A stretch of 64,000 nt of DNA from Fluviicola sp. (GTDB lineage Bacteria; Bacteroidota; Bacteroidia; Flavobacteriales_D; Crocinitomicaceae), in NCBI GenBank assembly GCA_029866325.1, contig JARWZO010000009.1, positions 1 through 64,000 of the forward strand. The letters run 5' to 3'. The notes beneath the pieces are model-generated. The model saw only the letters and a list, made by a program, of their open reading frames with translations. It made no database searches and was not told the origin of the DNA. Shown piece after piece: positions 1-64,000 of this stretch (positions within the stretch are counted from its first letter, which is position 1; every line of letters begins with the position of its first letter). A program made the position numbers and the translations under genes.

Positions 1-30
1 CGTGACTCTGTTATGGCAATCCATATATCC

Positions 31-50
31 GGTCACGTCGCGACGTAACC
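31..50. repeat. 20-bp near-perfect palindrome beside RAYT gene
   Basis: GGTCACGTCGCGACGTAACC is a palindrome with one mismatched pair and a perfect 12-bp core (ACGTCGCGACGT). It abuts the stop codon of the RAYT gene at 51. RAYT transposases are known to act on REP palindromes next to their own genes, so this is a candidate REP half. The adjacent bases 48-59 (AACCCTACGGTT) are also nearly self-complementary. Confidence 0.55.
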
Positions 51-521
51 CTACGGTTTCCAATTCTTTGGGTTATTTTCGATATAACGCACGATATTCT
101 GATACGATTGTTCATCTCGAATAATGTGTTCATAAAATGAACGTTGCCAGAAAAATGCGGTTAATCCTGCCAAATGAATGTGTTTGGATGATGTTGTTTT
201 AAAAGCACCCATCAATTCCGACAATGATTTTATCTTCATTTCAATCGGTTGATTTAAAACCATCGTTCGGTTTATTTCTAGAATCAAATGAACGTGGTCG
301 GGCATTATAATCGACGAATGGATTTTCACATATGGATACTGATTTTCCAGCCAATTCAATTGAATCTCCACAATCTTACCATATTCATTCAGATTTAATT
401 CCCCATTCTCTATCTCACCCAAACAGCAAACCTGATCATTAACACGAGTTGTAACGAAATAAAGGTTGTCTCTGGAATAATCATAATTTGACAAGCGAAT
501 GATTTTTCTTCTTGGCAGCAT
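51..521 (-). CDS. REP-associated tyrosine transposase (RAYT, Y1_Tnp family)
   Basis: A 156-residue HUH-type single-strand DNA transposase of the IS200-like/RAYT family. The HUH motif is seen as PDHVHLIL (His76, His78). The C-terminal part holds the family block FWQRSFYEH-IIRDE-YI-NNP; Tyr130 and Tyr140 are both candidates for the nucleophile and I cannot decide between them from sequence alone. The length is normal for the family and the frame is intact. It is a single gene with no partner orfB and no terminal repeats of a classical insertion sequence. A palindrome lies directly at its 3' end (31-50), and several REP-like elements occur elsewhere in the window, fitting the role of RAYTs in spreading REP sequences (known for the family; not shown here). 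Confidence 0.9.
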   Translation of the reverse strand: MLPRRKIIRLSNYDYSRDNLYFVTTRVNDQVCCLGEIENGELNLNEYGKIVEIQLNWLENQYPYVKIHSSIIMPDHVHLILEINRTMVLNQPIEMKIKSLSELMGAFKTTSSKHIHLAGLTAFFWQRSFYEHIIRDEQSYQNIVRYIENNPKNWKP

Positions 522-667
522 GCTTTTGTTATGTTTCTATTGAATTTAGAAATTCCCAGAAAAACCCACAAGCTTTTGTCAGCAAATTCAAGCTTATAAA
601 ACCTAACCAATATCATATTTTACTGTTTTTCAAATGACTACCTTACACCTATCCAACACACTAACAC

Positions 668-2047
668 ATGCAACACACAAACATGCCGGCGACCCTTACA
701 TTTCTAGGAGGAGCAGGAACGGTAACAGGTTCCAAAACATTGATCGAAGTAGGCGGAAAACGTATACTGATTGATTGTGGATTATTTCAAGGATTAAAGG
801 AATTGCGATTGAAAAATCGGGAAAATTTCCCCATTGATCCGAAATCAATCGACGCTATTGTGCTTACACACGCTCACCTAGACCATTGCGGCTATATTCC
901 GCTTTTAGTGAAAAAAGGATTCAAAGGCCATATTCATTGCACTGAACCAACGGCAGATCTCACAGAAATCATTCTAAAAGACAGCGCTAAAATTCAAGAA
1001 GAAGATGCCGATAGAGCCAACAGACACAATTATTCCAAACACGAAAAAGCGGAACCGCTTTATACCTTAAAAGATGTATTGGCTTCTCTTCCGTTGTTTC
1101 GAACCCATCAGTTGCATCAATGGGTGATTCTGAATGAATACATCAAATTTGAGTTTTTAAACAGCGGTCATATTCTCGGCGGTGCTTTTGTCAACATGAT
1201 TGTGAACGATAAAAAAATTGTTTTCTCTGGAGATATCGGACGTGCAACCCCAATGTTGTTGTTCCCGCCCAAAAAAATAGAAAATGCCGATTACATTATC
1301 CTCGAATCCACTTATGGCGACCGTGAACATGCCGTAGAAGATGTAAAACAGGAATTATTAGACGTTATTCAGGAAACGTATGACAATGGCGGTATTTTAT
1401 TGGTGCCTTCATTTGCTGTAGAACGTACACAGGAAATAATTTACCTCATGTACCAATTGGAAGAGGAGAATAAATTACCGAAGATGCCCATTTACCTCGA
1501 TTCGCCGATGGGAATCAATGCTACCAATACCTATACTAAATACCACGAATGGCAATCGATTTCTTCGTATGAAATCAATCACATGTACGACAATGTTCAT
1601 TTGGTAGAAGACATGGAGCAATCAAAAGCCATCGTGGCTGACAAATATCCAAAAATTGTGTTGGCGGGAAGCGGTATGATTGAGGGTGGACGTATGTTGC
1701 ATTACCTCAACAATCACCTTGAAAACCCAAACAACACCTTATTATTTATCGGTTACCTAGGTGAAGGAACACGTGGAAGAGCACTGATGGAAGGTGCAAA
1801 AGAAATTAAATTCTTCGGCGAATACCGCAACGTGAAATGTAAGATCAGAAACATCACCTCACTTTCGGCGCATGGTGACCGCAATGAAATGCTCCAATGG
1901 CTGACTAATTTTAGAGAAAAACCCAAAACAATTTTCCTGAACCACGGCGAAGCACACCAAAGCGATGCCTTACGGGTGAAAATTGAACACGAATTGCATT
2001 GGAAAGTCGTGATTCCTAAAATCGGTGACATCTTCGACATTGATTAA
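668..2047 (+). CDS. MBL-fold RNA metallo-hydrolase with beta-CASP domain
   Basis: 459 residues, predicted cytosolic. The metallo-beta-lactamase zinc motif HxHxDH is at His68-His73 (THAHLDHCG), followed by GHILGGA, SGDIGR and ESTYGDR. The beta-CASP/RMMBL part shows VPSFAVERTQE, SGMIEGGRMLHYL and the C-terminal SAHGDRNEML. This is the CPSF73/Ysh1-like bacterial group, whose characterised members are RNA exo- or endonucleases. Start: the ATG at 668 gives MQHTNMPATL; the ATG at 683 (MPATLTFLGG) is an equally plausible start because the fold begins there. Followed after 54 bases by the FAD oxidase gene on the same strand. The substrate is not known. Confidence 0.88.
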   Translation: MQHTNMPATLTFLGGAGTVTGSKTLIEVGGKRILIDCGLFQGLKELRLKNRENFPIDPKSIDAIVLTHAHLDHCGYIPLLVKKGFKGHIHCTEPTADLTEIILKDSAKIQEEDADRANRHNYSKHEKAEPLYTLKDVLASLPLFRTHQLHQWVILNEYIKFEFLNSGHILGGAFVNMIVNDKKIVFSGDIGRATPMLLFPPKKIENADYIILESTYGDREHAVEDVKQELLDVIQETYDNGGILLVPSFAVERTQEIIYLMYQLEEENKLPKMPIYLDSPMGINATNTYTKYHEWQSISSYEINHMYDNVHLVEDMEQSKAIVADKYPKIVLAGSGMIEGGRMLHYLNNHLENPNNTLLFIGYLGEGTRGRALMEGAKEIKFFGEYRNVKCKIRNITSLSAHGDRNEMLQWLTNFREKPKTIFLNHGEAHQSDALRVKIEHELHWKVVIPKIGDIFDID

Positions 2048-2089
2048 CGTGAGATTGAACCGAAGCAACTAACATGATCATAAAACCGC

Positions 2090-2097
2090 TATTTTTG
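2090..2097 (+). promoter_or_regulatory. possible -7 box TATTTTTG upstream of FAD oxidase gene
   Basis: TATTTTTG fits the Bacteroidota -7 consensus TAnnTTTG and ends 4 bases before the ATG at 2102, which would make the transcript leaderless or almost so. There is no TTG at the usual -33 distance, so support is weak. Confidence 0.3.
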
Positions 2098-2101
2098 GAT
2101 C

Positions 2102-3520
2102 ATGAACAACAAGCAAACAACCGTTTCTGAAGAACATCTTCTCTATTTTCAGCAATTACTGGGCAATCGCGTTCATACTGGTGAAGCTGTAACCGCACAT
2201 TATGCCTCCGATCATACGGAAGATTTTGTGTTTTACCCTGCTGTTGTGGTGAAACCCGAATCGACAGAGGAAGTTTCGGCTATTTTGCGTTATTGTTATG
2301 AACATGACCTCATCGTTACTCCTTCGGGTGCCCGAACAGGACTAAGTGGTGGCGCTTTGGCCAATCACGGTGGTGTATTGCTGAGTCTGGAACGCATGAA
2401 CCGCATTTTGGAAATCGATGAACACAATCATCAGGTTACTACGGAACCGGGGGTAATTACAGAAGTTTTGCAACAAGCCGTTCGCGAAAAAGGATTGTTT
2501 TATCCACCCGATCCTGCGAGTAAAGGCTCGTGTTTCATCGGTGGGAACATTGCAGAAAATTCCGGTGGCCCAAAAGCAGTGAAATACGGTGTAACCAAAG
2601 ATTGGGTGCTGAACTTGGAAATCGTTTTACCAACCGGTGAAATCATGTGGACAGGCGCTAACGTGATCAAAAATGCTACCGGATACAACCTCACACAATT
2701 AGTCATTGGCAGTGAAGGAACGCTAGCGGTTGTTACCAAAATTGTATTGCGACTCATCCCCCATCCTACCCAAACATTGCTCATGCTTGTGCCATTCCGG
2801 CAAGGAACCCAAGCCTGCGAAGCTGTGAGTAAAATCTTTATGGCAGGCATTATTCCTAGTGGATTGGAATACATGGACCGCGATGCCATTTTGTATACCA
2901 TTCCTCATGTAGATGACGCTCCGGATATTCTCAAAGACGATCATGACGCTCATTTGCTCATCGAACTCGACGGATTTAACCTCGATGTAATGATGCTGGA
3001 TTGCGAAAAGATCATGGAGTTGATGGAACAATTCGACATTGATGAGATCTTGTTTGCCGAAAGCGAAGCGCAGAAAGAAAGTCTTTGGAAACTGCGCAGG
3101 AAAGTGGGTGAAGCTGTAAAAAGCCATTCCATCTATAAAGAAGAAGACACCGTGGTGCCGCGCTTTCAATTACCACAATTATTATCAGCGGTCAAACGAA
3201 TCGGAAAAGCTTACGGATTTCAAGCTGTTTGTTATGGACATGCGGGCGACGGTAACTTACACGTCAATATCCTGAAAGGAACTTTATCCGACGAGGCCTG
3301 GCACAACCAACTTCCGAAAGCCATTCGTGAATTGTTTACCGAAGTGGTAAAACTAGGCGGAACCATTTCCGGAGAACACGGCATCGGTTTGGTGCAGCGA
3401 CCATTTATGGACATCGCTTTTTCGGATATTCAGTTGGATTTGATGCGTTCAATCAAACAAGTATTTGACCCCAAAGGATTGTTGAATCCGGGGAAAATAT
3501 TCCCTGATAAAGTGATTTAA
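2102..3520 (+). CDS. FAD-binding oxidase, GlcD / D-lactate dehydrogenase-like
   Basis: 472 residues with the two-domain layout of the GlcD/D-2-hydroxyacid dehydrogenase family. The FAD_binding_4 (PCMH) domain has PSGARTGLSGGAL, the PDPASKGSCFIGGNIAENSG stretch and GSEGTLAVVTKI; the FAD-oxidase C-terminal domain has the metal-site motif GHAGDGNLHVNI and the closing block SGEHGIGLVQRPFM. Members oxidise glycolate, D-lactate or other 2-hydroxy acids and pass electrons to quinone or an Fe-S partner; no Fe-S subunit gene is adjacent, so the substrate stays open. A regulator gene starts 1 base after its stop, implying co-transcription. Confidence 0.88.
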   Translation: MNNKQTTVSEEHLLYFQQLLGNRVHTGEAVTAHYASDHTEDFVFYPAVVVKPESTEEVSAILRYCYEHDLIVTPSGARTGLSGGALANHGGVLLSLERMNRILEIDEHNHQVTTEPGVITEVLQQAVREKGLFYPPDPASKGSCFIGGNIAENSGGPKAVKYGVTKDWVLNLEIVLPTGEIMWTGANVIKNATGYNLTQLVIGSEGTLAVVTKIVLRLIPHPTQTLLMLVPFRQGTQACEAVSKIFMAGIIPSGLEYMDRDAILYTIPHVDDAPDILKDDHDAHLLIELDGFNLDVMMLDCEKIMELMEQFDIDEILFAESEAQKESLWKLRRKVGEAVKSHSIYKEEDTVVPRFQLPQLLSAVKRIGKAYGFQAVCYGHAGDGNLHVNILKGTLSDEAWHNQLPKAIRELFTEVVKLGGTISGEHGIGLVQRPFMDIAFSDIQLDLMRSIKQVFDPKGLLNPGKIFPDKVI

Positions 3521-3521
3521 C

Positions 3522-4205
3522 ATGAACCGCATTGACCGTTTGTTTGGTATATTGACCTTGTTGCAATCAAAGAAATTTGTCACTGCAGAGCAACTTTCCG
3601 ACCGTTTTGAAATCAGTGTACGAACCGTTTACCGCGATATCAAAGCATTAGGAGAATCTGGCATTCCCATAAGTTTTGAACCTAATAAAGGCTATTTTGT
3701 GGTTCAGGGATATTTTTTATCTCCCATTGCCTTTACCACAGAAGAAGCCAATGCCTTGATTTTAACGGAATCTCTTGTGGGTGGTTTTACCGACAAAAGC
3801 ACACAAACTCATTTCGGAACTGCATTAACAAAGGTGAAAACGGTTTTGAAAACAGGGCAAAAAGAACAAGTTAATCACTTAAGTTCTTCTATACGGTTGC
3901 AAGTTCCGGAGTGCATCTCACAAGAATTTAATTATTTACCGATCATTCAGGAATCCATCACCAAGTCTGTGCAACTAGAACTTGGTTATCTCAACTTTAA
4001 AGAAGAATCGAGTAATCGCACCATAGAACCGATTGGACTGGTATTTTACGCCTTCAGCTGGCATGTGATTGGTTGGTGTCACTTGCGGCAAGCTTACCGT
4101 GATTTTAAACTTTCGCGGATCGGTCAATTGAGACTAACAGGGAAAGCGTTTGAAAAAAAGGAACATATTCCGTTGGGTGAATATCAGTTGCCGGTGAATT
4201 ATTGA
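3522..4205 (+). CDS. YafY-type transcriptional regulator (HTH_11 + WYL domain)
   Basis: 227 residues. Residues 1-60 form a DeoR-like winged helix-turn-helix (RIDRLFGILTLLQ... SVRTVYRDIKALGESGIPI). The second half is a WYL sensing domain, recognisable in LVFYAFSWHVIGWCHLRQAYRDFKLSRI. It starts 1 base after the FAD oxidase stop. YafY-type regulators often sit next to DinB-family genes, and one lies 320 bases downstream. Targets and ligand are unknown. Confidence 0.85.
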   Translation: MNRIDRLFGILTLLQSKKFVTAEQLSDRFEISVRTVYRDIKALGESGIPISFEPNKGYFVVQGYFLSPIAFTTEEANALILTESLVGGFTDKSTQTHFGTALTKVKTVLKTGQKEQVNHLSSSIRLQVPECISQEFNYLPIIQESITKSVQLELGYLNFKEESSNRTIEPIGLVFYAFSWHVIGWCHLRQAYRDFKLSRIGQLRLTGKAFEKKEHIPLGEYQLPVNY

Positions 4206-4218
4206 AATTCCCACGATT

Positions 4219-4236
4219 GAATCAGCATGCTGATTC
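4219..4236. repeat. perfect 18-bp palindrome GAATCAGCATGCTGATTC
   Basis: A perfect inverted repeat just after the WYL regulator gene. The same motif with CG in place of the central AT occurs at 8041-8058, and a shorter version (TCAGCCGCGGCTGA) at 8106-8119, so CAGC-centred palindromes form a small family here, each next to a longer inverted-repeat element. Confidence 0.75.
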
Positions 4237-4257
4237 CATAAGATTATACGGATTATT

Positions 4258-4397
4258 TTCCCACGAATGCACGAATTATGGCTCGGCTAACGCACTCGCT
4301 TTGTTTACAATAGTTGTCTTGTTAGCTAAAAACTAATAGTGTGAGTTATAGTCAGCGTGTCCGATAGGCACGCAAAAAATTCGTGCATTCGTGGGAA
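4258..4397. repeat. 140-bp element bounded by perfect 20-bp inverted repeats
   Basis: The left end (4258-4277) is the exact reverse complement of the right end AATTCGTGCATTCGTGGGAA (4378-4397). The interior holds a short hairpin GCGTG-tccgatagg-CACGC. No protein is encoded. It occupies most of the 320-base gap between the WYL regulator and the DinB gene. It looks like a MITE or REP doublet; the core resembles that of the element at 8095-8229. Confidence 0.75.
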
Positions 4398-4526
4398 TCA
4401 AAAACCGCTCTGCATCAGTTGGAGATGGTTAAACTTCACTTTTTTCTCATTCGAAAAACACACTGCCATAGGGTTGTCAGTAGCCGAATGTTTCTTTGTA
4501 TCATATTCATTTAAACACATTGAAAA

Positions 4527-5024
4527 ATGACACAAATTGAAACTTTCCTGAAAGAATTAGACGAGCAAGCGCCTATCACCCGCGAATTCATGAAACATGC
4601 GCAAACAGCTGATTTTGACTGGCAGCCCCATGAGAAAAGCATGAAGATGATTGCATTAGCGACGCATGTGGCAGAATTACCAACCTGGATTGCCATGGTG
4701 GCACATACTACCGAATTGGATTTCGCCAGCGCACCTTATTCACCGGAAGCCATTCACTCGACCGAAGAACTGGTTGCTTATTCTGAAAAATGCTACCAAG
4801 AAGGAAGAGCGGCTTTGGCGGGGATGTCGGAATCGGCATTGAATGAGAACTGGACCATGCGCAGTGGCGACATTATACATTCCGTAGATACGAAGGCAGA
4901 AGTCATTCGCATGACCTTGAACCAAGAAATACATCACCGCGCGCAGTTGGGTGTATATTTCCGTCTATTGGGAATTCCGGTTCCGAAAAGTTTCGGACCA
5001 ACAGCAGATTTTGCTACGTTTTAA
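4527..5024 (+). CDS. DinB-family four-helix protein
   Basis: 165 residues of the DinB/YfiT-like metalloenzyme superfamily. The three-histidine metal site is represented by HVAELP (residues about 49-53) and QEIHHRAQLGVYFRLLG near residue 135. Some relatives are thiol-dependent S-transferases (for example bacillithiol transferases); for this branch no activity can be named. It is probably its own transcription unit, closed by the hairpin at 5046-5074. The WYL regulator upstream is a candidate regulator by context only. Confidence 0.85.
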   Translation: MTQIETFLKELDEQAPITREFMKHAQTADFDWQPHEKSMKMIALATHVAELPTWIAMVAHTTELDFASAPYSPEAIHSTEELVAYSEKCYQEGRAALAGMSESALNENWTMRSGDIIHSVDTKAEVIRMTLNQEIHHRAQLGVYFRLLGIPVPKSFGPTADFATF

Positions 5025-5045
5025 TTAAAATTCAAGAAAACCGTT

Positions 5046-5083
5046 CATCCTCTTCGTTCAACACGGGGAGGATGTTCTTTTTA
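5046..5083 (+). terminator. rho-independent terminator after DinB gene
   Basis: Stem CATCCTC (5046-5052) and GAGGATG (5068-5074) with a 15-base loop, followed by a T-rich run TTCTTTTT. Confidence 0.5.
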
Positions 5084-5185
5084 CCACTCTAACATGAACA
5101 TCCGCTTTTTAATGAAAACAACCCGATTAGCAACGAAACACTGTTTTCGCGGATGTCTGGTTTTCTTTACGGATTTATGGAATAG

Positions 5186-6511
5186 TTAGTTTGGTGCTTT
5201 TATTTCAATACCTAAAAAAGTGTGGTTGTAGAGTTTTTCTTCCCATGGGAATTGGGAGAAAGACGTTTGAGGTAACGCCCGAAGGTATTTATACAATGGG
5301 TTATTTTGCTCGGAATATTGTTTTTTGATATAAGATGTAATTGTAGGGATTCTTAAATTATTGTGAGTAAATGGTTTTCTACCTGGTTCTTCATTCATTT
5401 CATAGACAATGGTTTCGTTGACAGTAGTGAATACTTTTTTGGTTGCTAAGACAGAATGTACATACTCTCTCCAAACTTTTTCTCTTTGGTCGTAATAAAG
5501 AATATGCGTTTCATACAATTTCTCAAATCCGCTTTTTACATAATAAATTGTATCAACATTGATATTGACTCGATATTCAAGTAGCCATTCTTTTGTTTGT
5601 TTGTCAAATACAAGACTATCTTCACCATATTCATTTACAAGGATGGATGTATCTCTTTTTTCAATAGTAAAAGCTTCATCGTTGATTAAATCGTTTAGCA
5701 CAAAATCGTGCTCCATTCCATAATATCTTTTTTCACGAAACAGTTTTGATTCGTCTTTTTGAAAATTAAAATATCTCATAAAGTCAATTATTTGGTAACA
5801 TCCGGTGCCTCCAAATCGCTTTTCAGCATTTGCTAAAAAAGTTTCAAACTCTCGAATTAATTGCTTGGTGGTATCACTTCCAATAGGATGATAAATGGTC
5901 TTTCCCAACTGGTATATCAAATCAACATCAATTCGTGCGGTAATGATCAATTTATTAGAAAAACACAGCCGGTTTCGTAAGATGATTTCAGTAGGTACAA
6001 AATTAAATTTACCTGTCAGTGTATCCAAAACTTTCTTTTCCTTGATCACCAGATCATCATATTTTTTACAAATAAAAAAAGTCGTTTTCCTCTCCGGATA
6101 GACATAATATGTACCTAGATCTGGAATTCTAACTGCACTATCTTCATTAAACATATTTGGAAGAGGAGTTGTTCCTTGTGGCCCTAGTCTACTCTCCAAA
6201 TAAGGTAAATCACTTAAAGGTTGAGTGGCGCATTCTTTCAATTTTTGTAAATCACCGTCACCAATGCCACCGAATTCAGTATTTACAATTGGATAACTAG
6301 CAGAAAATGAAGCTTGCAGAATATTATAAAAACCATACGGATTTACAGTATCATACAAAAGCGCGTTCTTTTTGTTATTCGGATAATTGATAAACCTGAT
6401 GCTCCCTTCTTTCACCAACTGCTCCTCGCTTTTTTCCTGCGCGGAAAGATTGTCTGTAACTAAAAAGAGTGCGATTAGAAGAATAAATAGCTTTTTTACC
6501 ATAACAATCAT
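5186..6511 (-). CDS. secreted protein of unknown function
   Basis: 441 residues. The N-terminus has a clear signal peptide (KKLFILLIALFLV ... LSAQ, cleavage near residue 24). I do not recognise a domain. The mature part is rich in Tyr, Phe, Lys and Glu, has four scattered cysteines and no T9SS-type C-terminal domain (no PNP motif), so a periplasmic or outer-membrane-associated place is likely. The start could be the ATG at 6511 (MIVMVKK) or at 6502 (MVKKLF); the latter gives a more usual signal peptide. It stands alone between DinB (convergent) and the DUF4924 operon on the same strand (48 bases upstream). Confidence 0.75.
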   Translation of the reverse strand: MIVMVKKLFILLIALFLVTDNLSAQEKSEEQLVKEGSIRFINYPNNKKNALLYDTVNPYGFYNILQASFSASYPIVNTEFGGIGDGDLQKLKECATQPLSDLPYLESRLGPQGTTPLPNMFNEDSAVRIPDLGTYYVYPERKTTFFICKKYDDLVIKEKKVLDTLTGKFNFVPTEIILRNRLCFSNKLIITARIDVDLIYQLGKTIYHPIGSDTTKQLIREFETFLANAEKRFGGTGCYQIIDFMRYFNFQKDESKLFREKRYYGMEHDFVLNDLINDEAFTIEKRDTSILVNEYGEDSLVFDKQTKEWLLEYRVNINVDTIYYVKSGFEKLYETHILYYDQREKVWREYVHSVLATKKVFTTVNETIVYEMNEEPGRKPFTHNNLRIPTITSYIKKQYSEQNNPLYKYLRALPQTSFSQFPWEEKLYNHTFLGIEIKAPN

Positions 6512-6559
6512 TTAGGTAGAAATGTCCAAACAAGCTAAAAGTAACGCAATAGCCGGAAC

Positions 6560-7111
6560 TTAATTATTCCAATACTGCCCGTCACCTGTTTTCATCTGAT
6601 GATAAGCGCGCGAAAGATAGGCCAGCAAAATGCGCATGGCGTCGAATGAATCTTCGGTTTCTTGACTGATTTCTTTTTTCTGAAGACGCAGCAACAGTTT
6701 CATGTACAAGGCATGCAGACAAATCTCTACGTGATTGCGGTCTTTGAGGTTAGAGTGTTCGCGAAACGCCTCGATGTGTTCAGTTGCTGCTTCGTAGAGC
6801 ATTTTGTATTTCTCGTCATTTACAATGTTCAGCAACGAATTGTGCAGGTATGACAATTCAACCACAACTTCCTGCAACCGCATCAAATGTCCTGTTTCGG
6901 TAATACGTTCCGATTGCATTTCGTTGATCAGATCACCGTACCATTGGCGGTATTGTTCCAAAAACGATGCATCGGGCAATTGCGGACGAATGAACTCGGT
7001 GGTAATCCGCTCCAAATCGAATTGATAGGCGCGAATCACATCCTCAACCTGATACATGTACAACAAGTATTCGGCGACGTTTTCTTCTTTTTTCTGACTT
7101 GAGATCAACAT
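6560..7111 (-). CDS. DUF4924 family protein
   Basis: 183 residues, alpha-helical, no signal peptide. The N-terminal block KKEENVAEYLLYMYQVEDVIRAYQ is the hallmark of DUF4924, a family confined to Bacteroidota and without known function. Last gene of a three-gene minus-strand operon (small protein 7727-7984, OmpH-like 7133-7720, this gene), 21 bases after the OmpH-like gene. Confidence 0.82.
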   Translation of the reverse strand: MLISSQKKEENVAEYLLYMYQVEDVIRAYQFDLERITTEFIRPQLPDASFLEQYRQWYGDLINEMQSERITETGHLMRLQEVVVELSYLHNSLLNIVNDEKYKMLYEAATEHIEAFREHSNLKDRNHVEICLHALYMKLLLRLQKKEISQETEDSFDAMRILLAYLSRAYHQMKTGDGQYWNN

Positions 7112-7132
7112 TGGTTTGTCCTTCCGGCCGGC

Positions 7133-7720
7133 TTACAGTTTTTTCTGTTCGGCATTCACAAATTCTATGAACGATTTGGTAACGTCCATTTTTGGATTGT
7201 AGTACGAAAACTGTCCGCCTTCACCGTGCATGATTAACATGTCGATTTTGTACTTTTCGCAGTATCGTTTTGAAAATTCAGAGACTTTGTTTTGCAATAC
7301 TTTCTGCATTTCCATAGCTTCTTCCTGCAATTTGGTTCCTTCATTTTGCTGATACATTTGCAAACTTTGCGATTGGCGCTCGAATTCCATTTTCTTGCTT
7401 TGCAATTCGGCTGCGGTATAAATCATTTTTTGTTCACCTTCTACCAATTGATTGTACTTCGCTTCAAGGTTACGTTGTCTTGATTCAAGGTCTTTTTGAA
7501 ATTTCTCTTGTTTTATTTTCAACAACGAATCTTGCGTTTTAAGGAATGTAAATCCTTCATTCAAGCTATCTGATTCATAGAACGCAATTTTCAACCCTTG
7601 TGGATCAACAGTAGGAATAGAAGGCGCTTCTACTTCTTTGTCTTTTTTCTTGTCTTCAGAACAAGCGGTAAAAACGGCTGCGGTGGTCAAGCCGATTAGG
7701 GCAATATAGATCAATTTCAT
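7133..7720 (-). CDS. OmpH/Skp-like lipoprotein
   Basis: 195 residues. Signal sequence with a lipobox ending VFTAC (Cys20), then a charged linker. Residues 60-150 form a long coiled coil (LKIKQEKFQKDLESRQRNLE...) as in the Skp/OmpH chaperones that hold outer-membrane proteins in the periplasm. Being lipid-anchored differs from soluble E. coli Skp but is common in this phylum. It sits 6 bases after the small conserved gene and 21 before DUF4924. The exact client is unknown. Confidence 0.83.
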   Translation of the reverse strand: MKLIYIALIGLTTAAVFTACSEDKKKDKEVEAPSIPTVDPQGLKIAFYESDSLNEGFTFLKTQDSLLKIKQEKFQKDLESRQRNLEAKYNQLVEGEQKMIYTAAELQSKKMEFERQSQSLQMYQQNEGTKLQEEAMEMQKVLQNKVSEFSKRYCEKYKIDMLIMHGEGGQFSYYNPKMDVTKSFIEFVNAEQKKL

Positions 7721-7726
7721 CTGTAA

Positions 7727-7984
7727 TTATTTTTGTTTAAAAGCTGTTTCCCAATCTGTACGCATGGTCAGAAAACGATCCAGTGCATTTTTTAATAATT
7801 CTTCGTTCACCATGCGTTTCACATCTTCCAATCCGGTCACATCTCCCTCGGCAATTTTATATACCTGCTCAAACTGACCCAATTCTATCTTCACCATGTA
7901 TTTGGCATTGTATAGAAATACTTGAATCTTGTACTTCGGATGGGGAATATCTGCTACAACTCGCACGTTTATCGTTTGCAACAA
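7727..7984 (-). CDS. small conserved protein of unknown function
   Basis: 85 residues if the TTG at 7984 is used. The start is uncertain: the -7-like box TATTTTTG (minus strand, 7989-7982) overlaps that TTG, so the GTG at 7966 (MRVVADIPHPKYKIQV, 79 residues) is a good alternative. Soluble, no signal peptide; the opening VADIPHPKYKIQVFLYNAKYMVKIELGQFEQ... looks like a beta-rich conserved module followed by helices. First gene of the operon with OmpH-like and DUF4924 proteins. I cannot assign a function. Confidence 0.7.
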   Translation of the reverse strand: MLQTINVRVVADIPHPKYKIQVFLYNAKYMVKIELGQFEQVYKIAEGDVTGLEDVKRMVNEELLKNALDRFLTMRTDWETAFKQK

Positions 7985-8040
7985 AAATAGTCAAATCTCT
8001 CAAAGCATGGATTAGGAAGCTGAAATTTGATTTTACGAAT

Positions 8041-8058
8041 GAATCAGCCGGCTGATTC
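8041..8058. repeat. perfect 18-bp palindrome GAATCAGCCGGCTGATTC
   Basis: Sister of the palindrome at 4219-4236, differing only at the central two bases. Flanking bases extend the symmetry weakly (cgaat before, gt after). It lies 37 bases before the repeat element 8095-8229, the same order as palindrome and element at 4219-4397. Confidence 0.75.
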
Positions 8059-8094
8059 GTATAACTTTAAAACAATTTATGGTGTTTTTGTCTC

Positions 8095-8229
8095 CCACAG
8101 ATGCATCAGCCGCGGCTGACGCTCCTAGCGGCAGCGCTAATACCCTATGGAACCGTACTTGACTTTAATAGTTGATGAAATACGTAAAAAAGCGAGTCCG
8201 TTAGGCGAGCCTAATCTGTGAATCTGTGG
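8095..8229. repeat. 135-bp inverted-repeat element (CCACAGAT...ATCTGTGG)
   Basis: Ends CCACAGAT (8095-8102) and ATCTGTGG (8222-8229) are exact inverted copies; the right end carries a doubled AATCTGTG. Inside, TCAGCCGCGGCTGA (8106-8119) is a perfect 14-bp palindrome. The GCGAGTCCGTTAGGC stretch at about 8192-8206 resembles GCGTGTCCGATAGGC of the 4258-4397 element, so the two share a core but have different ends. The rest of the gap 7985-8462 holds no gene that I can support. Confidence 0.7.
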
Positions 8230-8400
8230 TAAAAGCTAAATTCGACTTTTTTACTCCCATCAGGCAACGTTTCGGTTTTGCAGGAATATTGATAGTGTAC
8301 AAAGACTGATATTGGTTTAGTAATTAAGTACGTGTAGTAGTTTTAGCACCTGGTCGAAGGGGTATCATCTCCAATGGTATCCCAAACGATCTTAAACAAC

Positions 8401-8440
8401 AGAAAACAAAAAAACCGATCCACCTGAGGCGGACCGGTTT
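8401..8440 (-). terminator. rho-independent terminator of SiaC-like gene
   Basis: On the minus strand, AAACCGGTCCGCC-TCAG-GTGGATCGGTTTT forms a long stem (8411-8440) with one mismatch, then a run of eight T. Confidence 0.8.
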
Positions 8441-8462
8441 ATAAAATATCGTTTTAGAATCC

Positions 8463-8861
8463 TTACGCAACCACGTAGTCGGAGTCTGAATATTCTTTGA
8501 AATCAAACGGAACGCGCACCATGAAGGCATAGTCTTGTCCTACTTCATACATGTCTTCATCCGATTTGCGGTAGTACCACTCTACCTGAGCTTTCAGGCC
8601 GTTATCGACCAACTCATTGAGTTTGTACAATAGAAAAAGAATGCGCTTGGAAGAAGTGATGTTGAAATACTCCAAATCAATTTTCACAAGCGTAAGCTGT
8701 ATTGGCTGACGCATATAATCGTCAAACCAACTAAGAATTTCACCCCAAAATGCTTCAGGATCATCTGGAATTGATCTTCCTCTGATCTCCATAACTCCGG
8801 TGAGGTGATTTAAACTCACCATCGGAGTGTGTGCAGTCGCTTCAATACGTAACCCGTCCAT
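8463..8861 (-). CDS. SiaC-family (DUF1987) regulatory phosphoprotein
   Basis: 132 residues, STAS-like fold expected. The signature MEIRGRSIPDDPEAFW ... KIDLEYFNITSSKRILFLLYKL is that of DUF1987/SiaC. In Pseudomonas aeruginosa SiaC is phosphorylated by SiaB, dephosphorylated by SiaA and stimulates the diguanylate cyclase SiaD; the segment NITSSK contains the Thr/Ser region that corresponds to the phosphosite. No siaA, siaB or siaD gene is next to it, so its partners here must lie elsewhere. It has its own terminator and lies 127 bases after the BadF-type kinase gene. Confidence 0.85.
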   Translation of the reverse strand: MDGLRIEATAHTPMVSLNHLTGVMEIRGRSIPDDPEAFWGEILSWFDDYMRQPIQLTLVKIDLEYFNITSSKRILFLLYKLNELVDNGLKAQVEWYYRKSDEDMYEVGQDYAFMVRVPFDFKEYSDSDYVVA

Positions 8862-8988
8862 TCTTCACTTTCTCTAGCGCAAGTTGTGAAATATTTCTGA
8901 AACAATTGTTCTTTTTTCTACGAATCCGATACATTTTTCGACCAACCCACTCTTTATCAGGTAAAAGAGCACTTTATAAGGTAGGTTT

Positions 8989-9831
8989 TCAAGCGTTTCC
9001 CGATTCGGTTGAATGGAAATCAATCAATCCTTTCATCGGATCTTTGCAAACCACTCCAAGGATCATAGATTGTTCAAGTAATAACTGACGCAACAACTCT
9101 CGTTGAGAAAACCCATAACTTCCTATTACCGATAGTGTTGTTGAATCACCTTTTACAGCTGATAAGGAAACATTCAGCCATTCATTTAGGTTGCGACGGT
9201 GATAATCAGAAAGATCGATGTTCTTAAAACGTGAACCGAGTTCGTTGAGCCAAACTTGTGCATCAGCACTGGCCAAACGCGCCAACACTTCAGCAGAAGA
9301 ACCCATTGTTTCTTGTAATTGATTCCGAATCGGAAGATTCATTCCGGAGGAAGCGGTTAAATAATCTTTCACCACCAAACGAGCGAAATAAAAACCACTG
9401 CCTTCATCGCCAATCAAACTTCCATATCCACCAACCCTACCGGTGATCTGTTGTCCGTCATATTCCAGCAGCACCGATCCTGTACCGAGAATAGCAACCA
9501 TTCCGCTGTTAGTGCCACAAGTAGCTCTGCAAGCCGCCAAGGTATCCGGAAACACCTTTGGTGATTCAAATCCCAATCGTGCCAAGCGTTCAATCATTGC
9601 CGTTTGTATGACCGACTGCGAACAACCTGCGCCATAGAAAAACAATTGTCCGGTCAAATTGTCGCCCAAACTATCCTTGAGTAATTGCCAGTCATTCTCT
9701 GTCCATGCATTCAGAAACTTCGGATGCATGCTTCTTGTTTCCAGCAATTTAACTTCTCCGTTAATTCCGCAAAAAGCCCACTTAGTGGTACTTCCTCCCG
9801 AATCGGCAATGATGTGTTTCCAACTTGTCAT
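8989..9831 (-). CDS. BadF/BadG-type ATPase, N-acetylglucosamine kinase-like
   Basis: 280 residues of the ASKHA fold. Phosphate-1 loop IIADSGGSTTKWAF at residues 8-20, then ILGTGSVLLEYDG and GGYGSLIGDEGSGFYFARL, the pattern of eukaryotic-type GlcNAc kinases and BadF relatives. In Bacteroidota such genes are usually annotated as GlcNAc kinases acting in amino-sugar or cell-wall recycling; this is family knowledge. Start: the ATG at 9831; a TTG two codons upstream is inferior. The promoter box TATTTTTG ends 3 bases before the ATG, so the mRNA may be leaderless. It is divergent from the imelysin operon. Confidence 0.83.
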   Translation of the reverse strand: MTSWKHIIADSGGSTTKWAFCGINGEVKLLETRSMHPKFLNAWTENDWQLLKDSLGDNLTGQLFFYGAGCSQSVIQTAMIERLARLGFESPKVFPDTLAACRATCGTNSGMVAILGTGSVLLEYDGQQITGRVGGYGSLIGDEGSGFYFARLVVKDYLTASSGMNLPIRNQLQETMGSSAEVLARLASADAQVWLNELGSRFKNIDLSDYHRRNLNEWLNVSLSAVKGDSTTLSVIGSYGFSQRELLRQLLLEQSMILGVVCKDPMKGLIDFHSTESGNA

Positions 9832-9834
9832 GAT

Positions 9835-9842
9835 CAAAAATA
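9835..9842 (-). promoter_or_regulatory. -7 box TATTTTTG of the BadF-type kinase gene
   Basis: Minus-strand TATTTTTG matches TAnnTTTG and stops 3 bases before the ATG at 9831. There is no clear TTG at -33. It suggests a leaderless transcript. Confidence 0.4.
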
Positions 9843-9856
9843 CCTTTTTTCGGGTA

Positions 9857-9887
9857 TTGCGGGCACAGAGCCTCCACCCTACTTTTG
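9857..9887 (+). promoter_or_regulatory. promoter of the imelysin/VKGC-like operon
   Basis: TTG (9857-9859), 20-base spacer, TACTTTTG (9880-9887): a full match to the Bacteroidota sigma-ABfr consensus. The ATG of the first gene is 25 bases downstream. It lies in an 81-base divergent intergenic region. Confidence 0.7.
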
Positions 9888-9912
9888 CCTTAATTTAAAA
9901 CAAATCTAAATA

Positions 9913-11052
9913 ATGAAACTTTCTATATATATTTTCGCTTTAGCCGCAGCCGTTTCCGCGACAGGTTGTAAGAAAAAAGGATGTACCGATCCTACCGCAT
10001 TGAATTACTCCGAGTCTGCTAAAAAAGACGACGGTTCGTGCAGTTATTCTACTACTTATGCGGTTCCAACAACCTATAACTTCACCAATGGTGCAGGAAA
10101 TTCTACTGTCAATTATAGCGGTCAAACCGATCGTCTTAATCAATTAAGAGAATTAATGGTGTATGTAAAATCCGGTAAAGATGGTGCCATTGTTGCGCAA
10201 AACATGGATGATATGTTTGTGAATACTGGCGGAAATGGCGGTGGAAATTTTTCATTCACTTCTACCAAACAATTAAAGGATAAGTGTTTTTCATTGGATC
10301 AAACACTGATTGAAAATTATTTTGATTCAGTTGCTTTGGCAAGTATTTCTTTTGCCAGTGCAGCATCCAACGGTCAGGCAGGAACGCTTACCACAGGAGC
10401 ATCAGAATATCTTTTCTCTGCCAATGGTGTTGAGTACGCACAATTGATTGAAAAAATCACCATGGGAGCAGTGTTTCAATACCAGGCATTGAATGTGTAT
10501 TTCGGAGATTCAAAAATGAATGTCGATAATACAACTGCCGTTGATCCGGCTAATGGATTGTATTACACAACGATGCAGCATCATTGGGATGAAGCGTTTG
10601 GATATTTTGGAGTACCTGTTGATTTCCCAACTACACCGGCTACCGATTTGTGGGGTAAATACTCCAATAGTCAAGACGCAGCGCTTTCTAGCAATGCGGT
10701 AATGATGGATAATTTCCTAAAAGGGCGTGCAGCTATCGATAACCTAAATTTGGAAGACCGGGATGTTGCAATTGCTAATATTCGTGAGATGTGGGAAAAA
10801 ATTGCGGCTTATCAAGCCATGGTCTATTTGGATCAGGCAATTGCCAGTTTCGGTACCGATAATGCCAAATTTCTTCACGTAACTTCAGAAGCCTATGCGT
10901 TTATCTACTGCTTACGTTATGCTCCGGTAGAAACACGTAACATGACAACACAAGAGGTTGCCGATGTGATTGCCGCTTTCGGTGATAACTTTTGGGAATT
11001 GAGTATTCAGGATTTGAATGCAATCAAAGCCAGTATTGACGCTAAGTATTAA
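9913..11052 (+). CDS. DUF4856 lipoprotein, first gene of imelysin/VKGC-like operon
   Basis: 379 residues. Signal sequence with lipidated Cys19 (AVSATGC). Directly after it comes one copy of the motif GCTDPTALNYSESAKKDDGSC (residues about 24-44), a cysteine-bounded acidic module frequent in secreted Bacteroidota proteins. The rest is a helical DUF4856 domain (YNFTNGAGNSTVNYSGQTDRL...). DUF4856 proteins are regularly found beside imelysins and are thought to be outer-membrane or periplasmic lipoproteins of iron-related operons; the function is unproven. It is 4 bases ahead of the imelysin gene and has a strong promoter upstream. Confidence 0.85.
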   Translation: MKLSIYIFALAAAVSATGCKKKGCTDPTALNYSESAKKDDGSCSYSTTYAVPTTYNFTNGAGNSTVNYSGQTDRLNQLRELMVYVKSGKDGAIVAQNMDDMFVNTGGNGGGNFSFTSTKQLKDKCFSLDQTLIENYFDSVALASISFASAASNGQAGTLTTGASEYLFSANGVEYAQLIEKITMGAVFQYQALNVYFGDSKMNVDNTTAVDPANGLYYTTMQHHWDEAFGYFGVPVDFPTTPATDLWGKYSNSQDAALSSNAVMMDNFLKGRAAIDNLNLEDRDVAIANIREMWEKIAAYQAMVYLDQAIASFGTDNAKFLHVTSEAYAFIYCLRYAPVETRNMTTQEVADVIAAFGDNFWELSIQDLNAIKASIDAKY

Positions 11053-11056
11053 AACC

Positions 11057-12130
11057 ATGAACAAAACACGTTATTGGTCGCTGATCGCTCTGTCACTTGC
11101 AGTGATAATGAGTAGTTGCAAAGACAAAAAGGAAGACGACACCAAGGAGGAATTCAAAAAAGAGGAAATCCTGTCGAATTTGGCGGATAATTACATTATT
11201 CCCGGATATGCCGATTTGCAAACACGGCTCAATACGCTTTCCGATTCGTGGAATAATTTTGTGAGTGCGCCTTCACAATCAACGCTCGACGCCGTGCGCT
11301 CTGACTGGCAAACTGCTAATGTGAGTTTTCATCGTGTAAAGTTGATTGAGGTAGGTCCGGCGATGACCGTAGGTTTAGCAAGTGCATTGGGAACTTTTCC
11401 GGCAGATACAACGCAAATTGAAACCAATATTACAGCAGGAACCTATAATCTGGCAACAGCAGAAAACATTGATGCTATCGGTTTTGAATCGCTTGACTTT
11501 TTGTTTTACGGTTCCGATTGTTTGAACAAACTGACCACTTCGGTGGCGCGCAGAACGTATGTGACAGATGTGATTGCAAAAATGCGCAACGAAGTCAATC
11601 AGGTCGTTTCGGATTGGTCGACCTACAGAAGTACATTCATTGCCGGAACAGGCACCTCTTCTACAAGCGCGTTTTCGGTATTGGTGAATGCATTCTGTAA
11701 AGATTTCGAATTGGCCAAAACAGCCAAACTGGGTATTCCGATTGGCACACAGAGTTTAGGCATTCAACAACCTGCTTATTTGGAAGCCCGTCGCTCGGGA
11801 TTTGGTAAAACATTGCTGCAAACCAATGTAGAAGCAGTTCATGCTGTTTTCTTAGGGAAATCATTAACAGGCAGCAACGGACAAGGATTTGATGATTATT
11901 TAGTTGCATTGGATAGAGGAAGCTTATCTTCAACCGTAGATGCTCGATTCGCTTACATGGTAAGTCAGCCCGAGGGTTGGAGCGGAACAATTGAAAACAT
12001 GATGACCAGCTCACCTTCCACCTTGACCGATTATTACAATTACATGCAAGGCACGGTTGTTTATCTGAAAACGGATATGGCTGCTGCTTTTGGTGTATTG
12101 ATTACGTACCAAGATAATGACGGCGATTAG
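11057..12130 (+). CDS. imelysin-family lipoprotein with altered GxHxxE motif
   Basis: 357 residues from the ATG at 11057, chosen because it begins the signal peptide MNKTRYWSLIALSLAVIMSSC (lipid Cys21). An acidic-basic linker (KDKKEDDTKEEFKKEE) follows. The imelysin/IrpA fold shows SDWQTANVSFHRVKLIEVGP (about 82-101) and the second half repeats the helical pattern. The peptidase-family M75 motif GxHxxE is replaced by GFESLD (142-147), so peptidase activity is doubtful; IrpA-like proteins bind iron or haem instead (family knowledge). It overlaps the next gene by 14 bases, suggesting translational coupling. Confidence 0.85.
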   Translation: MNKTRYWSLIALSLAVIMSSCKDKKEDDTKEEFKKEEILSNLADNYIIPGYADLQTRLNTLSDSWNNFVSAPSQSTLDAVRSDWQTANVSFHRVKLIEVGPAMTVGLASALGTFPADTTQIETNITAGTYNLATAENIDAIGFESLDFLFYGSDCLNKLTTSVARRTYVTDVIAKMRNEVNQVVSDWSTYRSTFIAGTGTSSTSAFSVLVNAFCKDFELAKTAKLGIPIGTQSLGIQQPAYLEARRSGFGKTLLQTNVEAVHAVFLGKSLTGSNGQGFDDYLVALDRGSLSSTVDARFAYMVSQPEGWSGTIENMMTSSPSTLTDYYNYMQGTVVYLKTDMAAAFGVLITYQDNDGD

Positions 12131-13511
12131 CAATCGCATAAATAGCTATTTATTCAGAGGGGTTTCTATAGCCCCTCTTGTGGCATTTAGAATCATTTTC
12201 GGAGCGCTGATGTTGTTTGGTGTACTCCGATTTATACTCAAAGGTTGGGTTCAGGATTTGTACATTACTCCGCAGTTCTATTTTCCGTACCTCGGATTTG
12301 AATGGATCAAACCGCTTCCCGGTGATTGGATGTATATACCTTTCTTGTTAATGGTTGTGGCGGCCATCGGTATTTTACTCGGATTTCGGTACCGTTTTTC
12401 AGCAATCTTATTTTTTGTCTGTTTTACGTATGTTGAGTTAATCGACAAAAGCAATTACCTCAATCATTATTACTTTGTAAGTCTGGTATCGTTTCTACTT
12501 TGTTGGGTTCCTGCAAATGCCTGTTTTTCATTGGATGCGCATCGCAAACACTCCATACGCAAACATCTTGTACCAGCATGGACTATTCTGATCATTCAGC
12601 TGCAACTGGGCATGGTTTACTTTTTTGCAGGTGTTGCCAAGTTGAATACTGATTGGCTCTTTCATGCGCAACCGCTCAAAATATGGCTTCAAACTTATCG
12701 CGACATGCCTTATTTGGGTTCGGTTTTCGCCAGTGCATGGCTCGCATTTGCCTTTAGCTGGTTTGGTTGTATCTATGATCTTACGATTCCTTTTTTTCTT
12801 AGCTTCCGCAAAACCAGACTTTACGCCTATTTTTTTGTGATCGTTTTTCACATCGTTACCTGGTTGCTGTTTCCGATTGGTGTTTTTCCGTGGGTGATGA
12901 TTTTCAGCACGTTGATTTTTTTCTCTCCTGAATTTCACATGCGTTGGATCAATGCGCTGAAGAGTCTGTTTGGAAAAAAGCGTTGTGAAATCAACCAAGA
13001 AACGGTCAATTCGCCAAAATCACCCCGAACAATAACATGGTTGGTGGGTATTTATCTGGCTATTCAAGTGCTGGTTCCGCTTCGATTTGTCTTGTACCCC
13101 GGAAACCTGTTCTGGAACGAAGAAGGATTCCGTTTTTCGTGGCGTGTGATGCTGATGCACAAAGAAGGATATGCCACTTTTTATGTGGTAGATCCGAAAA
13201 CCAACAACAGCATTCAAATTGTAAACAGCGATTACCTCACGCCTACTCAGGTTGATCAAATGGCGACGCAGCCTGACATGATTCTGCAATTCGCGCACCA
13301 TTTAGGAAAACAGTTCAACGATACCATTATTCATTACGGTAAGCAGCAAGTGCATTTGAAACACCCCAAAATAGAAGCGGAAGTTTTTGTATCGCTCAAC
13401 GGACGACCGCATCAACTATTTATTGGTCGCACAACGAATTTACTCAACGAAACTTATTCTTTGAAACACCGAACATGGCTGGAAACATTTCACGATACGG
13501 CAAATTTTTAA
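12117..13511 (+). CDS. HTTM-domain membrane protein, vitamin-K-dependent gamma-carboxylase-like
   Basis: 464 residues with several membrane helices in residues 20-270 and a periplasmic-type C-terminal part. From memory of human GGCX, colinear similarity is clear: LPGDWMYIPFLLMVVAAIGILLGFRYR (67-93), DKSNYLNHYYF (110-120) and VYFFAGVAKLNTDW (167-180). His117 and Lys175 fall on GGCX His160 and the catalytic base Lys218 with the same offset of 43, so the active site appears kept. GGCX converts Glu to gamma-carboxyglutamate using vitamin K hydroquinone, O2 and CO2; menaquinol could serve in this phylum (inference). The protein is shorter than GGCX (758). It overlaps imelysin by 14 and the TonB receptor gene by 37 bases. 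Confidence 0.85.
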   Translation: MTAISNRINSYLFRGVSIAPLVAFRIIFGALMLFGVLRFILKGWVQDLYITPQFYFPYLGFEWIKPLPGDWMYIPFLLMVVAAIGILLGFRYRFSAILFFVCFTYVELIDKSNYLNHYYFVSLVSFLLCWVPANACFSLDAHRKHSIRKHLVPAWTILIIQLQLGMVYFFAGVAKLNTDWLFHAQPLKIWLQTYRDMPYLGSVFASAWLAFAFSWFGCIYDLTIPFFLSFRKTRLYAYFFVIVFHIVTWLLFPIGVFPWVMIFSTLIFFSPEFHMRWINALKSLFGKKRCEINQETVNSPKSPRTITWLVGIYLAIQVLVPLRFVLYPGNLFWNEEGFRFSWRVMLMHKEGYATFYVVDPKTNNSIQIVNSDYLTPTQVDQMATQPDMILQFAHHLGKQFNDTIIHYGKQQVHLKHPKIEAEVFVSLNGRPHQLFIGRTTNLLNETYSLKHRTWLETFHDTANF

Positions 13512-15898
13512 CCGGGCTCATAGCTCTGTTCTTCGCTGCTAACGGACTGTCTCAAACGGTTTCCGGAACGGTGATTGGCAACGATAAACAACCTGTTTTC
13601 GGCCTTTCCGTTTCATGTGGAAGTATGATCGGCAAAACAGATGTTGAAGGAAAATTCACTGTACCCTGTTCAGGTAAAACACTCGCATTCTTTTCAGAAG
13701 AATTGGATACGGTTTTCATTACCTTGGACGCATTTCAGCAACAAGGATCGAAAATACAGCTTAAACAAACAGCTACAGAACTCCAGGAAGTGGAAATCAA
13801 AAGCAGGTTGTTGTTTTTCGACATCGGATACCTGCCGCCGATCAAAGGTGTTCAGATAGCCACCGGAACCAGTTCAATCATCCAAACAGAAAGTCAGAGT
13901 GGCGCCAAATCGACCGGAAACCCGCGTGAATTGTTTGCCAAAGTTCCCGGACTGAACATTTGGGAAAGTGATGGTGCAGGAATCCAAATGGGAGTTGGTG
14001 GCCGCGGATTGAGTCCCAACAGAGCCGCTAATTTCAACATGCGCCAAAACGGTTACGATATCAGTGCCGATGCCTTAGGTTATCCCGAAAGTTATTACAC
14101 GCCTCCGTTGGAAGCATTAAGTTCCATCGAAATCATTCGCGGTTCGGCTTCGTTGCAATACGGTACGCAATTCGGCGGATTGATGAATTTCGTGATGAAA
14201 GAACCGAATCAACGTTCACCGATAGAATTTACAACCCGAAATACCGTTGGCAGCTATGGATACATCGGCACGTTTAATCGCATCAGCGGAACGCATAACA
14301 GATTCGAATATCAGGCGTATTACCAACTAAAAACCGGGAACGGCTACCGCATCAACAGCGATTTTACCCAACATCAAGGATTTGCTCAGGTGGGTTACCA
14401 CATCAACGAAAATCAACGAATTCGTTTGGAATATACACGTATGTCCTACCTGGCGCAACAAGCCGGCGGACTCACCGACAAACAATTTGAAGAAGATCCG
14501 TTGCAAAGTGTCCGCGACCGCAATTGGTTCAAGGTCAACTGGAATGTGCTGGCATTGCACTACGATTGGGAAATCAGTAAAACCACGCGTTTTAATGTGC
14601 GTGCTTTCGGGATGGTTTCACAACGACTTTCTTTGGGATTTTTAGGCAAAATCAGTCAAGCAGATCCGGGCGGAAACCGTGAAATGATTCAAGGCGATTT
14701 TAAAAACGCAGGAGTAGAAGCACGTTTATTACACCGCTATTCCGTCTCTAAAAAAGCATCCATCATTGGCGTTGTTTTGGTTGGAGCACGTTATTACCAA
14801 GGACAAACAACCAGTATACAGGGAACTGCTCCTACAGGAAGAGATGCCAATTTTCAACTCCTTCATCCGGATGATGTGGAAAATTCGTCGTTTTCCTTTC
14901 CGTCTAAAAATGCGGCTGCTTTTGTTGAGAATATTTGGTTTATCAAACAACGCTGGACCGTAAACGCAGGAGCTCGACTGGAATATATTACCAGCGCCTC
15001 GAGTGGATTTTACAAACAATACTCCATTCACCCGCTCAATTTCGATACGTTGGCCGTGTATAAGATCGAAGATGAAAATCAGCTGACGCGCACTGTTCCT
15101 TTGGCCGGAATAGGAAGTTCATTTAAAACCGGAAAACTCTCTAGTTTGTACACCAATTTCTGTATGAACTACCGTGCGGTGAATTTCAACGACATTCGTA
15201 TTAACAATGCCAATATCATTGTAGACACGCTGATTCGCGACGAATACGGTTCTACCACCGAATTGGGCTGGCGCGGATTTGTGGTGCCTTATCTTTATGT
15301 GGATGTTGCTGCATTCTACCTTTTTTACGGCGATAAAATCGGTCTGGCACCGCAACCAAATGGTGTGAAGAAGATTCGCACCAACATTGGAGATGCGGTC
15401 AACAAGGGAGTTGAATTGTTTGCAGAATTTGATTTCATCAAAGCGTTTCGCGATAGCGCCAAAATCAGTTCATCGGTATTCGTGAACTTTTCGTACATCG
15501 ACGCGAAATATGTGCGCTCGAAAGAAAGCAATTACATTGGTAAACAAGTTGAATATGTGAGTCCGGTTTTGCTGAGGGCAGGATTAAAAATTCGTCATGA
15601 TCGTTGGAGTGCGCAATTACAAGGTTCTTATAATTCCAGTCAGTTTGCCGATGCCTCCAACGCAGTAGAACCTAGCGGCGATGCGGTAATTGGTGAAATT
15701 CCGGCCTATTTTGTGGTCGATTTTTCAGCGCGTTACGCGTTCAGAAAGTTTTTTCAGCTTGAATTTGGCATTAATAACATGCTGAATAGTTCTTACTACA
15801 CCCGACGCGCCACTGCTTATCCGGGGCCGGGTATTTTACCTTCCGACGGCATTAATTTTTATACTACTTTGCAGTTCAAATTAGGCGAAGGAAAATAA
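13475..15898 (+). CDS. TonB-dependent receptor, FecA-like
   Basis: 807 residues. Signal peptide at 1-26 (FLTGLIALFFAANGLSQ), a carboxypeptidase-like regulatory domain to about residue 100, a plug domain, then a 22-strand barrel ending in an aromatic-rich strand. The plug contains GGRGLSPNRAANFNMRQNGYDISADALGYPESYYTPPLEAL, a stretch nearly the same as in ferric-citrate receptors (FecA) as I recall them, followed by IEIIRGSASLQYGTQFGG. A ferric carboxylate or similar iron chelate is therefore the likely cargo. The start lies within the preceding gene (37-base overlap) but gives the signal peptide. A kinase gene follows after 1 base. Confidence 0.88.
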   Translation: MAGNISRYGKFLTGLIALFFAANGLSQTVSGTVIGNDKQPVFGLSVSCGSMIGKTDVEGKFTVPCSGKTLAFFSEELDTVFITLDAFQQQGSKIQLKQTATELQEVEIKSRLLFFDIGYLPPIKGVQIATGTSSIIQTESQSGAKSTGNPRELFAKVPGLNIWESDGAGIQMGVGGRGLSPNRAANFNMRQNGYDISADALGYPESYYTPPLEALSSIEIIRGSASLQYGTQFGGLMNFVMKEPNQRSPIEFTTRNTVGSYGYIGTFNRISGTHNRFEYQAYYQLKTGNGYRINSDFTQHQGFAQVGYHINENQRIRLEYTRMSYLAQQAGGLTDKQFEEDPLQSVRDRNWFKVNWNVLALHYDWEISKTTRFNVRAFGMVSQRLSLGFLGKISQADPGGNREMIQGDFKNAGVEARLLHRYSVSKKASIIGVVLVGARYYQGQTTSIQGTAPTGRDANFQLLHPDDVENSSFSFPSKNAAAFVENIWFIKQRWTVNAGARLEYITSASSGFYKQYSIHPLNFDTLAVYKIEDENQLTRTVPLAGIGSSFKTGKLSSLYTNFCMNYRAVNFNDIRINNANIIVDTLIRDEYGSTTELGWRGFVVPYLYVDVAAFYLFYGDKIGLAPQPNGVKKIRTNIGDAVNKGVELFAEFDFIKAFRDSAKISSSVFVNFSYIDAKYVRSKESNYIGKQVEYVSPVLLRAGLKIRHDRWSAQLQGSYNSSQFADASNAVEPSGDAVIGEIPAYFVVDFSARYAFRKFFQLEFGINNMLNSSYYTRRATAYPGPGILPSDGINFYTTLQFKLGEGK

Positions 15899-15899
15899 A

Positions 15900-16784
15900 A
15901 TGATTCCGTCAGAAAAGTATCGTATTATTCAACGATTAGGCAAACAGCAACAGCGCAAGTTCGGCGAAGTGTTTCTGGTGGAAGATAAAATCACCTGTGA
16001 ATCAGGAACAATGAAAGTTGTTGCCAAATCGGGAAATGAACTTCGGGAATTGCGCTTACGTGCCGAAGCAGGTTTTTCGTTTGATCATTCGCAGCTTCCA
16101 AAAACGCTCTATTCCTTTGAAACGGAAACAGAATTGGTGGTGGTGAAAAATCACTTTCCTGGCGTTCCGCTTGACGTATTTCTGAAATCGGTTAAATCAA
16201 AGCAAAAACCCGCCGTTTTATTACGCTTACTAACGCAATTGAAACCCATTTTTGATGAATTGAATCGGCAATACATTGTTCATTTAGACATCAAACCATC
16301 GAATCTGATTATCAACGGAACTGCAAAACAATTTGAGCTGTATTTGATTGATTTCGGGATGGCGATGCGAACCAACCAAATGGATCACCGCGGTACGTTA
16401 TTTCCTTTAGGATACGCTGCTCCTGAGTTGTTGCTCAACAGGCTTCATCTGGCAGATCAGCGCACCGATTTGTTTGCTCTGGGAATTGTGTTGTGGCAAT
16501 CGTTCACAGGAAAACTCCCTTTACTTCATCCCAATCCGAGTATCACAACCAACCTGCAACTTACTCATCCACTGCCAGATCACGATGACATTCCGAAGCG
16601 TTATTTGTCCATTCTAAAACGATTGTGCGCCAAATACAGTTTTGGTGTTCCGCCCAATCAATTGCCAAGCGAAACCATGGATGCCTATTTGAAAGAAGCG
16701 ATGGATCAGCGTTACACTAGTTTGGAAGAAGTAATTAGCAATTGGAAAGCAGCGCTGGAAAAGAAGAGGTGGTTTGGGTTTTAG
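15900..16784 (+). CDS. Hanks-type serine/threonine protein kinase
   Basis: 294 residues, soluble, essentially only a kinase domain. Gly-rich loop LGKQQQRKFGEVF (13-25), candidate ATP lysine Lys39 in GTMKVV, catalytic loop HLDIKPSNL, metal-binding IDFGMA and APELLLNR are all present, so it looks active. No membrane anchor or sensing domain. It starts 1 base after the TonB receptor stop, as last gene of the imelysin/VKGC-like operon. A kinase in an iron-uptake-type operon is unusual; its substrates are not evident. Confidence 0.87.
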   Translation: MIPSEKYRIIQRLGKQQQRKFGEVFLVEDKITCESGTMKVVAKSGNELRELRLRAEAGFSFDHSQLPKTLYSFETETELVVVKNHFPGVPLDVFLKSVKSKQKPAVLLRLLTQLKPIFDELNRQYIVHLDIKPSNLIINGTAKQFELYLIDFGMAMRTNQMDHRGTLFPLGYAAPELLLNRLHLADQRTDLFALGIVLWQSFTGKLPLLHPNPSITTNLQLTHPLPDHDDIPKRYLSILKRLCAKYSFGVPPNQLPSETMDAYLKEAMDQRYTSLEEVISNWKAALEKKRWFGF

Positions 16785-16792
16785 AAGGTTAT

Positions 16793-16977
16793 GCTAACTA
16801 ATTTTCTAACATGTCCCGTAGGGACAACATATTGTAACATGTCTTACACACCAATACCAACCGCCCCGTAGGGTCGGGATATAAAAAACGTTATTTGTCT
16901 CACCCCTACGGGGTGAAAACTAAATGATGAATACAAATTCTATAATATTTCGTCCCTATGGGACTTATTTAGTTAGC
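16793..16977. repeat. 185-bp element with terminal inverted repeats and four CCC-GGG hairpins
   Basis: GCTAACTAA (16793-16801) and TTAGTTAGC (16969-16977) are exact inverted ends. Inside are GTCCCGTAGGGAC (16813-16825), a looser CCCCGTAGGGTCGGG (about 16864-16878), CACCCCTACGGGGTG (16901-16915) and GTCCCTATGGGAC (16952-16964). Such CCCNTANGGG hairpins are REP-like. It fills the gap between two convergent genes. Confidence 0.7.
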
Positions 16978-17000
16978 AGCAAACTACAAAGGTTATTTAC

Positions 17001-17041
17001 AAAAAAAAACGACCTGTCAACTCAAGGCTAACAGATCGGTT
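17001..17041 (-). terminator. terminator of Tag/outer-membrane protein operon
   Basis: Minus strand: CCGATCTGT ... ACAGGTCG stem with a G-T pair (17011-17039), followed by nine T. Confidence 0.7.
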
Positions 17042-17062
17042 TTCTAGAATGAATATCTTCTT

Positions 17063-17719
17063 CTAATACAAATCTTTTCTAAAACCCAGATTAAAACTGA
17101 ACGTTAATGGCGTGTACAAATTCTGGCTTCCCTGCGTGGCTAGTGTATTGCTCGGAATGGCAAACAACGAATACGCCAGCGACATATCGAAGTATAACAT
17201 TCCAAAACTAAAGTGATTCTTTACCCCTGCATTTACACCAAGATTCAAAGCGATAATACGGCCTTTTTCCGTTAAGCCATCTTGCAATTTGTACAATGAC
17301 TCATCAAAATCCTGATAATTGGCCTTCATCGAATTAATCGATAACATGAACATCGATCCACCATAAGCCGACCAACCATAGTCGTAGCCGTTTCCGAGGT
17401 AATAACGTGTACCGCCTTCGATATTGGTGTAATTCATTTTCACTTCGTAATTCACTTGCTTCACTTGTGGTGAAGTCATCACATCGCGCGCTTCGGCGTT
17501 GGCTATTCCGGGTTCGTCACTGAAATTGGAAAGCGTGGTTGTAATGCGTCCGAAATATGAAACTTCATCATCTCGTGGAATTTCAATACCGATATGAATA
17601 CCCGGATACGCTTTCGGAATACCAAATCCTTTAATCATTGTAAGACCTCCGGAAACACCTGTTTGGGCCATTCCTAAAACGGAAATGAGCAAACTTCCTA
17701 TTAATACTATTTGTTTCAT
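17063..17719 (-). CDS. outer-membrane beta-barrel protein of unknown function
   Basis: 218 residues. Signal peptide (IVLIGSLLISVLGMAQ, cleavage near residue 18). Alternating hydrophobic segments and a terminal aromatic-rich strand (TPLTFSFNLGFRKDLY) suggest a small barrel of 8-10 strands. No specific family recognised. It is 7 bases after the Tag glycosylase gene and shares its terminator, though the two functions show no obvious link. Confidence 0.72.
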   Translation of the reverse strand: MKQIVLIGSLLISVLGMAQTGVSGGLTMIKGFGIPKAYPGIHIGIEIPRDDEVSYFGRITTTLSNFSDEPGIANAEARDVMTSPQVKQVNYEVKMNYTNIEGGTRYYLGNGYDYGWSAYGGSMFMLSINSMKANYQDFDESLYKLQDGLTEKGRIIALNLGVNAGVKNHFSFGMLYFDMSLAYSLFAIPSNTLATQGSQNLYTPLTFSFNLGFRKDLY

Positions 17720-17726
17720 CGTATCA

Positions 17727-18251
17727 CTATTTTGTCTGTACTAATTCTAAATATCGAAAGCAATTTTCCTGATGCGCTCCCGGCAAATAACCTGTGCTCA
17801 TCAAAAACTCATTTACAATCTCACTCCCAACAAATGTAAACGTCTTTTTGAAGAGTTTCGTCCATTCAGGTAAACTTTTTGGCGAATGTTGGTCCAACCA
17901 TTGTTTAAACGAGCCGAATTCCTGTTTTATCTGTACAATCCGTTGTGCATTCGTAATAACAGCTTTCACCTTTAATTTGTTCCGAATGATCCCTGTATTT
18001 TGCAACAAGGTAGTAATTTTTTCGTCATCATACAATGCTATTTGTTCAATATTGAATTGATCGAATGCATTGCGAAAATGAGGTTCTCGTTTCAAGATCA
18101 ATTCCCATGAAAGTCCTGCCTGATTGATTTCCAAGATCAAGCGCCCGAACAATTCATTGTCGTTAGTAATTGGCGTGCCGTAATGGTAATCATGGTAAAT
18201 GCGGTGGACATCATCTTCAGGTCGGTTACCGGCGAATTCACAGTAATGCAT
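17727..18251 (-). CDS. tag: DNA-3-methyladenine glycosylase I
   Basis: 174 residues. Close to E. coli Tag along its length: RIYHDYHYGTPITND, FGRLILEINQAGLSWELILKRE, NTGIIRNKLKVKAVITNA, FVGSEIVNEFLMSTGY. The structural zinc ligands are kept as Cys4, His20, His160 and Cys164, with the family's Hx3C spacing. It removes 3-methyladenine from alkylated DNA in base excision repair. Divergent from the PaaY-like gene (58 bases between starts). Confidence 0.92.
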   Translation of the reverse strand: MHYCEFAGNRPEDDVHRIYHDYHYGTPITNDNELFGRLILEINQAGLSWELILKREPHFRNAFDQFNIEQIALYDDEKITTLLQNTGIIRNKLKVKAVITNAQRIVQIKQEFGSFKQWLDQHSPKSLPEWTKLFKKTFTFVGSEIVNEFLMSTGYLPGAHQENCFRYLELVQTK

Positions 18252-18309
18252 CTTTCCTTGGTTGTGTTTCGTTACATTTGTTCCTCACTCATTAAAGTTC
18301 GGTTTTCGT

Positions 18310-18909
18310 ATGGCAATATACGCATTCAATGGTTTCAAACCTGTTATCAAAGCTTCAAGTTTTGTGCATCCGCAAGCTTCCGTTACCGGAAATGTGATTA
18401 TCGGTGAAAACGTTTACATCGGTCCGGGAGCTGCCATTCGCGGTGATTGGGGACAAATTATTATTGAAGACGGCTGTAATGTGCAGGAAAACTGTACCAT
18501 TCACATGTTTCCGGGTACGACCGTTCTGCTGAAAAAAGGAGCACACATCGGACATGGAGCTATAATTCACGGAGGAACCATTGGCGAAAATTGCCTGATT
18601 GGAATGAATAGCGTAATCATGGATGACGTGGTGATCGAAGAAGAATGCATCATCGGTGCTTTGTGTTTTGTGCCAGCCAATATGCTCATTCCGCGCAGAA
18701 GTTTAGTGGTTGGTAATCCGGCTAAAATCATCAAAGAAGTTTCGGATGAAATGATTGCCTGGAAAACCAAAGGAACGGCTTTGTATCAGGCGCTTCCTGC
18801 CGAATGTTATGCTACGCTCATTCCGTGTGAACCATTGCGCGAACCGGAAGCTGACAGACCATCGCAGGAGCAGTTGTTTAAGACGTGGGACGCGATTAAA
18901 AATCGTTAA
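18310..18909 (+). CDS. PaaY-like gamma carbonic anhydrase family hexapeptide protein
   Basis: 199 residues from the ATG at 18310; the frame is open 16 codons further, but MAIYAFNGFKPVI matches the family start. Left-handed beta-helix hexapeptide repeats fill residues 20-150. Zinc histidines of gamma carbonic anhydrases are seen at His65 (NCTIHMF), His82 and His87 (GHGAIIHGG). The C-terminal AWKTKGTALYQ ... EPLRE follows PaaY, which acts as a thioesterase protecting phenylacetate degradation. No paa genes are nearby, so the role is open between thioesterase, carbonic anhydrase-like and scaffold. Confidence 0.85.
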   Translation: MAIYAFNGFKPVIKASSFVHPQASVTGNVIIGENVYIGPGAAIRGDWGQIIIEDGCNVQENCTIHMFPGTTVLLKKGAHIGHGAIIHGGTIGENCLIGMNSVIMDDVVIEEECIIGALCFVPANMLIPRRSLVVGNPAKIIKEVSDEMIAWKTKGTALYQALPAECYATLIPCEPLREPEADRPSQEQLFKTWDAIKNR

Positions 18910-19106
18910 TGTTGGATGTTTGATGCTTGATTGGGCTTTTCTAAGAAATTTATTTTTCCTTCTGGAGATTGATCATTACATACATCTCATTTTTAAGCAA
19001 TTCCTCTTCAAACATCACTCCTATTCAACATCCTAAAACGGTTAAGTAAATCAATCATACTAGCAAAATCTCCATCAAAAATCAACACATCAAAAATCAA
19101 ACATCC
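18909..19106. repeat. inverted-repeat element built from TGATGTT/AACATCA-type heptamers (copy 1)
   Basis: Left arm GTTGGATGTTTGATGCTTGA (about 18911-18930); right arm at 19073-19106 is made of ATCAAAAATCAA-type units that pair with it. The 280-base gap between the PaaY-like and leucine-rich-repeat genes holds only this element. Related copies lie at 29988-30131 and 59964-60102. Confidence 0.65.
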
Positions 19107-19190
19107 TTTTTCTAAAGTGTACCAAATCCATTTTTTATGCGTTTATAGGTGACATTTTTTATGTTTCGACATTCACCTAAAAAATCGCTT

Positions 19191-21698
19191 ATGAACCGCT
19201 TATTGTTTCTTTCGTTTCTTTTTTCAGCCGCTGTAGTTCAGGCTCAGTGTACCGATTGTACTTCACTTGAAGAGGCTTTAAAAGACCCGTTACGGGTACA
19301 AAGTCTTACGTTAAGCAATCAAGGTTTATTGGTGTTTCCTGCCGAAATTGAGCAATTCAGAAACTTGCGTTCGTTGGATTTATCAGAGAATTCGATTGCG
19401 GACTTCACACTTGAAAAGCCTCTTCACGATTTGGAGCAGCTCAATCTAAGCGGAAATATCCCGGAGCCCCAAACAATTGCACAACTGGCAAAAAGTTATC
19501 CAAAACTCACCGAACTCGATCTAAGCAATTGTCATTTGGCAACCATTCCACCGGAATCTTTTTACTTTCCCAAATTGAGATCACTCGATTTATCTTCCAA
19601 CGGGTTGCTGTATCTGCCCGAAGATTTAGAAACACTGAAAGAATTACGCGAACTCAACCTCAATGACAACGATATCAAAGAAACCTATACAACACTCGGC
19701 TCGTTGTGGAAGCTGAATTCACTGCATATTGCACGTAATCCGAGATTGAATCACGCAGGTTTGTTTAACTCTTTGAAAGCATCCAAAAATCTGAATGAAC
19801 TGGAAATTACTTACGAATTATGGAAATCGGGAGTAGACCGCGAATTGGCCGAATTGCCATTGAAATCGGTGGTCATCGATGGAGTAGACGGGAAATTGCC
19901 CCGCGGAATCAGTTCGAATCCAAACATTCGAAACTTATCTATTTCCAATGCCACCAACACCGATCAGGTAGCCGATGGTTTGAAGGAAATGAAGCAATTG
20001 ACGCAGTTGACACTTGATAATTCTCCTGTTCCAACGAACCTGGAAAAAGCGGATCAATTGCGCCAGTTGAGTCTTAAAAACACGCAAACGGCTAATGTGA
20101 GTGCGATCAGTAAGTGGAAATTTCTCAAAGAATTGAACGTTACCGAATCTGCTATGGAAGCTGCCGTACTGGAACAATTGAGTACCATCCTACCAAATAC
20201 AGTTGTTGTTTCGAGTTCTCAGGAGCCCGTTCCGGAGATGATTACGAATCAATTGGAAGCCATTTCCGATTTGGCTTACGTTACCACTTCTGTTCAGGCA
20301 GATCAGCCAACCATCGTTACTGTAAAAGAAGTTGAATTCAACATCCCCCAAAATGCGTTCCTGCGCGAAGATGGCACACTTTACAACGGACCGGTCAATT
20401 TCACGGTAAAAGTATACAACGATGCTGTTTCCATGGCGTTGGAAGGAGCACCGATGGCATACAACGATAATGGCAGGCAGGAAATTTTCTCTTCCGACGG
20501 AATGATCGATCTAAAAGCAACCACCATAGACGGTGAGCCACTGAAAGCCAATCCAACACAACCAATTACGGTCAACATGCCTGATCTTCAACCTACCCAG
20601 GACAGTAAATTATATGCCTTCGATAAATCGACCAATAACTGGGTAGAAATTGAAACAGGCGCCCGCACACTAAATCAGGACTCAATTGTAGACAATCTGA
20701 TGGATTCATTGAACAGCATCGATTTGAAAAACTTCGTGAATCTTCAATCTGTTGATCGCTTGTTCGCCATAGATTTCTCGAAAAAACGCTGGGATGCTTC
20801 CGAGATTCATTTGCGTACTTATCTTCCTTCCAAAACCGTTATGGTTGATAAACGGGATTTATGTATTACCCGAAAATTAAATGTCGGAAAAGTGGTTTCT
20901 AAACAATCGTGGTTCATCGATACGGTAATGACCCCACAGCTCAAAAGCCTGCTGCACTCCATCGATTCGAGCTATTCACTCAGCAAAAGCACTATTAACA
21001 GTGAACACTTTCATTTCAAAACAGAACCACGTGTTATAACCAATGTACAGATTCAGCCCGATTTCGCCCGTGATCATTACCGTCTTACTTTTAACTATAG
21101 AGATACGCTAATCAACTTACCGGTTTATCTCAACGGTACCTCACACAGCCGAACATTGCAAAAACACAAGCAGTTTCAGCAGCAATTGGAACGTGCGCAA
21201 AAAGCCGATAAAAAAGAAGAGCAGCGATTGGAACGTCGAAAAAAGGTGGTGGTAAACAACTATATTGATCAAAATAGAAGCGAATTATTGGCCCTAGCTT
21301 TTTCAGGAGCTCAAGGCACATCAGCGGTTCAGGAACGCCTGCGGTTTCCACTTCCTAATTTTGGGTTATTTAACTGCGACCGATTTCTTAGGGCTCCAAA
21401 AAATGAAAACTTTGCATTGAATGCAAAATTGATTGATCAGAATCAGGTGAGGTATAATCGCCCGGACATAGTTCGTGTAGCTTTTCCGAGCAATTTCTCC
21501 TACATTTCCACTTCCTCCACTTCGGTTCCGGTCTTTGTGAACGACAAATCAATTGTCCTGATCGACCTTCCCGACGCTAAACTTGGAGTAATGATCGTGG
21601 GTAGTGAAAAAGAAGCAAATGCCTCCGTGATTCACACCATAGACAAAAGCGGAAAATCTGCAGAAGAACTGCGACAATTTATTTTCAATATCCAATGA
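19191..21698 (+). CDS. secreted leucine-rich-repeat protein
   Basis: 835 residues from the ATG at 19191, chosen because it opens the signal peptide NRLLFLSFLFSAAVVQAQ; an ATG at 19149 would add 14 residues. About eight leucine-rich repeats lie in residues 40-200 (LRSLDLSENSI, LTELDLSNCHL, LRELNLNDNDI), with weaker repeats to 330. A beta-sandwich-like part follows (FNIPQNAFLREDGTLYNGPVNFTVKVY, near 390). A Lys/Glu-rich segment at about 660-700 may be coiled coil. No T9SS sorting domain is seen at the end. It overlaps the next gene by 4 bases. Probably a cell-envelope protein with protein-binding repeats. Confidence 0.8.
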   Translation: MNRLLFLSFLFSAAVVQAQCTDCTSLEEALKDPLRVQSLTLSNQGLLVFPAEIEQFRNLRSLDLSENSIADFTLEKPLHDLEQLNLSGNIPEPQTIAQLAKSYPKLTELDLSNCHLATIPPESFYFPKLRSLDLSSNGLLYLPEDLETLKELRELNLNDNDIKETYTTLGSLWKLNSLHIARNPRLNHAGLFNSLKASKNLNELEITYELWKSGVDRELAELPLKSVVIDGVDGKLPRGISSNPNIRNLSISNATNTDQVADGLKEMKQLTQLTLDNSPVPTNLEKADQLRQLSLKNTQTANVSAISKWKFLKELNVTESAMEAAVLEQLSTILPNTVVVSSSQEPVPEMITNQLEAISDLAYVTTSVQADQPTIVTVKEVEFNIPQNAFLREDGTLYNGPVNFTVKVYNDAVSMALEGAPMAYNDNGRQEIFSSDGMIDLKATTIDGEPLKANPTQPITVNMPDLQPTQDSKLYAFDKSTNNWVEIETGARTLNQDSIVDNLMDSLNSIDLKNFVNLQSVDRLFAIDFSKKRWDASEIHLRTYLPSKTVMVDKRDLCITRKLNVGKVVSKQSWFIDTVMTPQLKSLLHSIDSSYSLSKSTINSEHFHFKTEPRVITNVQIQPDFARDHYRLTFNYRDTLINLPVYLNGTSHSRTLQKHKQFQQQLERAQKADKKEEQRLERRKKVVVNNYIDQNRSELLALAFSGAQGTSAVQERLRFPLPNFGLFNCDRFLRAPKNENFALNAKLIDQNQVRYNRPDIVRVAFPSNFSYISTSSTSVPVFVNDKSIVLIDLPDAKLGVMIVGSEKEANASVIHTIDKSGKSAEELRQFIFNIQ

Positions 21699-22453
21699 AA
21701 CGGCTACCTGGACTAATCATTATCTGCTTACTGTCGGTGAAAGCCCGGACACAGATTTCGACTTTTGTGCAGGAAGCACGTTATCACCTAGAAGATTTCG
21801 ATTCGTGTTATGCGCTGGAAGGTCGTTCTTCCACGACTTCCGAAGTGAATGTGCTTGCGGATTCCGTCACTGCCATTGAAGAACTAATGCAGTATAGTTT
21901 TCTACAGAAATATAAATCGAATGTAGACACCTTACAGCAGAGCTTGGTTCTTACCCATTTATCACAAATTGCGGTGCGTCGAATCAACGGAATCAATGGC
22001 GCCAAACCTGAAAAAATGCAACAAATCAAACGGAAATTGTTTCGTGTATTTCGCTCAGCGCGAAGTTCGTTTGGGTTGATCAATGTATATTCCTTCGACT
22101 TGGAGTTGGTGAATACTTCTACCTATTTTTACTACGACAAAAACGGTGCAGATGGCGGTTTTAATCTCTACAAAGGGAAACGAAAACCGAAAGCCACAAA
22201 AGAAGATCCTGAACCCGAAACGGAAGCGTTAAAATTACAGACAGAAACAGAATTGTTTACACAACTAGAGCAGAAACTGCGTCGTTCGGGTTGCTCACGT
22301 GAGTTACAAAGTGGATTAGTCAGTTGTGTTGGCTATGCGGTTGTTCCCAATAAGAAGACATTTTTCAGAAAAAAGACACCAACAGTGAAGGTTGTGGTGA
22401 TTACCGGAACCAGGCGATTGCGGTTGGTGAAAGAACGACACAAAAGTGCATAA
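21695..22453 (+). CDS. hypothetical secreted protein coupled to LRR protein
   Basis: 252 residues. A short signal peptide (LPGLIIICLLSVKARTQ). Mostly helical up to 130, then a basic, mixed part with FYYDKNGADGGFNLYKGK and a very basic tail. I do not recognise a family. Its ATG overlaps the LRR stop (ATGA), so both proteins are probably made together and may act together at the envelope. Confidence 0.65.
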   Translation: MKRLPGLIIICLLSVKARTQISTFVQEARYHLEDFDSCYALEGRSSTTSEVNVLADSVTAIEELMQYSFLQKYKSNVDTLQQSLVLTHLSQIAVRRINGINGAKPEKMQQIKRKLFRVFRSARSSFGLINVYSFDLELVNTSTYFYYDKNGADGGFNLYKGKRKPKATKEDPEPETEALKLQTETELFTQLEQKLRRSGCSRELQSGLVSCVGYAVVPNKKTFFRKKTPTVKVVVITGTRRLRLVKERHKSA

Positions 22454-22483
22454 AAAAAGCTCCGACGTTTACATTCGGAGCTT
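22452..22483 (-). terminator. terminator of cold-shock gene 22502-22693
   Basis: Perfect 9-bp stem AAGCTCCGA/TCGGAGCTT (22457-22465, 22475-22483); on the minus strand it is followed by seven T. It may also slow transcription from the plus side. Confidence 0.75.
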
Positions 22484-22501
22484 ACACAGAATTAGTTATG
22501 A

Positions 22502-22693
22502 TTATGCTTTCTTAACGCTTACCGCCATCAAGCCTTTTCTTCCTTCTTCCAATTCAAACGTCACTTCGTCGTTTTCTTTTACTTGATCAACCAATCCAGA
22601 TACGTGTACGAAGTACTCTTTGTTTGATTCATCTTCTTTAATGAAGCCAAAACCCTTAGTTTCATTAAAGAACTTGACAGTTCCTTTACCCAT
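22502..22693 (-). CDS. cold-shock protein (CSD, CspA family), copy 1
   Basis: 63 residues from the ATG at 22693. The frame is open far upstream, but the extra 58 residues do not resemble the family. RNP1 motif KGFGFIKE (13-20) and RNP2 motif YFVHVSGL (27-34) are present. Single-stranded nucleic-acid chaperone. A paralogue lies upstream at 22926-23117, separated by a strong terminator, so each gene has its own transcript. The leader between that terminator and this ATG is up to about 180 bases, long as in other cold-shock mRNAs. Confidence 0.92.
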   Translation of the reverse strand: MGKGTVKFFNETKGFGFIKEDESNKEYFVHVSGLVDQVKENDEVTFELEEGRKGLMAVSVKKA

Positions 22694-22872
22694 GCTTTTG
22701 TTATTATAATCAAACAAATATGCAAAAAAACCAGATAAATGGTACTCATGGAATAAAATTTCTAATAACGGAATAGTCTGTACAGGAAACTTAAAAGCTA
22801 TACCTACTCTGTGTTCTATTGCGGCTAAATCCAAGTAAGCACTTGGTTTTGACAAAAGTTGATTCAAAACAA

Positions 22873-22903
22873 AAGGCTCTGTAAGTTTAACTTACAGAGC
22901 CTT
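22873..22903 (-). terminator. strong terminator between the two cold-shock genes
   Basis: AAGGCTCTGTAAGTT and its inverse AACTTACAGAGCCTT form an almost perfect 15-bp stem with a one-base centre, followed by T-rich sequence on the minus strand. Confidence 0.85.
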
Positions 22904-22925
22904 CTAAAAAGTGACTATGATTTCC

Positions 22926-23117
22926 TTATGCTAATTTCACATTAACGGCATTCAATCCTTTTTTACCATCTTGCAACTCAAACGAAACTTCGTCGTTCTC
23001 ATTTACTTGGTCAACTAATCCGGATACGTGCACGAAATACTCTTTTCCTGTCTCTTCTTCTTTGATAAATCCAAATCCTTTTGTTTCGTTAAAGAATTTG
23101 ACTGTTCCTTTGTTCAT
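22926..23117 (-). CDS. cold-shock protein (CSD, CspA family), copy 2
   Basis: 63 residues, about 80 percent identical by eye to copy 1 at 22502-22693. RNP1 KGFGFIKE and RNP2 YFVHVSGL are intact. The two differ mainly in the last third (ELQDGKKGLNAVNVKLA against ELEEGRKGLMAVSVKKA). Tandem duplicated genes; different leaders suggest different control. Confidence 0.93.
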   Translation of the reverse strand: MNKGTVKFFNETKGFGFIKEEETGKEYFVHVSGLVDQVNENDEVSFELQDGKKGLNAVNVKLA

Positions 23118-23234
23118 ATACTTTACTTATGATGTAGACGCAAAGGTGCGATAATAAACCGATTAAACACTATAATAAGTGATTTTTATTCCGAAAAAAA
23201 AGCACGAATTGGTCGGAACGCCCGTTTTCATTAC

Positions 23235-23268
23235 AAAAAAAAGAGGTTATTCATTTGAACAACCTCCT
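23235..23268 (-). terminator. terminator of the pyruvate dehydrogenase genes
   Basis: Stem GAGGTT/AACCTC (23243-23248, 23261-23266) with eight T after it on the minus strand. Confidence 0.65.
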
Positions 23269-23290
23269 TAATTTCAGCTTTTTATCAGTA

Positions 23291-24559
23291 TCAAACCAGC
23301 ATTGTAACCGGATTTTCCATGTATTGTTTGAACGTTTGTAGGAACGCTGCTCCGGTAGCGCCATCCACCACGCGGTGATCACATGATAGGGTTACTTTCA
23401 TGATGTTCCCAACAACAATTTGTCCGTTTTTCACTACAGGTTCCTGACTAATACCTCCAACAGCCATAATGCAGCTATCAGGCGGATTTACAATAGCAGT
23501 GAATTGTTCTATACCAAACATCCCCAAATTAGAAATCGTAAAGGTATTTCCTTCCCATTCTGCGGGTTGTAATTTTTTCTCTTTTGCTTTCTTTGCCAAA
23601 ACACGCACTTCATCGCCTAATTGAGCCAATCCTTTGGTGTCGGCAAAACGAACTACGGGAACCAACAAACCGTCTTCAACAGCAACTGCCACACCAATGT
23701 GCACGTGGTTATTACGACGAATCACATCGCCCAACCATGAACTATTCACATTAGGATGTTTTCTCAAAGCCATTGCTACCGATTTAACGACCATGTCATT
23801 GAAAGAGATTTTCACCCCCTCGGTAGCATTCATCGTTTTACGCGCTTCAATGGCATTGTCCATATCCAACGAAATGGTCAGGTAGAAATGCGGCGCTGTA
23901 AATTTTGATTCGGCCAAACGACGTGCAATGGTTTTACGCATTTGCGAAATCGTTTCATCCGTATACGATTCGGTTTGAGAACCACCGGTAGCAGATGCCG
24001 GTCGTTGTGGGGCATCGTAAGGTACATAATGATCCACATCGCGTTTGGTGATGCGACCACCTTCACCGGTACCGGAAATAAATCCGAGGTCAACACCTTT
24101 TTCCTCAGCCAGTTTTTTGGCAAGCGGAGAAGCAAGAATACGTCCATTGGATGAGTTGGAAACAGCAGGAGCAGTCTTTGCAACAGGAGCAACAACTTCT
24201 ACTTTAGCAGATTCGGCTACCGGAGCAGGGCTTGGTGCTGGAGTAGCTTCTGCCTTTTTCTCAGGTGCAGCAGCTCCTGACGGAGTTCCCGGATTTGCGA
24301 TAATCGCAGAAACATCTTCACCTTTTTCACCTATAATGGCCAATAAAGCATTTACAGGTGTTGCTTTTCCTTTTTCAATACCAATATGGAGCAACACACC
24401 ATCGTAAAACGATTCAAATTCCATGGTTGCTTTATCCGTTTCGATTTCGGCCAACAATTCGCCCGATTTTACGGTGTCTCCTACTTTTTTATGCCATTCA
24501 GCTACCACACCTTCTGTCATGGTATCGCTCAACTTGGGCATATAAATGATTTCTGCCAT
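23291..24559 (-). CDS. pdhC: dihydrolipoamide acetyltransferase, E2 of pyruvate dehydrogenase
   Basis: 422 residues. One lipoyl domain at 1-80 with the lipoyl lysine Lys43 in ETDKATMEFES, an Ala/Pro-rich linker (about 95-135), a peripheral subunit-binding domain (ILASPLAKKLAEEKGVDLG...GRITKRDV, about 140-175) and the catalytic domain with DHRVVDGATGAAFL near the end. It transfers acetyl groups from lipoamide to CoA. It follows the E1 alpha gene by 27 bases in one operon. E1 beta is not in this window. Confidence 0.93.
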   Translation of the reverse strand: MAEIIYMPKLSDTMTEGVVAEWHKKVGDTVKSGELLAEIETDKATMEFESFYDGVLLHIGIEKGKATPVNALLAIIGEKGEDVSAIIANPGTPSGAAAPEKKAEATPAPSPAPVAESAKVEVVAPVAKTAPAVSNSSNGRILASPLAKKLAEEKGVDLGFISGTGEGGRITKRDVDHYVPYDAPQRPASATGGSQTESYTDETISQMRKTIARRLAESKFTAPHFYLTISLDMDNAIEARKTMNATEGVKISFNDMVVKSVAMALRKHPNVNSSWLGDVIRRNNHVHIGVAVAVEDGLLVPVVRFADTKGLAQLGDEVRVLAKKAKEKKLQPAEWEGNTFTISNLGMFGIEQFTAIVNPPDSCIMAVGGISQEPVVKNGQIVVGNIMKVTLSCDHRVVDGATGAAFLQTFKQYMENPVTMLV

Positions 24560-24586
24560 AATCAGCTAACTCTCTAAATTCGGTTA

Positions 24587-25639
24587 TTAATACTCTATAA
24601 TATAAGGGTAATTCGGTTCCTGATAGATATCTTCATATAAATCATCGGCATCAGGATACGGTGAATTTTCGGCAAACGTAACTGCTTCTTCCACCTCTGT
24701 TTTAACCCATGTGTCGATTTCACCGATTTCTTTGTCAGAAAGCCATTTGTTTTGTTTAATGACGTTCAAACAATGTTCGATCGGATCTTGTTCCATCCAT
24801 TCGGCTACCTCTTCTTTACTACGGTATTTCTGAGGATCAGACATCGAGTGTCCTTTGTATCGATATGTACGAATATCTAGTAAACTTGGTCCGTCACCTC
24901 TGCGAGCGCGGGCAACAGCTTCTGCAATGGCATCGTGAACAGCTTCTGGCGACATACCATTTACCGACTTAGACGGCATTTCATACGAAAGTCCTATTTT
25001 GGATAAGTCAGTTACATTGGTAGTACGCTCAACGGAAGTTCCCATTGCGTAGTTATTGTTTTCAATAATATAAATCACCGGCAATTTCCAGTTCATCGCC
25101 ATGTTGAATGTTTCGTGCAATGCTCCCTGACGAACAGCGCCATCTCCCATCGAAACAAAAACCACATTATCCGTTCCTTTATATTGTTCGGCAAAAGCAA
25201 CACCTGTTCCCATCGGAATTTGCGCACCTACGATACCGTGACCGCCCATGAAATTGCGTGTTTTGTCGAAGAAGTGCATCGAACCACCTTTTCCTTTCGA
25301 ACAACCTGTTGTACGACCATACAACTCAGCCATCAGCACACGTACATCAGTACCTAAACCAATCGGATGCGCATGATCGCGGTATGCTGTCATGTGACTA
25401 TCCGTAGGACGTGAAGCACTTACCGTACCGGCAACAACAGCTTCTTGTCCTATATATAAGTGACAAAATCCGCCGAATTTTTGCTGAATGTACAACTGCC
25501 CCGCTTTTTCTTCGAAACGACGCATCAAGAGCATATCTTTGTACCACTTGACGTAGATTTCTTTCGAAAACTTCGGCGCATCTTTCAGTGCACTCTTATT
25601 TGTTGTAGTTGATGGTTTTGCAGCTGCTTTAGTTGCCAT
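24587..25639 (-). CDS. pdhA: pyruvate dehydrogenase E1 component, alpha subunit
   Basis: 350 residues from the ATG at 25639. The open frame reaches 25765, but the promoter box at 25667-25674 and the poor upstream sequence argue for the inner ATG. N-terminal Ala/Lys-rich tail, then RFEEKAGQLYIQQKFGGFCHLYIGQEAV and the thiamine diphosphate motif GDGAVRQGALHETFNMAM ... ENNNYAMGTS; the phospho-loop-like RYKGHSMSDPQKYR is kept. It decarboxylates pyruvate together with E1 beta (not nearby). It is followed by pdhC in the same operon; the E3 gene is at 42203. Confidence 0.93.
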   Translation of the reverse strand: MATKAAAKPSTTTNKSALKDAPKFSKEIYVKWYKDMLLMRRFEEKAGQLYIQQKFGGFCHLYIGQEAVVAGTVSASRPTDSHMTAYRDHAHPIGLGTDVRVLMAELYGRTTGCSKGKGGSMHFFDKTRNFMGGHGIVGAQIPMGTGVAFAEQYKGTDNVVFVSMGDGAVRQGALHETFNMAMNWKLPVIYIIENNNYAMGTSVERTTNVTDLSKIGLSYEMPSKSVNGMSPEAVHDAIAEAVARARRGDGPSLLDIRTYRYKGHSMSDPQKYRSKEEVAEWMEQDPIEHCLNVIKQNKWLSDKEIGEIDTWVKTEVEEAVTFAENSPYPDADDLYEDIYQEPNYPYIIEY

Positions 25640-25666
25640 ACATCGTTTATTTGAAAGTTGAACCGC

Positions 25667-25674
25667 CAAATATA
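25667..25674 (-). promoter_or_regulatory. -7 box TATATTTG of the pdhA-pdhC operon
   Basis: Minus-strand TATATTTG fits TAnnTTTG; a start of transcription near 25661 would leave a leader of about 20 bases before the ATG at 25639. No clear TTG at -33. Confidence 0.45.
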
Positions 25675-25841
25675 GTAAGAAGAACCGATTTTTATCCGTT
25701 TTTACAGAACTTTCAACAAGTGTGAAACATTTTCTACAAATTTGAAAACGGAACAAAACAAACACCCGTTACCAGACTAAAAACAGCAGGAGTCAAACCC
25801 GATTCACGGTCAACTCTTTAGCAGTAAAAAATGGAATATAT

Positions 25842-26357
25842 ATGACTAAAATCGGCTTATTATCCGATACGCACAGCGATTTCCCTGAGAAGATTTACCA
25901 CTATTTTCAGGATGTCGATGAAATTTGGCACGCCGGAGATATCGGTGACGTTTCAGTAATAGAACGGTTAAAAGCGTTCAAACCTTTGCGGGCAGTTTAC
26001 GGAAACATTGACGACACCAAAATGCGCATGGATTTTCCTGAATTTAATCGGTTTATGGTGGAAGAAGTTCAGGTTTTGATGACCCACATTGCCGGAAAAC
26101 CCGGCAATTACAGCATACCTTTATTAGCCGAATTAAAACGTGAAGCACCGCAAGTATTGGTTTGCGGACATTCACACATTTTATTAGTCAAACAAGATCC
26201 GCGCTTCAACATGCTTTGGCTAAATCCGGGAGCTTGCGGCAACAAAGGATTCCATCAAGTAAAAACCCTTCTTCGTTTTGCCATAGATGGAAAACGAATT
26301 ATCAACATGGAGGCCATCGAAATTGGAAAAAGAAGCAGCTTAGACAATTCCCTTTAA
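25842..26357 (+). CDS. YfcE/MJ0936-type metallophosphodiesterase
   Basis: 171 residues. All metal-binding blocks of the calcineurin-like fold are present: SDTHSD (8-13), HAGDIGD, YGNIDD, a THIAGKPG block and CGHSHILL. Small soluble phosphodiesterases of this kind hydrolyse phosphodiesters with broad specificity in vitro; the natural substrate is unknown. The PorQ gene starts 11 bases after its stop. Confidence 0.88.
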   Translation: MTKIGLLSDTHSDFPEKIYHYFQDVDEIWHAGDIGDVSVIERLKAFKPLRAVYGNIDDTKMRMDFPEFNRFMVEEVQVLMTHIAGKPGNYSIPLLAELKREAPQVLVCGHSHILLVKQDPRFNMLWLNPGACGNKGFHQVKTLLRFAIDGKRIINMEAIEIGKRSSLDNSL

Positions 26358-26368
26358 AAAACTGCGTT

Positions 26369-27406
26369 ATGACTTCCATGAACTTTAAAATCCTTCTTTT
26401 TTTTGCAATACTCTCCGGTTCAGCAATAGCTCAAACGGGCGGAACCACAGGATTCAATTTTCTTAACCTTCCTTATAATGCCCGCATTACAGCATTGGGA
26501 GGTTCCTTTATAACCGCTCGTGATCTGGATGTAAACCTGGGAATTCAAAATCCGGCACTTCTCAATTCGGAAATGCACAAACGCGGAAGCATCAGTCAAA
26601 CATTGTTGGCCGGTGGAATCAATAGCGGACAATTGAATTATGCCTACCATTTTGCGAATAACATTACCGGAGCTGCTCATTTCAGATACGTCTCTTACGG
26701 CAAAATGAAACGCACCGATATTAATGGCAGCGATTTAGGTACGTTCAGTCCGGGTGATTTTGTTTTGGGAGCCAGCGCCGGAAAAAGCATCAATGAACGG
26801 TTGCACATCGGAGCCACATTCAATATTATTTATTCGCAGCTAGATCAATACATTGCTTTCGGTAATTCATTAGACATTGGCGGTTGTTATACCAATGATG
26901 AAAGACGACTTGTTTTATCCGGAGTTGTAAAAAATCTGGGGATTCAATGGAAAGGATACAATGAAACACGTAGTTCATTGCCATTAGAAATACAAATGGG
27001 AGTTTCGCACAAGCTAAAGCATGCTCCTTTTCGCTTCTCATTATTAGGTCAACATCTTCAGAAATGGGACCTTACTTATAACGATCCGAATGCAAAAGAA
27101 ACCATAGACGCACTTACGGGTGAAGTCATTCCTATTAACAAGGCAGGTTTTGTTGAGAAACTGGCAAGGCATTTCGTGGTTCAAACAGAGATTTTATTCG
27201 GGGAAAAGCTTCATTTACGCATCGGATTCGATTACAACAGAAGACAGGAGTTGAAGTTAACGCAACGTCCGGGTATTTCAGGTTTTAGTTTTGGGGCAGG
27301 AATGTACTTCAAACGCTTTTCAGTCGATTACGGTTTTATGAGCTATTCCGCAGCCGGAATGCAACATGCTCTTAGCATTTCAATCCCGCTTGGTGGGTCA
27401 AAATAG
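26369..27406 (+). CDS. porQ: type IX secretion system protein PorQ
   Basis: 345 residues starting at ATG 26369 (or 26378, MNFKILLF), which opens a signal peptide ending AIAQ. The mature start GGTTGFNFLNLPYNARITALGGSF is the PorQ signature, and the remainder reads as a FadL-like outer-membrane barrel. PorQ works with PorU, PorV and PorZ in the T9SS attachment complex on the cell surface. It fits the many proteins in this window that have T9SS sorting domains. A CMP kinase gene follows downstream, a neighbourhood usual for porQ, here with one outer-membrane protein gene between. Confidence 0.85.
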   Translation: MTSMNFKILLFFAILSGSAIAQTGGTTGFNFLNLPYNARITALGGSFITARDLDVNLGIQNPALLNSEMHKRGSISQTLLAGGINSGQLNYAYHFANNITGAAHFRYVSYGKMKRTDINGSDLGTFSPGDFVLGASAGKSINERLHIGATFNIIYSQLDQYIAFGNSLDIGGCYTNDERRLVLSGVVKNLGIQWKGYNETRSSLPLEIQMGVSHKLKHAPFRFSLLGQHLQKWDLTYNDPNAKETIDALTGEVIPINKAGFVEKLARHFVVQTEILFGEKLHLRIGFDYNRRQELKLTQRPGISGFSFGAGMYFKRFSVDYGFMSYSAAGMQHALSISIPLGGSK

Positions 27407-27528
27407 TGGTAAGACAACGTTAAAAATCTGTTATTTTAACATACTTTAAGTCTTGGGCATACGATACCATAGTCAGTAAAAAACAGCCCTTTAGAGGTTA
27501 TTCACCTAATTTTGTTTATAACTAAGGC

Positions 27529-27558
27529 TTGTCGGCTAAAAAGTTTTATTTACATTCG
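27529..27558 (+). promoter_or_regulatory. promoter of outer-membrane protein gene 27582-28256
   Basis: TTG (27529-27531), 19-base spacer, TACATTCG (27551-27558), one mismatch from TAnnTTTG. Expected transcription start near 27565, 17 bases before the ATG. Confidence 0.5.
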
Positions 27559-27581
27559 CTCAAACCAATATTTAAAAAAGT

Positions 27582-28256
27582 ATGAAAAAGTTAAGTTTAT
27601 TAGTTGGTGGTTTGATCTTATCAACCGCTGTAATGGCTCAAAAACCGGATGCAAGTGTACATAACACATTAGAAGGTTTGATTAATTGGAATACATCTTC
27701 TTTGTCTTTCACTGCACCTTCTCTTCGTTACCGTTACTTCGTTCAAGACAACATCGCTGTTCGTGTGACTTTGGGTCTTGACAACAATTCTACCACAGAC
27801 AATTTCTTTGAAAATGGTGATGGAACTGGAGCTACAGGTTCTTACGAATCAAAAAGCAACTTTTTGAACTTCGGAATTGGTGCTGAGTACCACTTTGGAG
27901 GAACAGATCGTTTGTCTCCTTACGCTGGTTTAGAAATCATGTTGGGTTCTGGTAAAAACACAGATGACGGTGCTAATTCTGATGGTACTTCTTATGTTGC
28001 TGACTACACAGAAACTTCTGAAGCTAAAGCAAGCATGTTTGGTGTAAATGTAGTTGCTGGTGCTGACTACTATTTTGCTGAGAACTTCTACATGGGTCTT
28101 GAATTAGGTCTTGCATGGTCTTCTTTTACTGATAAAGAAGGTGAAACTAGCGTTACAACTGGTGGAACAACTTTCAAAACAGTTACTGCTGAACAAAAAT
28201 CTTCTTTTTTGAGCACAGGTGCTGTAGGTACTTTCCGTCTTGGATGGAGATTCTAA
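27582..28256 (+). CDS. outer-membrane beta-barrel protein, probably abundant
   Basis: 224 residues. Signal peptide at 1-19 (LSLLVGGLILSTAVMAQ). OmpA-like 8-stranded barrel pattern with loops rich in Gly, Ser, Thr and Asp and a final strand GTFRLGWRF. The codons are biased (many GGT, GCT, TCT, GAA), stronger than in its neighbours, suggesting high expression. It has its own promoter and a strong terminator, so it is a separate unit between porQ and cmk. Specific function unknown. Confidence 0.82.
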   Translation: MKKLSLLVGGLILSTAVMAQKPDASVHNTLEGLINWNTSSLSFTAPSLRYRYFVQDNIAVRVTLGLDNNSTTDNFFENGDGTGATGSYESKSNFLNFGIGAEYHFGGTDRLSPYAGLEIMLGSGKNTDDGANSDGTSYVADYTETSEAKASMFGVNVVAGADYYFAENFYMGLELGLAWSSFTDKEGETSVTTGGTTFKTVTAEQKSSFLSTGAVGTFRLGWRF

Positions 28257-28278
28257 TAATTCCTTTTGGAAATTTGAA

Positions 28279-28305
28279 GGGGAGCTTTTTAGCTCCCTTT
28301 TTTTT
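28279..28305 (+). terminator. rho-independent terminator after outer-membrane protein gene
   Basis: GGGGAGCT-tttt-AGCTCCC stem (28279-28297) followed by eight T. Confidence 0.9.
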
Positions 28306-28360
28306 GTGCCCAACTAGTTCTATTCACTATCTTTACAATAACTTAGAGGTAAAGAGATTT

Positions 28361-29071
28361 ATGTCGGAAGAAAAAAAGAAGATTACCATCGCCATTGACG
28401 GTTACTCATCGTGTGGAAAAAGTACGCTTGCAAAAGCATTAGCCCATACGCTGCAGTACGTTTTTGTCGATTCCGGAGCTATGTACCGCTGTATTTGTTT
28501 ATTTGCATTACGCAATGGCTTTGTAAGCAATGGAATGGTGGATAAGCAGGCATTGATCGAACGGCTACCTGAAATCACCCTCTCGTTTCACAAAAACCCG
28601 GAAACGGGAGATCAAGCTATTTTATTGAACAACGAAGATGTTTCGATGCTCATTCGCTCCTTTGAAATTTCACAATCGGTCAGTCAAATTGCCACCATCA
28701 AAGAGGTCAGACAAAAATTGGTTCACCAGCAGCAATTACTTGGGCAAAAAGGTGGAATCGTAATGGATGGGCGTGATATCGGCACCGTGGTCTTCCCACA
28801 TGCAGAATTGAAACTATTCCTCACTGCCTCCATAGAAGTACGCACACAAAGACGTTTTGACGAAATGTTCAACAAAGGTCAGGAAGTAGCATTTGAAACC
28901 GTTAAACAGAATTTATTGGAGCGCGATCGCATAGATAGCACACGTGAAGAGAGTCCGCTTCGACAAGCAGAAGATGCTATTGTAATTGATAACAGTAACT
29001 TAACTCCCGATGGACAGCTCAAGCAGGCATTGGAGTTAGTCAAAGAAGCGATCCACCAACAACTCGCCTGA
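28361..29071 (+). CDS. cmk: (d)CMP kinase
   Basis: 236 residues from ATG 28361; upstream codons of the open frame read through the terminator and are not coding. P-loop DGYSSCGKST at 13-22, then VDSGAMYRCICLFA and MDGRDIGTVVFPHAELKLFLTAS, and the lid block RDRIDSTREESPL. It phosphorylates CMP and dCMP in pyrimidine nucleotide synthesis. The family form SG(S)GKST is here SSCGKST. Confidence 0.93.
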   Translation: MSEEKKKITIAIDGYSSCGKSTLAKALAHTLQYVFVDSGAMYRCICLFALRNGFVSNGMVDKQALIERLPEITLSFHKNPETGDQAILLNNEDVSMLIRSFEISQSVSQIATIKEVRQKLVHQQQLLGQKGGIVMDGRDIGTVVFPHAELKLFLTASIEVRTQRRFDEMFNKGQEVAFETVKQNLLERDRIDSTREESPLRQAEDAIVIDNSNLTPDGQLKQALELVKEAIHQQLA

Positions 29072-29235
29072 TTTGTTGAAAGCTTAACACCCTATTTCTT
29101 CCTATTTTTTTGTGATAATTGCCTGCTAGATGTGAATAATCATTGGAAGCCTGTTTTCCTTCAACGAGACCTGTGATCTATTCATCTAGTTGATTCTTCT
29201 TTGAACTGTTTACACTAAAAGCTAACTATAATGTG

Positions 29236-29243
29236 TAAATTTG
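29236..29243 (+). promoter_or_regulatory. -7 box TAAATTTG of ACT-domain gene
   Basis: Full match to TAnnTTTG, 26 bases before the ATG at 29270. Because it overlaps codons that follow the ATG at 29231, it argues for the later start. No TTG at the standard -33 spacing. Confidence 0.45.
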
Positions 29244-29269
29244 CACACCTGTTTAAATCTTACCGTAGT

Positions 29270-29932
29270 ATGTTATCAATTGGAAAAATTACTGAAGAAA
29301 TTATCGGACGAAGCCCTTTTTTAAGAGAGGCAATGACCGACGATCTAATCAACATCTCCTCACTAGCACGAAAAATAAAACCAGAAATTGAAGAAACACT
29401 TGGCAAAGAAGTCAAAGAAGGTGCCATCGTAATGGCTATCAAGCGCATGTCGCCTGGTCTGTACCACCGTCTTAACTTAAAAATCACCAATATCATCGGT
29501 GAGCTTGGTGATTTTCTTGTTCGCAGTAATCTGGAGGATTACACTTTTGAAAATACCGAGTCGTTGCGTCAAAAGCAAGCAGATTTGGTACAACTTGTCA
29601 ACTCCGATTCTGACGTTTTTTACACGATTTGTCGCGGTGTTACTGAAACCACAATTATTGCTTCTTCCAGTATCTCGAATAAAATCAGCAACTTGCTCAT
29701 CAACGAACGCTTAAAGTCGCACACAACCGATTTGGCTTCAATTACGGTAAAATTACCGGCTGTAAACTCTGAAGTTTACGGCGTGTATTATTACATTCTG
29801 AAGCATTTGGCTTGGGAAGGGTTGAACATTGTTGAAGTGGTTTCTACAGCCAATGAGTTTACAATTATTGTGAAACAAGACCATGTAGACAAAGCATTCA
29901 AAGTATTGATGCAATTGAAACGAGGAAAATAA
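29270..29932 (+). CDS. ACT-domain protein of unknown function
   Basis: 220 residues from ATG 29270. Residues 1-150 are helical (SIGKITEEIIGRSPFLREAM...), with a DNA-binding-like or coiled look but no clear motif. The C-terminal 65 residues form an ACT-like fold (ITVKLPAVNSEVYGVYYYILKHLAWEGLNIVEVVSTANEFTIIVKQDHVDKAFKVL), of the type that binds amino acids in aspartate kinases. The kinase part is absent, so this is a stand-alone regulatory protein. It ends in a strong terminator and seems to be a single-gene unit. Confidence 0.75.
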   Translation: MLSIGKITEEIIGRSPFLREAMTDDLINISSLARKIKPEIEETLGKEVKEGAIVMAIKRMSPGLYHRLNLKITNIIGELGDFLVRSNLEDYTFENTESLRQKQADLVQLVNSDSDVFYTICRGVTETTIIASSSISNKISNLLINERLKSHTTDLASITVKLPAVNSEVYGVYYYILKHLAWEGLNIVEVVSTANEFTIIVKQDHVDKAFKVLMQLKRGK

Positions 29933-29945
29933 CCCATTATAAAAC

Positions 29946-29985
29946 AGAAAAGCCGCGATTCTTCAATCGCGGCTTTTCTATTTTA
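29946..29985 (+). terminator. rho-independent terminator after ACT-domain gene
   Basis: Perfect 15-bp stem (AGAAAAGCCGCGATT, 29946-29960, with its inverse at 29965-29979), loop CTTC, then T-rich sequence. Works in either direction. Confidence 0.9.
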
Positions 29986-29987
29986 TA

Positions 29988-30131
29988 ATGCTCAATGTTG
30001 AATGCTGAATTTTGAATTAGGATTCTCTGTAAACATAGACTTATCCAACTGATTGAAGTTGTGAATAGGAATTCACTTCATCTTTTTTGTAGGAGCCTCA
30101 TTCAACATTAAAAATTAAGCATTCAAAATTT
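29988..30131. repeat. inverted-repeat heptamer element (copy 2)
   Basis: Left arm CAATGTTGAATGCTGAATTT (about 29993-30012) pairs with a right arm of ATTCAACATTAAAAATTAAG type (about 30099-30118 onwards). In between, GTGAAT-agga-ATTCAC (30061-30076) is a small hairpin. It sits between convergent genes. Same architecture as copies at 18909-19106 and 59964-60102. Confidence 0.65.
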
Positions 30132-30134
30132 CTA

Positions 30135-30875
30135 TTAATCTGCTTTAATCAATTCTCCCGACCCCGATCGAACGATATTAACTACAGACGGATTGCCTTT
30201 GTAATAGATGTTTCCACTACTTTTAATATAGCCATGCAACGGAATTCCATCTGCGCGCAGTTTCACATGTCCGGGAGTATCAGAAGCTACATACACCGAA
30301 TCGGTAATCGTCAAATCATACACATCGCAATAACCATTACTTCGGGCGCTGATCCGGGCCTGTTCAGTGGTTCCGTGAAAGGTATAATCGCCCCAACCAT
30401 GCGAAATATCTGCATCAATTACTTTTGAGTTGAGCGTCAAATCAACAGGACCGGCACCATCGCGCACCATCAACGTGAAATAATCGATATTCAAAGTGCC
30501 TTCCGATTTCAAATATTCCGATCCTTCGTAGTGAACATTGATAATACTGGTGAAATGAATTTCTACCAATAACTCCCGCTTCGCATTTCGAAGGAAAGCG
30601 CATTTGTTTTTATTCGTGACCTCCAACAATTTATCCGTAACCTTACATTCAACCAGTTTCACCACATTCTTCCCTCCTTTTATCACTACTTTATCGGTAG
30701 AATCCTGAATCAGCACATAAGCAACGTGCGGATGCAATTTCAAGCGGTCAAAATCCGAAAGTGGGATCTCCAATGTTGTATCCTCGCCGGTGGATTTAAA
30801 ACACTTGCGATCTTCGGGTTTCTTACAAGCCGAGAATCCGGCTACTACCAAACAAACGATCAACCAATACCTCAT
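30135..30875 (-). CDS. head-GIN domain lipoprotein (DUF2807)
   Basis: 246 residues. Lipoprotein signal with Cys17 (VAGFSAC). The rest is a right-handed beta-helix-like GIN domain, with repeating turns LKLHPHVAYVLIQDSTDKVVIKG ... LLEVTNKNKCAF ... INVHYEGSEYLKSEGTLNIDYF ... SGNIYYKGNPSVVN. The domain is common in Bacteroidota envelope proteins; the function is uncertain (putative adhesin or anti-sigma-linked scaffold). Its start overlaps the stop of the PagL-like gene by 4 bases. Confidence 0.83.
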   Translation of the reverse strand: MRYWLIVCLVVAGFSACKKPEDRKCFKSTGEDTTLEIPLSDFDRLKLHPHVAYVLIQDSTDKVVIKGGKNVVKLVECKVTDKLLEVTNKNKCAFLRNAKRELLVEIHFTSIINVHYEGSEYLKSEGTLNIDYFTLMVRDGAGPVDLTLNSKVIDADISHGWGDYTFHGTTEQARISARSNGYCDVYDLTITDSVYVASDTPGHVKLRADGIPLHGYIKSSGNIYYKGNPSVVNIVRSGSGELIKAD

Positions 30876-32032
30876 TTTTGCTTGTATTTAAAAGTGTACC
30901 CGATTCCGTATTCAATATAATCCGCTTTCGCCCAATGCGATTTCAATACAAGATTGGCTGTGATTCCATTATCAAATTGATAACGCATCCCAACTCGGTG
31001 ATACAACGGACCGTCGGTTTGATACCTGTCTTTTATATAAGTTCCCATTCCAAGTACAATTTGCATGTGATCCAATGGCAGAACGTATGCCGCATACACT
31101 CCGATTTGAAAAATACTCCATTGTGTTTTAGGAACATAACCTTTGTAATTGAAGACCGATTGTTTTGACATGAGATCAAACGCAATTTCCATCCCTACTT
31201 TCGGTCGGAATAATCTTCGTTCCATAATCGACACCGCATAAATCGGGAATTTTTTTCCGGAAGTCGGGAAGATTTCTTTTGCAGAAAGAATTCCCAACAG
31301 ATGGAATTTCCAATTTCTAAAAAACGGTTGCCGGGCCTGAGTAGTAAGCACTACAGATGACGGTTCATTCTTTAATCGGTAAGCATATCCCAAACCGATA
31401 TTGGGCATGTTTAGCCCCAAATTCGGTACTTTGGAAGAACCGTTTGACAAATGCGACAGGTCGAAACTATAAATAAGCTGATGACGTTCCGCAAGCTGAA
31501 CATGTCCTTCTATTCCTAAACAAATCAACGCGTTGATATGGGTACTTATAGCAACATTTTTCGGATTCGTTTCCTGATCAAACACTTTCGTAATAAACCC
31601 TACACCACAACCGAGTTTTCCGCTTAATTGATGGCGTTTGCCTTTATTCATTGGAAACTCGATGAATCCGTAAGTACCGAATGCTTGCCCCAAGATGGCA
31701 TTGTTACCAACTGTGGAACCATACAAGGTAACTCCGATATACGGATGCTTATAACGTACATGCCATTCTTTTTGAGCTCCCAATCGTTTTGCAATTGAAA
31801 CTTCTGCTCCAAAAATCGGTTCCTTCGGTAAATGGCTCATTACGCCTCTGTGAGCCGCCAAAAATCCGCTTTTTTGTTTTATCGAAAGGTAGAGCGACGC
31901 GTCTTCACGAACTATGTTCTCGCGCCTAAGTCTTTTATTTGGACTCACGAATTGTTCTGTTGACGCAACCTCATTTAGTTGAGCTTTTGCCACCAGTGGG
32001 ATAAAAATCAAGAAGAAAATCCATTTGAACAT
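30872..32032 (-). CDS. PagL-like acyloxyacyl hydrolase (lipid A 3-O-deacylase family)
   Basis: 386 residues. Signal peptide at 1-18. The second half contains the PagL-like block YSFDLSHLSNGSSKVPNLGLNMPNIGLGYAYRL, in which His-x-Ser corresponds to the catalytic His and Ser of PagL. The family removes acyl chains from lipid A in the outer membrane. It is longer than PagL (about 170), with an extra C-terminal barrel-like half (IGVYAAYVLPLDHMQIVLGMG...), as in many Bacteroidota homologues. Coupled (4-base overlap) to the GIN lipoprotein gene. Confidence 0.78.
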   Translation of the reverse strand: MFKWIFFLIFIPLVAKAQLNEVASTEQFVSPNKRLRRENIVREDASLYLSIKQKSGFLAAHRGVMSHLPKEPIFGAEVSIAKRLGAQKEWHVRYKHPYIGVTLYGSTVGNNAILGQAFGTYGFIEFPMNKGKRHQLSGKLGCGVGFITKVFDQETNPKNVAISTHINALICLGIEGHVQLAERHQLIYSFDLSHLSNGSSKVPNLGLNMPNIGLGYAYRLKNEPSSVVLTTQARQPFFRNWKFHLLGILSAKEIFPTSGKKFPIYAVSIMERRLFRPKVGMEIAFDLMSKQSVFNYKGYVPKTQWSIFQIGVYAAYVLPLDHMQIVLGMGTYIKDRYQTDGPLYHRVGMRYQFDNGITANLVLKSHWAKADYIEYGIGYTFKYKQK

Positions 32033-32063
32033 AGCTCAAAAATAAACGTTTTTTTGTTTATGC

Positions 32064-32071
32064 TAAATTTG
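32064..32071 (+). promoter_or_regulatory. -7 box TAAATTTG of mazG
   Basis: Full match to TAnnTTTG, ending 4 bases before the ATG at 32076, which implies a leaderless or near-leaderless mRNA. No TTG at the expected -33 distance. Confidence 0.4.
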
Positions 32072-32075
32072 CAGC

Positions 32076-32885
32076 ATGGAAACTTCACCCAACACAATTA
32101 ATGCAACCGATCCGCGATTGATCGCCTTTCAACGTTTATTGGATGTCATGGACGATTTGCGCGAAAAATGTCCGTGGGATCGCAAACAAACACTTGACAG
32201 CCTGCGCCATCTAACCATCGAAGAAACGTATGAATTGGCAGACGCGATTATCAGTAATGATATGGAAGGTTTGAAAGGAGAATTAGGGGATTTGTTTCTT
32301 CATTTGGTGTTTTACAGCAAAATCGCATCTGAACAAGGAGCCTTTGACGTAACAGATGTGCTGAATGCGATTTGCGAAAAACTCATTTACCGGCATCCGC
32401 ATATATATGGTGATGTAGTGGCTGAATCGGAAGACGAGGTGAAATCGAACTGGGAAAAGCTCAAACTGAAAGAAGGAAAAACATCGGTACTTCAAGGTGT
32501 GCCTGTTTCCTTGCCAGCGTTGGTAAAAGCCATCCGAATTCAGGACAAAGTAAAAGGTGTTGGTTTTGATTGGGATGATATTGCTGACGTAAAAGCAAAG
32601 GTATCAGAAGAACTTGCTGAGCTGGATGAAGCAATTGCGAGCAAGAATCAATCTGCTATAGAAGACGAATTCGGCGATGTTTTATTTTCGTTGGTCAATT
32701 ATGCGCGCTTCCTTCATGTAAATCCGGAAGATGCCCTTGAACGAACCAATCGGAAATTCAGAGAACGTTTTATGCTAATGGAAACATTTATTACTGAGTC
32801 TGGAAATGACATTTCAAACATGCAACTCACTGAGATGGATGTTTATTGGGAGCAAGCAAAAAAAACGTTACGCAAAGAATCTTAA
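32076..32885 (+). CDS. mazG: nucleoside triphosphate pyrophosphohydrolase MazG
   Basis: 269 residues with two MazG domains. Domain 1: CPWDRKQTLDSLRHLTIEETYELADAI with the EExxExxD metal motif; domain 2: EELAELDEAIASKNQSAIEDEFGDVLFSLVNYAR. The bridging VKAIRIQDKVKGVGFDWDD is typical of E. coli-type MazG. It hydrolyses NTPs to NMP and pyrophosphate, cleaning the pool of abnormal nucleotides. Single-gene unit. Confidence 0.93.
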   Translation: METSPNTINATDPRLIAFQRLLDVMDDLREKCPWDRKQTLDSLRHLTIEETYELADAIISNDMEGLKGELGDLFLHLVFYSKIASEQGAFDVTDVLNAICEKLIYRHPHIYGDVVAESEDEVKSNWEKLKLKEGKTSVLQGVPVSLPALVKAIRIQDKVKGVGFDWDDIADVKAKVSEELAELDEAIASKNQSAIEDEFGDVLFSLVNYARFLHVNPEDALERTNRKFRERFMLMETFITESGNDISNMQLTEMDVYWEQAKKTLRKES

Positions 32886-33005
32886 TGCGGCACCGATGAC
32901 TCAATAATCGCTACGTTTTGTCATTTTTTCACATTTACATCGCCAATAAAGGTTAAATATGTACCTTCGAAGCCGCTGAAAAGCACAATAAATAACAGAA
33001 TACCC

Positions 33006-35348
33006 ATGAAGCTAGTTCTCTCCTTGATTGCCTTATTAGTTATTTCTACTACCACATTTGGTCAGGATCACATTGTACGTGGATTTATTCACAACAATCT
33101 CAATGATGAGGTTATTCCGTTTCAAAAAGTATTATTGATCCCCACAGAACAAGGGCGAGATATACTCGGAGCAACCACTGACGTAAACGGATTCTTCTCT
33201 ATTCCGAAAGTATCTATCGGAGTTTATTTACTTAAAATTCAAAACCCGGAGTTTGCTCTTTATGAGCGCGAAATTGCGGTTACCAAGAAAGATGGTATCA
33301 CAGATATTCGTGTTGACATGTTAAAACCTGACGGAACAGATTTGGATGAATTTGAGGTTTCCGCCGAAACAAAACGCAAAACAACCGAGGTACTTATTTC
33401 GGTAAGCAGTCTTACCAAAAAAGATGTTGAACGAATCCCGGGAATGGGTGCGGAAAATGACATAGTCGGTGCATTTTCAGTTACTCCGGGAGTTGTAACT
33501 ACGGGTGACCAAGGTGGTCAGTTGTACGTGCGTGGTGGAACCCCGATTCAAAATAAGGTGTTGCTCGACGGTATGACAGTCTACAATCCATTCCACTCTA
33601 TCGGTTTCTTTTCCATCTTCGAAACGGAGCTCATTAAAAACGTAGACATTTATACCGGAGGTTTTGATTCCCGTTACGGTGGACGTATTTCATCGATCAT
33701 GGACATTACCTATCGCGATGGCAATAAAAAAGAATTCGGAGGAAAAGTTTCCGTATCTCCTTTCCTCGGAAAATTAGTGCTTGAAGGTCCTTTGTATCGT
33801 CAAAAAGAAAAAGGTGGTGGCGCTGCTTCTTATGTCTTTTCAGGAAAACATTCCTTATTGGATTATACGGCAAAATCATTGTATCGCAATGTCAACAATG
33901 GTGATGGACTTCCTTACAACTTTACGGATTTATACGGTAAATTGACCTTTGCGGCAAGCGGAGGATCTAAATTCTCGTTTTTCGGATTCAACAACAACGA
34001 TAAAGTAAACTATTCTGAAATCGCTGACTTAAGTTTCTCTCAATCTGGCGGAGGAATGTCTTTTGTGTTGGTTCCATCCGGTTCACCAACGTTTATTCGT
34101 GGTCACCTGAATGGTTCCAATTACAAAACAACTTTCCAGGAAGTGGGTGCAAACGAACGCAACAGCTCTATTTTCGGTGCCGATCTAGGATTTGACTTTA
34201 CCTATTTCTTGAAAAACGAAGGACAAATTGATTATGGTATCAATATGAACCTTTTCAAAACGGATTATCTTACCTACAATGAAGCAGCGTCAAAAATTCA
34301 ATCCGTTTCTAATACAACTGAAATTGGTGCGTATGTTAACTACAAATGGGTTACTACTCGTTTTGTGATTCAACCAGGATTTAGGGCGCAGGTATACGCT
34401 TCATTGTCGACAATATCTCCCGAACCAAGACTTGGTGTTAAATTCAACGCTACCGAGCGTTTCCGATTAAAATTCTCGGGAGGTCGCTACTCGCAAAACT
34501 TTACATCTGCTTCTTCCGACAGAGATGTTGTGAACTTATTCAACGGTTTGCTTTCTGCACCTACCAATGTTCAGGAAACGTTTATCACAGAATTCAACAA
34601 AGTAAAAAATCCTAAAAACGGTCTTCAGTATTCATGGCATGCGATCTTAGGAGGCGAAGTTGATTTGACGAAAGCACTTTCCTTAAACATTGAAGGATAC
34701 TACAAATTTTTCCCACAACTAAGTAACATCAATGTCAACAAAATATTCGATGACACGAAAGATTTTGATGATGTTGATGACGTTTACAAAAAAGACTTCT
34801 TGATCGAATCAGGACAATCTTACGGTTTGGATATCTTGTTGAAGTATTCGAAAGATCGTTTGTTCTTGTGGGGAGTTTATTCTTACGGAAAATCAACCCG
34901 TTGGGATGGATTTACATCCTACGCTCCAGTTTTCGACCGTCGTCATAATATCAACTTGGTTGGAACCTATGTATTCGGAAAGAAAAAAACATTGGAAGTA
35001 AACATTCGTTGGAACCTAGCTTCAGGACTTCCATTTACACCAACTGCAGGTTTCTACCAAAATGACAATATGGGTGGAGGGGTTACAACTGATTACACAA
35101 CCAGTAATGTGAACGAAGTAGGTCTTTTATTAGGAGATTACAATAGTAAACGACTTCCGTATTACCACCGTTTGGACGTGACCGTGAAAAAACAATTCAA
35201 GTTCAAAAACTCAACCGAACTGGAAATTATCGGGGCGATTACAAATTCGTATGATCGTAAAAACATCTTCTACGTGAATCGTGTAACCAACAAAACCGTT
35301 TATCAATTCCCATTGCTTCCTAGTATGGGAATCAGCTATAAGTTTTAA
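33006..35348 (+). CDS. TonB-dependent receptor with carboxypeptidase-like domain
   Basis: 780 residues. Signal peptide at 1-19, carboxypeptidase-like regulatory domain at about 22-105 (HIVRGFIHNNLNDEVIPFQKVLLI...), plug domain (GAFSVTPGVVTTGDQGGQLYVRGGTPIQNKVLLDGMTVYNP) and a barrel to the end (TVYQFPLLPSMGISYKF). No SusD-like partner follows. Substrate unknown. It has its own terminator at 35371-35399. Confidence 0.87.
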   Translation: MKLVLSLIALLVISTTTFGQDHIVRGFIHNNLNDEVIPFQKVLLIPTEQGRDILGATTDVNGFFSIPKVSIGVYLLKIQNPEFALYEREIAVTKKDGITDIRVDMLKPDGTDLDEFEVSAETKRKTTEVLISVSSLTKKDVERIPGMGAENDIVGAFSVTPGVVTTGDQGGQLYVRGGTPIQNKVLLDGMTVYNPFHSIGFFSIFETELIKNVDIYTGGFDSRYGGRISSIMDITYRDGNKKEFGGKVSVSPFLGKLVLEGPLYRQKEKGGGAASYVFSGKHSLLDYTAKSLYRNVNNGDGLPYNFTDLYGKLTFAASGGSKFSFFGFNNNDKVNYSEIADLSFSQSGGGMSFVLVPSGSPTFIRGHLNGSNYKTTFQEVGANERNSSIFGADLGFDFTYFLKNEGQIDYGINMNLFKTDYLTYNEAASKIQSVSNTTEIGAYVNYKWVTTRFVIQPGFRAQVYASLSTISPEPRLGVKFNATERFRLKFSGGRYSQNFTSASSDRDVVNLFNGLLSAPTNVQETFITEFNKVKNPKNGLQYSWHAILGGEVDLTKALSLNIEGYYKFFPQLSNINVNKIFDDTKDFDDVDDVYKKDFLIESGQSYGLDILLKYSKDRLFLWGVYSYGKSTRWDGFTSYAPVFDRRHNINLVGTYVFGKKKTLEVNIRWNLASGLPFTPTAGFYQNDNMGGGVTTDYTTSNVNEVGLLLGDYNSKRLPYYHRLDVTVKKQFKFKNSTELEIIGAITNSYDRKNIFYVNRVTNKTVYQFPLLPSMGISYKF

Positions 35349-35370
35349 TACTTTCTTTGTGAAGAATAGA

Positions 35371-35399
35371 AAAGGATTCGTAATCGGATCCTTTTTTTG
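35371..35399 (+). terminator. rho-independent terminator after TonB receptor gene
   Basis: AAAGGATTCG-taat-CGGATCCTTT stem with one G-T pair, then T-run ending near 35399. The remaining 210 bases up to 35610 are AT-rich and show nothing I can support. Confidence 0.85.
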
Positions 35400-35609
35400 T
35401 GCGCTCATTTTTGTTGAATAAGCGATGTTAAAAACACGTCATTTTCAACGGAAAAGAAACTAAAAAAGAACAAACACCCTCCATTCAACCTTAAAAACTT
35501 CCGATTTTCATTAAAAACCACCCTTTTTAATATCTTTTCTGTTTTCTTAGCCAACCAACTGAAAATTAGCCCGTCTAGTCAATGTTGTACTACTAAACTT
35601 ATAAAACCC

Positions 35610-36086
35610 ATGCAGTTCTACTACATTTCGCGAATTGGCAAATCGCTAATCAACGGAAGATCTAAAAGATATGCTTTGTATCTCTTGTTTTTTGTCGGAT
35701 TAAGCAGCCAAACAGCATTCGGTCAAACGGAAACATCAACAGCCATAACTCAATTGTTATCCGAACGATCTTCAAGAATAACTCAGTCTACTCCAACAAG
35801 AGACATCGACATGCAATTGTTTGAATTGGGTTATCGTCCGAAGGCAGTTGTTTCAACACAAACCCTAGAAAATGGCAATTTGAGAATCATTTTCCCGATT
35901 TATCTTGCTGTATCAGCTGATAAAAAAATTCGTATGGAAGAGCGTTTATCGCAACACTACTCTTACCTCTCGTCTATTTCTGTAGACACTGAATTACAGC
36001 AAGTAACCCTACTACTTTTGCCGACCACTTCATCGGAAGAGTTGGATTCCATTATTGATCATTTCGGATATGCAGGTCATGAATAA
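35610..36086 (+). CDS. small secreted protein of unknown function
   Basis: 158 residues. Signal peptide with a long basic n-region (hydrophobic YALYLLFFVGLSSQTAFGQ, cleavage near residue 39). The mature part (about 120 residues) is soluble and mixed alpha/beta, without recognised domain. The next gene starts inside its last codons (ATGAATAA), so the two are translationally coupled; it may serve the large T9SS-exported neighbour. Confidence 0.65.
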   Translation: MQFYYISRIGKSLINGRSKRYALYLLFFVGLSSQTAFGQTETSTAITQLLSERSSRITQSTPTRDIDMQLFELGYRPKAVVSTQTLENGNLRIIFPIYLAVSADKKIRMEERLSQHYSYLSSISVDTELQQVTLLLLPTTSSEELDSIIDHFGYAGHE

Positions 36087-39048
36087 ACTACTACGTTACT
36101 TCGCAATCATTGCATTACCACTGATAATATCCTTGAATGGATATGGTCAATGCAATACGAATACATCTATTTGTACCCCCGGAACAGCCGGACCTTTCAA
36201 CTTTGTGACCCCGGGCCCCGGAGTGAGTACCTGCTTAGACTGGATTGGTCCAAATACCGGTTACATTATCCTGCACATTACTTCCTCAGGACCATTAAAC
36301 ATGCTCATCGACGGTAATTCGGCATCGGGCTTCCTTGATGTTTCTGTGTTTAACATTCCAGCAGGACAATCTCCTTGTACCGCTATTCAAAATTCAGCCA
36401 ACGAAATCGGTTGTAATTACGCCACTGCTTCTAGCGGTTGCAATCAGTTCGGGAATTCTTTTCCATGTGCCAGTAGCGTTCCTGCACCAAATGTGGTAGC
36501 CGGACAAGAATTGATGATTGTGGTTGAAAACTGGAGTGGTTCTTCCAGTAATTTTACACTATCGTTAGGCCCGCCTCCAGGTGCTCAAACAGGACCTCCA
36601 AATCCTGCCATTACACCTGTTGGACCATTTTGTGTCACTTCAGGATCTGTACAACTTGTTGCTGCCGATATGGGCGGAACGTGGACAGGACCGGGTGTTT
36701 CACCAAGCGGATTGTTTAATCCGGCAACTGCAGGTTTGGGAACTCATACAATTAACTATTCTGTTGGATCGGCTCCTTGCAACGCTTCTTCTTCCACTAC
36801 AATAACGGTAAACAGTGCTACAGTTGGGGTTTCTCCGGCAGTGACTATTTGTCCTGGAGCTTCTACCACATTAACAGCCAATGGGGCATCTACGTATTCT
36901 TGGTCGCCGGGAGGAAGTTTATCGGCTACAAGCGGAGCATCCGTAACAGCCACTCCAGGGTCAACAACCACCTATACCGTTACAGGAACTACAGCAGGTT
37001 GCACCAGTACAGCGAATGTAACTGTAACAGTGAGTGGAAATCCGGCAGTAAATGCGGTAGCAAATCAGTCGGTTTGTGCGGGAACGAATGTGCCTTCTAC
37101 CCTATTTTCAGGCGGTGCTGCAGGAACAGTATACAATTGGACAAACTCAAATACGGCTATCGGACTTGGGGCAAGCGGTGTAGGACCACTTCCTACATTT
37201 ACGGCTACCAATGCATCCGGTTCTCCCATTTCGGGAACCATTACCGTAACACCAACACTGGGAGCTTGTACCGGTAACCCCATTACATTTACCATAACTA
37301 TCAACGGATCCAATACAACGGTTTCACCGAATGCTACCATTTGTTTAGGTGGAAGCACTGTTCTGACAGCAGCCGGCGCAACAACCTATTCTTGGTCACC
37401 GGGTGCGGGTTTATCCGCAACTTCGGGAGCTAGTGTTACTGCTGATCCGGTTGTTACGACTACTTATACCGTTACCGGAACTTCGGCGGGTTGTACCAGT
37501 ACAGCCACTGTTACAGTAACCGTTGGTGGAAATCCTACTGTAAACGCTGTTGCCAATCAAACCTATTGCGCCGGAGCTACTGTTCCTTCTTCTGTGTTTA
37601 GCGGTGGTGCGGTTGGAACCGTTTATGATTGGACTAATTCAAATACTGGAATCGGTGCACCTTCAAGTGGTGTGGATGTTTGGCCAACATTTGCGGCAAC
37701 CAATGCCGGAGCGGCAGCTATCACAAGTACGATTACTGTAACTCCTAGTATCGGATCATGCGTTGGCACTCCGATTACATTTGATATTACGGTCAATCCA
37801 CAACCTACAGTAGTTGCAGGAAATAACGGCCCACTTTGCGAAGGTGCCGACATCAACCTCACAGCTTCAAATGTTGCCGGAGGAAGTTACACATGGTCAG
37901 GACCAAATGGCTATAACAATAACACGCAAAACCCAACTATCCCAGCCAGTGTTGCTAATGATTTCGGAACGTATACAGTAACTGTTACTGCTGCCGGTTG
38001 TTCAGGTTCTGCTACCACTACGGTTGTAATGAATCCTGGAACTCAACCTACTATTACACAAGTTGGACCTTACTGTGCCAATGGTGCTGCAGTTAATCTT
38101 GTTGCTTCCGTAGCCGGTGGAACTTGGTCTGGAACAGGAATCACAAATGGGGCTACCGGACTTTTCGATCCGTCTGCGGCTAGCATCGGCAATAATCTCA
38201 TTACTTATACTTCTTCGAATGGCTGTACAAATCCTGCCACCACAACGATTGTTGTAAATGCCATTCCTACCATTCAATTTACAGGAGATGTATTAACCGG
38301 TTGTGCACCGCTTGATGTTGTTTTAACAGATCAAAGTGCTCCTGCGAGCAGTGCCGTTACTTGGACTTTTGGTGATGGTTCTCCGAATTCCAATCAATTG
38401 GGATCGGTAGCACACACCTTTACTTCACCGGGTTGCTATGATATTACTTTAAGTGCAACCAGTAACGGATGCAGCAACTCAGCTACCCTTGCCAATTACA
38501 TTTGTGTGTTGCCGAAAGCTGAGGCTTCGTTTTATGTGGATGATGCCACTCAAACAATATCCGATCCTACATTCAATTGCATTAACACCTCATTGAATGC
38601 AACAAGTTATTCGTGGGAATTTGGCGATGGAACAGGAAGCACGTTGATTCATCCTTCTCACACTTACCCTGCTCTTCCCGGCAATTACACGATTGTGCTG
38701 TATGCGAATAACGCAGGTGGTTGCATCGACTCTGCCAAAATTAATGTGAGTATTAAAGATGAATTGATTTTCCATGTACCAAACGCCTTTACGCCAGATG
38801 GTGATGAGTTCAACAATACGTTTAAACCTGTTTTCTATTCAGGGTTTGATCCGTATAGTTATTCACTTACCATGTATGACCGTTGGGGAGAAATCTTATT
38901 CGAATCGCATGACGTGGAACTGGGCTGGGACGGAACCTACAACAACCAACTTGCCAAAGAAGGCGTCTATACTTGGACGATTAAATTTAAAGACATTGAC
39001 AACGATAAGAAAATGGTCTATTCTGGCCATGTGACGTTGATTGAATAA
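36079..39048 (+). CDS. large T9SS type B (gliding-type CHU_C) cell-surface protein with Ig/PKD repeats
   Basis: 989 residues from ATG 36079 (other ATGs at 36055 and 36070), giving the signal peptide LLRYFAIIALPLIISLNGYGQ. After an N-terminal Cys-rich domain there are two near-identical 164-residue modules (DNA 36829-37320 and 37321-37800; NATICLGGSTVLTAAGATTY, CTSTATVTVTVGGNPTVNAV), a further pair of related Ig-like modules and two PKD-like domains (VTWTFGDGSPNSN, YSWEFGDGTGSTL). The last 90 residues are the CHU_C type B sorting domain (VPNAFTPDGDEFNNTFKP ... MYDRWGEILFES). Exported by the T9SS, attached or released at the surface; probably adhesive. Confidence 0.88.
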   Translation: MNKLLRYFAIIALPLIISLNGYGQCNTNTSICTPGTAGPFNFVTPGPGVSTCLDWIGPNTGYIILHITSSGPLNMLIDGNSASGFLDVSVFNIPAGQSPCTAIQNSANEIGCNYATASSGCNQFGNSFPCASSVPAPNVVAGQELMIVVENWSGSSSNFTLSLGPPPGAQTGPPNPAITPVGPFCVTSGSVQLVAADMGGTWTGPGVSPSGLFNPATAGLGTHTINYSVGSAPCNASSSTTITVNSATVGVSPAVTICPGASTTLTANGASTYSWSPGGSLSATSGASVTATPGSTTTYTVTGTTAGCTSTANVTVTVSGNPAVNAVANQSVCAGTNVPSTLFSGGAAGTVYNWTNSNTAIGLGASGVGPLPTFTATNASGSPISGTITVTPTLGACTGNPITFTITINGSNTTVSPNATICLGGSTVLTAAGATTYSWSPGAGLSATSGASVTADPVVTTTYTVTGTSAGCTSTATVTVTVGGNPTVNAVANQTYCAGATVPSSVFSGGAVGTVYDWTNSNTGIGAPSSGVDVWPTFAATNAGAAAITSTITVTPSIGSCVGTPITFDITVNPQPTVVAGNNGPLCEGADINLTASNVAGGSYTWSGPNGYNNNTQNPTIPASVANDFGTYTVTVTAAGCSGSATTTVVMNPGTQPTITQVGPYCANGAAVNLVASVAGGTWSGTGITNGATGLFDPSAASIGNNLITYTSSNGCTNPATTTIVVNAIPTIQFTGDVLTGCAPLDVVLTDQSAPASSAVTWTFGDGSPNSNQLGSVAHTFTSPGCYDITLSATSNGCSNSATLANYICVLPKAEASFYVDDATQTISDPTFNCINTSLNATSYSWEFGDGTGSTLIHPSHTYPALPGNYTIVLYANNAGGCIDSAKINVSIKDELIFHVPNAFTPDGDEFNNTFKPVFYSGFDPYSYSLTMYDRWGEILFESHDVELGWDGTYNNQLAKEGVYTWTIKFKDIDNDKKMVYSGHVTLIE

Positions 39049-39073
39049 TGAAATAACCGCTATGCTACTACTA

Positions 39074-39245
39074 AAAAAGGAGGTGTCTAAAAAGCACAAA
39101 ACTGCTTCGTTGTTTTCGGATTTCAACCTTGATCATTTACTCAAGTAAACTCCCAAGGCTTCATCCTCAACGCCTTGCATTTTAGCACTTTTTAAAAACC
39201 TTCATGTTTTCAGAAAGAGGTTGTCTTTTTAGACAGCCTCTTTTT
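39074..39245. repeat. 172-bp MITE-like element with 21-bp terminal inverted repeats
   Basis: The left end (39074-39094, ending TGTCTAAAAAG) and the right end (39225-39245) match in 18 of 21 positions when one is inverted. A second nested inverted repeat lies just inside (AAAAAGCAC...ACTGC against GCATTTTAGCACTTTTT), and the centre has TTTACTCAAGTAAA and CAAGGC...GCCTTG hairpins. No coding. It lies between convergent genes and its right end doubles as a terminator. Confidence 0.65.
39216..39245. terminator. terminator hairpin at end of the MITE-like element
   Basis: AGAGGTTGTCT-tttt-AGACAGCCTCT (one G-T pair) followed by TTTTT. Placed to end the T9SS type B gene and possibly the M61 gene from the other side. 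Confidence 0.75.
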
Positions 39246-39269
39246 CATTATATCGTATTTGGAAATCGG

Positions 39270-40979
39270 TTATTTACTCCAATGTTCAAAAGCTTTTTTC
39301 TGCGCTCCGTTAGGAACTTCTACCTGCTTTAAAGTATAATCGAGGTAAAAATTGCGCTGAACTTCCGGCAACGTTAACTCAAGCAATTTACCTGCACGAA
39401 GAATAGTGAGTTGTTTTTGTTCATCATCAAGATACGTCAGCCATTTATCCAGTTCACCAAACAGCGAATAATTGTTTACTGCAACAATCGTATCCTCCAG
39501 CATTATTCCAGCCAAATCGGCCGGACTTCCGGGGTAAATAGCTTTCACAACGTGGTTTGCACCATCTTGAAGGGTTTTGAAACCCAAACGTCCGTGGCTA
39601 TAACGTTTTGACGGTTGATGAAGCATTTCTATTCCAATGGCATCAAACGCTTCGGTCAATATCGCTTCAAACGGACGTGTTCCGTAGAAATAATCATCAA
39701 AAACAGTATTCATCTGATCACCGGCTAATTCACAAATTAACGCGCGGTAATCCTGCTCACTTACTCCTTTTCCTTCAAGCGCAAAGTTGAAATAAAGCCG
39801 TTTCATCGCTTCATCCAAACCAAACTTATTGTTGCTGTGTTGACGAATCATGACATCAGTTACAAAAGCCAGCAAACAACCTTCGGTATAAATGGAAACC
39901 TTCCTTCCGGGAGCTCCGGGAACATAACCGTCGAGCCATGTATCCCAAGAAGAATCAGCTACAGAATGATTAAATCGCCCGAAATTATCGAAGTGTTTTT
40001 GCAATTGCACCTGCATTTCACGGAAATAATCTTTCAGCTTAAAAACACCACTCTTGTAGAGCATCAAATCGCCCATATAGGTCGTAACACCTTCGCAGAG
40101 ATAACCCAATCTGGAAAAATTCTCCTGTTGATAGTTGTAAGGGAACATTTCTATTGGACGAATCGCTTTCACGTTCCAGATATGGTATAACTCATGCGAA
40201 CTCACACCCAATAATTCAGAGTATGCTTCGCCGAACACGTCATAAGTCGGTCCGAGTGTAATTACGGTAGAATGTTGGTGCTCTACTCCATGATAAGCTT
40301 TGTAAGGCAAAATATGAATCAGAAAATGGTAATGCGGAACGGGAAACTCAATAAATTTCTCGATTTGTTTTACGGTGAATGCCTTGAAGTCTTGAATGAC
40401 ACGCTTCCAATCAATGGTAATTGCTCCGTTAAACCACAAGTGAAAAACAGTTCCGTTTACTTCGTACTGATTGTATTGCAGCAGTTCAGAGCAAATAAAC
40501 GGCGCGTCTGCCAATTCATGAAAATCAGCGGCAATAAGTTGTTTGCCTTCGCGCTTAAGCGATGTGGCAATGTTCCAATTATCGGGAATTGATAGATTGA
40601 CCTCACACGGTTCGTTGATGCGTTCAGGTAAATAAATAAAACAGTTTACCGGATTTACATACAACTGTTCTTTCGACAAGTAAGTAGATCCTGCGTTTAA
40701 ATCTGCAGCGTAATATCCGTATTCAACGCGCAAATCAGCTCCATTTTCATTCGTAACCTGCCAGGTTGAAGTATCGGTTTTTTGAACGGCACAAGGTTTT
40801 CCTTTTCCATCAAACACCCTGAAGTTGCGGACGTTCTTCGCGAAATTCCCTAATTCATATCTTCCGGGACGCCAGCGCGGCAAAACAATGGTTGCATTTT
40901 CGGATACCTTGGTAAACTGCACCCGAAATTGTACATATTGCTGATTGGGAGAATCGGTAGAAAGGAAATACTGTGTCAT
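39270..40979 (-). CDS. M61-family metallopeptidase with PDZ domain
   Basis: 569 residues from the ATG at 40979 (a TTG six codons earlier is less likely). N-terminal beta-sandwich domain, then the gluzincin active site HELYH at 262-266 with the preceding GVEHQHSTVITLG strand, then a PDZ domain at about 475-545 (SRGRLGF-type region KRYSHGRLGFKTL ... GSPADLAGIMLEDTIVAVNN). M61 enzymes are glycyl aminopeptidases. There is no signal peptide, so a cytosolic place is likely. Single-gene unit. Confidence 0.9.
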   Translation of the reverse strand: MTQYFLSTDSPNQQYVQFRVQFTKVSENATIVLPRWRPGRYELGNFAKNVRNFRVFDGKGKPCAVQKTDTSTWQVTNENGADLRVEYGYYAADLNAGSTYLSKEQLYVNPVNCFIYLPERINEPCEVNLSIPDNWNIATSLKREGKQLIAADFHELADAPFICSELLQYNQYEVNGTVFHLWFNGAITIDWKRVIQDFKAFTVKQIEKFIEFPVPHYHFLIHILPYKAYHGVEHQHSTVITLGPTYDVFGEAYSELLGVSSHELYHIWNVKAIRPIEMFPYNYQQENFSRLGYLCEGVTTYMGDLMLYKSGVFKLKDYFREMQVQLQKHFDNFGRFNHSVADSSWDTWLDGYVPGAPGRKVSIYTEGCLLAFVTDVMIRQHSNNKFGLDEAMKRLYFNFALEGKGVSEQDYRALICELAGDQMNTVFDDYFYGTRPFEAILTEAFDAIGIEMLHQPSKRYSHGRLGFKTLQDGANHVVKAIYPGSPADLAGIMLEDTIVAVNNYSLFGELDKWLTYLDDEQKQLTILRAGKLLELTLPEVQRNFYLDYTLKQVEVPNGAQKKAFEHWSK

Positions 40980-41114
40980 GTGCTCAATTTTCCTCAAAAT
41001 TAGAAATTCAATCGTATAACCACACGTTCAATGATGAATTGAAAATGTAAAATTGATAAGGAAGTTTTTGTGGAAGAAATGTTAAAAATGGAGGGAAGTG
41101 GTGAATGAATGGAA

Positions 41115-41145
41115 AAATGTCTTAACTTAGTAGACAAATGTCTTA
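41115..41145 (+). promoter_or_regulatory. candidate operator of the Xre/RES toxin-antitoxin operon
   Basis: AAATGTCTTA occurs twice (41115-41124 and 41136-41145), 21 bases apart, i.e. two helical turns. Between and across them, TGTCT...AGACA makes a dyad. It lies 13-43 bases before the antitoxin ATG, where autoregulatory Xre antitoxins are expected to bind. Confidence 0.5.
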
Positions 41146-41157
41146 TTTCAAACTGAA

Positions 41158-41652
41158 ATGGCTCGAAACAATGATCTTCAAATAGACAACTCAATCCAAC
41201 GATTTGTCAACTATGTACAACAGGAAAGCAACATGCATGTCTCTGATGTAAGTCTTACCTACAATGACTTTTTCAGAAACAAATTACTCTTGGTGCTTTC
41301 CATTCGTGAAGGTATTCCTCATTTTCTATTCTCTGCAATTCGCTTGCAAACTCCTTTCTCAGACATTGACTGGGCCAATTTCCTGAACATTTCAACCAAG
41401 TCACTTCAACGTTACAAAGTAGAAAAAGACTTTGTGTTCAAACCGATTCATTCAGAGAAAATCATTGAATTGGCCGAAGTAACCCAATTGGGCGAAACGG
41501 TTTTTGACAGTCAAGAACAATTCTACAATTGGCTCAAACGCCCAAATCAGGCGCTAGGCAATATGAAACCGCTCGAATTGCTCAAAGATTCGTACGGAAA
41601 AGAATTAGTTGTAAACGAACTCACACGCATCGATCACGGTATATTTGTTTAA
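41158..41652 (+). CDS. Xre/MbcA/ParS-family antitoxin (type II, RES partner)
   Basis: 164 residues. Central Xre-like region (SDIDWANFLNISTKSLQRYK) and a C-terminal DUF2384 toxin-binding domain (ESKFYNWL-like: QEQFYNWLKRPNQALGNMKPLELLKDSYGKELVVNELTRIDHG), as in COG5642 antitoxins. It neutralises the RES toxin encoded next and is expected to repress its own promoter. The stop overlaps the toxin start by one base (TAATG). Confidence 0.9.
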   Translation: MARNNDLQIDNSIQRFVNYVQQESNMHVSDVSLTYNDFFRNKLLLVLSIREGIPHFLFSAIRLQTPFSDIDWANFLNISTKSLQRYKVEKDFVFKPIHSEKIIELAEVTQLGETVFDSQEQFYNWLKRPNQALGNMKPLELLKDSYGKELVVNELTRIDHGIFV

Positions 41653-42116
41653 TGAAAGTTTATCGCCTAACCCGCAGAAAATTTATTCACGATTTCAATG
41701 GCAAAGGTGCTGCAATTTGCGGTGCTCGCTGGAATTCAAAAGGAACCGAAATTATATACGCTTCCGATAGTCGTGCCTTGGCCATGGCCGAAGTTGCCGT
41801 TCACCTTTCTTTTGATACCCTTCCTTCTGATTTTATGATGCTCGAAATCGACATTCCTGATATTGTAGCTTTTGCCCCAACGTTGACAGTTGACGATTTA
41901 CGCCTCAACTGGAATGTATTTCCACACGACGGAACCACTCAACTTATTGGCGATCAATTCATTCAAACCAATGCATTTTGTGTGATGAAAGTACCATCTG
42001 CGGTAGTGAAAGGCGACTTCAATATTCTCATCAATCCGATACATGCTGATTTTGATAAGATCACCATTACAGACAAGAGTGATTTTCCGTTTGATCAGCG
42101 ATTTGTTTATCGTTAA
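41652..42116 (+). CDS. RES-domain toxin (NAD-degrading family)
   Basis: 154 residues from ATG 41652. The RES core residues are kept with the spacing known for the Pseudomonas putida toxin: Arg26 (GARWNSKG), Tyr36 (EIIYAS), Glu47 (AMAEVAVH) and His51. The end carries FNILINP. RES toxins phosphorolyse or hydrolyse NAD+ and stop growth. The active-site residues are intact, so the pair looks functional. Confidence 0.9.
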   Translation: MKVYRLTRRKFIHDFNGKGAAICGARWNSKGTEIIYASDSRALAMAEVAVHLSFDTLPSDFMMLEIDIPDIVAFAPTLTVDDLRLNWNVFPHDGTTQLIGDQFIQTNAFCVMKVPSAVVKGDFNILINPIHADFDKITITDKSDFPFDQRFVYR

Positions 42117-42202
42117 ACCAAGCGCGATTGAAAGACCATTTCGGCACACCAATTAAACGGAATTGATTACTTTCGCAGCGTATCCATTTTATTGAATAGT
42201 AT

Positions 42203-43594
42203 ATGAATTACGATATTATCGTTGTTGGAAGTGGTCCGGGTGGTTATGTAACCGCTATCCGTGCTTCCCAATTGGGATTAAAAACCGCCGTTGTTGAACG
42301 CGATGAGTTGGGCGGAATTTGCTTGAACTGGGGATGTATCCCAACAAAAGCGTTGTTGAAAAGCGCGAACGTATTTGAATACCTGACGCATGCTGCCGAT
42401 TATGGAATTACCGTAAAAGATGCTAAGGTTGATTTTGACGGAATGGTTGCCAGAAGTCGTGGAGTTGCCAACGGAATGAGCAACGGGATTCAGTTTTTGA
42501 TGAAGAAGAATAAAATCGACGTTATCAAAGGAACCGGTGTGGTAAAAGCAGGTAAAAAAGTAGCTGTTACCGCAGAAGACGGAACAGTATCAGAATATAC
42601 AGCCGATAAAGGAATTGTAATTGCAACCGGAGCGCGCTCTCGTCAATTGCCGAACCTTCCGCAAGACGGAGAAAAAATCATTGGTTACCGCGAGGCTATG
42701 ACCTTGAAAAAACAACCGAAGAAAATGGTGGTTGTAGGTTCAGGCGCCATCGGTGTTGAATTTGCTTATTTCTACAACGCTATCGGTACGGAAGTTACCG
42801 TAGTAGAATACTTGCCGAACATCGTTCCGATTGAAGACGAAGAAGTGTCAAAACAACTGGAAAAATCGTTCAAAAAAGCAGGTGTTAACATCATGACAAA
42901 CGCTTCTGTTGAATCGGTTGATACTTCCGGAAAAGTATGCGTTGTAACTGTAAAAACAGCCAAAGGCGAAGAGAAAATTGAATGTGATGTTGTTCTTTCG
43001 GCTGTTGGAATTCAAGCGAATATTGAAAACCTTGGTTTGGAGGAATTGGGAATTGTGGTTGACAAAGGTCGTATCATCGTGAATGATTATTACCAAACCA
43101 ACATCCCCGGCTATTATGCCATCGGCGACGTGATTCCTACCCCTGCTTTGGCACACGTTGCTTCTGCAGAAGGAATTATTTGCGTTGAGAAAATTGCAGG
43201 ACATCACCCTGAACCATTGGATTACGGAAATATCCCGGGTTGTACGTATTGCTCGCCTGAGGTTGCATCTGTTGGTCTGACAGAAAAAGCGGCGAAAGAA
43301 GCAGGTTTGGATATCAAAATCGGTAAGTTCCCGTTCTCTGCATCTGGTAAAGCAAGTGCTGCCGGAGCAAAAGACGGATTTGTAAAATTGATTTTCGATT
43401 CGAAATACGGTGAATTGTTGGGTGCACACATGATTGGCGCCAACGTTACAGAGATGATTGCCGAAATCGTAGCCATTCGTAAACTGGAGGTAACAGGTGA
43501 AGAATTGATTAAAACGGTTCACCCTCACCCTACCATGTCGGAAGCGGTAATGGAAGCTGCAGCTGCAGCCTACGGTGAAGTGATTCACTTGTAA
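42203..43594 (+). CDS. lpdA: dihydrolipoyl dehydrogenase (E3)
   Basis: 463 residues. FAD motif VVGSGPGGYVTAIRASQLG at 7-25, redox disulphide Cys40/Cys45 in GGICLNWGCIPTKALL, NAD motif VVGSGAIGVEFAYFY, and the His442-Glu447 dyad in HPHPTMSEAVMEA. It reoxidises lipoamide in pyruvate and 2-oxoglutarate dehydrogenase complexes. The loop GICLNWGCIPTK rather than GTCLNVGCIPSK marks a common Bacteroidota variant. Monocistronic, ended by the hairpin at 43615-43648. Confidence 0.93.
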   Translation: MNYDIIVVGSGPGGYVTAIRASQLGLKTAVVERDELGGICLNWGCIPTKALLKSANVFEYLTHAADYGITVKDAKVDFDGMVARSRGVANGMSNGIQFLMKKNKIDVIKGTGVVKAGKKVAVTAEDGTVSEYTADKGIVIATGARSRQLPNLPQDGEKIIGYREAMTLKKQPKKMVVVGSGAIGVEFAYFYNAIGTEVTVVEYLPNIVPIEDEEVSKQLEKSFKKAGVNIMTNASVESVDTSGKVCVVTVKTAKGEEKIECDVVLSAVGIQANIENLGLEELGIVVDKGRIIVNDYYQTNIPGYYAIGDVIPTPALAHVASAEGIICVEKIAGHHPEPLDYGNIPGCTYCSPEVASVGLTEKAAKEAGLDIKIGKFPFSASGKASAAGAKDGFVKLIFDSKYGELLGAHMIGANVTEMIAEIVAIRKLEVTGEELIKTVHPHPTMSEAVMEAAAAAYGEVIHL

Positions 43595-43614
43595 GAATAA
43601 GATAATTAACTCAC

Positions 43615-43648
43615 AAGAGGTTTTCGTTTCGGCGGGAACCTCTTTTTT
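43615..43648 (+). terminator. rho-independent terminator after lpdA
   Basis: AAGAGGTT (43615-43622) and AACCTCTT (43637-43644) with a run of T. The next gene starts at 43660. Confidence 0.8.
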
Positions 43649-43659
43649 ACACCATCGAA

Positions 43660-44157
43660 ATGGAAAATGGTTTGTCGACTCTTCAGAAATACTTCAGAAT
43701 TCAGCGAGTGGTTGTGATTGTTTTCTTTTTGATGATGGCAGTGAGTTTGTTGTTGCCATATACAAAAGTAGATGTTTCATCACTTTATGTTCCATCTGTA
43801 TTTTCGAGATATACCATTTACGGTTATGAACTTCGTTTAGCTGTAATTACTGCAATTTTGGCATTTATTTGTACTATCATGATAGTCTTCACCAAGACGA
43901 GAATTTCTGCAACTATTGGATTTTTTGTGGCTGTTTTGAGTGGAATAATGGTATTGATCCTACCTCAAGAGATTCATTTCAATCACATCTTCATCAAACC
44001 ATCCGGCCCTGATTACAACTACGCTATTGGGTTCTATGTAATTCTAATTGGCGGAATATGCATCATCATTACCGCTTTCATAAACATGATTTTGGGAGCT
44101 CAAAACACACAGATAGAACGTACATTCAACCCAGACTTGATCGATGATTTGGAATGA
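43660..44157 (+). CDS. four-helix integral membrane protein of unknown function
   Basis: 165 residues with four hydrophobic helices (about 18-36, 56-76, 82-102 and 124-148) and a hydrophilic acidic tail (FNPDLIDDLE). No motif recognised. Separated from lpdA by a terminator, so probably transcribed alone. Confidence 0.7.
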   Translation: MENGLSTLQKYFRIQRVVVIVFFLMMAVSLLLPYTKVDVSSLYVPSVFSRYTIYGYELRLAVITAILAFICTIMIVFTKTRISATIGFFVAVLSGIMVLILPQEIHFNHIFIKPSGPDYNYAIGFYVILIGGICIIITAFINMILGAQNTQIERTFNPDLIDDLE

Positions 44158-44189
44158 ACTGAGCCTAAACGGTAAAACATTGTTTATTA

Positions 44190-44224
44190 GTGTCTTAGTG
44201 GTTTTTAGTTGACCACAAGGACAC
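44190..44224. repeat. short hairpin repeat GTGTCTTAGTGGT...ACCACAAGGACAC
   Basis: Arms 44190-44202 and 44212-44224 pair in 11 of 13 positions. This is the GTGTCTTNGTGG-type repeat common in Bacteroidota intergenic DNA, here between convergent genes. Confidence 0.5.
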
Positions 44225-44305
44225 AAAGAAACAAGGAAATTAACCTAGAATATCATCTTTTGGTGTAAAAGTGATTACTCATTTATCATTAGCTTCAACG
44301 AAAAT

Positions 44306-45217
44306 TCACTTCACCCCCAAAGGCGTTCCCGCCACTTCAAATTGATTGTCTGATGAACAAAATACATCAATTCTCCCCAGAAAAAGTCCCGCATAACCAA
44401 CTTGGTTGATCACTACATCGCTTCCGATCTTGTTTTTCACTATCTCGGGTTTTTCTAAAAAAGTATGGGTGTGTCCGCCTAAGATAAGGTCAATACCTTC
44501 CGTATTTGCTGCCAGGTGTTTGTCGCAGACCTTAGCCGGATCTGTAGGATATTCGTATCCCAAATGCGAGAGACAAATAATCAGATCACAGTGTTGTTTA
44601 CGCAATGAGGCAACTTGTTCTTGTGCTTTGGCAATCGGATCCATGTAAACCAAAGCTCCTGTATTTTCATTCGATACCAAACCGTTTAGATCAACTCCCA
44701 AACCAAAAACACCGATATTGAGTTTTCCTTTTCGGATAATTACATGTTGCTTCACCTCATCGCGAAGACTGGTGCCCGAAAGATCATAATTGGCGTTTAC
44801 AAAAGGAAAAGTTGCGTGTTGTTTCGCTTCTTTAAAACCCTCCAAACCAATGTCGAAATCGTGATTGCCCAATGTAGCCGCGTCGTACTTCATTTCTGAA
44901 AGCACTTTCATCTCGAGCACACCCTTGAATTTATTGAAATAAGGCGTTCCCTGAAAAATGTCTCCTGAATCCAACAACAACACATGTTCTTCTTCGGCTC
45001 TTATTTTCTCAATAAGTGTTGCTCTTCGGGCTACTCCGCCCATTCCTGGATATTTGCCGTGATTATCCGGAAACGGATCGATATTGGAATGGGTATCGTT
45101 GGTATGAAGAACCACAAGCTTTTGATCTTTTTTTCCAGTGGCACTGATCAGTGACGGTGCAATTGCTGCTCCGGCTGCCACAATTCCCGTACGGTGAATA
45201 AACGTTCTTCTGTTCAT
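44306..45217 (-). CDS. Tat-exported metallophosphatase (N-terminal half of a 5'-nucleotidase)
   Basis: 303 residues from ATG 45217, which begins a Tat-type signal peptide (MNRRTFIHRTGIVAAGAA). It carries only the calcineurin-like domain of UshA-type enzymes: HTNDTHSNIDPFP, LLDSGDIFQGTPYFN, LGNHDFDIG, ILGGHTHTF. The substrate-binding domain is made by the preceding gene (45228-45941), 10 bases upstream. Together they would dephosphorylate nucleotides in the periplasm. Last gene of the proposed nucleic-acid scavenging locus. Confidence 0.88.
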   Translation of the reverse strand: MNRRTFIHRTGIVAAGAAIAPSLISATGKKDQKLVVLHTNDTHSNIDPFPDNHGKYPGMGGVARRATLIEKIRAEEEHVLLLDSGDIFQGTPYFNKFKGVLEMKVLSEMKYDAATLGNHDFDIGLEGFKEAKQHATFPFVNANYDLSGTSLRDEVKQHVIIRKGKLNIGVFGLGVDLNGLVSNENTGALVYMDPIAKAQEQVASLRKQHCDLIICLSHLGYEYPTDPAKVCDKHLAANTEGIDLILGGHTHTFLEKPEIVKNKIGSDVVINQVGYAGLFLGRIDVFCSSDNQFEVAGTPLGVK

Positions 45218-45227
45218 AATGAGCTTG

Positions 45228-45941
45228 TTAAAAACGAATTCGTTCTTCCAATAATTGGTCAATTGTTCCGGTACGCTCTACTTCGCGAAGCAATAAATCG
45301 CGCAGTAAAACCGGGCTCAATATCTTCTCGGTTGCTGCCTGGAAAAAGAGCATTTTATCTCCTCCATTGGCCAGAAAATCGGTCGTAATAACCCAAAGGT
45401 AGCTTGATTCGGCGAGATTGTCAATAACTATTTTTCCGTTTACAACTGTAAATCCGGCAATGGGCTCACCTCCTGTTTTTTGCAGATAAGCTTCTATTTC
45501 AGCGATCTGATTAACAGGTAATTTCAATGCGATCAATTGATTATCAAAGGGCATGAGTTTGTAGATATCTCCTACCGTAAGCGGTCCTTTTGACAGCGAA
45601 GCACGGATACCGCCTGTATTCAGCAACGCAATCACCGGCAGTTTATCCGGTTGATTGTTTAACAAACTATCTTTTCCGAATTGCAGCACAATATCCGTTA
45701 CCCATTGACCGAGTGTGGAATTTGGCCGTGCCACTTGCATATCAGCAGTTGCCTCTCCGATTACACGATTCATTTCCAGAGCAAGAGCCCTTCTGTAAGG
45801 CGCCACCAAAGAATCCACTTCAGGATCTTTCTCAACCGGATTTTTTACGTCAATCCGCTGCGCATTGAAGACCTTGTAGGAATAAGAAGAGCAGGCCGAA
45901 AGACCTGCTCCAATTAATAGAATTCCAATGAATTTAAGCAT
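45228..45941 (-). CDS. 5'-nucleotidase C-terminal-domain lipoprotein
   Basis: 237 residues from ATG 45941, chosen for its lipoprotein signal LKFIGILLIGAGLSAC (Cys17 region). The rest matches the 5_nucleotid_C domain: the NTGGIRASLSKGPLTVGDIYKLMPFDNQLIALKL block binds the nucleoside. No metal site, so alone it would be inactive; its partner is the next gene. It starts 4 bases after the nuclease stop. The split into a lipoprotein and a Tat protein is the notable point. Confidence 0.87.
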   Translation of the reverse strand: MLKFIGILLIGAGLSACSSYSYKVFNAQRIDVKNPVEKDPEVDSLVAPYRRALALEMNRVIGEATADMQVARPNSTLGQWVTDIVLQFGKDSLLNNQPDKLPVIALLNTGGIRASLSKGPLTVGDIYKLMPFDNQLIALKLPVNQIAEIEAYLQKTGGEPIAGFTVVNGKIVIDNLAESSYLWVITTDFLANGGDKMLFFQAATEKILSPVLLRDLLLREVERTGTIDQLLEERIRF

Positions 45942-45945
45942 CGGT

Positions 45946-48117
45946 TTATTCAATAATGAGTGATTTCTGTGCAACTCCGTAAGGCGTCACCGCTTTCACG
46001 ATATACGATCCGGATTTTAGTGCCGCAATATTTAATTTCACCAAATTCAGGTTAGAAACGTTTGCTTTCAATACTACACGCCCTTGCATGTCAAGGATTT
46101 CGTATGAAGAGATTGTTGTTGCATTTACGTGCAATGACAATTCATTTTTAGCAGGGTTCGGATAAGCGATAAAACCAGCGTTCAATGCTTCTTCGATATC
46201 AGCAACGCAACCCAATGCTTCGTAACTCATGTTGGTGAAGTTCACGAAACAAACGAAATCGATACTATCGACAAATGGGTTACGATTCCCTTGCAGCGAG
46301 TCAACATAGTCATTGCGAGAAATTTCTCTGCTATCCGGTAAATCTTGGTAGTGCCATTGTTTCAACAATCCTTGATCTTGTCCGTAGTTGATTGATGGGC
46401 TGATTGGATTAGGCAATCCCCAGTTGTTACCAGCAACGGTAGTATAACAAATTGCTTCGTACATCATCGCTCGCGCTGCATCACCTTTGTGTTCTTCACG
46501 TGGTTCGTACACTAAGTTTCCGTTTGCATCCAATCCGTATGTTCCATCAAGGTAAGTTGACGATACTGTCACAACTTCGCCCAATGGGTAATTGCTACGA
46601 ACTGCATTTGCTTGATTTTGATTGGTTGGGAACAAATGGTGATAATCACTGTATTCAGGTAAATCATCAGAGTTTGCGTCAAGGTATACAGGCATCCAAC
46701 TGTAGCAATAAGTATGCTCACGACTGAAACCAGTTGCTGTAAAATCGAAAGGCTCTGAGTAGATTTTGTTTTCTCCACTGTATACACAAGTTATAACTCT
46801 TCTATCTAGGGTAGTATCGCGTGCGTAGAAGCCTTTCACCATATAGTTTCCGTAGTTACTGTAAAACTGTTGTTGATGAGGATTGACCACAGCGTGTAAG
46901 TCAGCTACAAATGTTGCGCTTGATGTATTGATTCCGGCATAAAGCCCGGCAGGCATCATGGTAGCAGGCGTTGTTGTTGAACCTGTCAACGGACTTGTTG
47001 TCAAATAGTTTCTGTAAGTTCCGTCACCATTGTAAGCATACACTGCAAAATGGTAAGTTGTATTGGCAGCGATGTAATTCGGTGTAAAAGAAGTGCCCGG
47101 TCCGCTGTAAACAACTTGTCCGTCACCGATTAGGTCACCACGTTGGTAAACCGTTCCATCGGCAGGAACTCCTGTTACGGCAGAACCTGTTTTACGCAAT
47201 ACAATGTATTCTTCGGCAGAAGCAGATGAAGTGAATGCAGCATTGAATCGGTAAGTCTTCACATTGGTAAAGTTTAATGAAGTAGCTTGGGCAGCAGGCT
47301 CTGTAGCATAACTACCACCGATACCAATCAAATTCACGACGTAAGATGCTTCATCCGCATCATCACTAGAGATCGTCAAAACAGCATTACGCGTTCCGGC
47401 AATAGCAGGTGTGAAATCAACTGTCAAAGGAGCAGTTCCGTTAGCAGTAACTGAACTTGGAGAAGAAGAAACGGTGAAATCAGCTGCGTTAGCACCAGAA
47501 ATAACCGCGCTTGAAATGTTTAGTGTATTTACTGTACCCAAGTTTTCAATGGTAAACGTAGCTGGTGTCATTGTACTTACAGGAGAACTCCATGTGTAAC
47601 TTCCACCGCTAACGATGGTTGTAGCACCTTGTTTTACGTTGATTTCTTGTTGAGGACCAGCCGGAGCTGCAGCAATGTTTACATCATCTAAACCGACATT
47701 ACCAGATACTTTAGTCGTATAGATAAAACGGATGTAACGTGAAGTTGCCTGTGGTACATCTGTGAACTGCGTGTAAGTAGATGTTGGTGCAGTAAATGTA
47801 TGCAAGGTTGTCCAAACCGAACCCAAATCGGATTCTTCTACGGTGAACGTTCCACCTGCGAAACTGTTACCTGCAAGGAAATAAGTTAAATTTCCAGGAG
47901 CACTTGCGAAATTAATAATCAAATAATCGCCAGTATTGTCAAGCTTCATGGTAGGAGGAGTGTTTCCAGAAGCGGTATATAAACCGGTTCCCGATTCTGT
48001 CCAGCCAACCGGAAGAGTTGGTGTTGTAAAACTCCAACTTGTCGGAAGCACCGCCTGTGCCATTGCATTCAAACTGAATAGAACAGCAATGAATGTTGCG
48101 AAAGTAATTTTTTTCAT
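45946..48117 (-). CDS. secreted endonuclease I family nuclease with T9SS type A domain
   Basis: 723 residues. Signal peptide ends near MAQA (residue 21). N-terminal discoidin-like and Ig/Fn3-like domains to about residue 400. The nuclease core (about 400-630) matches the endonuclease I family: FSREHTYCYSW, YSDYHHLFPTNQNQANAVRSNYPLG, HKGDAARAMMYEA and the QGNRNPFVDSI block. The last 80 residues form a type A sorting domain (AYPNPAKNELSL ... LKSGSYIVKAV). It probably cuts extracellular DNA/RNA at the surface. It lies 19 bases after the TonB receptor gene. Confidence 0.88.
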   Translation of the reverse strand: MKKITFATFIAVLFSLNAMAQAVLPTSWSFTTPTLPVGWTESGTGLYTASGNTPPTMKLDNTGDYLIINFASAPGNLTYFLAGNSFAGGTFTVEESDLGSVWTTLHTFTAPTSTYTQFTDVPQATSRYIRFIYTTKVSGNVGLDDVNIAAAPAGPQQEINVKQGATTIVSGGSYTWSSPVSTMTPATFTIENLGTVNTLNISSAVISGANAADFTVSSSPSSVTANGTAPLTVDFTPAIAGTRNAVLTISSDDADEASYVVNLIGIGGSYATEPAAQATSLNFTNVKTYRFNAAFTSSASAEEYIVLRKTGSAVTGVPADGTVYQRGDLIGDGQVVYSGPGTSFTPNYIAANTTYHFAVYAYNGDGTYRNYLTTSPLTGSTTTPATMMPAGLYAGINTSSATFVADLHAVVNPHQQQFYSNYGNYMVKGFYARDTTLDRRVITCVYSGENKIYSEPFDFTATGFSREHTYCYSWMPVYLDANSDDLPEYSDYHHLFPTNQNQANAVRSNYPLGEVVTVSSTYLDGTYGLDANGNLVYEPREEHKGDAARAMMYEAICYTTVAGNNWGLPNPISPSINYGQDQGLLKQWHYQDLPDSREISRNDYVDSLQGNRNPFVDSIDFVCFVNFTNMSYEALGCVADIEEALNAGFIAYPNPAKNELSLHVNATTISSYEILDMQGRVVLKANVSNLNLVKLNIAALKSGSYIVKAVTPYGVAQKSLIIE

Positions 48118-48136
48118 GTTGTTTATTGTTAACTAA

Positions 48137-50851
48137 TTAAAATTGAATTCCAAGTGTCAAGTTAAACCGGAATCCTTGTCCGAACATAACAGATGCAGAA
48201 GCCGCATCGAAATCAGTTCCGTAAAAATTATTCGTTGCATCAGCCATATACATGGTGTTCAGAACGTTTGTAATCGAACCGTTGAAGAAGGTATTCACCT
48301 TGCCGAAACGGTATTTATATCCTACAAATAAATTCAACAAGCCGTAAGATGGTAATTTGTATGACTCACGACCGGCATTTGCCCCTTGCAGGGAAAACGG
48401 TGTAAAGTTAGCGTAATAACGGTCGAACCATTGGTATTGAACCTTGAAAAACAAGTTTTTAATCGGTTCGTAACGCAATCCTACATTGGCCATTGTTTGA
48501 GCAGCATCACCTACATGAACACCTTTAGCATCAAACGTAAACGTATAATTATTCAAGTCTGGAATTGTAACTGTTTCCGATGAGTTCCATCTCCAATCTC
48601 CGTAAGAGAACATGAATTCACCTGAAATTTTCTTAGTGATCTCATAAGCCAAATCGACTTCACCACCAATGTGTAAGGCATCCATACCATTAATGTTCAC
48701 ATAAATATTAGCTGTAGGATCTTGTGGATCAGGAATAGAAACCCCAAACGGGAATGGTTTGTTTTGCCAATTTGTAACGTACCCATTCACATTGATTCCG
48801 AAACGATTGTTGGCATAACCATAACCGGCTTCAGCAGCTAGTATTTTTTCATTCAGAATCTCATAGAAAAATGAATTGGTATTGTTATCAATCACATTAC
48901 TGAACTGAGGTGTTCTTGAAAGATAACCTAAATTCATAAAAACAGTCATGTATTCGGTCAAAGCAAAACTTGCTCCGGCTTTTACCGTTCCACCAAACAA
49001 TGTCTTCCAATCGGTAGCATAGTCTTCTAGACCGTCTGATGAAGCCGTATACGTTTGACCCTGATATGTAATTGTATCGGTAGCTCCAATGCGCAAGGTA
49101 GTATCACCAACTTCCAAAACCTTTTTCTGGAAATAGTCAATTCCTTTGTAAGAATTACTTACACCTGACAGGTTTAGGAAAGCTGTCCAACGTGTGTCTT
49201 TGTATTCTACTTGACCAAAAGCACCACCCCATTGCACCAAACCGTCGCGGTGATTGTTGTAAGTATTCAACGAAACCTTATCCCCTTTTCGCATCATTGG
49301 TGTGGATGAATTCAGGTTGGCATCGTTTACATAATAATCACCACCCAACAAATCACGGATTTCCTGGTAATGTGTTCCTTTATAATAACGGTAATCAATT
49401 CCACCTGAAGTTTGCCATTTCTGATTGTGTTCATAGGTAAATTGACCCAAGTAACCAACCCAAAAATGGTTATTGACACTTGATACCAATGCTTGTGTTG
49501 ATTTTAATTCAGTCGTGCTATAAAGCGGATCCACATTCGGACCGCCAAACAATTGATCCACCTGATTGGTTTTCACAATTGCGTCCCAATCGATGGTACC
49601 ATCTGCTTTATACTGAATTCCACTTGAGTTGGATAAACGTGTACCTCCACCTCTACCAATAGACAAATAAGCGATATTAGAGATGGATAACTTATTGTTT
49701 ACTGTCCAGAAATCTTTCAGCGTTACCTGAGGTTTGTGGTAGTAATTCAAGCGTTCGTTCATGATTTCTTGTTTACCGTCAACTGTTCTGTATCCCCAGT
49801 GCTGGTTGAAACGAATACCGCGGTCATAAGCCTGAGCAGAATCTACTGTCAGCCCCATATCGCGCGCAGTTGCTGCATCCCAGTATTGAATACGTTGGTT
49901 AAACGAGCGCTGACCATGTTGTTGCGGAGCTCCAAAGCCCGACAAAGTCAACAAGTGCTTCTCCAACTTTTTCTGAATTTTAGCGTAGTAGAAACCACCT
50001 TGTGTGTTGGTTCCATCTACCCAGCCATTCCCTTGTTTGTATGAACCGGAGAATACTACACCCCAGCCTTTTTTCGTCAAACCTGAGTTATATGAAAGAC
50101 TTGAACGCAAAAACGTTCCTGTTCCAAACTCCTGTTTGAATGAAATGCCTTTTTTGTTACCGATTCCTGAGGTAATGATATTTAATGTTCCACCAACCGA
50201 AGGCATCGCCAACTTGGTTGCTCCTAATCCGCGTTGAATTTGAATGGTGTTTGTAATGTTATCCAAACCAAACCAGTTTGACCAATAAACCCAACCGTTT
50301 TCCATGTCGTTTACCGGCACACCGTCGATGAGCACACCAACGTTTCGCTGATCGAAACCACGAACCGTGATACGTGAATCACCATCACCACCACCGGTTT
50401 GGGTAGCATAAACTCCCGGTGTTGCATTTAACAACATCGGAATATCACGTGAGGCCAATTCTTCTACAATTTTTTCGGAACCGATTGTTGTAGCAGCAAC
50501 CGGTGTACGGCGACCAACTATCGGCGCAATCACCTTGAACTCTTCCAATTCGGTGGTATTGCCAACTTTGTATTCGAGTTCCATTACAGGTCGATTGACT
50601 TCCAAATTTTCCATCAACGTATCCATTTCAGCCACTGCAACTGTGATAATGTAGGCGCCATAAGGAACGTCAGACAACTCAAATCGTCCATCCATATCAG
50701 TGATCCCACGATAGGTATTGTTAATGGAAACGTAGGCTCCGGGAACGGTTGTGCCATCTGCAGCATCCTTTACCACACCTTTTACGGTTGCCGTTTGCGA
50801 AAACGCAAGAACGGGTATTAAAAAAACGAATAGTACAAGTATTCTTAACAT
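48137..50851 (-). CDS. TonB-dependent receptor of the nuclease/nucleotidase locus
   Basis: 904 residues. Signal peptide to about residue 19, carboxypeptidase-like domain (TVKGVVKDAADGTTVPGAYVSINNTYRGITDMDGRFELSD), plug (TPGVYATQTGGGDGDSRITVRGFDQRNVGVLIDGVPVNDMENGWVYWSNW) and barrel. The plug form is common among Bacteroidota importers. Placed between a lamin-tail protein and a secreted nuclease, its likely cargo is a nucleic-acid breakdown product (inference). A terminator-like hairpin fills the 54 bases before its ATG. Confidence 0.87.
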   Translation of the reverse strand: MLRILVLFVFLIPVLAFSQTATVKGVVKDAADGTTVPGAYVSINNTYRGITDMDGRFELSDVPYGAYIITVAVAEMDTLMENLEVNRPVMELEYKVGNTTELEEFKVIAPIVGRRTPVAATTIGSEKIVEELASRDIPMLLNATPGVYATQTGGGDGDSRITVRGFDQRNVGVLIDGVPVNDMENGWVYWSNWFGLDNITNTIQIQRGLGATKLAMPSVGGTLNIITSGIGNKKGISFKQEFGTGTFLRSSLSYNSGLTKKGWGVVFSGSYKQGNGWVDGTNTQGGFYYAKIQKKLEKHLLTLSGFGAPQQHGQRSFNQRIQYWDAATARDMGLTVDSAQAYDRGIRFNQHWGYRTVDGKQEIMNERLNYYHKPQVTLKDFWTVNNKLSISNIAYLSIGRGGGTRLSNSSGIQYKADGTIDWDAIVKTNQVDQLFGGPNVDPLYSTTELKSTQALVSSVNNHFWVGYLGQFTYEHNQKWQTSGGIDYRYYKGTHYQEIRDLLGGDYYVNDANLNSSTPMMRKGDKVSLNTYNNHRDGLVQWGGAFGQVEYKDTRWTAFLNLSGVSNSYKGIDYFQKKVLEVGDTTLRIGATDTITYQGQTYTASSDGLEDYATDWKTLFGGTVKAGASFALTEYMTVFMNLGYLSRTPQFSNVIDNNTNSFFYEILNEKILAAEAGYGYANNRFGINVNGYVTNWQNKPFPFGVSIPDPQDPTANIYVNINGMDALHIGGEVDLAYEITKKISGEFMFSYGDWRWNSSETVTIPDLNNYTFTFDAKGVHVGDAAQTMANVGLRYEPIKNLFFKVQYQWFDRYYANFTPFSLQGANAGRESYKLPSYGLLNLFVGYKYRFGKVNTFFNGSITNVLNTMYMADATNNFYGTDFDAASASVMFGQGFRFNLTLGIQF

Positions 50852-50857
50852 ATATTC

Positions 50858-50891
50858 AAAAAAAAAGAGGTCTTCGTAGATGAAGACCTCT
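50858..50891 (-). terminator. hairpin between lamin-tail and TonB receptor genes
   Basis: Perfect 10-bp stem AGAGGTCTTC/GAAGACCTCT (50866-50875, 50882-50891) followed by a run of T on the minus strand. It would end or thin out transcription just before the TonB receptor gene. Confidence 0.85.
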
Positions 50892-50905
50892 GTTGACTAT
50901 CGAAA

Positions 50906-51925
50906 TTATTTAACGACTACGCGCTTAGTAGTAACAGTACCGTTTTGATCGATCAAACGAACAATATAAACACCACGATCTGCTCCCAATTTAATGGCCA
51001 TTTGCGGATTGGCTGCGTTTGTTGTACGACCAACCAATTGTCCTAATGCGTTTAATACTTGTACCTCACGAACATCAACAGCACCTTTAATGTACACCAT
51101 TCCGTCTAACGAAGGATTTGGATATACTACGATTTCTGCTTGTGTTTTTGCGTCTGTCGACAAAGAGTTACAATCGCAATCGTGAGAACCTAGTGAGAAC
51201 CAGTTTCCGAAAAGAATCGGGTTACCGTTACCGGAAACAATTGTATCGCCATTTCCATCAAATAAGTAAGTAACAGCAGGAATTGAATCATATTCAGCTA
51301 ATGCGTTGAAAACAGTAACTTGAGCAGTAACACCTGTTAAAACAGTAGACTTACGAATCAATGAGTGATCAATTGTAACACCTACACCTTGACCTGTATT
51401 GTAAGGAGCTGTTGTTGTCCAGGCAGTTCCCGGATCTTCACCGATTTTACCGAAGATATCAATGATTTGAAAATTTGCAGAAGTAGTAATGTTTGCAGAA
51501 GCAGTACCAGGAAGTGTTCCTTTCGCAAGCATTATCGCATCGTTTCCATTCCAGTAAAACGCTTGAGAAACATTGTAATCTGGTGAGTAAAACCCATCTG
51601 CTCTTACTTGCAATGAATCCCAAACTGGTGCTTCTTGCCCAGAACCTGCAGGATCTTGTTTGTCAATTACAGCTACATAAACATCATACGGTTGAATAGT
51701 TCCCGACAACTGAACAGCACGATCTACTGTTGCCGAAGCAGCACCATTTGAATAACGAGCAACAAAGTATTCACTTAAATTAATTGCTTGATTTGTTGGG
51801 TTGTAAATTTCCAACGCTTTGTTGTTTGACCAACCCTCTACGTATTCGGAAATGAAAATCTTTGAACAATCTTGCGCATAAGCAGTAGACGCTAAAAGTC
51901 CGAAAAAAAGTAACGCTTTTTTCAT
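50906..51925 (-). CDS. secreted lamin-tail-domain protein with T9SS type A domain
   Basis: 339 residues. Signal peptide ends AYAQ (residue 17). A lamin-tail domain (IFISEYVEGWSNNKALEIYNPTNQAINLSEYFVARYSNG) occupies about 22-160; the C-terminal 75 residues form the T9SS type A sorting domain (VYPNPSLDGMVYIKG ... GVYIVRLIDQNG). Bacterial lamin-tail domains often accompany secreted nucleases and phosphatases. First gene of the minus-strand locus. It has a paralogous domain in the protein at 56672. Confidence 0.87.
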   Translation of the reverse strand: MKKALLFFGLLASTAYAQDCSKIFISEYVEGWSNNKALEIYNPTNQAINLSEYFVARYSNGAASATVDRAVQLSGTIQPYDVYVAVIDKQDPAGSGQEAPVWDSLQVRADGFYSPDYNVSQAFYWNGNDAIMLAKGTLPGTASANITTSANFQIIDIFGKIGEDPGTAWTTTAPYNTGQGVGVTIDHSLIRKSTVLTGVTAQVTVFNALAEYDSIPAVTYLFDGNGDTIVSGNGNPILFGNWFSLGSHDCDCNSLSTDAKTQAEIVVYPNPSLDGMVYIKGAVDVREVQVLNALGQLVGRTTNAANPQMAIKLGADRGVYIVRLIDQNGTVTTKRVVVK

Positions 51926-52141
51926 AATTAAACAGTTTATTTGAATTGAAGATATGTACTTGTGATATAAAACGATCCGTTACCCACGCTTGTGGAAGAA
52001 TAATACGCCGCCCTTTTGAAGACAACCGCTCTATTCGTATGGGTAAACATTTTTTACTTCATCGTTCCAATTGTTTGTTTTTCCATGGTTTCAGTCTACT
52101 TAACTCATGTAGCATCAAGGAGAACATGTAAAAACTTGCCA

Positions 52142-52149
52142 CAAAGATA
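52142..52149 (-). promoter_or_regulatory. -7 box TATCTTTG, possible promoter of the nuclease locus
   Basis: Minus-strand TATCTTTG matches TAnnTTTG in the context TATCTTTGTGGC. It would give a leader of about 210 bases before the ATG at 51925. No TTG at -33. The rest of the gap 51926-52486 is AT-rich, without a gene I can support. Confidence 0.4.
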
Positions 52150-52325
52150 GGACATTTAAATTCGACTAGCATTATTGAATTGTTAACAATGAGCAAACGT
52201 TATACACGGTAGATCAATTGCAGGAAACAGGTAAATGGATTTAGTAAATACAATCCGTTTAAAATAATTTATTAGTTCATATTTATTGACAAAACGATTG
52301 ATTTTTAACACCAAAAATGATAACG

Positions 52326-52363
52326 TTTCAAATTGGCAAATTTGACAAATATCCAATTTGAAA
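52326..52363. promoter_or_regulatory. perfect 11-bp dyad around a CAAATTTG core
   Basis: TTTCAAATTGG (52326-52336) and CCAATTTGAAA (52353-52363) are exact inverse copies 16 bases apart; the spacer begins with the palindrome CAAATTTG (52337-52344). No T-run follows, so it is not a terminator; it looks like an operator between the nuclease locus and the DPP IV gene. Confidence 0.45.
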
Positions 52364-52486
52364 TATTGCTCACGAATTTTCGGAACAATTTCTGCAACTG
52401 TGATTACAATCGACAATAGGATTATGTAATAAAACACTAATCACAACAAAGGTATTTGGTTATTTTTGTTCCAAAACAAATCATAC

Positions 52487-54655
52487 ATGAAACGTCTCTT
52501 ATTTTTCTTCTTCATTGGATTACTGGGCACTGCCCTCGCTCAAAACAACCTTACTGTTGAACGCATCTGGAAATACGGCGAATTTTCTCAAAAAGGTGTT
52601 GCCGGTTTTACATCACTGTCTGATGGAGAACACTTCACAAAACAGGTAGAAGAAAAAGGAGCACAATTATTGAAAAAATACAGCTTCAAAGATTTCAACG
52701 GCGCCGGTACAACCATCGTAAACCTTTCTTCGATTATGTTTGACGGGACACTTTTAGAAGTGGATGATGCCTTGATGAACAAAGCAGGTACGATGTTGCT
52801 ACTACAAACCAATACTGCAGGAATTTATCGTTACAGCTATTCAACGGTTTATTACACCTACGATATCGCCTCTAAAAAAGCTACATTGCTTTATAAAGCA
52901 GATGTTCCGCAAACGCTGGCTACTTTTTCTCCGGATGGAACCAAGATCGGATTCGTAGCAGCTAATAACCTCTTTGTAAAAGACCTTAAAAGCAATACAG
53001 TTACGCAGTTGACTGCCGACGGTAATCAAAACAGCATCATCAACGGTACAACTGACTGGGTGTACGAAGAAGAATTTGCCATTACCCAAGGCTTTTTATG
53101 GTCACCCGATTCAAAATACATTGCCTACCTCCGATTCGATGAGTCGGAAGTGAAAGAATTCGATATGGCAATTTACGGATCGCTCTATCCGGAAGCCTAT
53201 CGTTTTAAGTACCCCAAGGCCGGAGAAGACAATTCAAAAGTAAGCATGCACATTATTCCTGCTATGGGTGGCTCTAAAGTCGATGTGAAATTGGGAAGCT
53301 ACGAATACATCCCACGATTTAAATGGTCGCCGGTTGCCAACGAGTTGATCGTACAAACCATGAACCGTCATCAAAACGAACTGAAATATCATCTCATTAC
53401 CAATCCTGAAGCTCCGGTTGACAAAGTGTTTTACACCGAAACTTCAAAAACCTATATTGATATCGACAACAACCTGATTGTGTTGAAAGACGGAAAATCG
53501 CTCTTGCGTAGCAGTGAAAAAGACGGTTACAATCACTTGTATCAGTTGAATTTCGACGGAACACAACGTCAAATTACTACCGGAAACTGGGATGTGATTG
53601 AATTGTACGGTATCAATGAGAAAAAAGGATTGATCTATTACAAATCGGCTGAAAATGGAGCCATTAATCAAACCTTGTATGCCATTTCACTAGACGGAAA
53701 GAAAAAAACAGCTATCAGCGCAACCAACGGAACACACAATGCTGAATTCTCTGAAGGATTTTTGTACTTCATTCGCAGCAGCTCAACCGCCAATACAGTC
53801 ACTACATACACCTTGTGCGATCAAAGTGGAAAAGAACTAATGGTATTGGAGAAAAACGATGCCTTGCAGCAAAAACTCAACGGTATGAACCTCGCTAAAA
53901 AAGAATTCATTGAGGTACCGGGATTGGAAGGAAATCTCAATGCTTGGATCATGAAACCGGCCAATTTCGATCCGGCTAAAAAATACCCGGTTTACTTTAC
54001 GGTTTATTGCGGACCGGGACACAACACTGTTACCAATGCCTTCGGAGGTGCCGATTATATGTATCACCAATTACTCACCCAAAAAGGATACATTGTTATG
54101 AGTGTTGACCCGCGTGGAACAATGTACAGAGGTGAAGCGTTTAAAAAATCAACGTATCTGCAATTGGGTAAGCTGGAAACCGAAGATGTAATCGCTGTTG
54201 GAAAGTACATGCAGCAGCAACCATACGTGGATGCCAATCGCATAGGAATTCAAGGTTGGAGTTACGGTGGTTTCATGACTGCCTTGGCAATGACCAAAGG
54301 AGCAGATGTGTTTAAAACGGGAATTTCGGTAGCTCCGGTAACCAACTGGCGCAATTACGACAATATCTACACCGAACGTTTTATGCGCACTCCGGCCGAA
54401 AACGCATTGGGTTACGACGACAATTCACCGGTAAATCATGTAGCGAAACTAAAAGGGAAACTCCTATTGGTGCACGGTTCGGCAGATGACAATGTGCATT
54501 TCCAAAACTCAATGGAATTCATTTCAGCAATGGTGGCCGCCAATAAGCAATTCGACTTGTTTGTTTACCCGAATAAAAATCACAGTATTTATGGTGGAAA
54601 CACACGTAACCACTTATTTACCATGATGCTCAATTATACATTGGAAAATTTGTAA
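52487..54655 (+). CDS. S9 family peptidase, dipeptidyl peptidase IV type
   Basis: 722 residues from ATG 52487, which opens the signal peptide KRLLFFFFIGLLGTALAQ. N-terminal beta-propeller (DPPIV_N; the WVYEEEF motif that holds the substrate N-terminus is present as DWVYEEEFAITQGFLWSPDS). Alpha/beta-hydrolase part with the nucleophile Ser592 in GWSYGG, Asp667 in HGSADDNVH and His699 in NHSIYGG. It removes X-Pro dipeptides in the periplasm. A -7-like TATTTTTG lies at 52461-52468. A small membrane protein gene follows without a gap. Confidence 0.92.
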   Translation: MKRLLFFFFIGLLGTALAQNNLTVERIWKYGEFSQKGVAGFTSLSDGEHFTKQVEEKGAQLLKKYSFKDFNGAGTTIVNLSSIMFDGTLLEVDDALMNKAGTMLLLQTNTAGIYRYSYSTVYYTYDIASKKATLLYKADVPQTLATFSPDGTKIGFVAANNLFVKDLKSNTVTQLTADGNQNSIINGTTDWVYEEEFAITQGFLWSPDSKYIAYLRFDESEVKEFDMAIYGSLYPEAYRFKYPKAGEDNSKVSMHIIPAMGGSKVDVKLGSYEYIPRFKWSPVANELIVQTMNRHQNELKYHLITNPEAPVDKVFYTETSKTYIDIDNNLIVLKDGKSLLRSSEKDGYNHLYQLNFDGTQRQITTGNWDVIELYGINEKKGLIYYKSAENGAINQTLYAISLDGKKKTAISATNGTHNAEFSEGFLYFIRSSSTANTVTTYTLCDQSGKELMVLEKNDALQQKLNGMNLAKKEFIEVPGLEGNLNAWIMKPANFDPAKKYPVYFTVYCGPGHNTVTNAFGGADYMYHQLLTQKGYIVMSVDPRGTMYRGEAFKKSTYLQLGKLETEDVIAVGKYMQQQPYVDANRIGIQGWSYGGFMTALAMTKGADVFKTGISVAPVTNWRNYDNIYTERFMRTPAENALGYDDNSPVNHVAKLKGKLLLVHGSADDNVHFQNSMEFISAMVAANKQFDLFVYPNKNHSIYGGNTRNHLFTMMLNYTLENL

Positions 54656-54976
54656 GTGGACTTCAGACAAGATTTTACGCGAAGCAATTTAGTTAAAACC
54701 CTGATCGGACTATCATTTTGGTCGGGGTTTAATGTTCTTTGTCTGAATCTGATATACTATTTCGATCACGAATTTATCGGTTCAGAAACACTACTTGCCT
54801 GTTTCATGATTCCTGTCGGACTGATCAATTGCGCCGTTCTGATCTATGGCTTCAAAGCATTGCGAACATTTTACTGGAAAACGCTCCTAGTTGCAGTGAT
54901 CAGTTGCCTGAATTTCAGTTATTTTCTCTTTATCTGGCAATCACTGCACCAACTTTCGGGCTCCATGGCCAATTAA
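54656..54976 (+). CDS. small membrane protein of unknown function
   Basis: 106 residues, GTG start directly after the DPP IV stop. Three hydrophobic helices (about 14-34, 44-65 and 73-92). No recognised family. Position implies co-transcription with the peptidase gene. Confidence 0.6.
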   Translation: MDFRQDFTRSNLVKTLIGLSFWSGFNVLCLNLIYYFDHEFIGSETLLACFMIPVGLINCAVLIYGFKALRTFYWKTLLVAVISCLNFSYFLFIWQSLHQLSGSMAN

Positions 54977-55063
54977 TTCGCGTAGTTTTCTTTTAAAAAC
55001 AGCCTGTTTACAGCAATCCAACCGGATGTTTTTTTTTATTCAAAAAGATTTATCTGAACTTAT

Positions 55064-55093
55064 TTGTGATTTAGTTTTCTATTAGTAATTTTA
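55064..55093 (+). promoter_or_regulatory. promoter of citrate synthase gene
   Basis: TTG (55064-55066), exactly 19 bases, TAATTTTA (55086-55093), one mismatch from TAnnTTTG. The ATG is at 55130. Confidence 0.6.
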
Positions 55094-55129
55094 GCCAACT
55101 ATCAAAAAAAGATTAATTCAGCAGGCAAA

Positions 55130-56416
55130 ATGAGCGAAACAGCGAAAATCGAATTGAACGGAAAAATGTACGAATTTCCGGTTGTTGAGGGTACGGAAAA
55201 TGAAAAAGCCATCGACATCACCAAATTGCGTCAGGAGACAGGTTATATTACCATTGATTCAGGTTATAAAAACACAGGTGCGACTTTAAGTGCCATTACT
55301 TTCCTCGACGGTGAAGAAGGTATTTTGCATTACCGTGGTTATCCGATTGAGCAATTGGCCGAAAAAGCATCGTTCATTGAAGTTGCTTATTTGTTGATTT
55401 ACGGTTCATTACCAACCCAAGCTCAATTAGACGATTTCACATCCAACATTACCAAACATACGCTGGTACACGAAGACATGAAACAGTTCTTCGAAGCTTA
55501 TCCGGCAAAAGCTCATCCAATGGGGGTTCTTTCATCCATGATTTGTTCGTTGTCTACATTCTACCCTGAATCACTTGACCCGAATCGTAGTCCTGAGGCG
55601 AAAAATTTAACCATCCTGCGTTTGCTTGCCAAATTGCCTACATTGGCTGCTTGGGCTTACAAAAACTCAATGCGTCATCCGTTTATGTATCCTAAAAACG
55701 GGTATGATTACTGCAAGAATTTCATGCACATGATGTTCGCCATGCCAACCGAAGATTACGATGTAGATCCGGTTGTTGTAGATGCATTGAATAAATTATT
55801 GATCCTTCATGCTGACCACGAACAAAACTGTTCTACATCTACCGTTCGTATCGTAGGTTCATCACAAGCCAATTTATACGCTACTATTTCTGCAGGTATT
55901 TCTGCATTATGGGGACCACTTCACGGTGGAGCCAACCAAGCCGTTATCGAAATGCTGGAGAAAATCCACAACGATGGTGGGGATGTTGACAAATGGGTTT
56001 TGAAAGCAAAAGACAAAGACGATTCATTCCGTTTGATGGGCTTTGGTCACCGTGTTTACAAAAACTTCGACCCGCGTGCTACCATCATCAAAAAAGCATG
56101 CGACGATGTGTTGGAGAAATTACAAATCAACGATCCACTTTTGGCAATTGCTAAAAAATTGGAGAAAGTAGCTTTGGAAGACGAATACTTCAAATCGCGT
56201 TCACTTTACCCGAACGTCGATTTCTACTCCGGTATCATTTACCGAGCATTAGGAATTCCTACCGAAATGTTTACTGTAATGTTTGCATTAGGACGCCTAC
56301 CGGGATGGATTGCTCAGTGGAAAGAAATGATTGAAGGTGGCGAACCAATCGGTCGTCCGCGTCAGATTTACACCGGCGCCACTACTCGTGATTACGTTGA
56401 AATCAACAAACGATAA
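55130..56416 (+). CDS. gltA: citrate synthase
   Basis: 428 residues, type II (hexameric) length with an N-terminal extension (KIELNGKMYEFPVVEGTENEKAIDITKLR). Active-site blocks are HGGANQAVIEML, GFGHRVYKNFDPRA and the Asp in NVDFYSGIIYRALG. It condenses acetyl-CoA and oxaloacetate, the entry to the citric acid cycle, and fits with the pyruvate dehydrogenase genes in the same window. Own promoter and terminator. Confidence 0.96.
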   Translation: MSETAKIELNGKMYEFPVVEGTENEKAIDITKLRQETGYITIDSGYKNTGATLSAITFLDGEEGILHYRGYPIEQLAEKASFIEVAYLLIYGSLPTQAQLDDFTSNITKHTLVHEDMKQFFEAYPAKAHPMGVLSSMICSLSTFYPESLDPNRSPEAKNLTILRLLAKLPTLAAWAYKNSMRHPFMYPKNGYDYCKNFMHMMFAMPTEDYDVDPVVVDALNKLLILHADHEQNCSTSTVRIVGSSQANLYATISAGISALWGPLHGGANQAVIEMLEKIHNDGGDVDKWVLKAKDKDDSFRLMGFGHRVYKNFDPRATIIKKACDDVLEKLQINDPLLAIAKKLEKVALEDEYFKSRSLYPNVDFYSGIIYRALGIPTEMFTVMFALGRLPGWIAQWKEMIEGGEPIGRPRQIYTGATTRDYVEINKR

Positions 56417-56442
56417 TTAAGTTAATATTAACTTATCAATCA

Positions 56443-56470
56443 AAAGGGCTCGTTTTGGGTCCTTTTTTTT
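56443..56470 (+). terminator. rho-independent terminator after gltA
   Basis: AAAGGGCTC-gtttt-GGGTCCTTT stem with two G-T pairs, then a run of nine T. Just upstream, 56419-56434 is a perfect 16-bp palindrome (AAGTTAATATTAACTT). Confidence 0.85.
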
Positions 56471-56631
56471 TGTGTCTCACATTTTTTATTAACAGTCGAA
56501 AAAATATTCATCTGACACTAAATCGTTTTTCAACTTCAACTAAATCGATTTAAAGTGACGAAAGTTTTGATAACTGTTTTTACCACTTAAAACTTAACCT
56601 TTCGGTAATACTGAAACACGCGCTTTAGTCC

Positions 56632-56639
56632 TAATTTTG
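56632..56639 (+). promoter_or_regulatory. -7 box TAATTTTG of lamin-tail gene 56672
   Basis: Full match to TAnnTTTG, 32 bases before the ATG; at -33 there is CTG (56611-56613, 18-base spacer) instead of TTG. Confidence 0.45.
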
Positions 56640-56671
56640 CCATTGATTTACAGTTAGTTAATAGCTTTTTT

Positions 56672-58693
56672 ATGAGACACTTATTATTCCTTGTTACTTT
56701 ATTTTCGTGTTCCTTCGCCTTTTCTCAAGCAACGGATTTGATTATTTCAGAATACGTTGAAGGAAGCGCTAGCAATAAATACATTGAAATATATAACGGT
56801 ACTGCCGGATCAATCAATCTTACCGACTATCAATTGCAACTATATGCCAATGGAGCGGCAGTCCCAACGAATAATGTTACACTAGCCGGTACATTGGCAA
56901 GTGGTGCAACCATTGTTTACAAAAATTCGGCAGCAACAATATATGGTGGAGCAGCAACCAATAATGCAGCTGTGAACTTTAATGGTGACGACGCCGTTGC
57001 GTTATTCAAAATCTCTACTTCTTCTTTTGTTGATATCGTTGGTAACATCGGTTGTGACCCAGGTACTGCATGGACTTCAGGTGCTTTTACCACACTCGAT
57101 AAAACAATTGTTCGCAATGCTTCCGTTTGTTCGGGAATAACCGTTGATCTTGCTACCACTTGTCCTTTTCCGACATTAGCTACCGAATGGACGCAGTCGA
57201 ACGTTGATATAGTAGCAAACTTAGGATCGCACACTATGACATGTGTTACCTGCACGCCAGGCGCTGCTCCTACCACACTTGCAAACACATTCAGCGCAAC
57301 AACTTTTTGCACATCAGCTAACATTTCCTTCACTGCCGGAAACGGAGCTAAACGCATTGCTGTTGTTTCTACAACAAATTTCGCAAACACACCGGTCAAC
57401 GGAACTGCATATACCGCAAATACTACTTTCGGGAGCGGTTCAACAGTTGGTGCAGGAAACTTTACCGTACTCAACGGAACCGGAAATTCAGTAACCATAA
57501 CCGGACTCACTGCTAATACAACCTATTTCATTAAAGTATTCGAATACAATGGTGCAACTGCAAATTGCGATGAATCATATTTAACTGTAGGCGTAACGAG
57601 TTTTTCATTTACCACACAAAACAACTGTGCTACACCTCAAATTCGTTCCATATTGGCAGATGCATGCAGTTCGCAGGAAGGAATAGATGAATTAGTGATC
57701 ATTGAAAACGGGACCAGTCCATTAGCCATTAGCGACATTACCTTGACTTTCCCATCGGCAGGAAGCTTTTGCAATAGCGGATGTGGAGCCAATACCTTGT
57801 TAAACAACCCGGCTTACATTACCCAATTGAATACCTTGGCAGGCTGCGCATTATTCCAATATGCAGATCCAATTCCGGCGGGCGCGATCATTGTTGTCTT
57901 TACCGGACTTACACCTTCTTATGTATTTGACTATTCTACACAATGTCCATCGGCAACTGCTTATTACGCTGTATTTTGCAACAACGCTTCCACTGTAGGA
58001 AGATTTGCGAACAGCGGTGTAGGTACACGAACTTTAGACGCTGTTTTCGGAGTAACAAACGAGTCTGTTACATACACCCCAAACAGTTTGTTGGGCGATG
58101 GTTCTTTTGTCGATTTCGATGCGGCAGGGAATCCAACATACCGACAAGAGTTAAATTGTATTTACCCGTTGGGTGTAGAATGGAGTTCGTTTGAAGGAAC
58201 AACCGTAACAGAAGGTATTCGCCTAGACTGGCAAACCGAAAGTGAAAAAGACGCCGATTACTTCAATATACAGCATTCAGATTATACCGGTGACTTCCAA
58301 TCAATCGGAACGTTGGATTGCATCGGAAACAGCACCGTAGCAACTGATTATACTTTTACGGATAGATCTCCGGCTAGCGGAATTAATTATTACCGCTTAA
58401 AACAAGTCGATTTGAATGGTGAAATAGACTATAGCTCAACCATTGCAGTCAATTACGAACGTGAGGATTTAGCCGTTTATTATCTGGAAAACCAACAACA
58501 ATTGGTGTTTTCAAAAGCATTGAAAGCAGGAAGTACAGTCGCGATATACCAAACAAACGGTTCCAAGGTAACTTCGCTTACAATCGGTGAAACCACGAGC
58601 TCTGTTTATCTTCCTTTAGCTGCAGGAATTTGGCTAATCGAGACCGTAGATTCCACCGGACATCCGTCACATATTAAATTGATGGTTCATTGA
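56672..58693 (+). CDS. secreted lamin-tail-domain protein with Fn3-like modules
   Basis: 673 residues. Signal peptide ends AFSQ (residue 17). Lamin-tail domain at about 20-150 (TDLIISEYVEGSASNKYIEIYNGTAGSINLTDYQL), a cysteine-flanked middle with an Fn3-like part (VTITGLTANTTYFIKVFEYNG), then a beta-sandwich (VEWSSFEGTTVTEGIRLDWQTESEKDADYFNIQHS ... YYRLKQVDLNGEIDYS) found before T9SS sorting domains. The last 70 residues resemble a weak type A domain (LAAGIWLIETVDSTGHPSHIKLMVH) although PNP is missing. Surface or secreted; function unknown. Confidence 0.8.
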   Translation: MRHLLFLVTLFSCSFAFSQATDLIISEYVEGSASNKYIEIYNGTAGSINLTDYQLQLYANGAAVPTNNVTLAGTLASGATIVYKNSAATIYGGAATNNAAVNFNGDDAVALFKISTSSFVDIVGNIGCDPGTAWTSGAFTTLDKTIVRNASVCSGITVDLATTCPFPTLATEWTQSNVDIVANLGSHTMTCVTCTPGAAPTTLANTFSATTFCTSANISFTAGNGAKRIAVVSTTNFANTPVNGTAYTANTTFGSGSTVGAGNFTVLNGTGNSVTITGLTANTTYFIKVFEYNGATANCDESYLTVGVTSFSFTTQNNCATPQIRSILADACSSQEGIDELVIIENGTSPLAISDITLTFPSAGSFCNSGCGANTLLNNPAYITQLNTLAGCALFQYADPIPAGAIIVVFTGLTPSYVFDYSTQCPSATAYYAVFCNNASTVGRFANSGVGTRTLDAVFGVTNESVTYTPNSLLGDGSFVDFDAAGNPTYRQELNCIYPLGVEWSSFEGTTVTEGIRLDWQTESEKDADYFNIQHSDYTGDFQSIGTLDCIGNSTVATDYTFTDRSPASGINYYRLKQVDLNGEIDYSSTIAVNYEREDLAVYYLENQQQLVFSKALKAGSTVAIYQTNGSKVTSLTIGETTSSVYLPLAAGIWLIETVDSTGHPSHIKLMVH

Positions 58694-58914
58694 TTAAAAG
58701 TTAGCTAAAACCGTATAGTCCGGTTAACTTCAAATCTCCTTCACACTGGTTTTACAAATTTGTTAATTCAACTCTAAAACGTTGTTTTTGGCATCAAAAA
58801 CATTCCTCAAAACTTAATTCTTTGCTAAATATTTAGTGGTGTTTGAACAGTAATTTTACCCTGTTGTTTTACCGGTTAAATCACTCGGTAGCAACAGTTT
58901 AAAAAACCTGTGTT

Positions 58915-59964
58915 ATGAAAACAAAGAATCCGTTCAAATTAATCACTCTCCTTTTAATTCCCCTGTTTCTTATTCTTTCTATCACGAACCTGTCTGCACA
59001 ATGCCCAAGTGGTGCTATTGGTGTTACCGGAGCAGGATGCGGTTGTCTTTCAGGATGTAACCTCACATCGTTGGGAGGTCCGAATTGTTCACCTGCCGTA
59101 TCAGGGAATTGTTCTGCAGGAAATGTCTCGATGTCGTTTGACATCACTGTACCCAATGGTTGTACAATCACAGTAAACGCAACAATGGCCAATCGTGCAG
59201 GTGGTTGCACCGCTTCTGGTGCCGATGGTGGAACAGATGGACTAAAAGTAGATATCCCGGGTGGTCCAAAACCTTTGCTAACAGGAGCATCCAATGCAAC
59301 AGTAACCGATAGTTACGTGCTTGCTGGCCCTGGAACAATACGTATTTCAGGAATTGCTAATCGCGCTGATGAAATCATTACCTATACTTCATCATCAACA
59401 GGCTGTGTCAATTGCGTCAGTAGTTTACCGGTCGAATTATTGCGTTTTGAAGTATCAAAAAATGATCAAGCCGTAATCTGCAACTGGGAAACCGGATCAG
59501 AGCTGAACTGTGATTATTTCATTATTGAACGTAGTTCAAACGGAATTGATTTTGAGCCCATCGGTCAGATGGATGGCGCTGGAACAAGTACCCAAACACA
59601 TACCTACACTTTATACGATTCAAGTCCGATAGATCAAGGTGTTTCGTATTACAGACTGGCGCAAACCGATTTCGACGGAACGATTGCGTATTCAGAAACA
59701 AAATCGGTCAATTTTTCGGCTAAAACGAATGTAACGGTAGTTCCGAACCCTTCTACAGGAACATTTAGCGTAATTGGAAAGCACATCGATTTAACGACAC
59801 TTTCTATGCGCAACGTGTTCGGTCAATCTTTGCAACCAATGCAAATCAATGAGTTGGACGAAGAAACCATTTTACAGTATTCTGATTTGCCTGTAGGAAT
59901 CTACTTTCTTACTTATGAAAACAATAGAGAGTTGGTTACAGAGCGAATTATTGTTTCTCATTAA
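58915..59964 (+). CDS. secreted protein with T9SS type A sorting domain
   Basis: 349 residues. Signal peptide (ITLLLIPLFLILSITNLSAQ, cleavage near 28). An N-terminal Cys-rich domain (about 30-165, CPSGAIGVTGAGCGCLSGCNL...) has no match I can name. Then the same LPVELLRFEVSKNDQAVICNWETGSELNCDYFIIERS sandwich as in the protein at 56672, and a type A sorting domain (VVPNPSTGTFSV ... LPVGIYFLTYENN). Exported through the T9SS. Confidence 0.8.
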   Translation: MKTKNPFKLITLLLIPLFLILSITNLSAQCPSGAIGVTGAGCGCLSGCNLTSLGGPNCSPAVSGNCSAGNVSMSFDITVPNGCTITVNATMANRAGGCTASGADGGTDGLKVDIPGGPKPLLTGASNATVTDSYVLAGPGTIRISGIANRADEIITYTSSSTGCVNCVSSLPVELLRFEVSKNDQAVICNWETGSELNCDYFIIERSSNGIDFEPIGQMDGAGTSTQTHTYTLYDSSPIDQGVSYYRLAQTDFDGTIAYSETKSVNFSAKTNVTVVPNPSTGTFSVIGKHIDLTTLSMRNVFGQSLQPMQINELDEETILQYSDLPVGIYFLTYENNRELVTERIIVSH

Positions 59965-60102
59965 TGTTGGATTTTTGATGCTTGATTTTTGATGAAGCTT
60001 TATGTAATATTCTGAGTTAACAACCTTATTTTAGAGTTAGAATGAATCTCTGCACATACTAGGAGAACCACATCAAACATTCAACATCAAGCATCAAGCA
60101 TC
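59964..60102. repeat. inverted-repeat heptamer element (copy 3)
   Basis: Left arm ATGTTGGATTTTTGATGCTT (59964-59983) followed by GATTTTTGATGA; right arm from 60071 (CATCAAACATTCAACATCAA GCATCAAGCAT) pairs with it. Between convergent genes, as copy 2. Confidence 0.65.
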
Positions 60103-60108
60103 TACAAA

Positions 60109-61290
60109 TTAGTCTTCCGTTTCAGTCTCTACCTCCGTTTCTGCACCATTCTGCATGTACTTCCCTTTCTTGGAACCGTCGTAGATGGCATACTTTCTAA
60201 ACGAGCATTCCAAATCACCGTTATACAATTTGATCCGACGATCAGGACGCAAACCCAGTGATTTAAATCCGTGTTCGCTCGACGAAATGATCCAGCAATT
60301 GTAGCCTTGCAGCGACTGTTTGAACCAATCGCCCATTCCTTTATACAAGGTTTCCACATCAGTTTCCAAACGTTCACCGTAAGGAGGATTTGAAATCAGC
60401 GTACCTCCGCCTTCAGGAATTGGCATATTTTCAAACGAATCAACCGAAATTTCAATAAAACGGCCAAACGAAAAACCACGTAGGTTTCGTCGTGCTTTCA
60501 GCACCATTTCCGGATCAATGTCCGCACCACTGATTTTACAGGGCAATTCTTTGATCGAACGTTTGGCGTTATTGTATAGTTCGTCCCAAATATCGGCATT
60601 AAACGTTTTGAGGTTTTTGAAAGCGTAATGTGTTCGTTCAATCGAAGAAGGAATGCCCGAAGCCAATAACGCCGCCTCAATCAGCAAGGTTCCAGATCCG
60701 CAAAACGGATCAATGAAATTCGATTTCCTATCCCAGCCCGACAAACGAATCAAACCAGCCGCCACCACTTCATTCAATGGAGCGTCGCCGGTAGATTGTC
60801 TATAACCGCGATGAAACAACGGCAATCCGCTGGTATTCAATGACAACACACCTTCTTTTTCACGAACGTACAAATCAATCACAATCTGTGGCGTTTTTAC
60901 GTTCACATCAGGTCGTTCGTTCGCTTTATCCCGGAAGGTATCCACAATAGCATCTTTTACCAATAAAAACGGAAATTGCGAGTGCTTGAAGATGGTTGAA
61001 TTAACAGCACCTTTTACCGCAAATGTTTTATTCACTTCAAACAACGAAGTCCAATCTACTTTCATGGCCTCTTTGTACAAATCTTTTTCTTCGCGAATTT
61101 GAAACGTATGCAGTTCCACCAAAACGGTCAATGCACAACGCAAATGTAGGTTGAGAAAATAAACATCTTTCCATTCACCTTTCAAGCGCACAGCTCTGTT
61201 TAATTTTTCAGTAGCGGTATATCCTAATTCCGCTAATTCTTCCTGCAATACTTCTTCTAACCCGAAAAAGGTTTTAACAACAATATTCAT
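60109..61290 (-). CDS. THUMP-domain class I SAM-dependent RNA methyltransferase (RlmL/YpsC-like)
   Basis: 393 residues from ATG 61290; the frame is open 64 codons further but MNIVVKTFFGLEEVLQEEL is the family start. THUMP domain at about 45-155, then the methyltransferase with SAM motif FIDPFCGSGTLLIEAALLASG and catalytic ISNPPYGERL. RlmL/YpsC-type enzymes make N2-methylguanosine in 23S rRNA. The acidic tail (NGAETEVETETED) is extra. Divergent from the patatin gene. Confidence 0.9.
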   Translation of the reverse strand: MNIVVKTFFGLEEVLQEELAELGYTATEKLNRAVRLKGEWKDVYFLNLHLRCALTVLVELHTFQIREEKDLYKEAMKVDWTSLFEVNKTFAVKGAVNSTIFKHSQFPFLLVKDAIVDTFRDKANERPDVNVKTPQIVIDLYVREKEGVLSLNTSGLPLFHRGYRQSTGDAPLNEVVAAGLIRLSGWDRKSNFIDPFCGSGTLLIEAALLASGIPSSIERTHYAFKNLKTFNADIWDELYNNAKRSIKELPCKISGADIDPEMVLKARRNLRGFSFGRFIEISVDSFENMPIPEGGGTLISNPPYGERLETDVETLYKGMGDWFKQSLQGYNCWIISSSEHGFKSLGLRPDRRIKLYNGDLECSFRKYAIYDGSKKGKYMQNGAETEVETETED

Positions 61291-61464
61291 TTCGATTCTT
61301 CTGATTGACTGTAAAGGTAGCAATGAATCAGTGCTAAATTCATGTAACGGATGCCTCTTGTAGATTTGATTCGGAATTCGGACACAAAAACAGCTTCTTC
61401 TTCGTTTCGACAAAGTGATCTTTGAATTGCTATTTTTGCTCATAATCAAGCTGTATTGGGATAA

Positions 61465-63813
61465 ATGGACGCTCGGAATCACAGCAAGTTCCTTTCCTTT
61501 TTCGTACTTTTGAACAAAAAAAATTTGACGCCATTTAACCGACTTCTAACGATTGCATTTCTGAGCATTATACCAATGTCTCTCAGTGCGCAACGTGTTG
61601 GTTTGGTGCTCAGCGGCGGCGGTGCTTCGGGTTTTGCGCACATCGGTGTATTGAAAGCCCTCGAAGAAAACAACATTCCCATCGATTACATCACCGGAAC
61701 ATCCGCCGGAGCGCTTGTTGGATCAATGTACGCCTGTGGTTTTTCACCGGCTGAAATAGAAGCTTTTGTGTTGAGCGACAGGTTTCAGCTCATGACTTCA
61801 GGAGACGTGGAACCGGGTCAGGAATTCCTCCTTCGCGAACCGGAAACCAATTCCGACATGCTTAGTTTTTCTTTTTCGAAAGACAGTATTTTCAAAAAAT
61901 CACTTCCCACAAACTTTGTGCGATCAGAACTCATGGATTTTGAGATGTTACGCCTCTTGGGTATGACAAGTGCAGCCATTGGCGATGATTTTGACAGTTT
62001 ATTCATTCCGTTTCGATGTGTGGCATCTGATATTGCGGCAAAAAAATCAACCGTTTTCAACCATGTTCACCTCAATCAGGCTGTTCGTGCTTCCATGACA
62101 TTCCCGTTTTTCATCAACCCGATACGTGTAAACGGCGTGTTGTATTTTGATGGTGGTTTGTACAATAACTTTCCGGCAGATGTGATGTACGCCAATTTCG
62201 TTCCTGATTTTATTATAGGAAGCAACGTTTCTTACAACGCCGAACCTCCGTCGGAAGACGATTTGATCAGTCAAATTACCAATATGCTTGTGAGTTATTC
62301 AGATTTTTCCCTGCCTTGCGAAGAAGGAATCATGATTCAACCAAAAACCACAGTCAAAACCTTCGATTTTACGGATGTAAAAAAGGCAATCGACGACGGA
62401 TATCAGGCAACGCTTCTGCAAATCGACTCGATCAAACTATCCATCGAAAAACGCGTTACCGCTGAAGAATTAACCTTGCGAAGGGCTGCTTTCAGGAAGA
62501 AAGTTCCCGATTTATTGATCTCGGAAGTCAATACACGTTTCAAAAACGGCGTCGACCAAAGTTATGTACGGAAATCTATTTTGAAAAATTCAAAACAACA
62601 ACTCATCGGACCAAAGCGCTTTGAACGCCGTTATTTCCGTACCTACGCCACACCGCAAATCCAGTACCTCTACCCTACTTTAACAAAGAATTCCGATACT
62701 ACTTATTCGTTGGATTTATACGTGAAAAAATCAAAGGATTTTCGCCTCGACATTGGTGGATTGGTTTGTTCACGTGCGGTAAATACCGGTTTTGTGCAAC
62801 TCAACTACATGCATTTGGGAAGAGCGGCAGTAGATGCACATGTGAATTCTTATTTCGGGAAGTTTTACGGTTCGGGAAAAGCAATGCTAGACATTCATTT
62901 ACCTTCCTATTATCCGATTTCTTTTTCGGCTTACGGTGTGTTAAATCGTTGGGATTATTTTAAAAGTTTTGCCACTTTTTTCGAAGATGTAAAACCGTCT
63001 TTTCTAGTCCAAAACGAGAAATATTATGGAATCCAGTTCCGTCAACCCATCTTTAACAATTCCAAAAGCACGCTCGATTTCAGACATGTGCAAATGGAAG
63101 ATAAGTATTACCAAACCGAAGCATTTACCAATAAAGATACTGCCGACATTACGCTTTTTAAAGGAAATGTATTGAGTTGGACATTGGAACAAAACTCACT
63201 CAACCGCAAGCAGTTTGCTTCGGAAGGAACCTTGTTTATGTTGCGTTTCCGTTATGTACATGGGACTGAGAATAGCATTTCGGGCTCTACTTCTGCAGAT
63301 ACTTACGACTATCGCAAAAAACATAGCTGGATCAATTTCAACGGCGAATTTAAAACCTTTCCGTTTGCGTTTCCCAATTTCAAATTCGGAATCCATGCCG
63401 TTGCCAACATTACAAGTCAATCCTTGTTTAAAAATTATACGGCCAGTATTCTCAGCATGAATAGCTTTCAGCCGATTCCCGATATGCAAACCTATTTCCT
63501 GCCCGAATACAGATCACCGCAACATATCGGTGCAGGAGTAAATATCATTTTCACAATTCTGAAAAACATCGATATCCGGTTCGACGGCTATCTATATCAG
63601 CCCTTTGTGCAACTGGTGGTTTACGATGATGGCACCTTTGGCTATTCAAAACTGTTTAAAGGTGAAACACAAGCAGCTTCGCTTTCGGGTATTTACCATT
63701 CGCGTGTCGGTCCGCTGCGGCTTACGCTCAATTATTTCCCGCTGCAAAAAATTCCGCTCAGCTTTCAGGCTAGTTACGGATACGTACTCTTCAATGAACG
63801 TGCAACACGATAG
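61465..63813 (+). CDS. patatin-like phospholipase with C-terminal outer-membrane barrel
   Basis: 782 residues with ATG 61465. Patatin domain at about 45-270: oxyanion loop SGGGASGFAHIG (50-61), nucleophile Ser80 in GTSAG and Asp229 in YFDGGLYNNFP. After a linker region the C-terminal 400 residues look like a surface-antigen-type barrel ending LSFQASYGYVLFNE. This resembles patatin autotransporters (PlpD, type Vd) that hydrolyse phospholipids. The start is uncertain: TTG 61525 gives a shorter signal peptide (LTPFNRLLTIAFLSIIPMSLSAQ) and lies just after the box TACTTTTG (61505-61512). Confidence 0.85.
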   Translation: MDARNHSKFLSFFVLLNKKNLTPFNRLLTIAFLSIIPMSLSAQRVGLVLSGGGASGFAHIGVLKALEENNIPIDYITGTSAGALVGSMYACGFSPAEIEAFVLSDRFQLMTSGDVEPGQEFLLREPETNSDMLSFSFSKDSIFKKSLPTNFVRSELMDFEMLRLLGMTSAAIGDDFDSLFIPFRCVASDIAAKKSTVFNHVHLNQAVRASMTFPFFINPIRVNGVLYFDGGLYNNFPADVMYANFVPDFIIGSNVSYNAEPPSEDDLISQITNMLVSYSDFSLPCEEGIMIQPKTTVKTFDFTDVKKAIDDGYQATLLQIDSIKLSIEKRVTAEELTLRRAAFRKKVPDLLISEVNTRFKNGVDQSYVRKSILKNSKQQLIGPKRFERRYFRTYATPQIQYLYPTLTKNSDTTYSLDLYVKKSKDFRLDIGGLVCSRAVNTGFVQLNYMHLGRAAVDAHVNSYFGKFYGSGKAMLDIHLPSYYPISFSAYGVLNRWDYFKSFATFFEDVKPSFLVQNEKYYGIQFRQPIFNNSKSTLDFRHVQMEDKYYQTEAFTNKDTADITLFKGNVLSWTLEQNSLNRKQFASEGTLFMLRFRYVHGTENSISGSTSADTYDYRKKHSWINFNGEFKTFPFAFPNFKFGIHAVANITSQSLFKNYTASILSMNSFQPIPDMQTYFLPEYRSPQHIGAGVNIIFTILKNIDIRFDGYLYQPFVQLVVYDDGTFGYSKLFKGETQAASLSGIYHSRVGPLRLTLNYFPLQKIPLSFQASYGYVLFNERATR

Positions 63814-63843
63814 TTGAAAAATCCGGCTGATTTTCTATTTTTG
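63814..63843 (+). promoter_or_regulatory. promoter of the VOC-family gene
   Basis: TTG (63814-63816), 19-base spacer, TATTTTTG (63836-63843): full consensus. The ATG lies 23 bases further. Confidence 0.7.
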
Positions 63844-63866
63844 ACCTCAAATTTAGTCTCAGTAGC

Positions 63867-64000
63867 ATGTCAAAAATTATCTGCGGAATTCAGCAAATGG
63901 GAATTGGAGTGCCCGATGTACCTTCTATCTGGAAATGGTATCGTGAACACTTCGGTGTAGATGTACGCATCTTCGAAGAAGCAGCCGAAGCACCGTTAAT
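63867..64000 (+). CDS. VOC-family protein, 5' part only
   Basis: The gene runs off the window end; 44 codons are visible. MSKIICGIQQMGIGVPDVPSIWKWYREHFGVDVRIFEEAAEAPL shows the first beta-alpha-beta unit of a vicinal oxygen chelate (glyoxalase/bleomycin-resistance) domain: the GIQQMGIGVPDVPSIWKWYREHFG part is the usual first metal-side strand and helix. Type of reaction cannot be told from this fragment. Confidence 0.7.
   Translation, partial: MSKIICGIQQMGIGVPDVPSIWKWYREHFGVDVRIFEEAAEAPL

Follow-up and report, generated by a model that had tools for sequence, protein, structure and literature searches.

The locus lies in a 64,000-nucleotide stretch of a Fluviicola sp. contig (JARWZO010000009.1), referred to here in its entirety as the window. 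Five genes are packed on its forward strand: a DUF4856 lipoprotein, an imelysin, a VKGC/GGCX homologue, a TonB-dependent receptor and a Hanks-type kinase (Table 1). The gaps of +4, -14, -37 and +1 bases claimed in an earlier, sequence-only reading were borne out by the ORF coordinates, and the gene identities by Pfam. The imelysin was taken to begin at its lipoprotein start (11057); the mechanical ORF begins at 11018. "FecA-like", the name given to the receptor in that reading, is a loose label, as FecA is its best NCBIfam model (8.8e-32) but scores 109.9 bits against a cut-off of 1100. No DHOR gene was found by Pfam among the five genes. A GCTDPTALNY...DDGSC stretch (9966-10050), a motif known from other surface proteins of Bacteroidota, follows the lipobox Cys of the DUF4856 protein. 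Several short palindromes, possibly REP-like, were seen by eye around CCCGTAGGG / CCTACGGG, 3' of the kinase (16800-16980).

Table 1. Features of the operon and its surroundings in the window.
Feature	Position	Strand	Remarks
SiaC-family regulatory phosphoprotein gene	8463-8861	-	divergent, upstream of operon
282-aa gene	8989-9837	-	no Pfam match; divergent, upstream of operon
Bacteroidota-type promoter-like site, TTG-N20-TAnnTTTG	9857..9887	+	pattern match
Fur-box-like palindrome	9893..9911	.	one base before the operon's first ATG; 16/19
DUF4856 lipoprotein	9913..11052	+	PF16148 2.2e-46; lipobox Cys19 in 99% of 137 rows
IPPA-type imelysin lipoprotein	11057..12130	+	Pfam imelysin 1.1e-27
Imelysin C-terminal tail, DNDGD codons	12113..12127	+	low confidence/flexible in model
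VKGC/GGCX homologue, nine-helix HTTM domain and periplasmic (predicted) lumenal domain	12117..13511	+	HTTM 7e-85; VKGC_lumenal_dom 4.6e-46
Asn116 and His117 codons (human N159, H160)	12462..12467	+	kept in 81/81 rows
Lys175 codon (human catalytic base K218)	12639..12641	+	kept in 81/81 rows
VKGC lumenal domain	13029..13493	+	PF22777
TonB-dependent receptor	13475..15898	+	PF00593 (barrel) and PF07715 (plug)
Hanks-type kinase	15900..16784	+	PF00069 (Pkinase) 1.4e-22; lineage-specific neighbour, probably outside the conserved unit

The sequence-only reading had named recurrence of the neighbourhood in related genomes as a test of its proposal, and the neighbourhood does recur. A PF22777 search of a 395-genome sample of the phylum found the domain in 82 genomes at 96 places. 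One of these is in the window; of the other 95, 94 were fetched (the place in genome G375 was left out), giving 95 loci with the window. In 64 of these, VKGC was preceded by DUF4856 and imelysin and followed by a TonB receptor, all on one strand. The remaining loci comprised six that lacked only DUF4856, two partial loci (receptor without imelysin) and 23 other contexts. A scan of named genomes confirmed 577 loci; the best 80, a sample that leans to the operon type, contained all four genes in 72 loci, imelysin-VKGC-receptor in 77, an imelysin in 78 and a receptor in 79; in those 79 the receptor follows VKGC. Taxa in the locus record titles included: Flavobacteriales, Cytophagales, Chitinophagales, Saprospiraceae, Balneola and Rhodothermaceae. 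The window enzyme shares a median identity of about 45% with operon-type members, so gene order was held despite much drift, and an arrangement that recurs throughout the phylum is far beyond chance. DUF4856, IPPA-type imelysin, VKGC/GGCX homologue and TonB receptor thus form a four-gene unit conserved across much of Bacteroidota. The kinase, counted in the operon by the sequence-only reading, was rejected as a component: it recurs in only two of the best 80 of 577 loci (L126 and L127) and was absent from all 94 loci sampled outside the window. In L126 and L127 a minus-strand gene about as long as the window's 282-aa gene (274 and 269 codons) also lies upstream.

VKGC also occurs away from iron genes: in one of the other contexts (L065), Pfam shows an FAD synthetase gene on one side of it and a seryl-tRNA synthetase gene on the other. 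This context lends some support to mere co-regulation, in which VKGC would be carried in the operon without acting on its neighbours; that reading is highly improbable given an order and overlaps kept across much of the phylum and the tightly coupled presence of the genes. Judged by gene lengths, a layout like that of L065 is shared by L070, L074, L081, L082 and L086-L088. Among plasmids, one alphaproteobacterial case was seen, a VKGC/HTTM gene of a Paracoccus albus plasmid (L211, 7968-9359), with no imelysin or receptor annotated nearby.

The first gene is preceded by two candidate control elements. What the sequence-only reading called a full-consensus promoter is present as a pattern, TTG-N20-TAnnTTTG, presumably the Bacteroidota promoter motif; with three occurrences in the window against 1.74 expected, the match alone is no more than chance. 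The Fur-box-like palindrome, which the sequence-only reading had missed, lies just 3' of the -7-like element, probably at the expected transcription start. Sites were scored against the consensus predicted for Riemerella anatipestifer, a relative and not the host, as given in the part of PMC5609570 available to us. The window score was equalled by one of 2000 dinucleotide shuffles of the same upstream region. A score of at least 15/19 was reached by 120 of 138 upstream regions and by 39 of 1065 control ORFs, the controls having an AT content of 0.61 against 0.66. With duplicates removed (L170 equals L040; L079 and L121 are identical over the last 300 residues), the counts were 119 of 137 homologous upstream regions and 63 of 2740 dinucleotide shuffles.

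Expression data from R. anatipestifer also connect the operon to iron. Table 4 of PMC5609570, a source available in part, lists RAYM_09779-09794 as a TonB receptor, a "vitamin K-dependent gamma-carboxylase", an imelysin lipoprotein and a hypothetical protein, a set matching that of the window. From the R. columbina locus (L198), the hypothetical protein is presumably DUF4856. The four genes are iron-responsive (WT-Fe/WT+Fe 2.11-3.07), and in the fur mutant the response persists (2.70-3.07), with a fur effect of 1.36-1.93 in iron-rich medium (PMC5609570, same part). Because the response is kept in the mutant and the fur effect is modest, the table is stronger evidence for a response to iron than for dependence on Fur. 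The link to iron drawn in the sequence-only reading is thus upheld by the Fur-box-like site and by published iron-responsive expression in a relative.

The window enzyme scored 285 bits for HTTM and 157 bits for the VKGC lumenal domain, where both curated cut-offs are 27.7. Superposition on GGCX, a further test set by the sequence-only reading, succeeded with the predicted structure, in which the transmembrane and lumenal core adopts the VKGC/GGCX fold. His117 and Lys175, said in that reading to be colinear with human His160 and Lys218 at a constant offset of 43, are so placed, also with an 81-row profile. In the cryo-EM paper PMC12589487 (available in part), K218 is the base and N159 and H160 hold the Glu. 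Ten positions (human numbering) are invariant in all 81 rows: K218, N159, H160, W223, F286, F294, F299, A214, W399 and M402; V210 and G259 are kept in 79 and S398 in 80. The vitamin K pocket is mostly kept, the exceptions being M401 (Val in 81/81) and N290 (Thr in 81/81). Changes at the auxiliary Glu-pocket positions were: N158 to Leu in 81/81 and R436 to Gln in 49 and Met in 27 of the 81 rows. At human Y395, 59 of the 81 rows have Tyr and 22 have Phe, as does the window enzyme. Human K217, not catalytic in GGCX according to the same part of PMC12589487, is matched by Ala in 74 of 81 rows. The enzyme therefore keeps the catalytic and most of the quinone-binding residues of GGCX, from which carboxylase/epoxidase activity is predicted.

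Alignment to human GGCX stops at about 505-512, which leaves the bacterial protein without most of the propeptide-binding and arch-like regions, and substrate capture must differ from that of the animal enzyme. If GGCX topology is assumed, 80 of the 81 rows follow the positive-inside rule, a pattern that would place the lumenal domain in the periplasm. Compared with human GGCX (PDB 9wfc, 9l6r, 9bvk), the window enzyme shares the fold, K218, N159 and H160; it differs in lacking most of those two regions, in replacements at N158, K217, M401, N290 and R436, and in having operon partners.

These residues bear on the main rival to carboxylation, a menaquinol epoxidase or oxidoreductase in DHOR's place whose base or redox chemistry would act on the iron ligand or on metal release without carboxylating anything. 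It draws on the altered auxiliary Glu-pocket residues, and on the Leptospira VKGC homologue, like the window enzyme a bacterial VKGC, which reportedly epoxidises without detectable carboxylation. It draws also on gene order, since in the classic cassettes the IPPA imelysin follows DHOR, and here its neighbour is VKGC instead. Pure quinol redox would need neither of the Glu-holding residues N159 and H160, which are invariant in all 81 rows and also in 25 VKGC rows from other contexts, and we consider this reading unlikely. The N158, Y395 and R436 positions are not invariant in the other contexts either. In the 25 rows from those contexts, N was seen at human 158 in 15 and His at the Tyr395 position in 21.

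The window imelysin has an imelysin fold, its model matching imelysins and, more distantly, Algp7, EfeO and EfeM. The GxHxxE motif is missing in 146 of 148 operon imelysins and reads GFESLD in the window. The motif His position is Pro in 109 of 145 operon imelysins (Glu in the window), and the last motif position is Asp in 118 of 145. In the IPPA/PA4372 family, as described in the part of PMC3143127 available, the motif is GxxxxE, with the His replaced by Pro. The exact C-terminal DGD is present in 141 of 145 aligned operon imelysins.

The linker KDKKEDDTKEEFKKEE, put forward in the sequence-only reading as a Gla site, was discarded: its Glu positions are not conserved, none of its columns being a conserved Glu among 145 operon imelysins, and imelysins encoded elsewhere than in the operon can be acidic behind the lipobox too. 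Such acidity just after the Cys can serve as a lipoprotein export signal.

Across the 395 genomes, imelysin candidates (up to five per genome, E <= 1e-20) were scored with a profile built from the operon imelysins, and a tail was called from how far the profile match extended rather than by reading individual sequences. By this measure an IPPA-type imelysin, with a match reaching the tail, was found in 72 of 82 VKGC-positive and in 0 of 313 VKGC-negative genomes. Nine of the ten VKGC-positive genomes without a tailed imelysin were read and none is of operon type; the tenth is G375, which was not fetched. In four genomes the tailed imelysin lies away from VKGC, in cassettes of imelysin, a 471-488 aa gene and imelysin; the middle gene is DHOR in the two checked by Pfam (L215, L217). 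In the Bacteroidota imelysin-DHOR-imelysin cassettes L215-L218, the second imelysin has the DGD tail and lacks GxHxxE.

The tail could itself be the substrate, its Asp becoming beta-carboxyaspartate. Its near-invariance in the operon, its flexibility in the predicted structure and the restriction of tailed profile matches to the 72 VKGC-positive genomes, including copies far from VKGC, fit such a role. Psychrobacter PDB 3pf0 has the same C-terminal DGD, with the final six residues disordered in the crystal, and five proteobacterial plasmid imelysins (L232-L236) carry it as well, all without an adjacent VKGC; the tail is thus a mark of the IPPA kind and, on present evidence, not readable as a VKGC substrate. 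DxDGD-stop outside imelysins was no commoner where VKGC is present, with 23 matches in 70 VKGC-positive and 28 in 70 VKGC-negative genomes (counted by eye with frames unchecked; G338 left out). The tail was accordingly demoted as leading substrate, and we regard modification of it as very unlikely. A free C-terminal DGD tail appears common to IPPA-type imelysins of Bacteroidota and Proteobacteria; no comment on it was met in the available part of PMC3143127.

A substrate other than the imelysin, namely DUF4856, the TonB receptor or a small-molecule metal ligand, is the next possibility. DUF4856 tracks VKGC, being found in 58 of the 395 genomes, 53 of them VKGC-positive, and its Glu326 is invariant in the operon rows. 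The receptor, for its part, has several invariant Glu and is the gene that follows VKGC in nearly all of the best 80 of 577 loci. Against this, six of the 70 operons with imelysin and receptor lack DUF4856, and five genomes have DUF4856 without VKGC, three of these copies keeping Glu326. Those five loci (L206-L210) had no adjacent imelysin, and a TonB receptor was present in two. Comparison of the five VKGC-negative sequences gave no clear candidate for a Glu lost from DUF4856, and no conserved Glu stands out as VKGC-specific. DUF4856 was also considered as a divergent imelysin and rejected, as the profile comparison aligned signal peptides only; no credible solved structural relative was found (best E 0.23).

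A stripped locus bears on the same question. L076 (genome G108) and L058 (G203), of the same genus, share flanks whose proteins are 82-95% identical. L058 has the full operon; L076 has VKGC alone, open, 456 aa and 71% identical, and tblastn found no remnants of DUF4856, imelysin or receptor there. At this site, then, VKGC stays without receptor and DUF4856. The sole tailed imelysin of G108 lies elsewhere, in a DHOR cassette (L217), and the genome has a second VKGC (L110). This agrees with the imelysin being the relevant partner; it is a single case, and its direction would be loss, not gain. Taken with the evidence on DUF4856 and the receptor, a different substrate seems unlikely.

Other genome-wide partners were considered. 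VKOR, which recycles vitamin K epoxide in animals, was rejected as a partner, being found in 16 of 71 VKGC-positive and 26 of 70 VKGC-negative genomes (G338 left out) and absent from the window's own genome. Since it is not enriched, nothing here points to a vitamin K cycle like that of animals, and a menaquinone-making bacterium may not need VKOR-type recycling. None of 17 COX1-less genomes had VKGC (p 0.03); this and the other genome statistics treat genomes as independent, uncorrected for kinship. This fits O2 use weakly, COX1 being a weak aerobic marker because it is nearly ubiquitous (378/395).

The nearest known systems include the Fur-regulated imelysin-DHOR-IPPA operons PA4370-4372 and VC1264-1266, as described in the part of PMC3143127 available. 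They share with the window operon the IPPA-type imelysin with its DGD tail, iron control and an outer-membrane uptake context. They differ in that VKGC and DUF4856 here replace DHOR and the GxHxxE imelysin, and in that the window operon has its own receptor directly 3' of VKGC. In Leptospira, the imelysin genes of an imelysin-DHOR cluster are induced under iron limitation (two among PMC7567364, PMC13066512, PMC9478572, PMC5561996 and PMC9146348, in the parts available). Within the open-licence PMC literature, nothing was found on HTTM together with imelysin or on DUF4856, and only PMC5609570 was found for a bacterial vitamin K-dependent gamma-carboxylase with TonB; in the part of that paper available, the Riemerella carboxylase is a table entry without comment. 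As coverage was of open-licence PMC only, the operon may be described elsewhere.

The operon would encode an outer-membrane uptake system, repressed by iron, whose cargo is iron or a ligand that carries it; the lipoproteins may bind or pass on this cargo and the TonB receptor would import it. The VKGC homologue would be an inner-membrane enzyme whose catalytic face looks into the periplasm. By analogy with established GGCX chemistry, it would use O2, CO2 and menaquinol, the usual quinone of Bacteroidota, on a periplasmic substrate. It may carboxylate an acidic residue of a partner lipoprotein, Glu likelier than Asp, giving a malonate-like metal ligand. The imelysin is the most likely substrate, a choice made with less assurance than the reaction. 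This reading, in which VKGC carboxylates a partner lipoprotein, most likely the imelysin, of an iron-repressed uptake system, is the one we favour, at a little under even chances. Weighing against it are the replaced auxiliary Glu-pocket residues, the lack of VKOR enrichment, the proteobacterial plasmid IPPA imelysins with no VKGC beside them, the L065 context, the Leptospira report and the iron response kept in the Riemerella fur mutant.

To our knowledge, the role of bacterial vitamin K-dependent carboxylase homologues has been unsettled since one was noticed in Leptospira. A Fur-boxed operon found across Bacteroidota supplies defined candidate substrates, a growth condition, iron limitation, and non-pathogenic hosts, among them Flavobacterium humi (L205) and Christiangramia lutea (L172), and so makes that role directly testable. 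A broader and more doubtful possibility is that vitamin K-type carboxylation began as an ancient bacterial iron-uptake device, menaquinol-dependent and making malonate-like metal ligands on an outer-membrane imelysin-type lipoprotein under iron limitation, with the animal clotting enzyme a later re-use. If carboxylation is true, it would add a protein modification new to bacteria, and the origin of the animal vitamin K system would have to be seen differently; if it is false, the operon would reveal what else VKGC chemistry can do.
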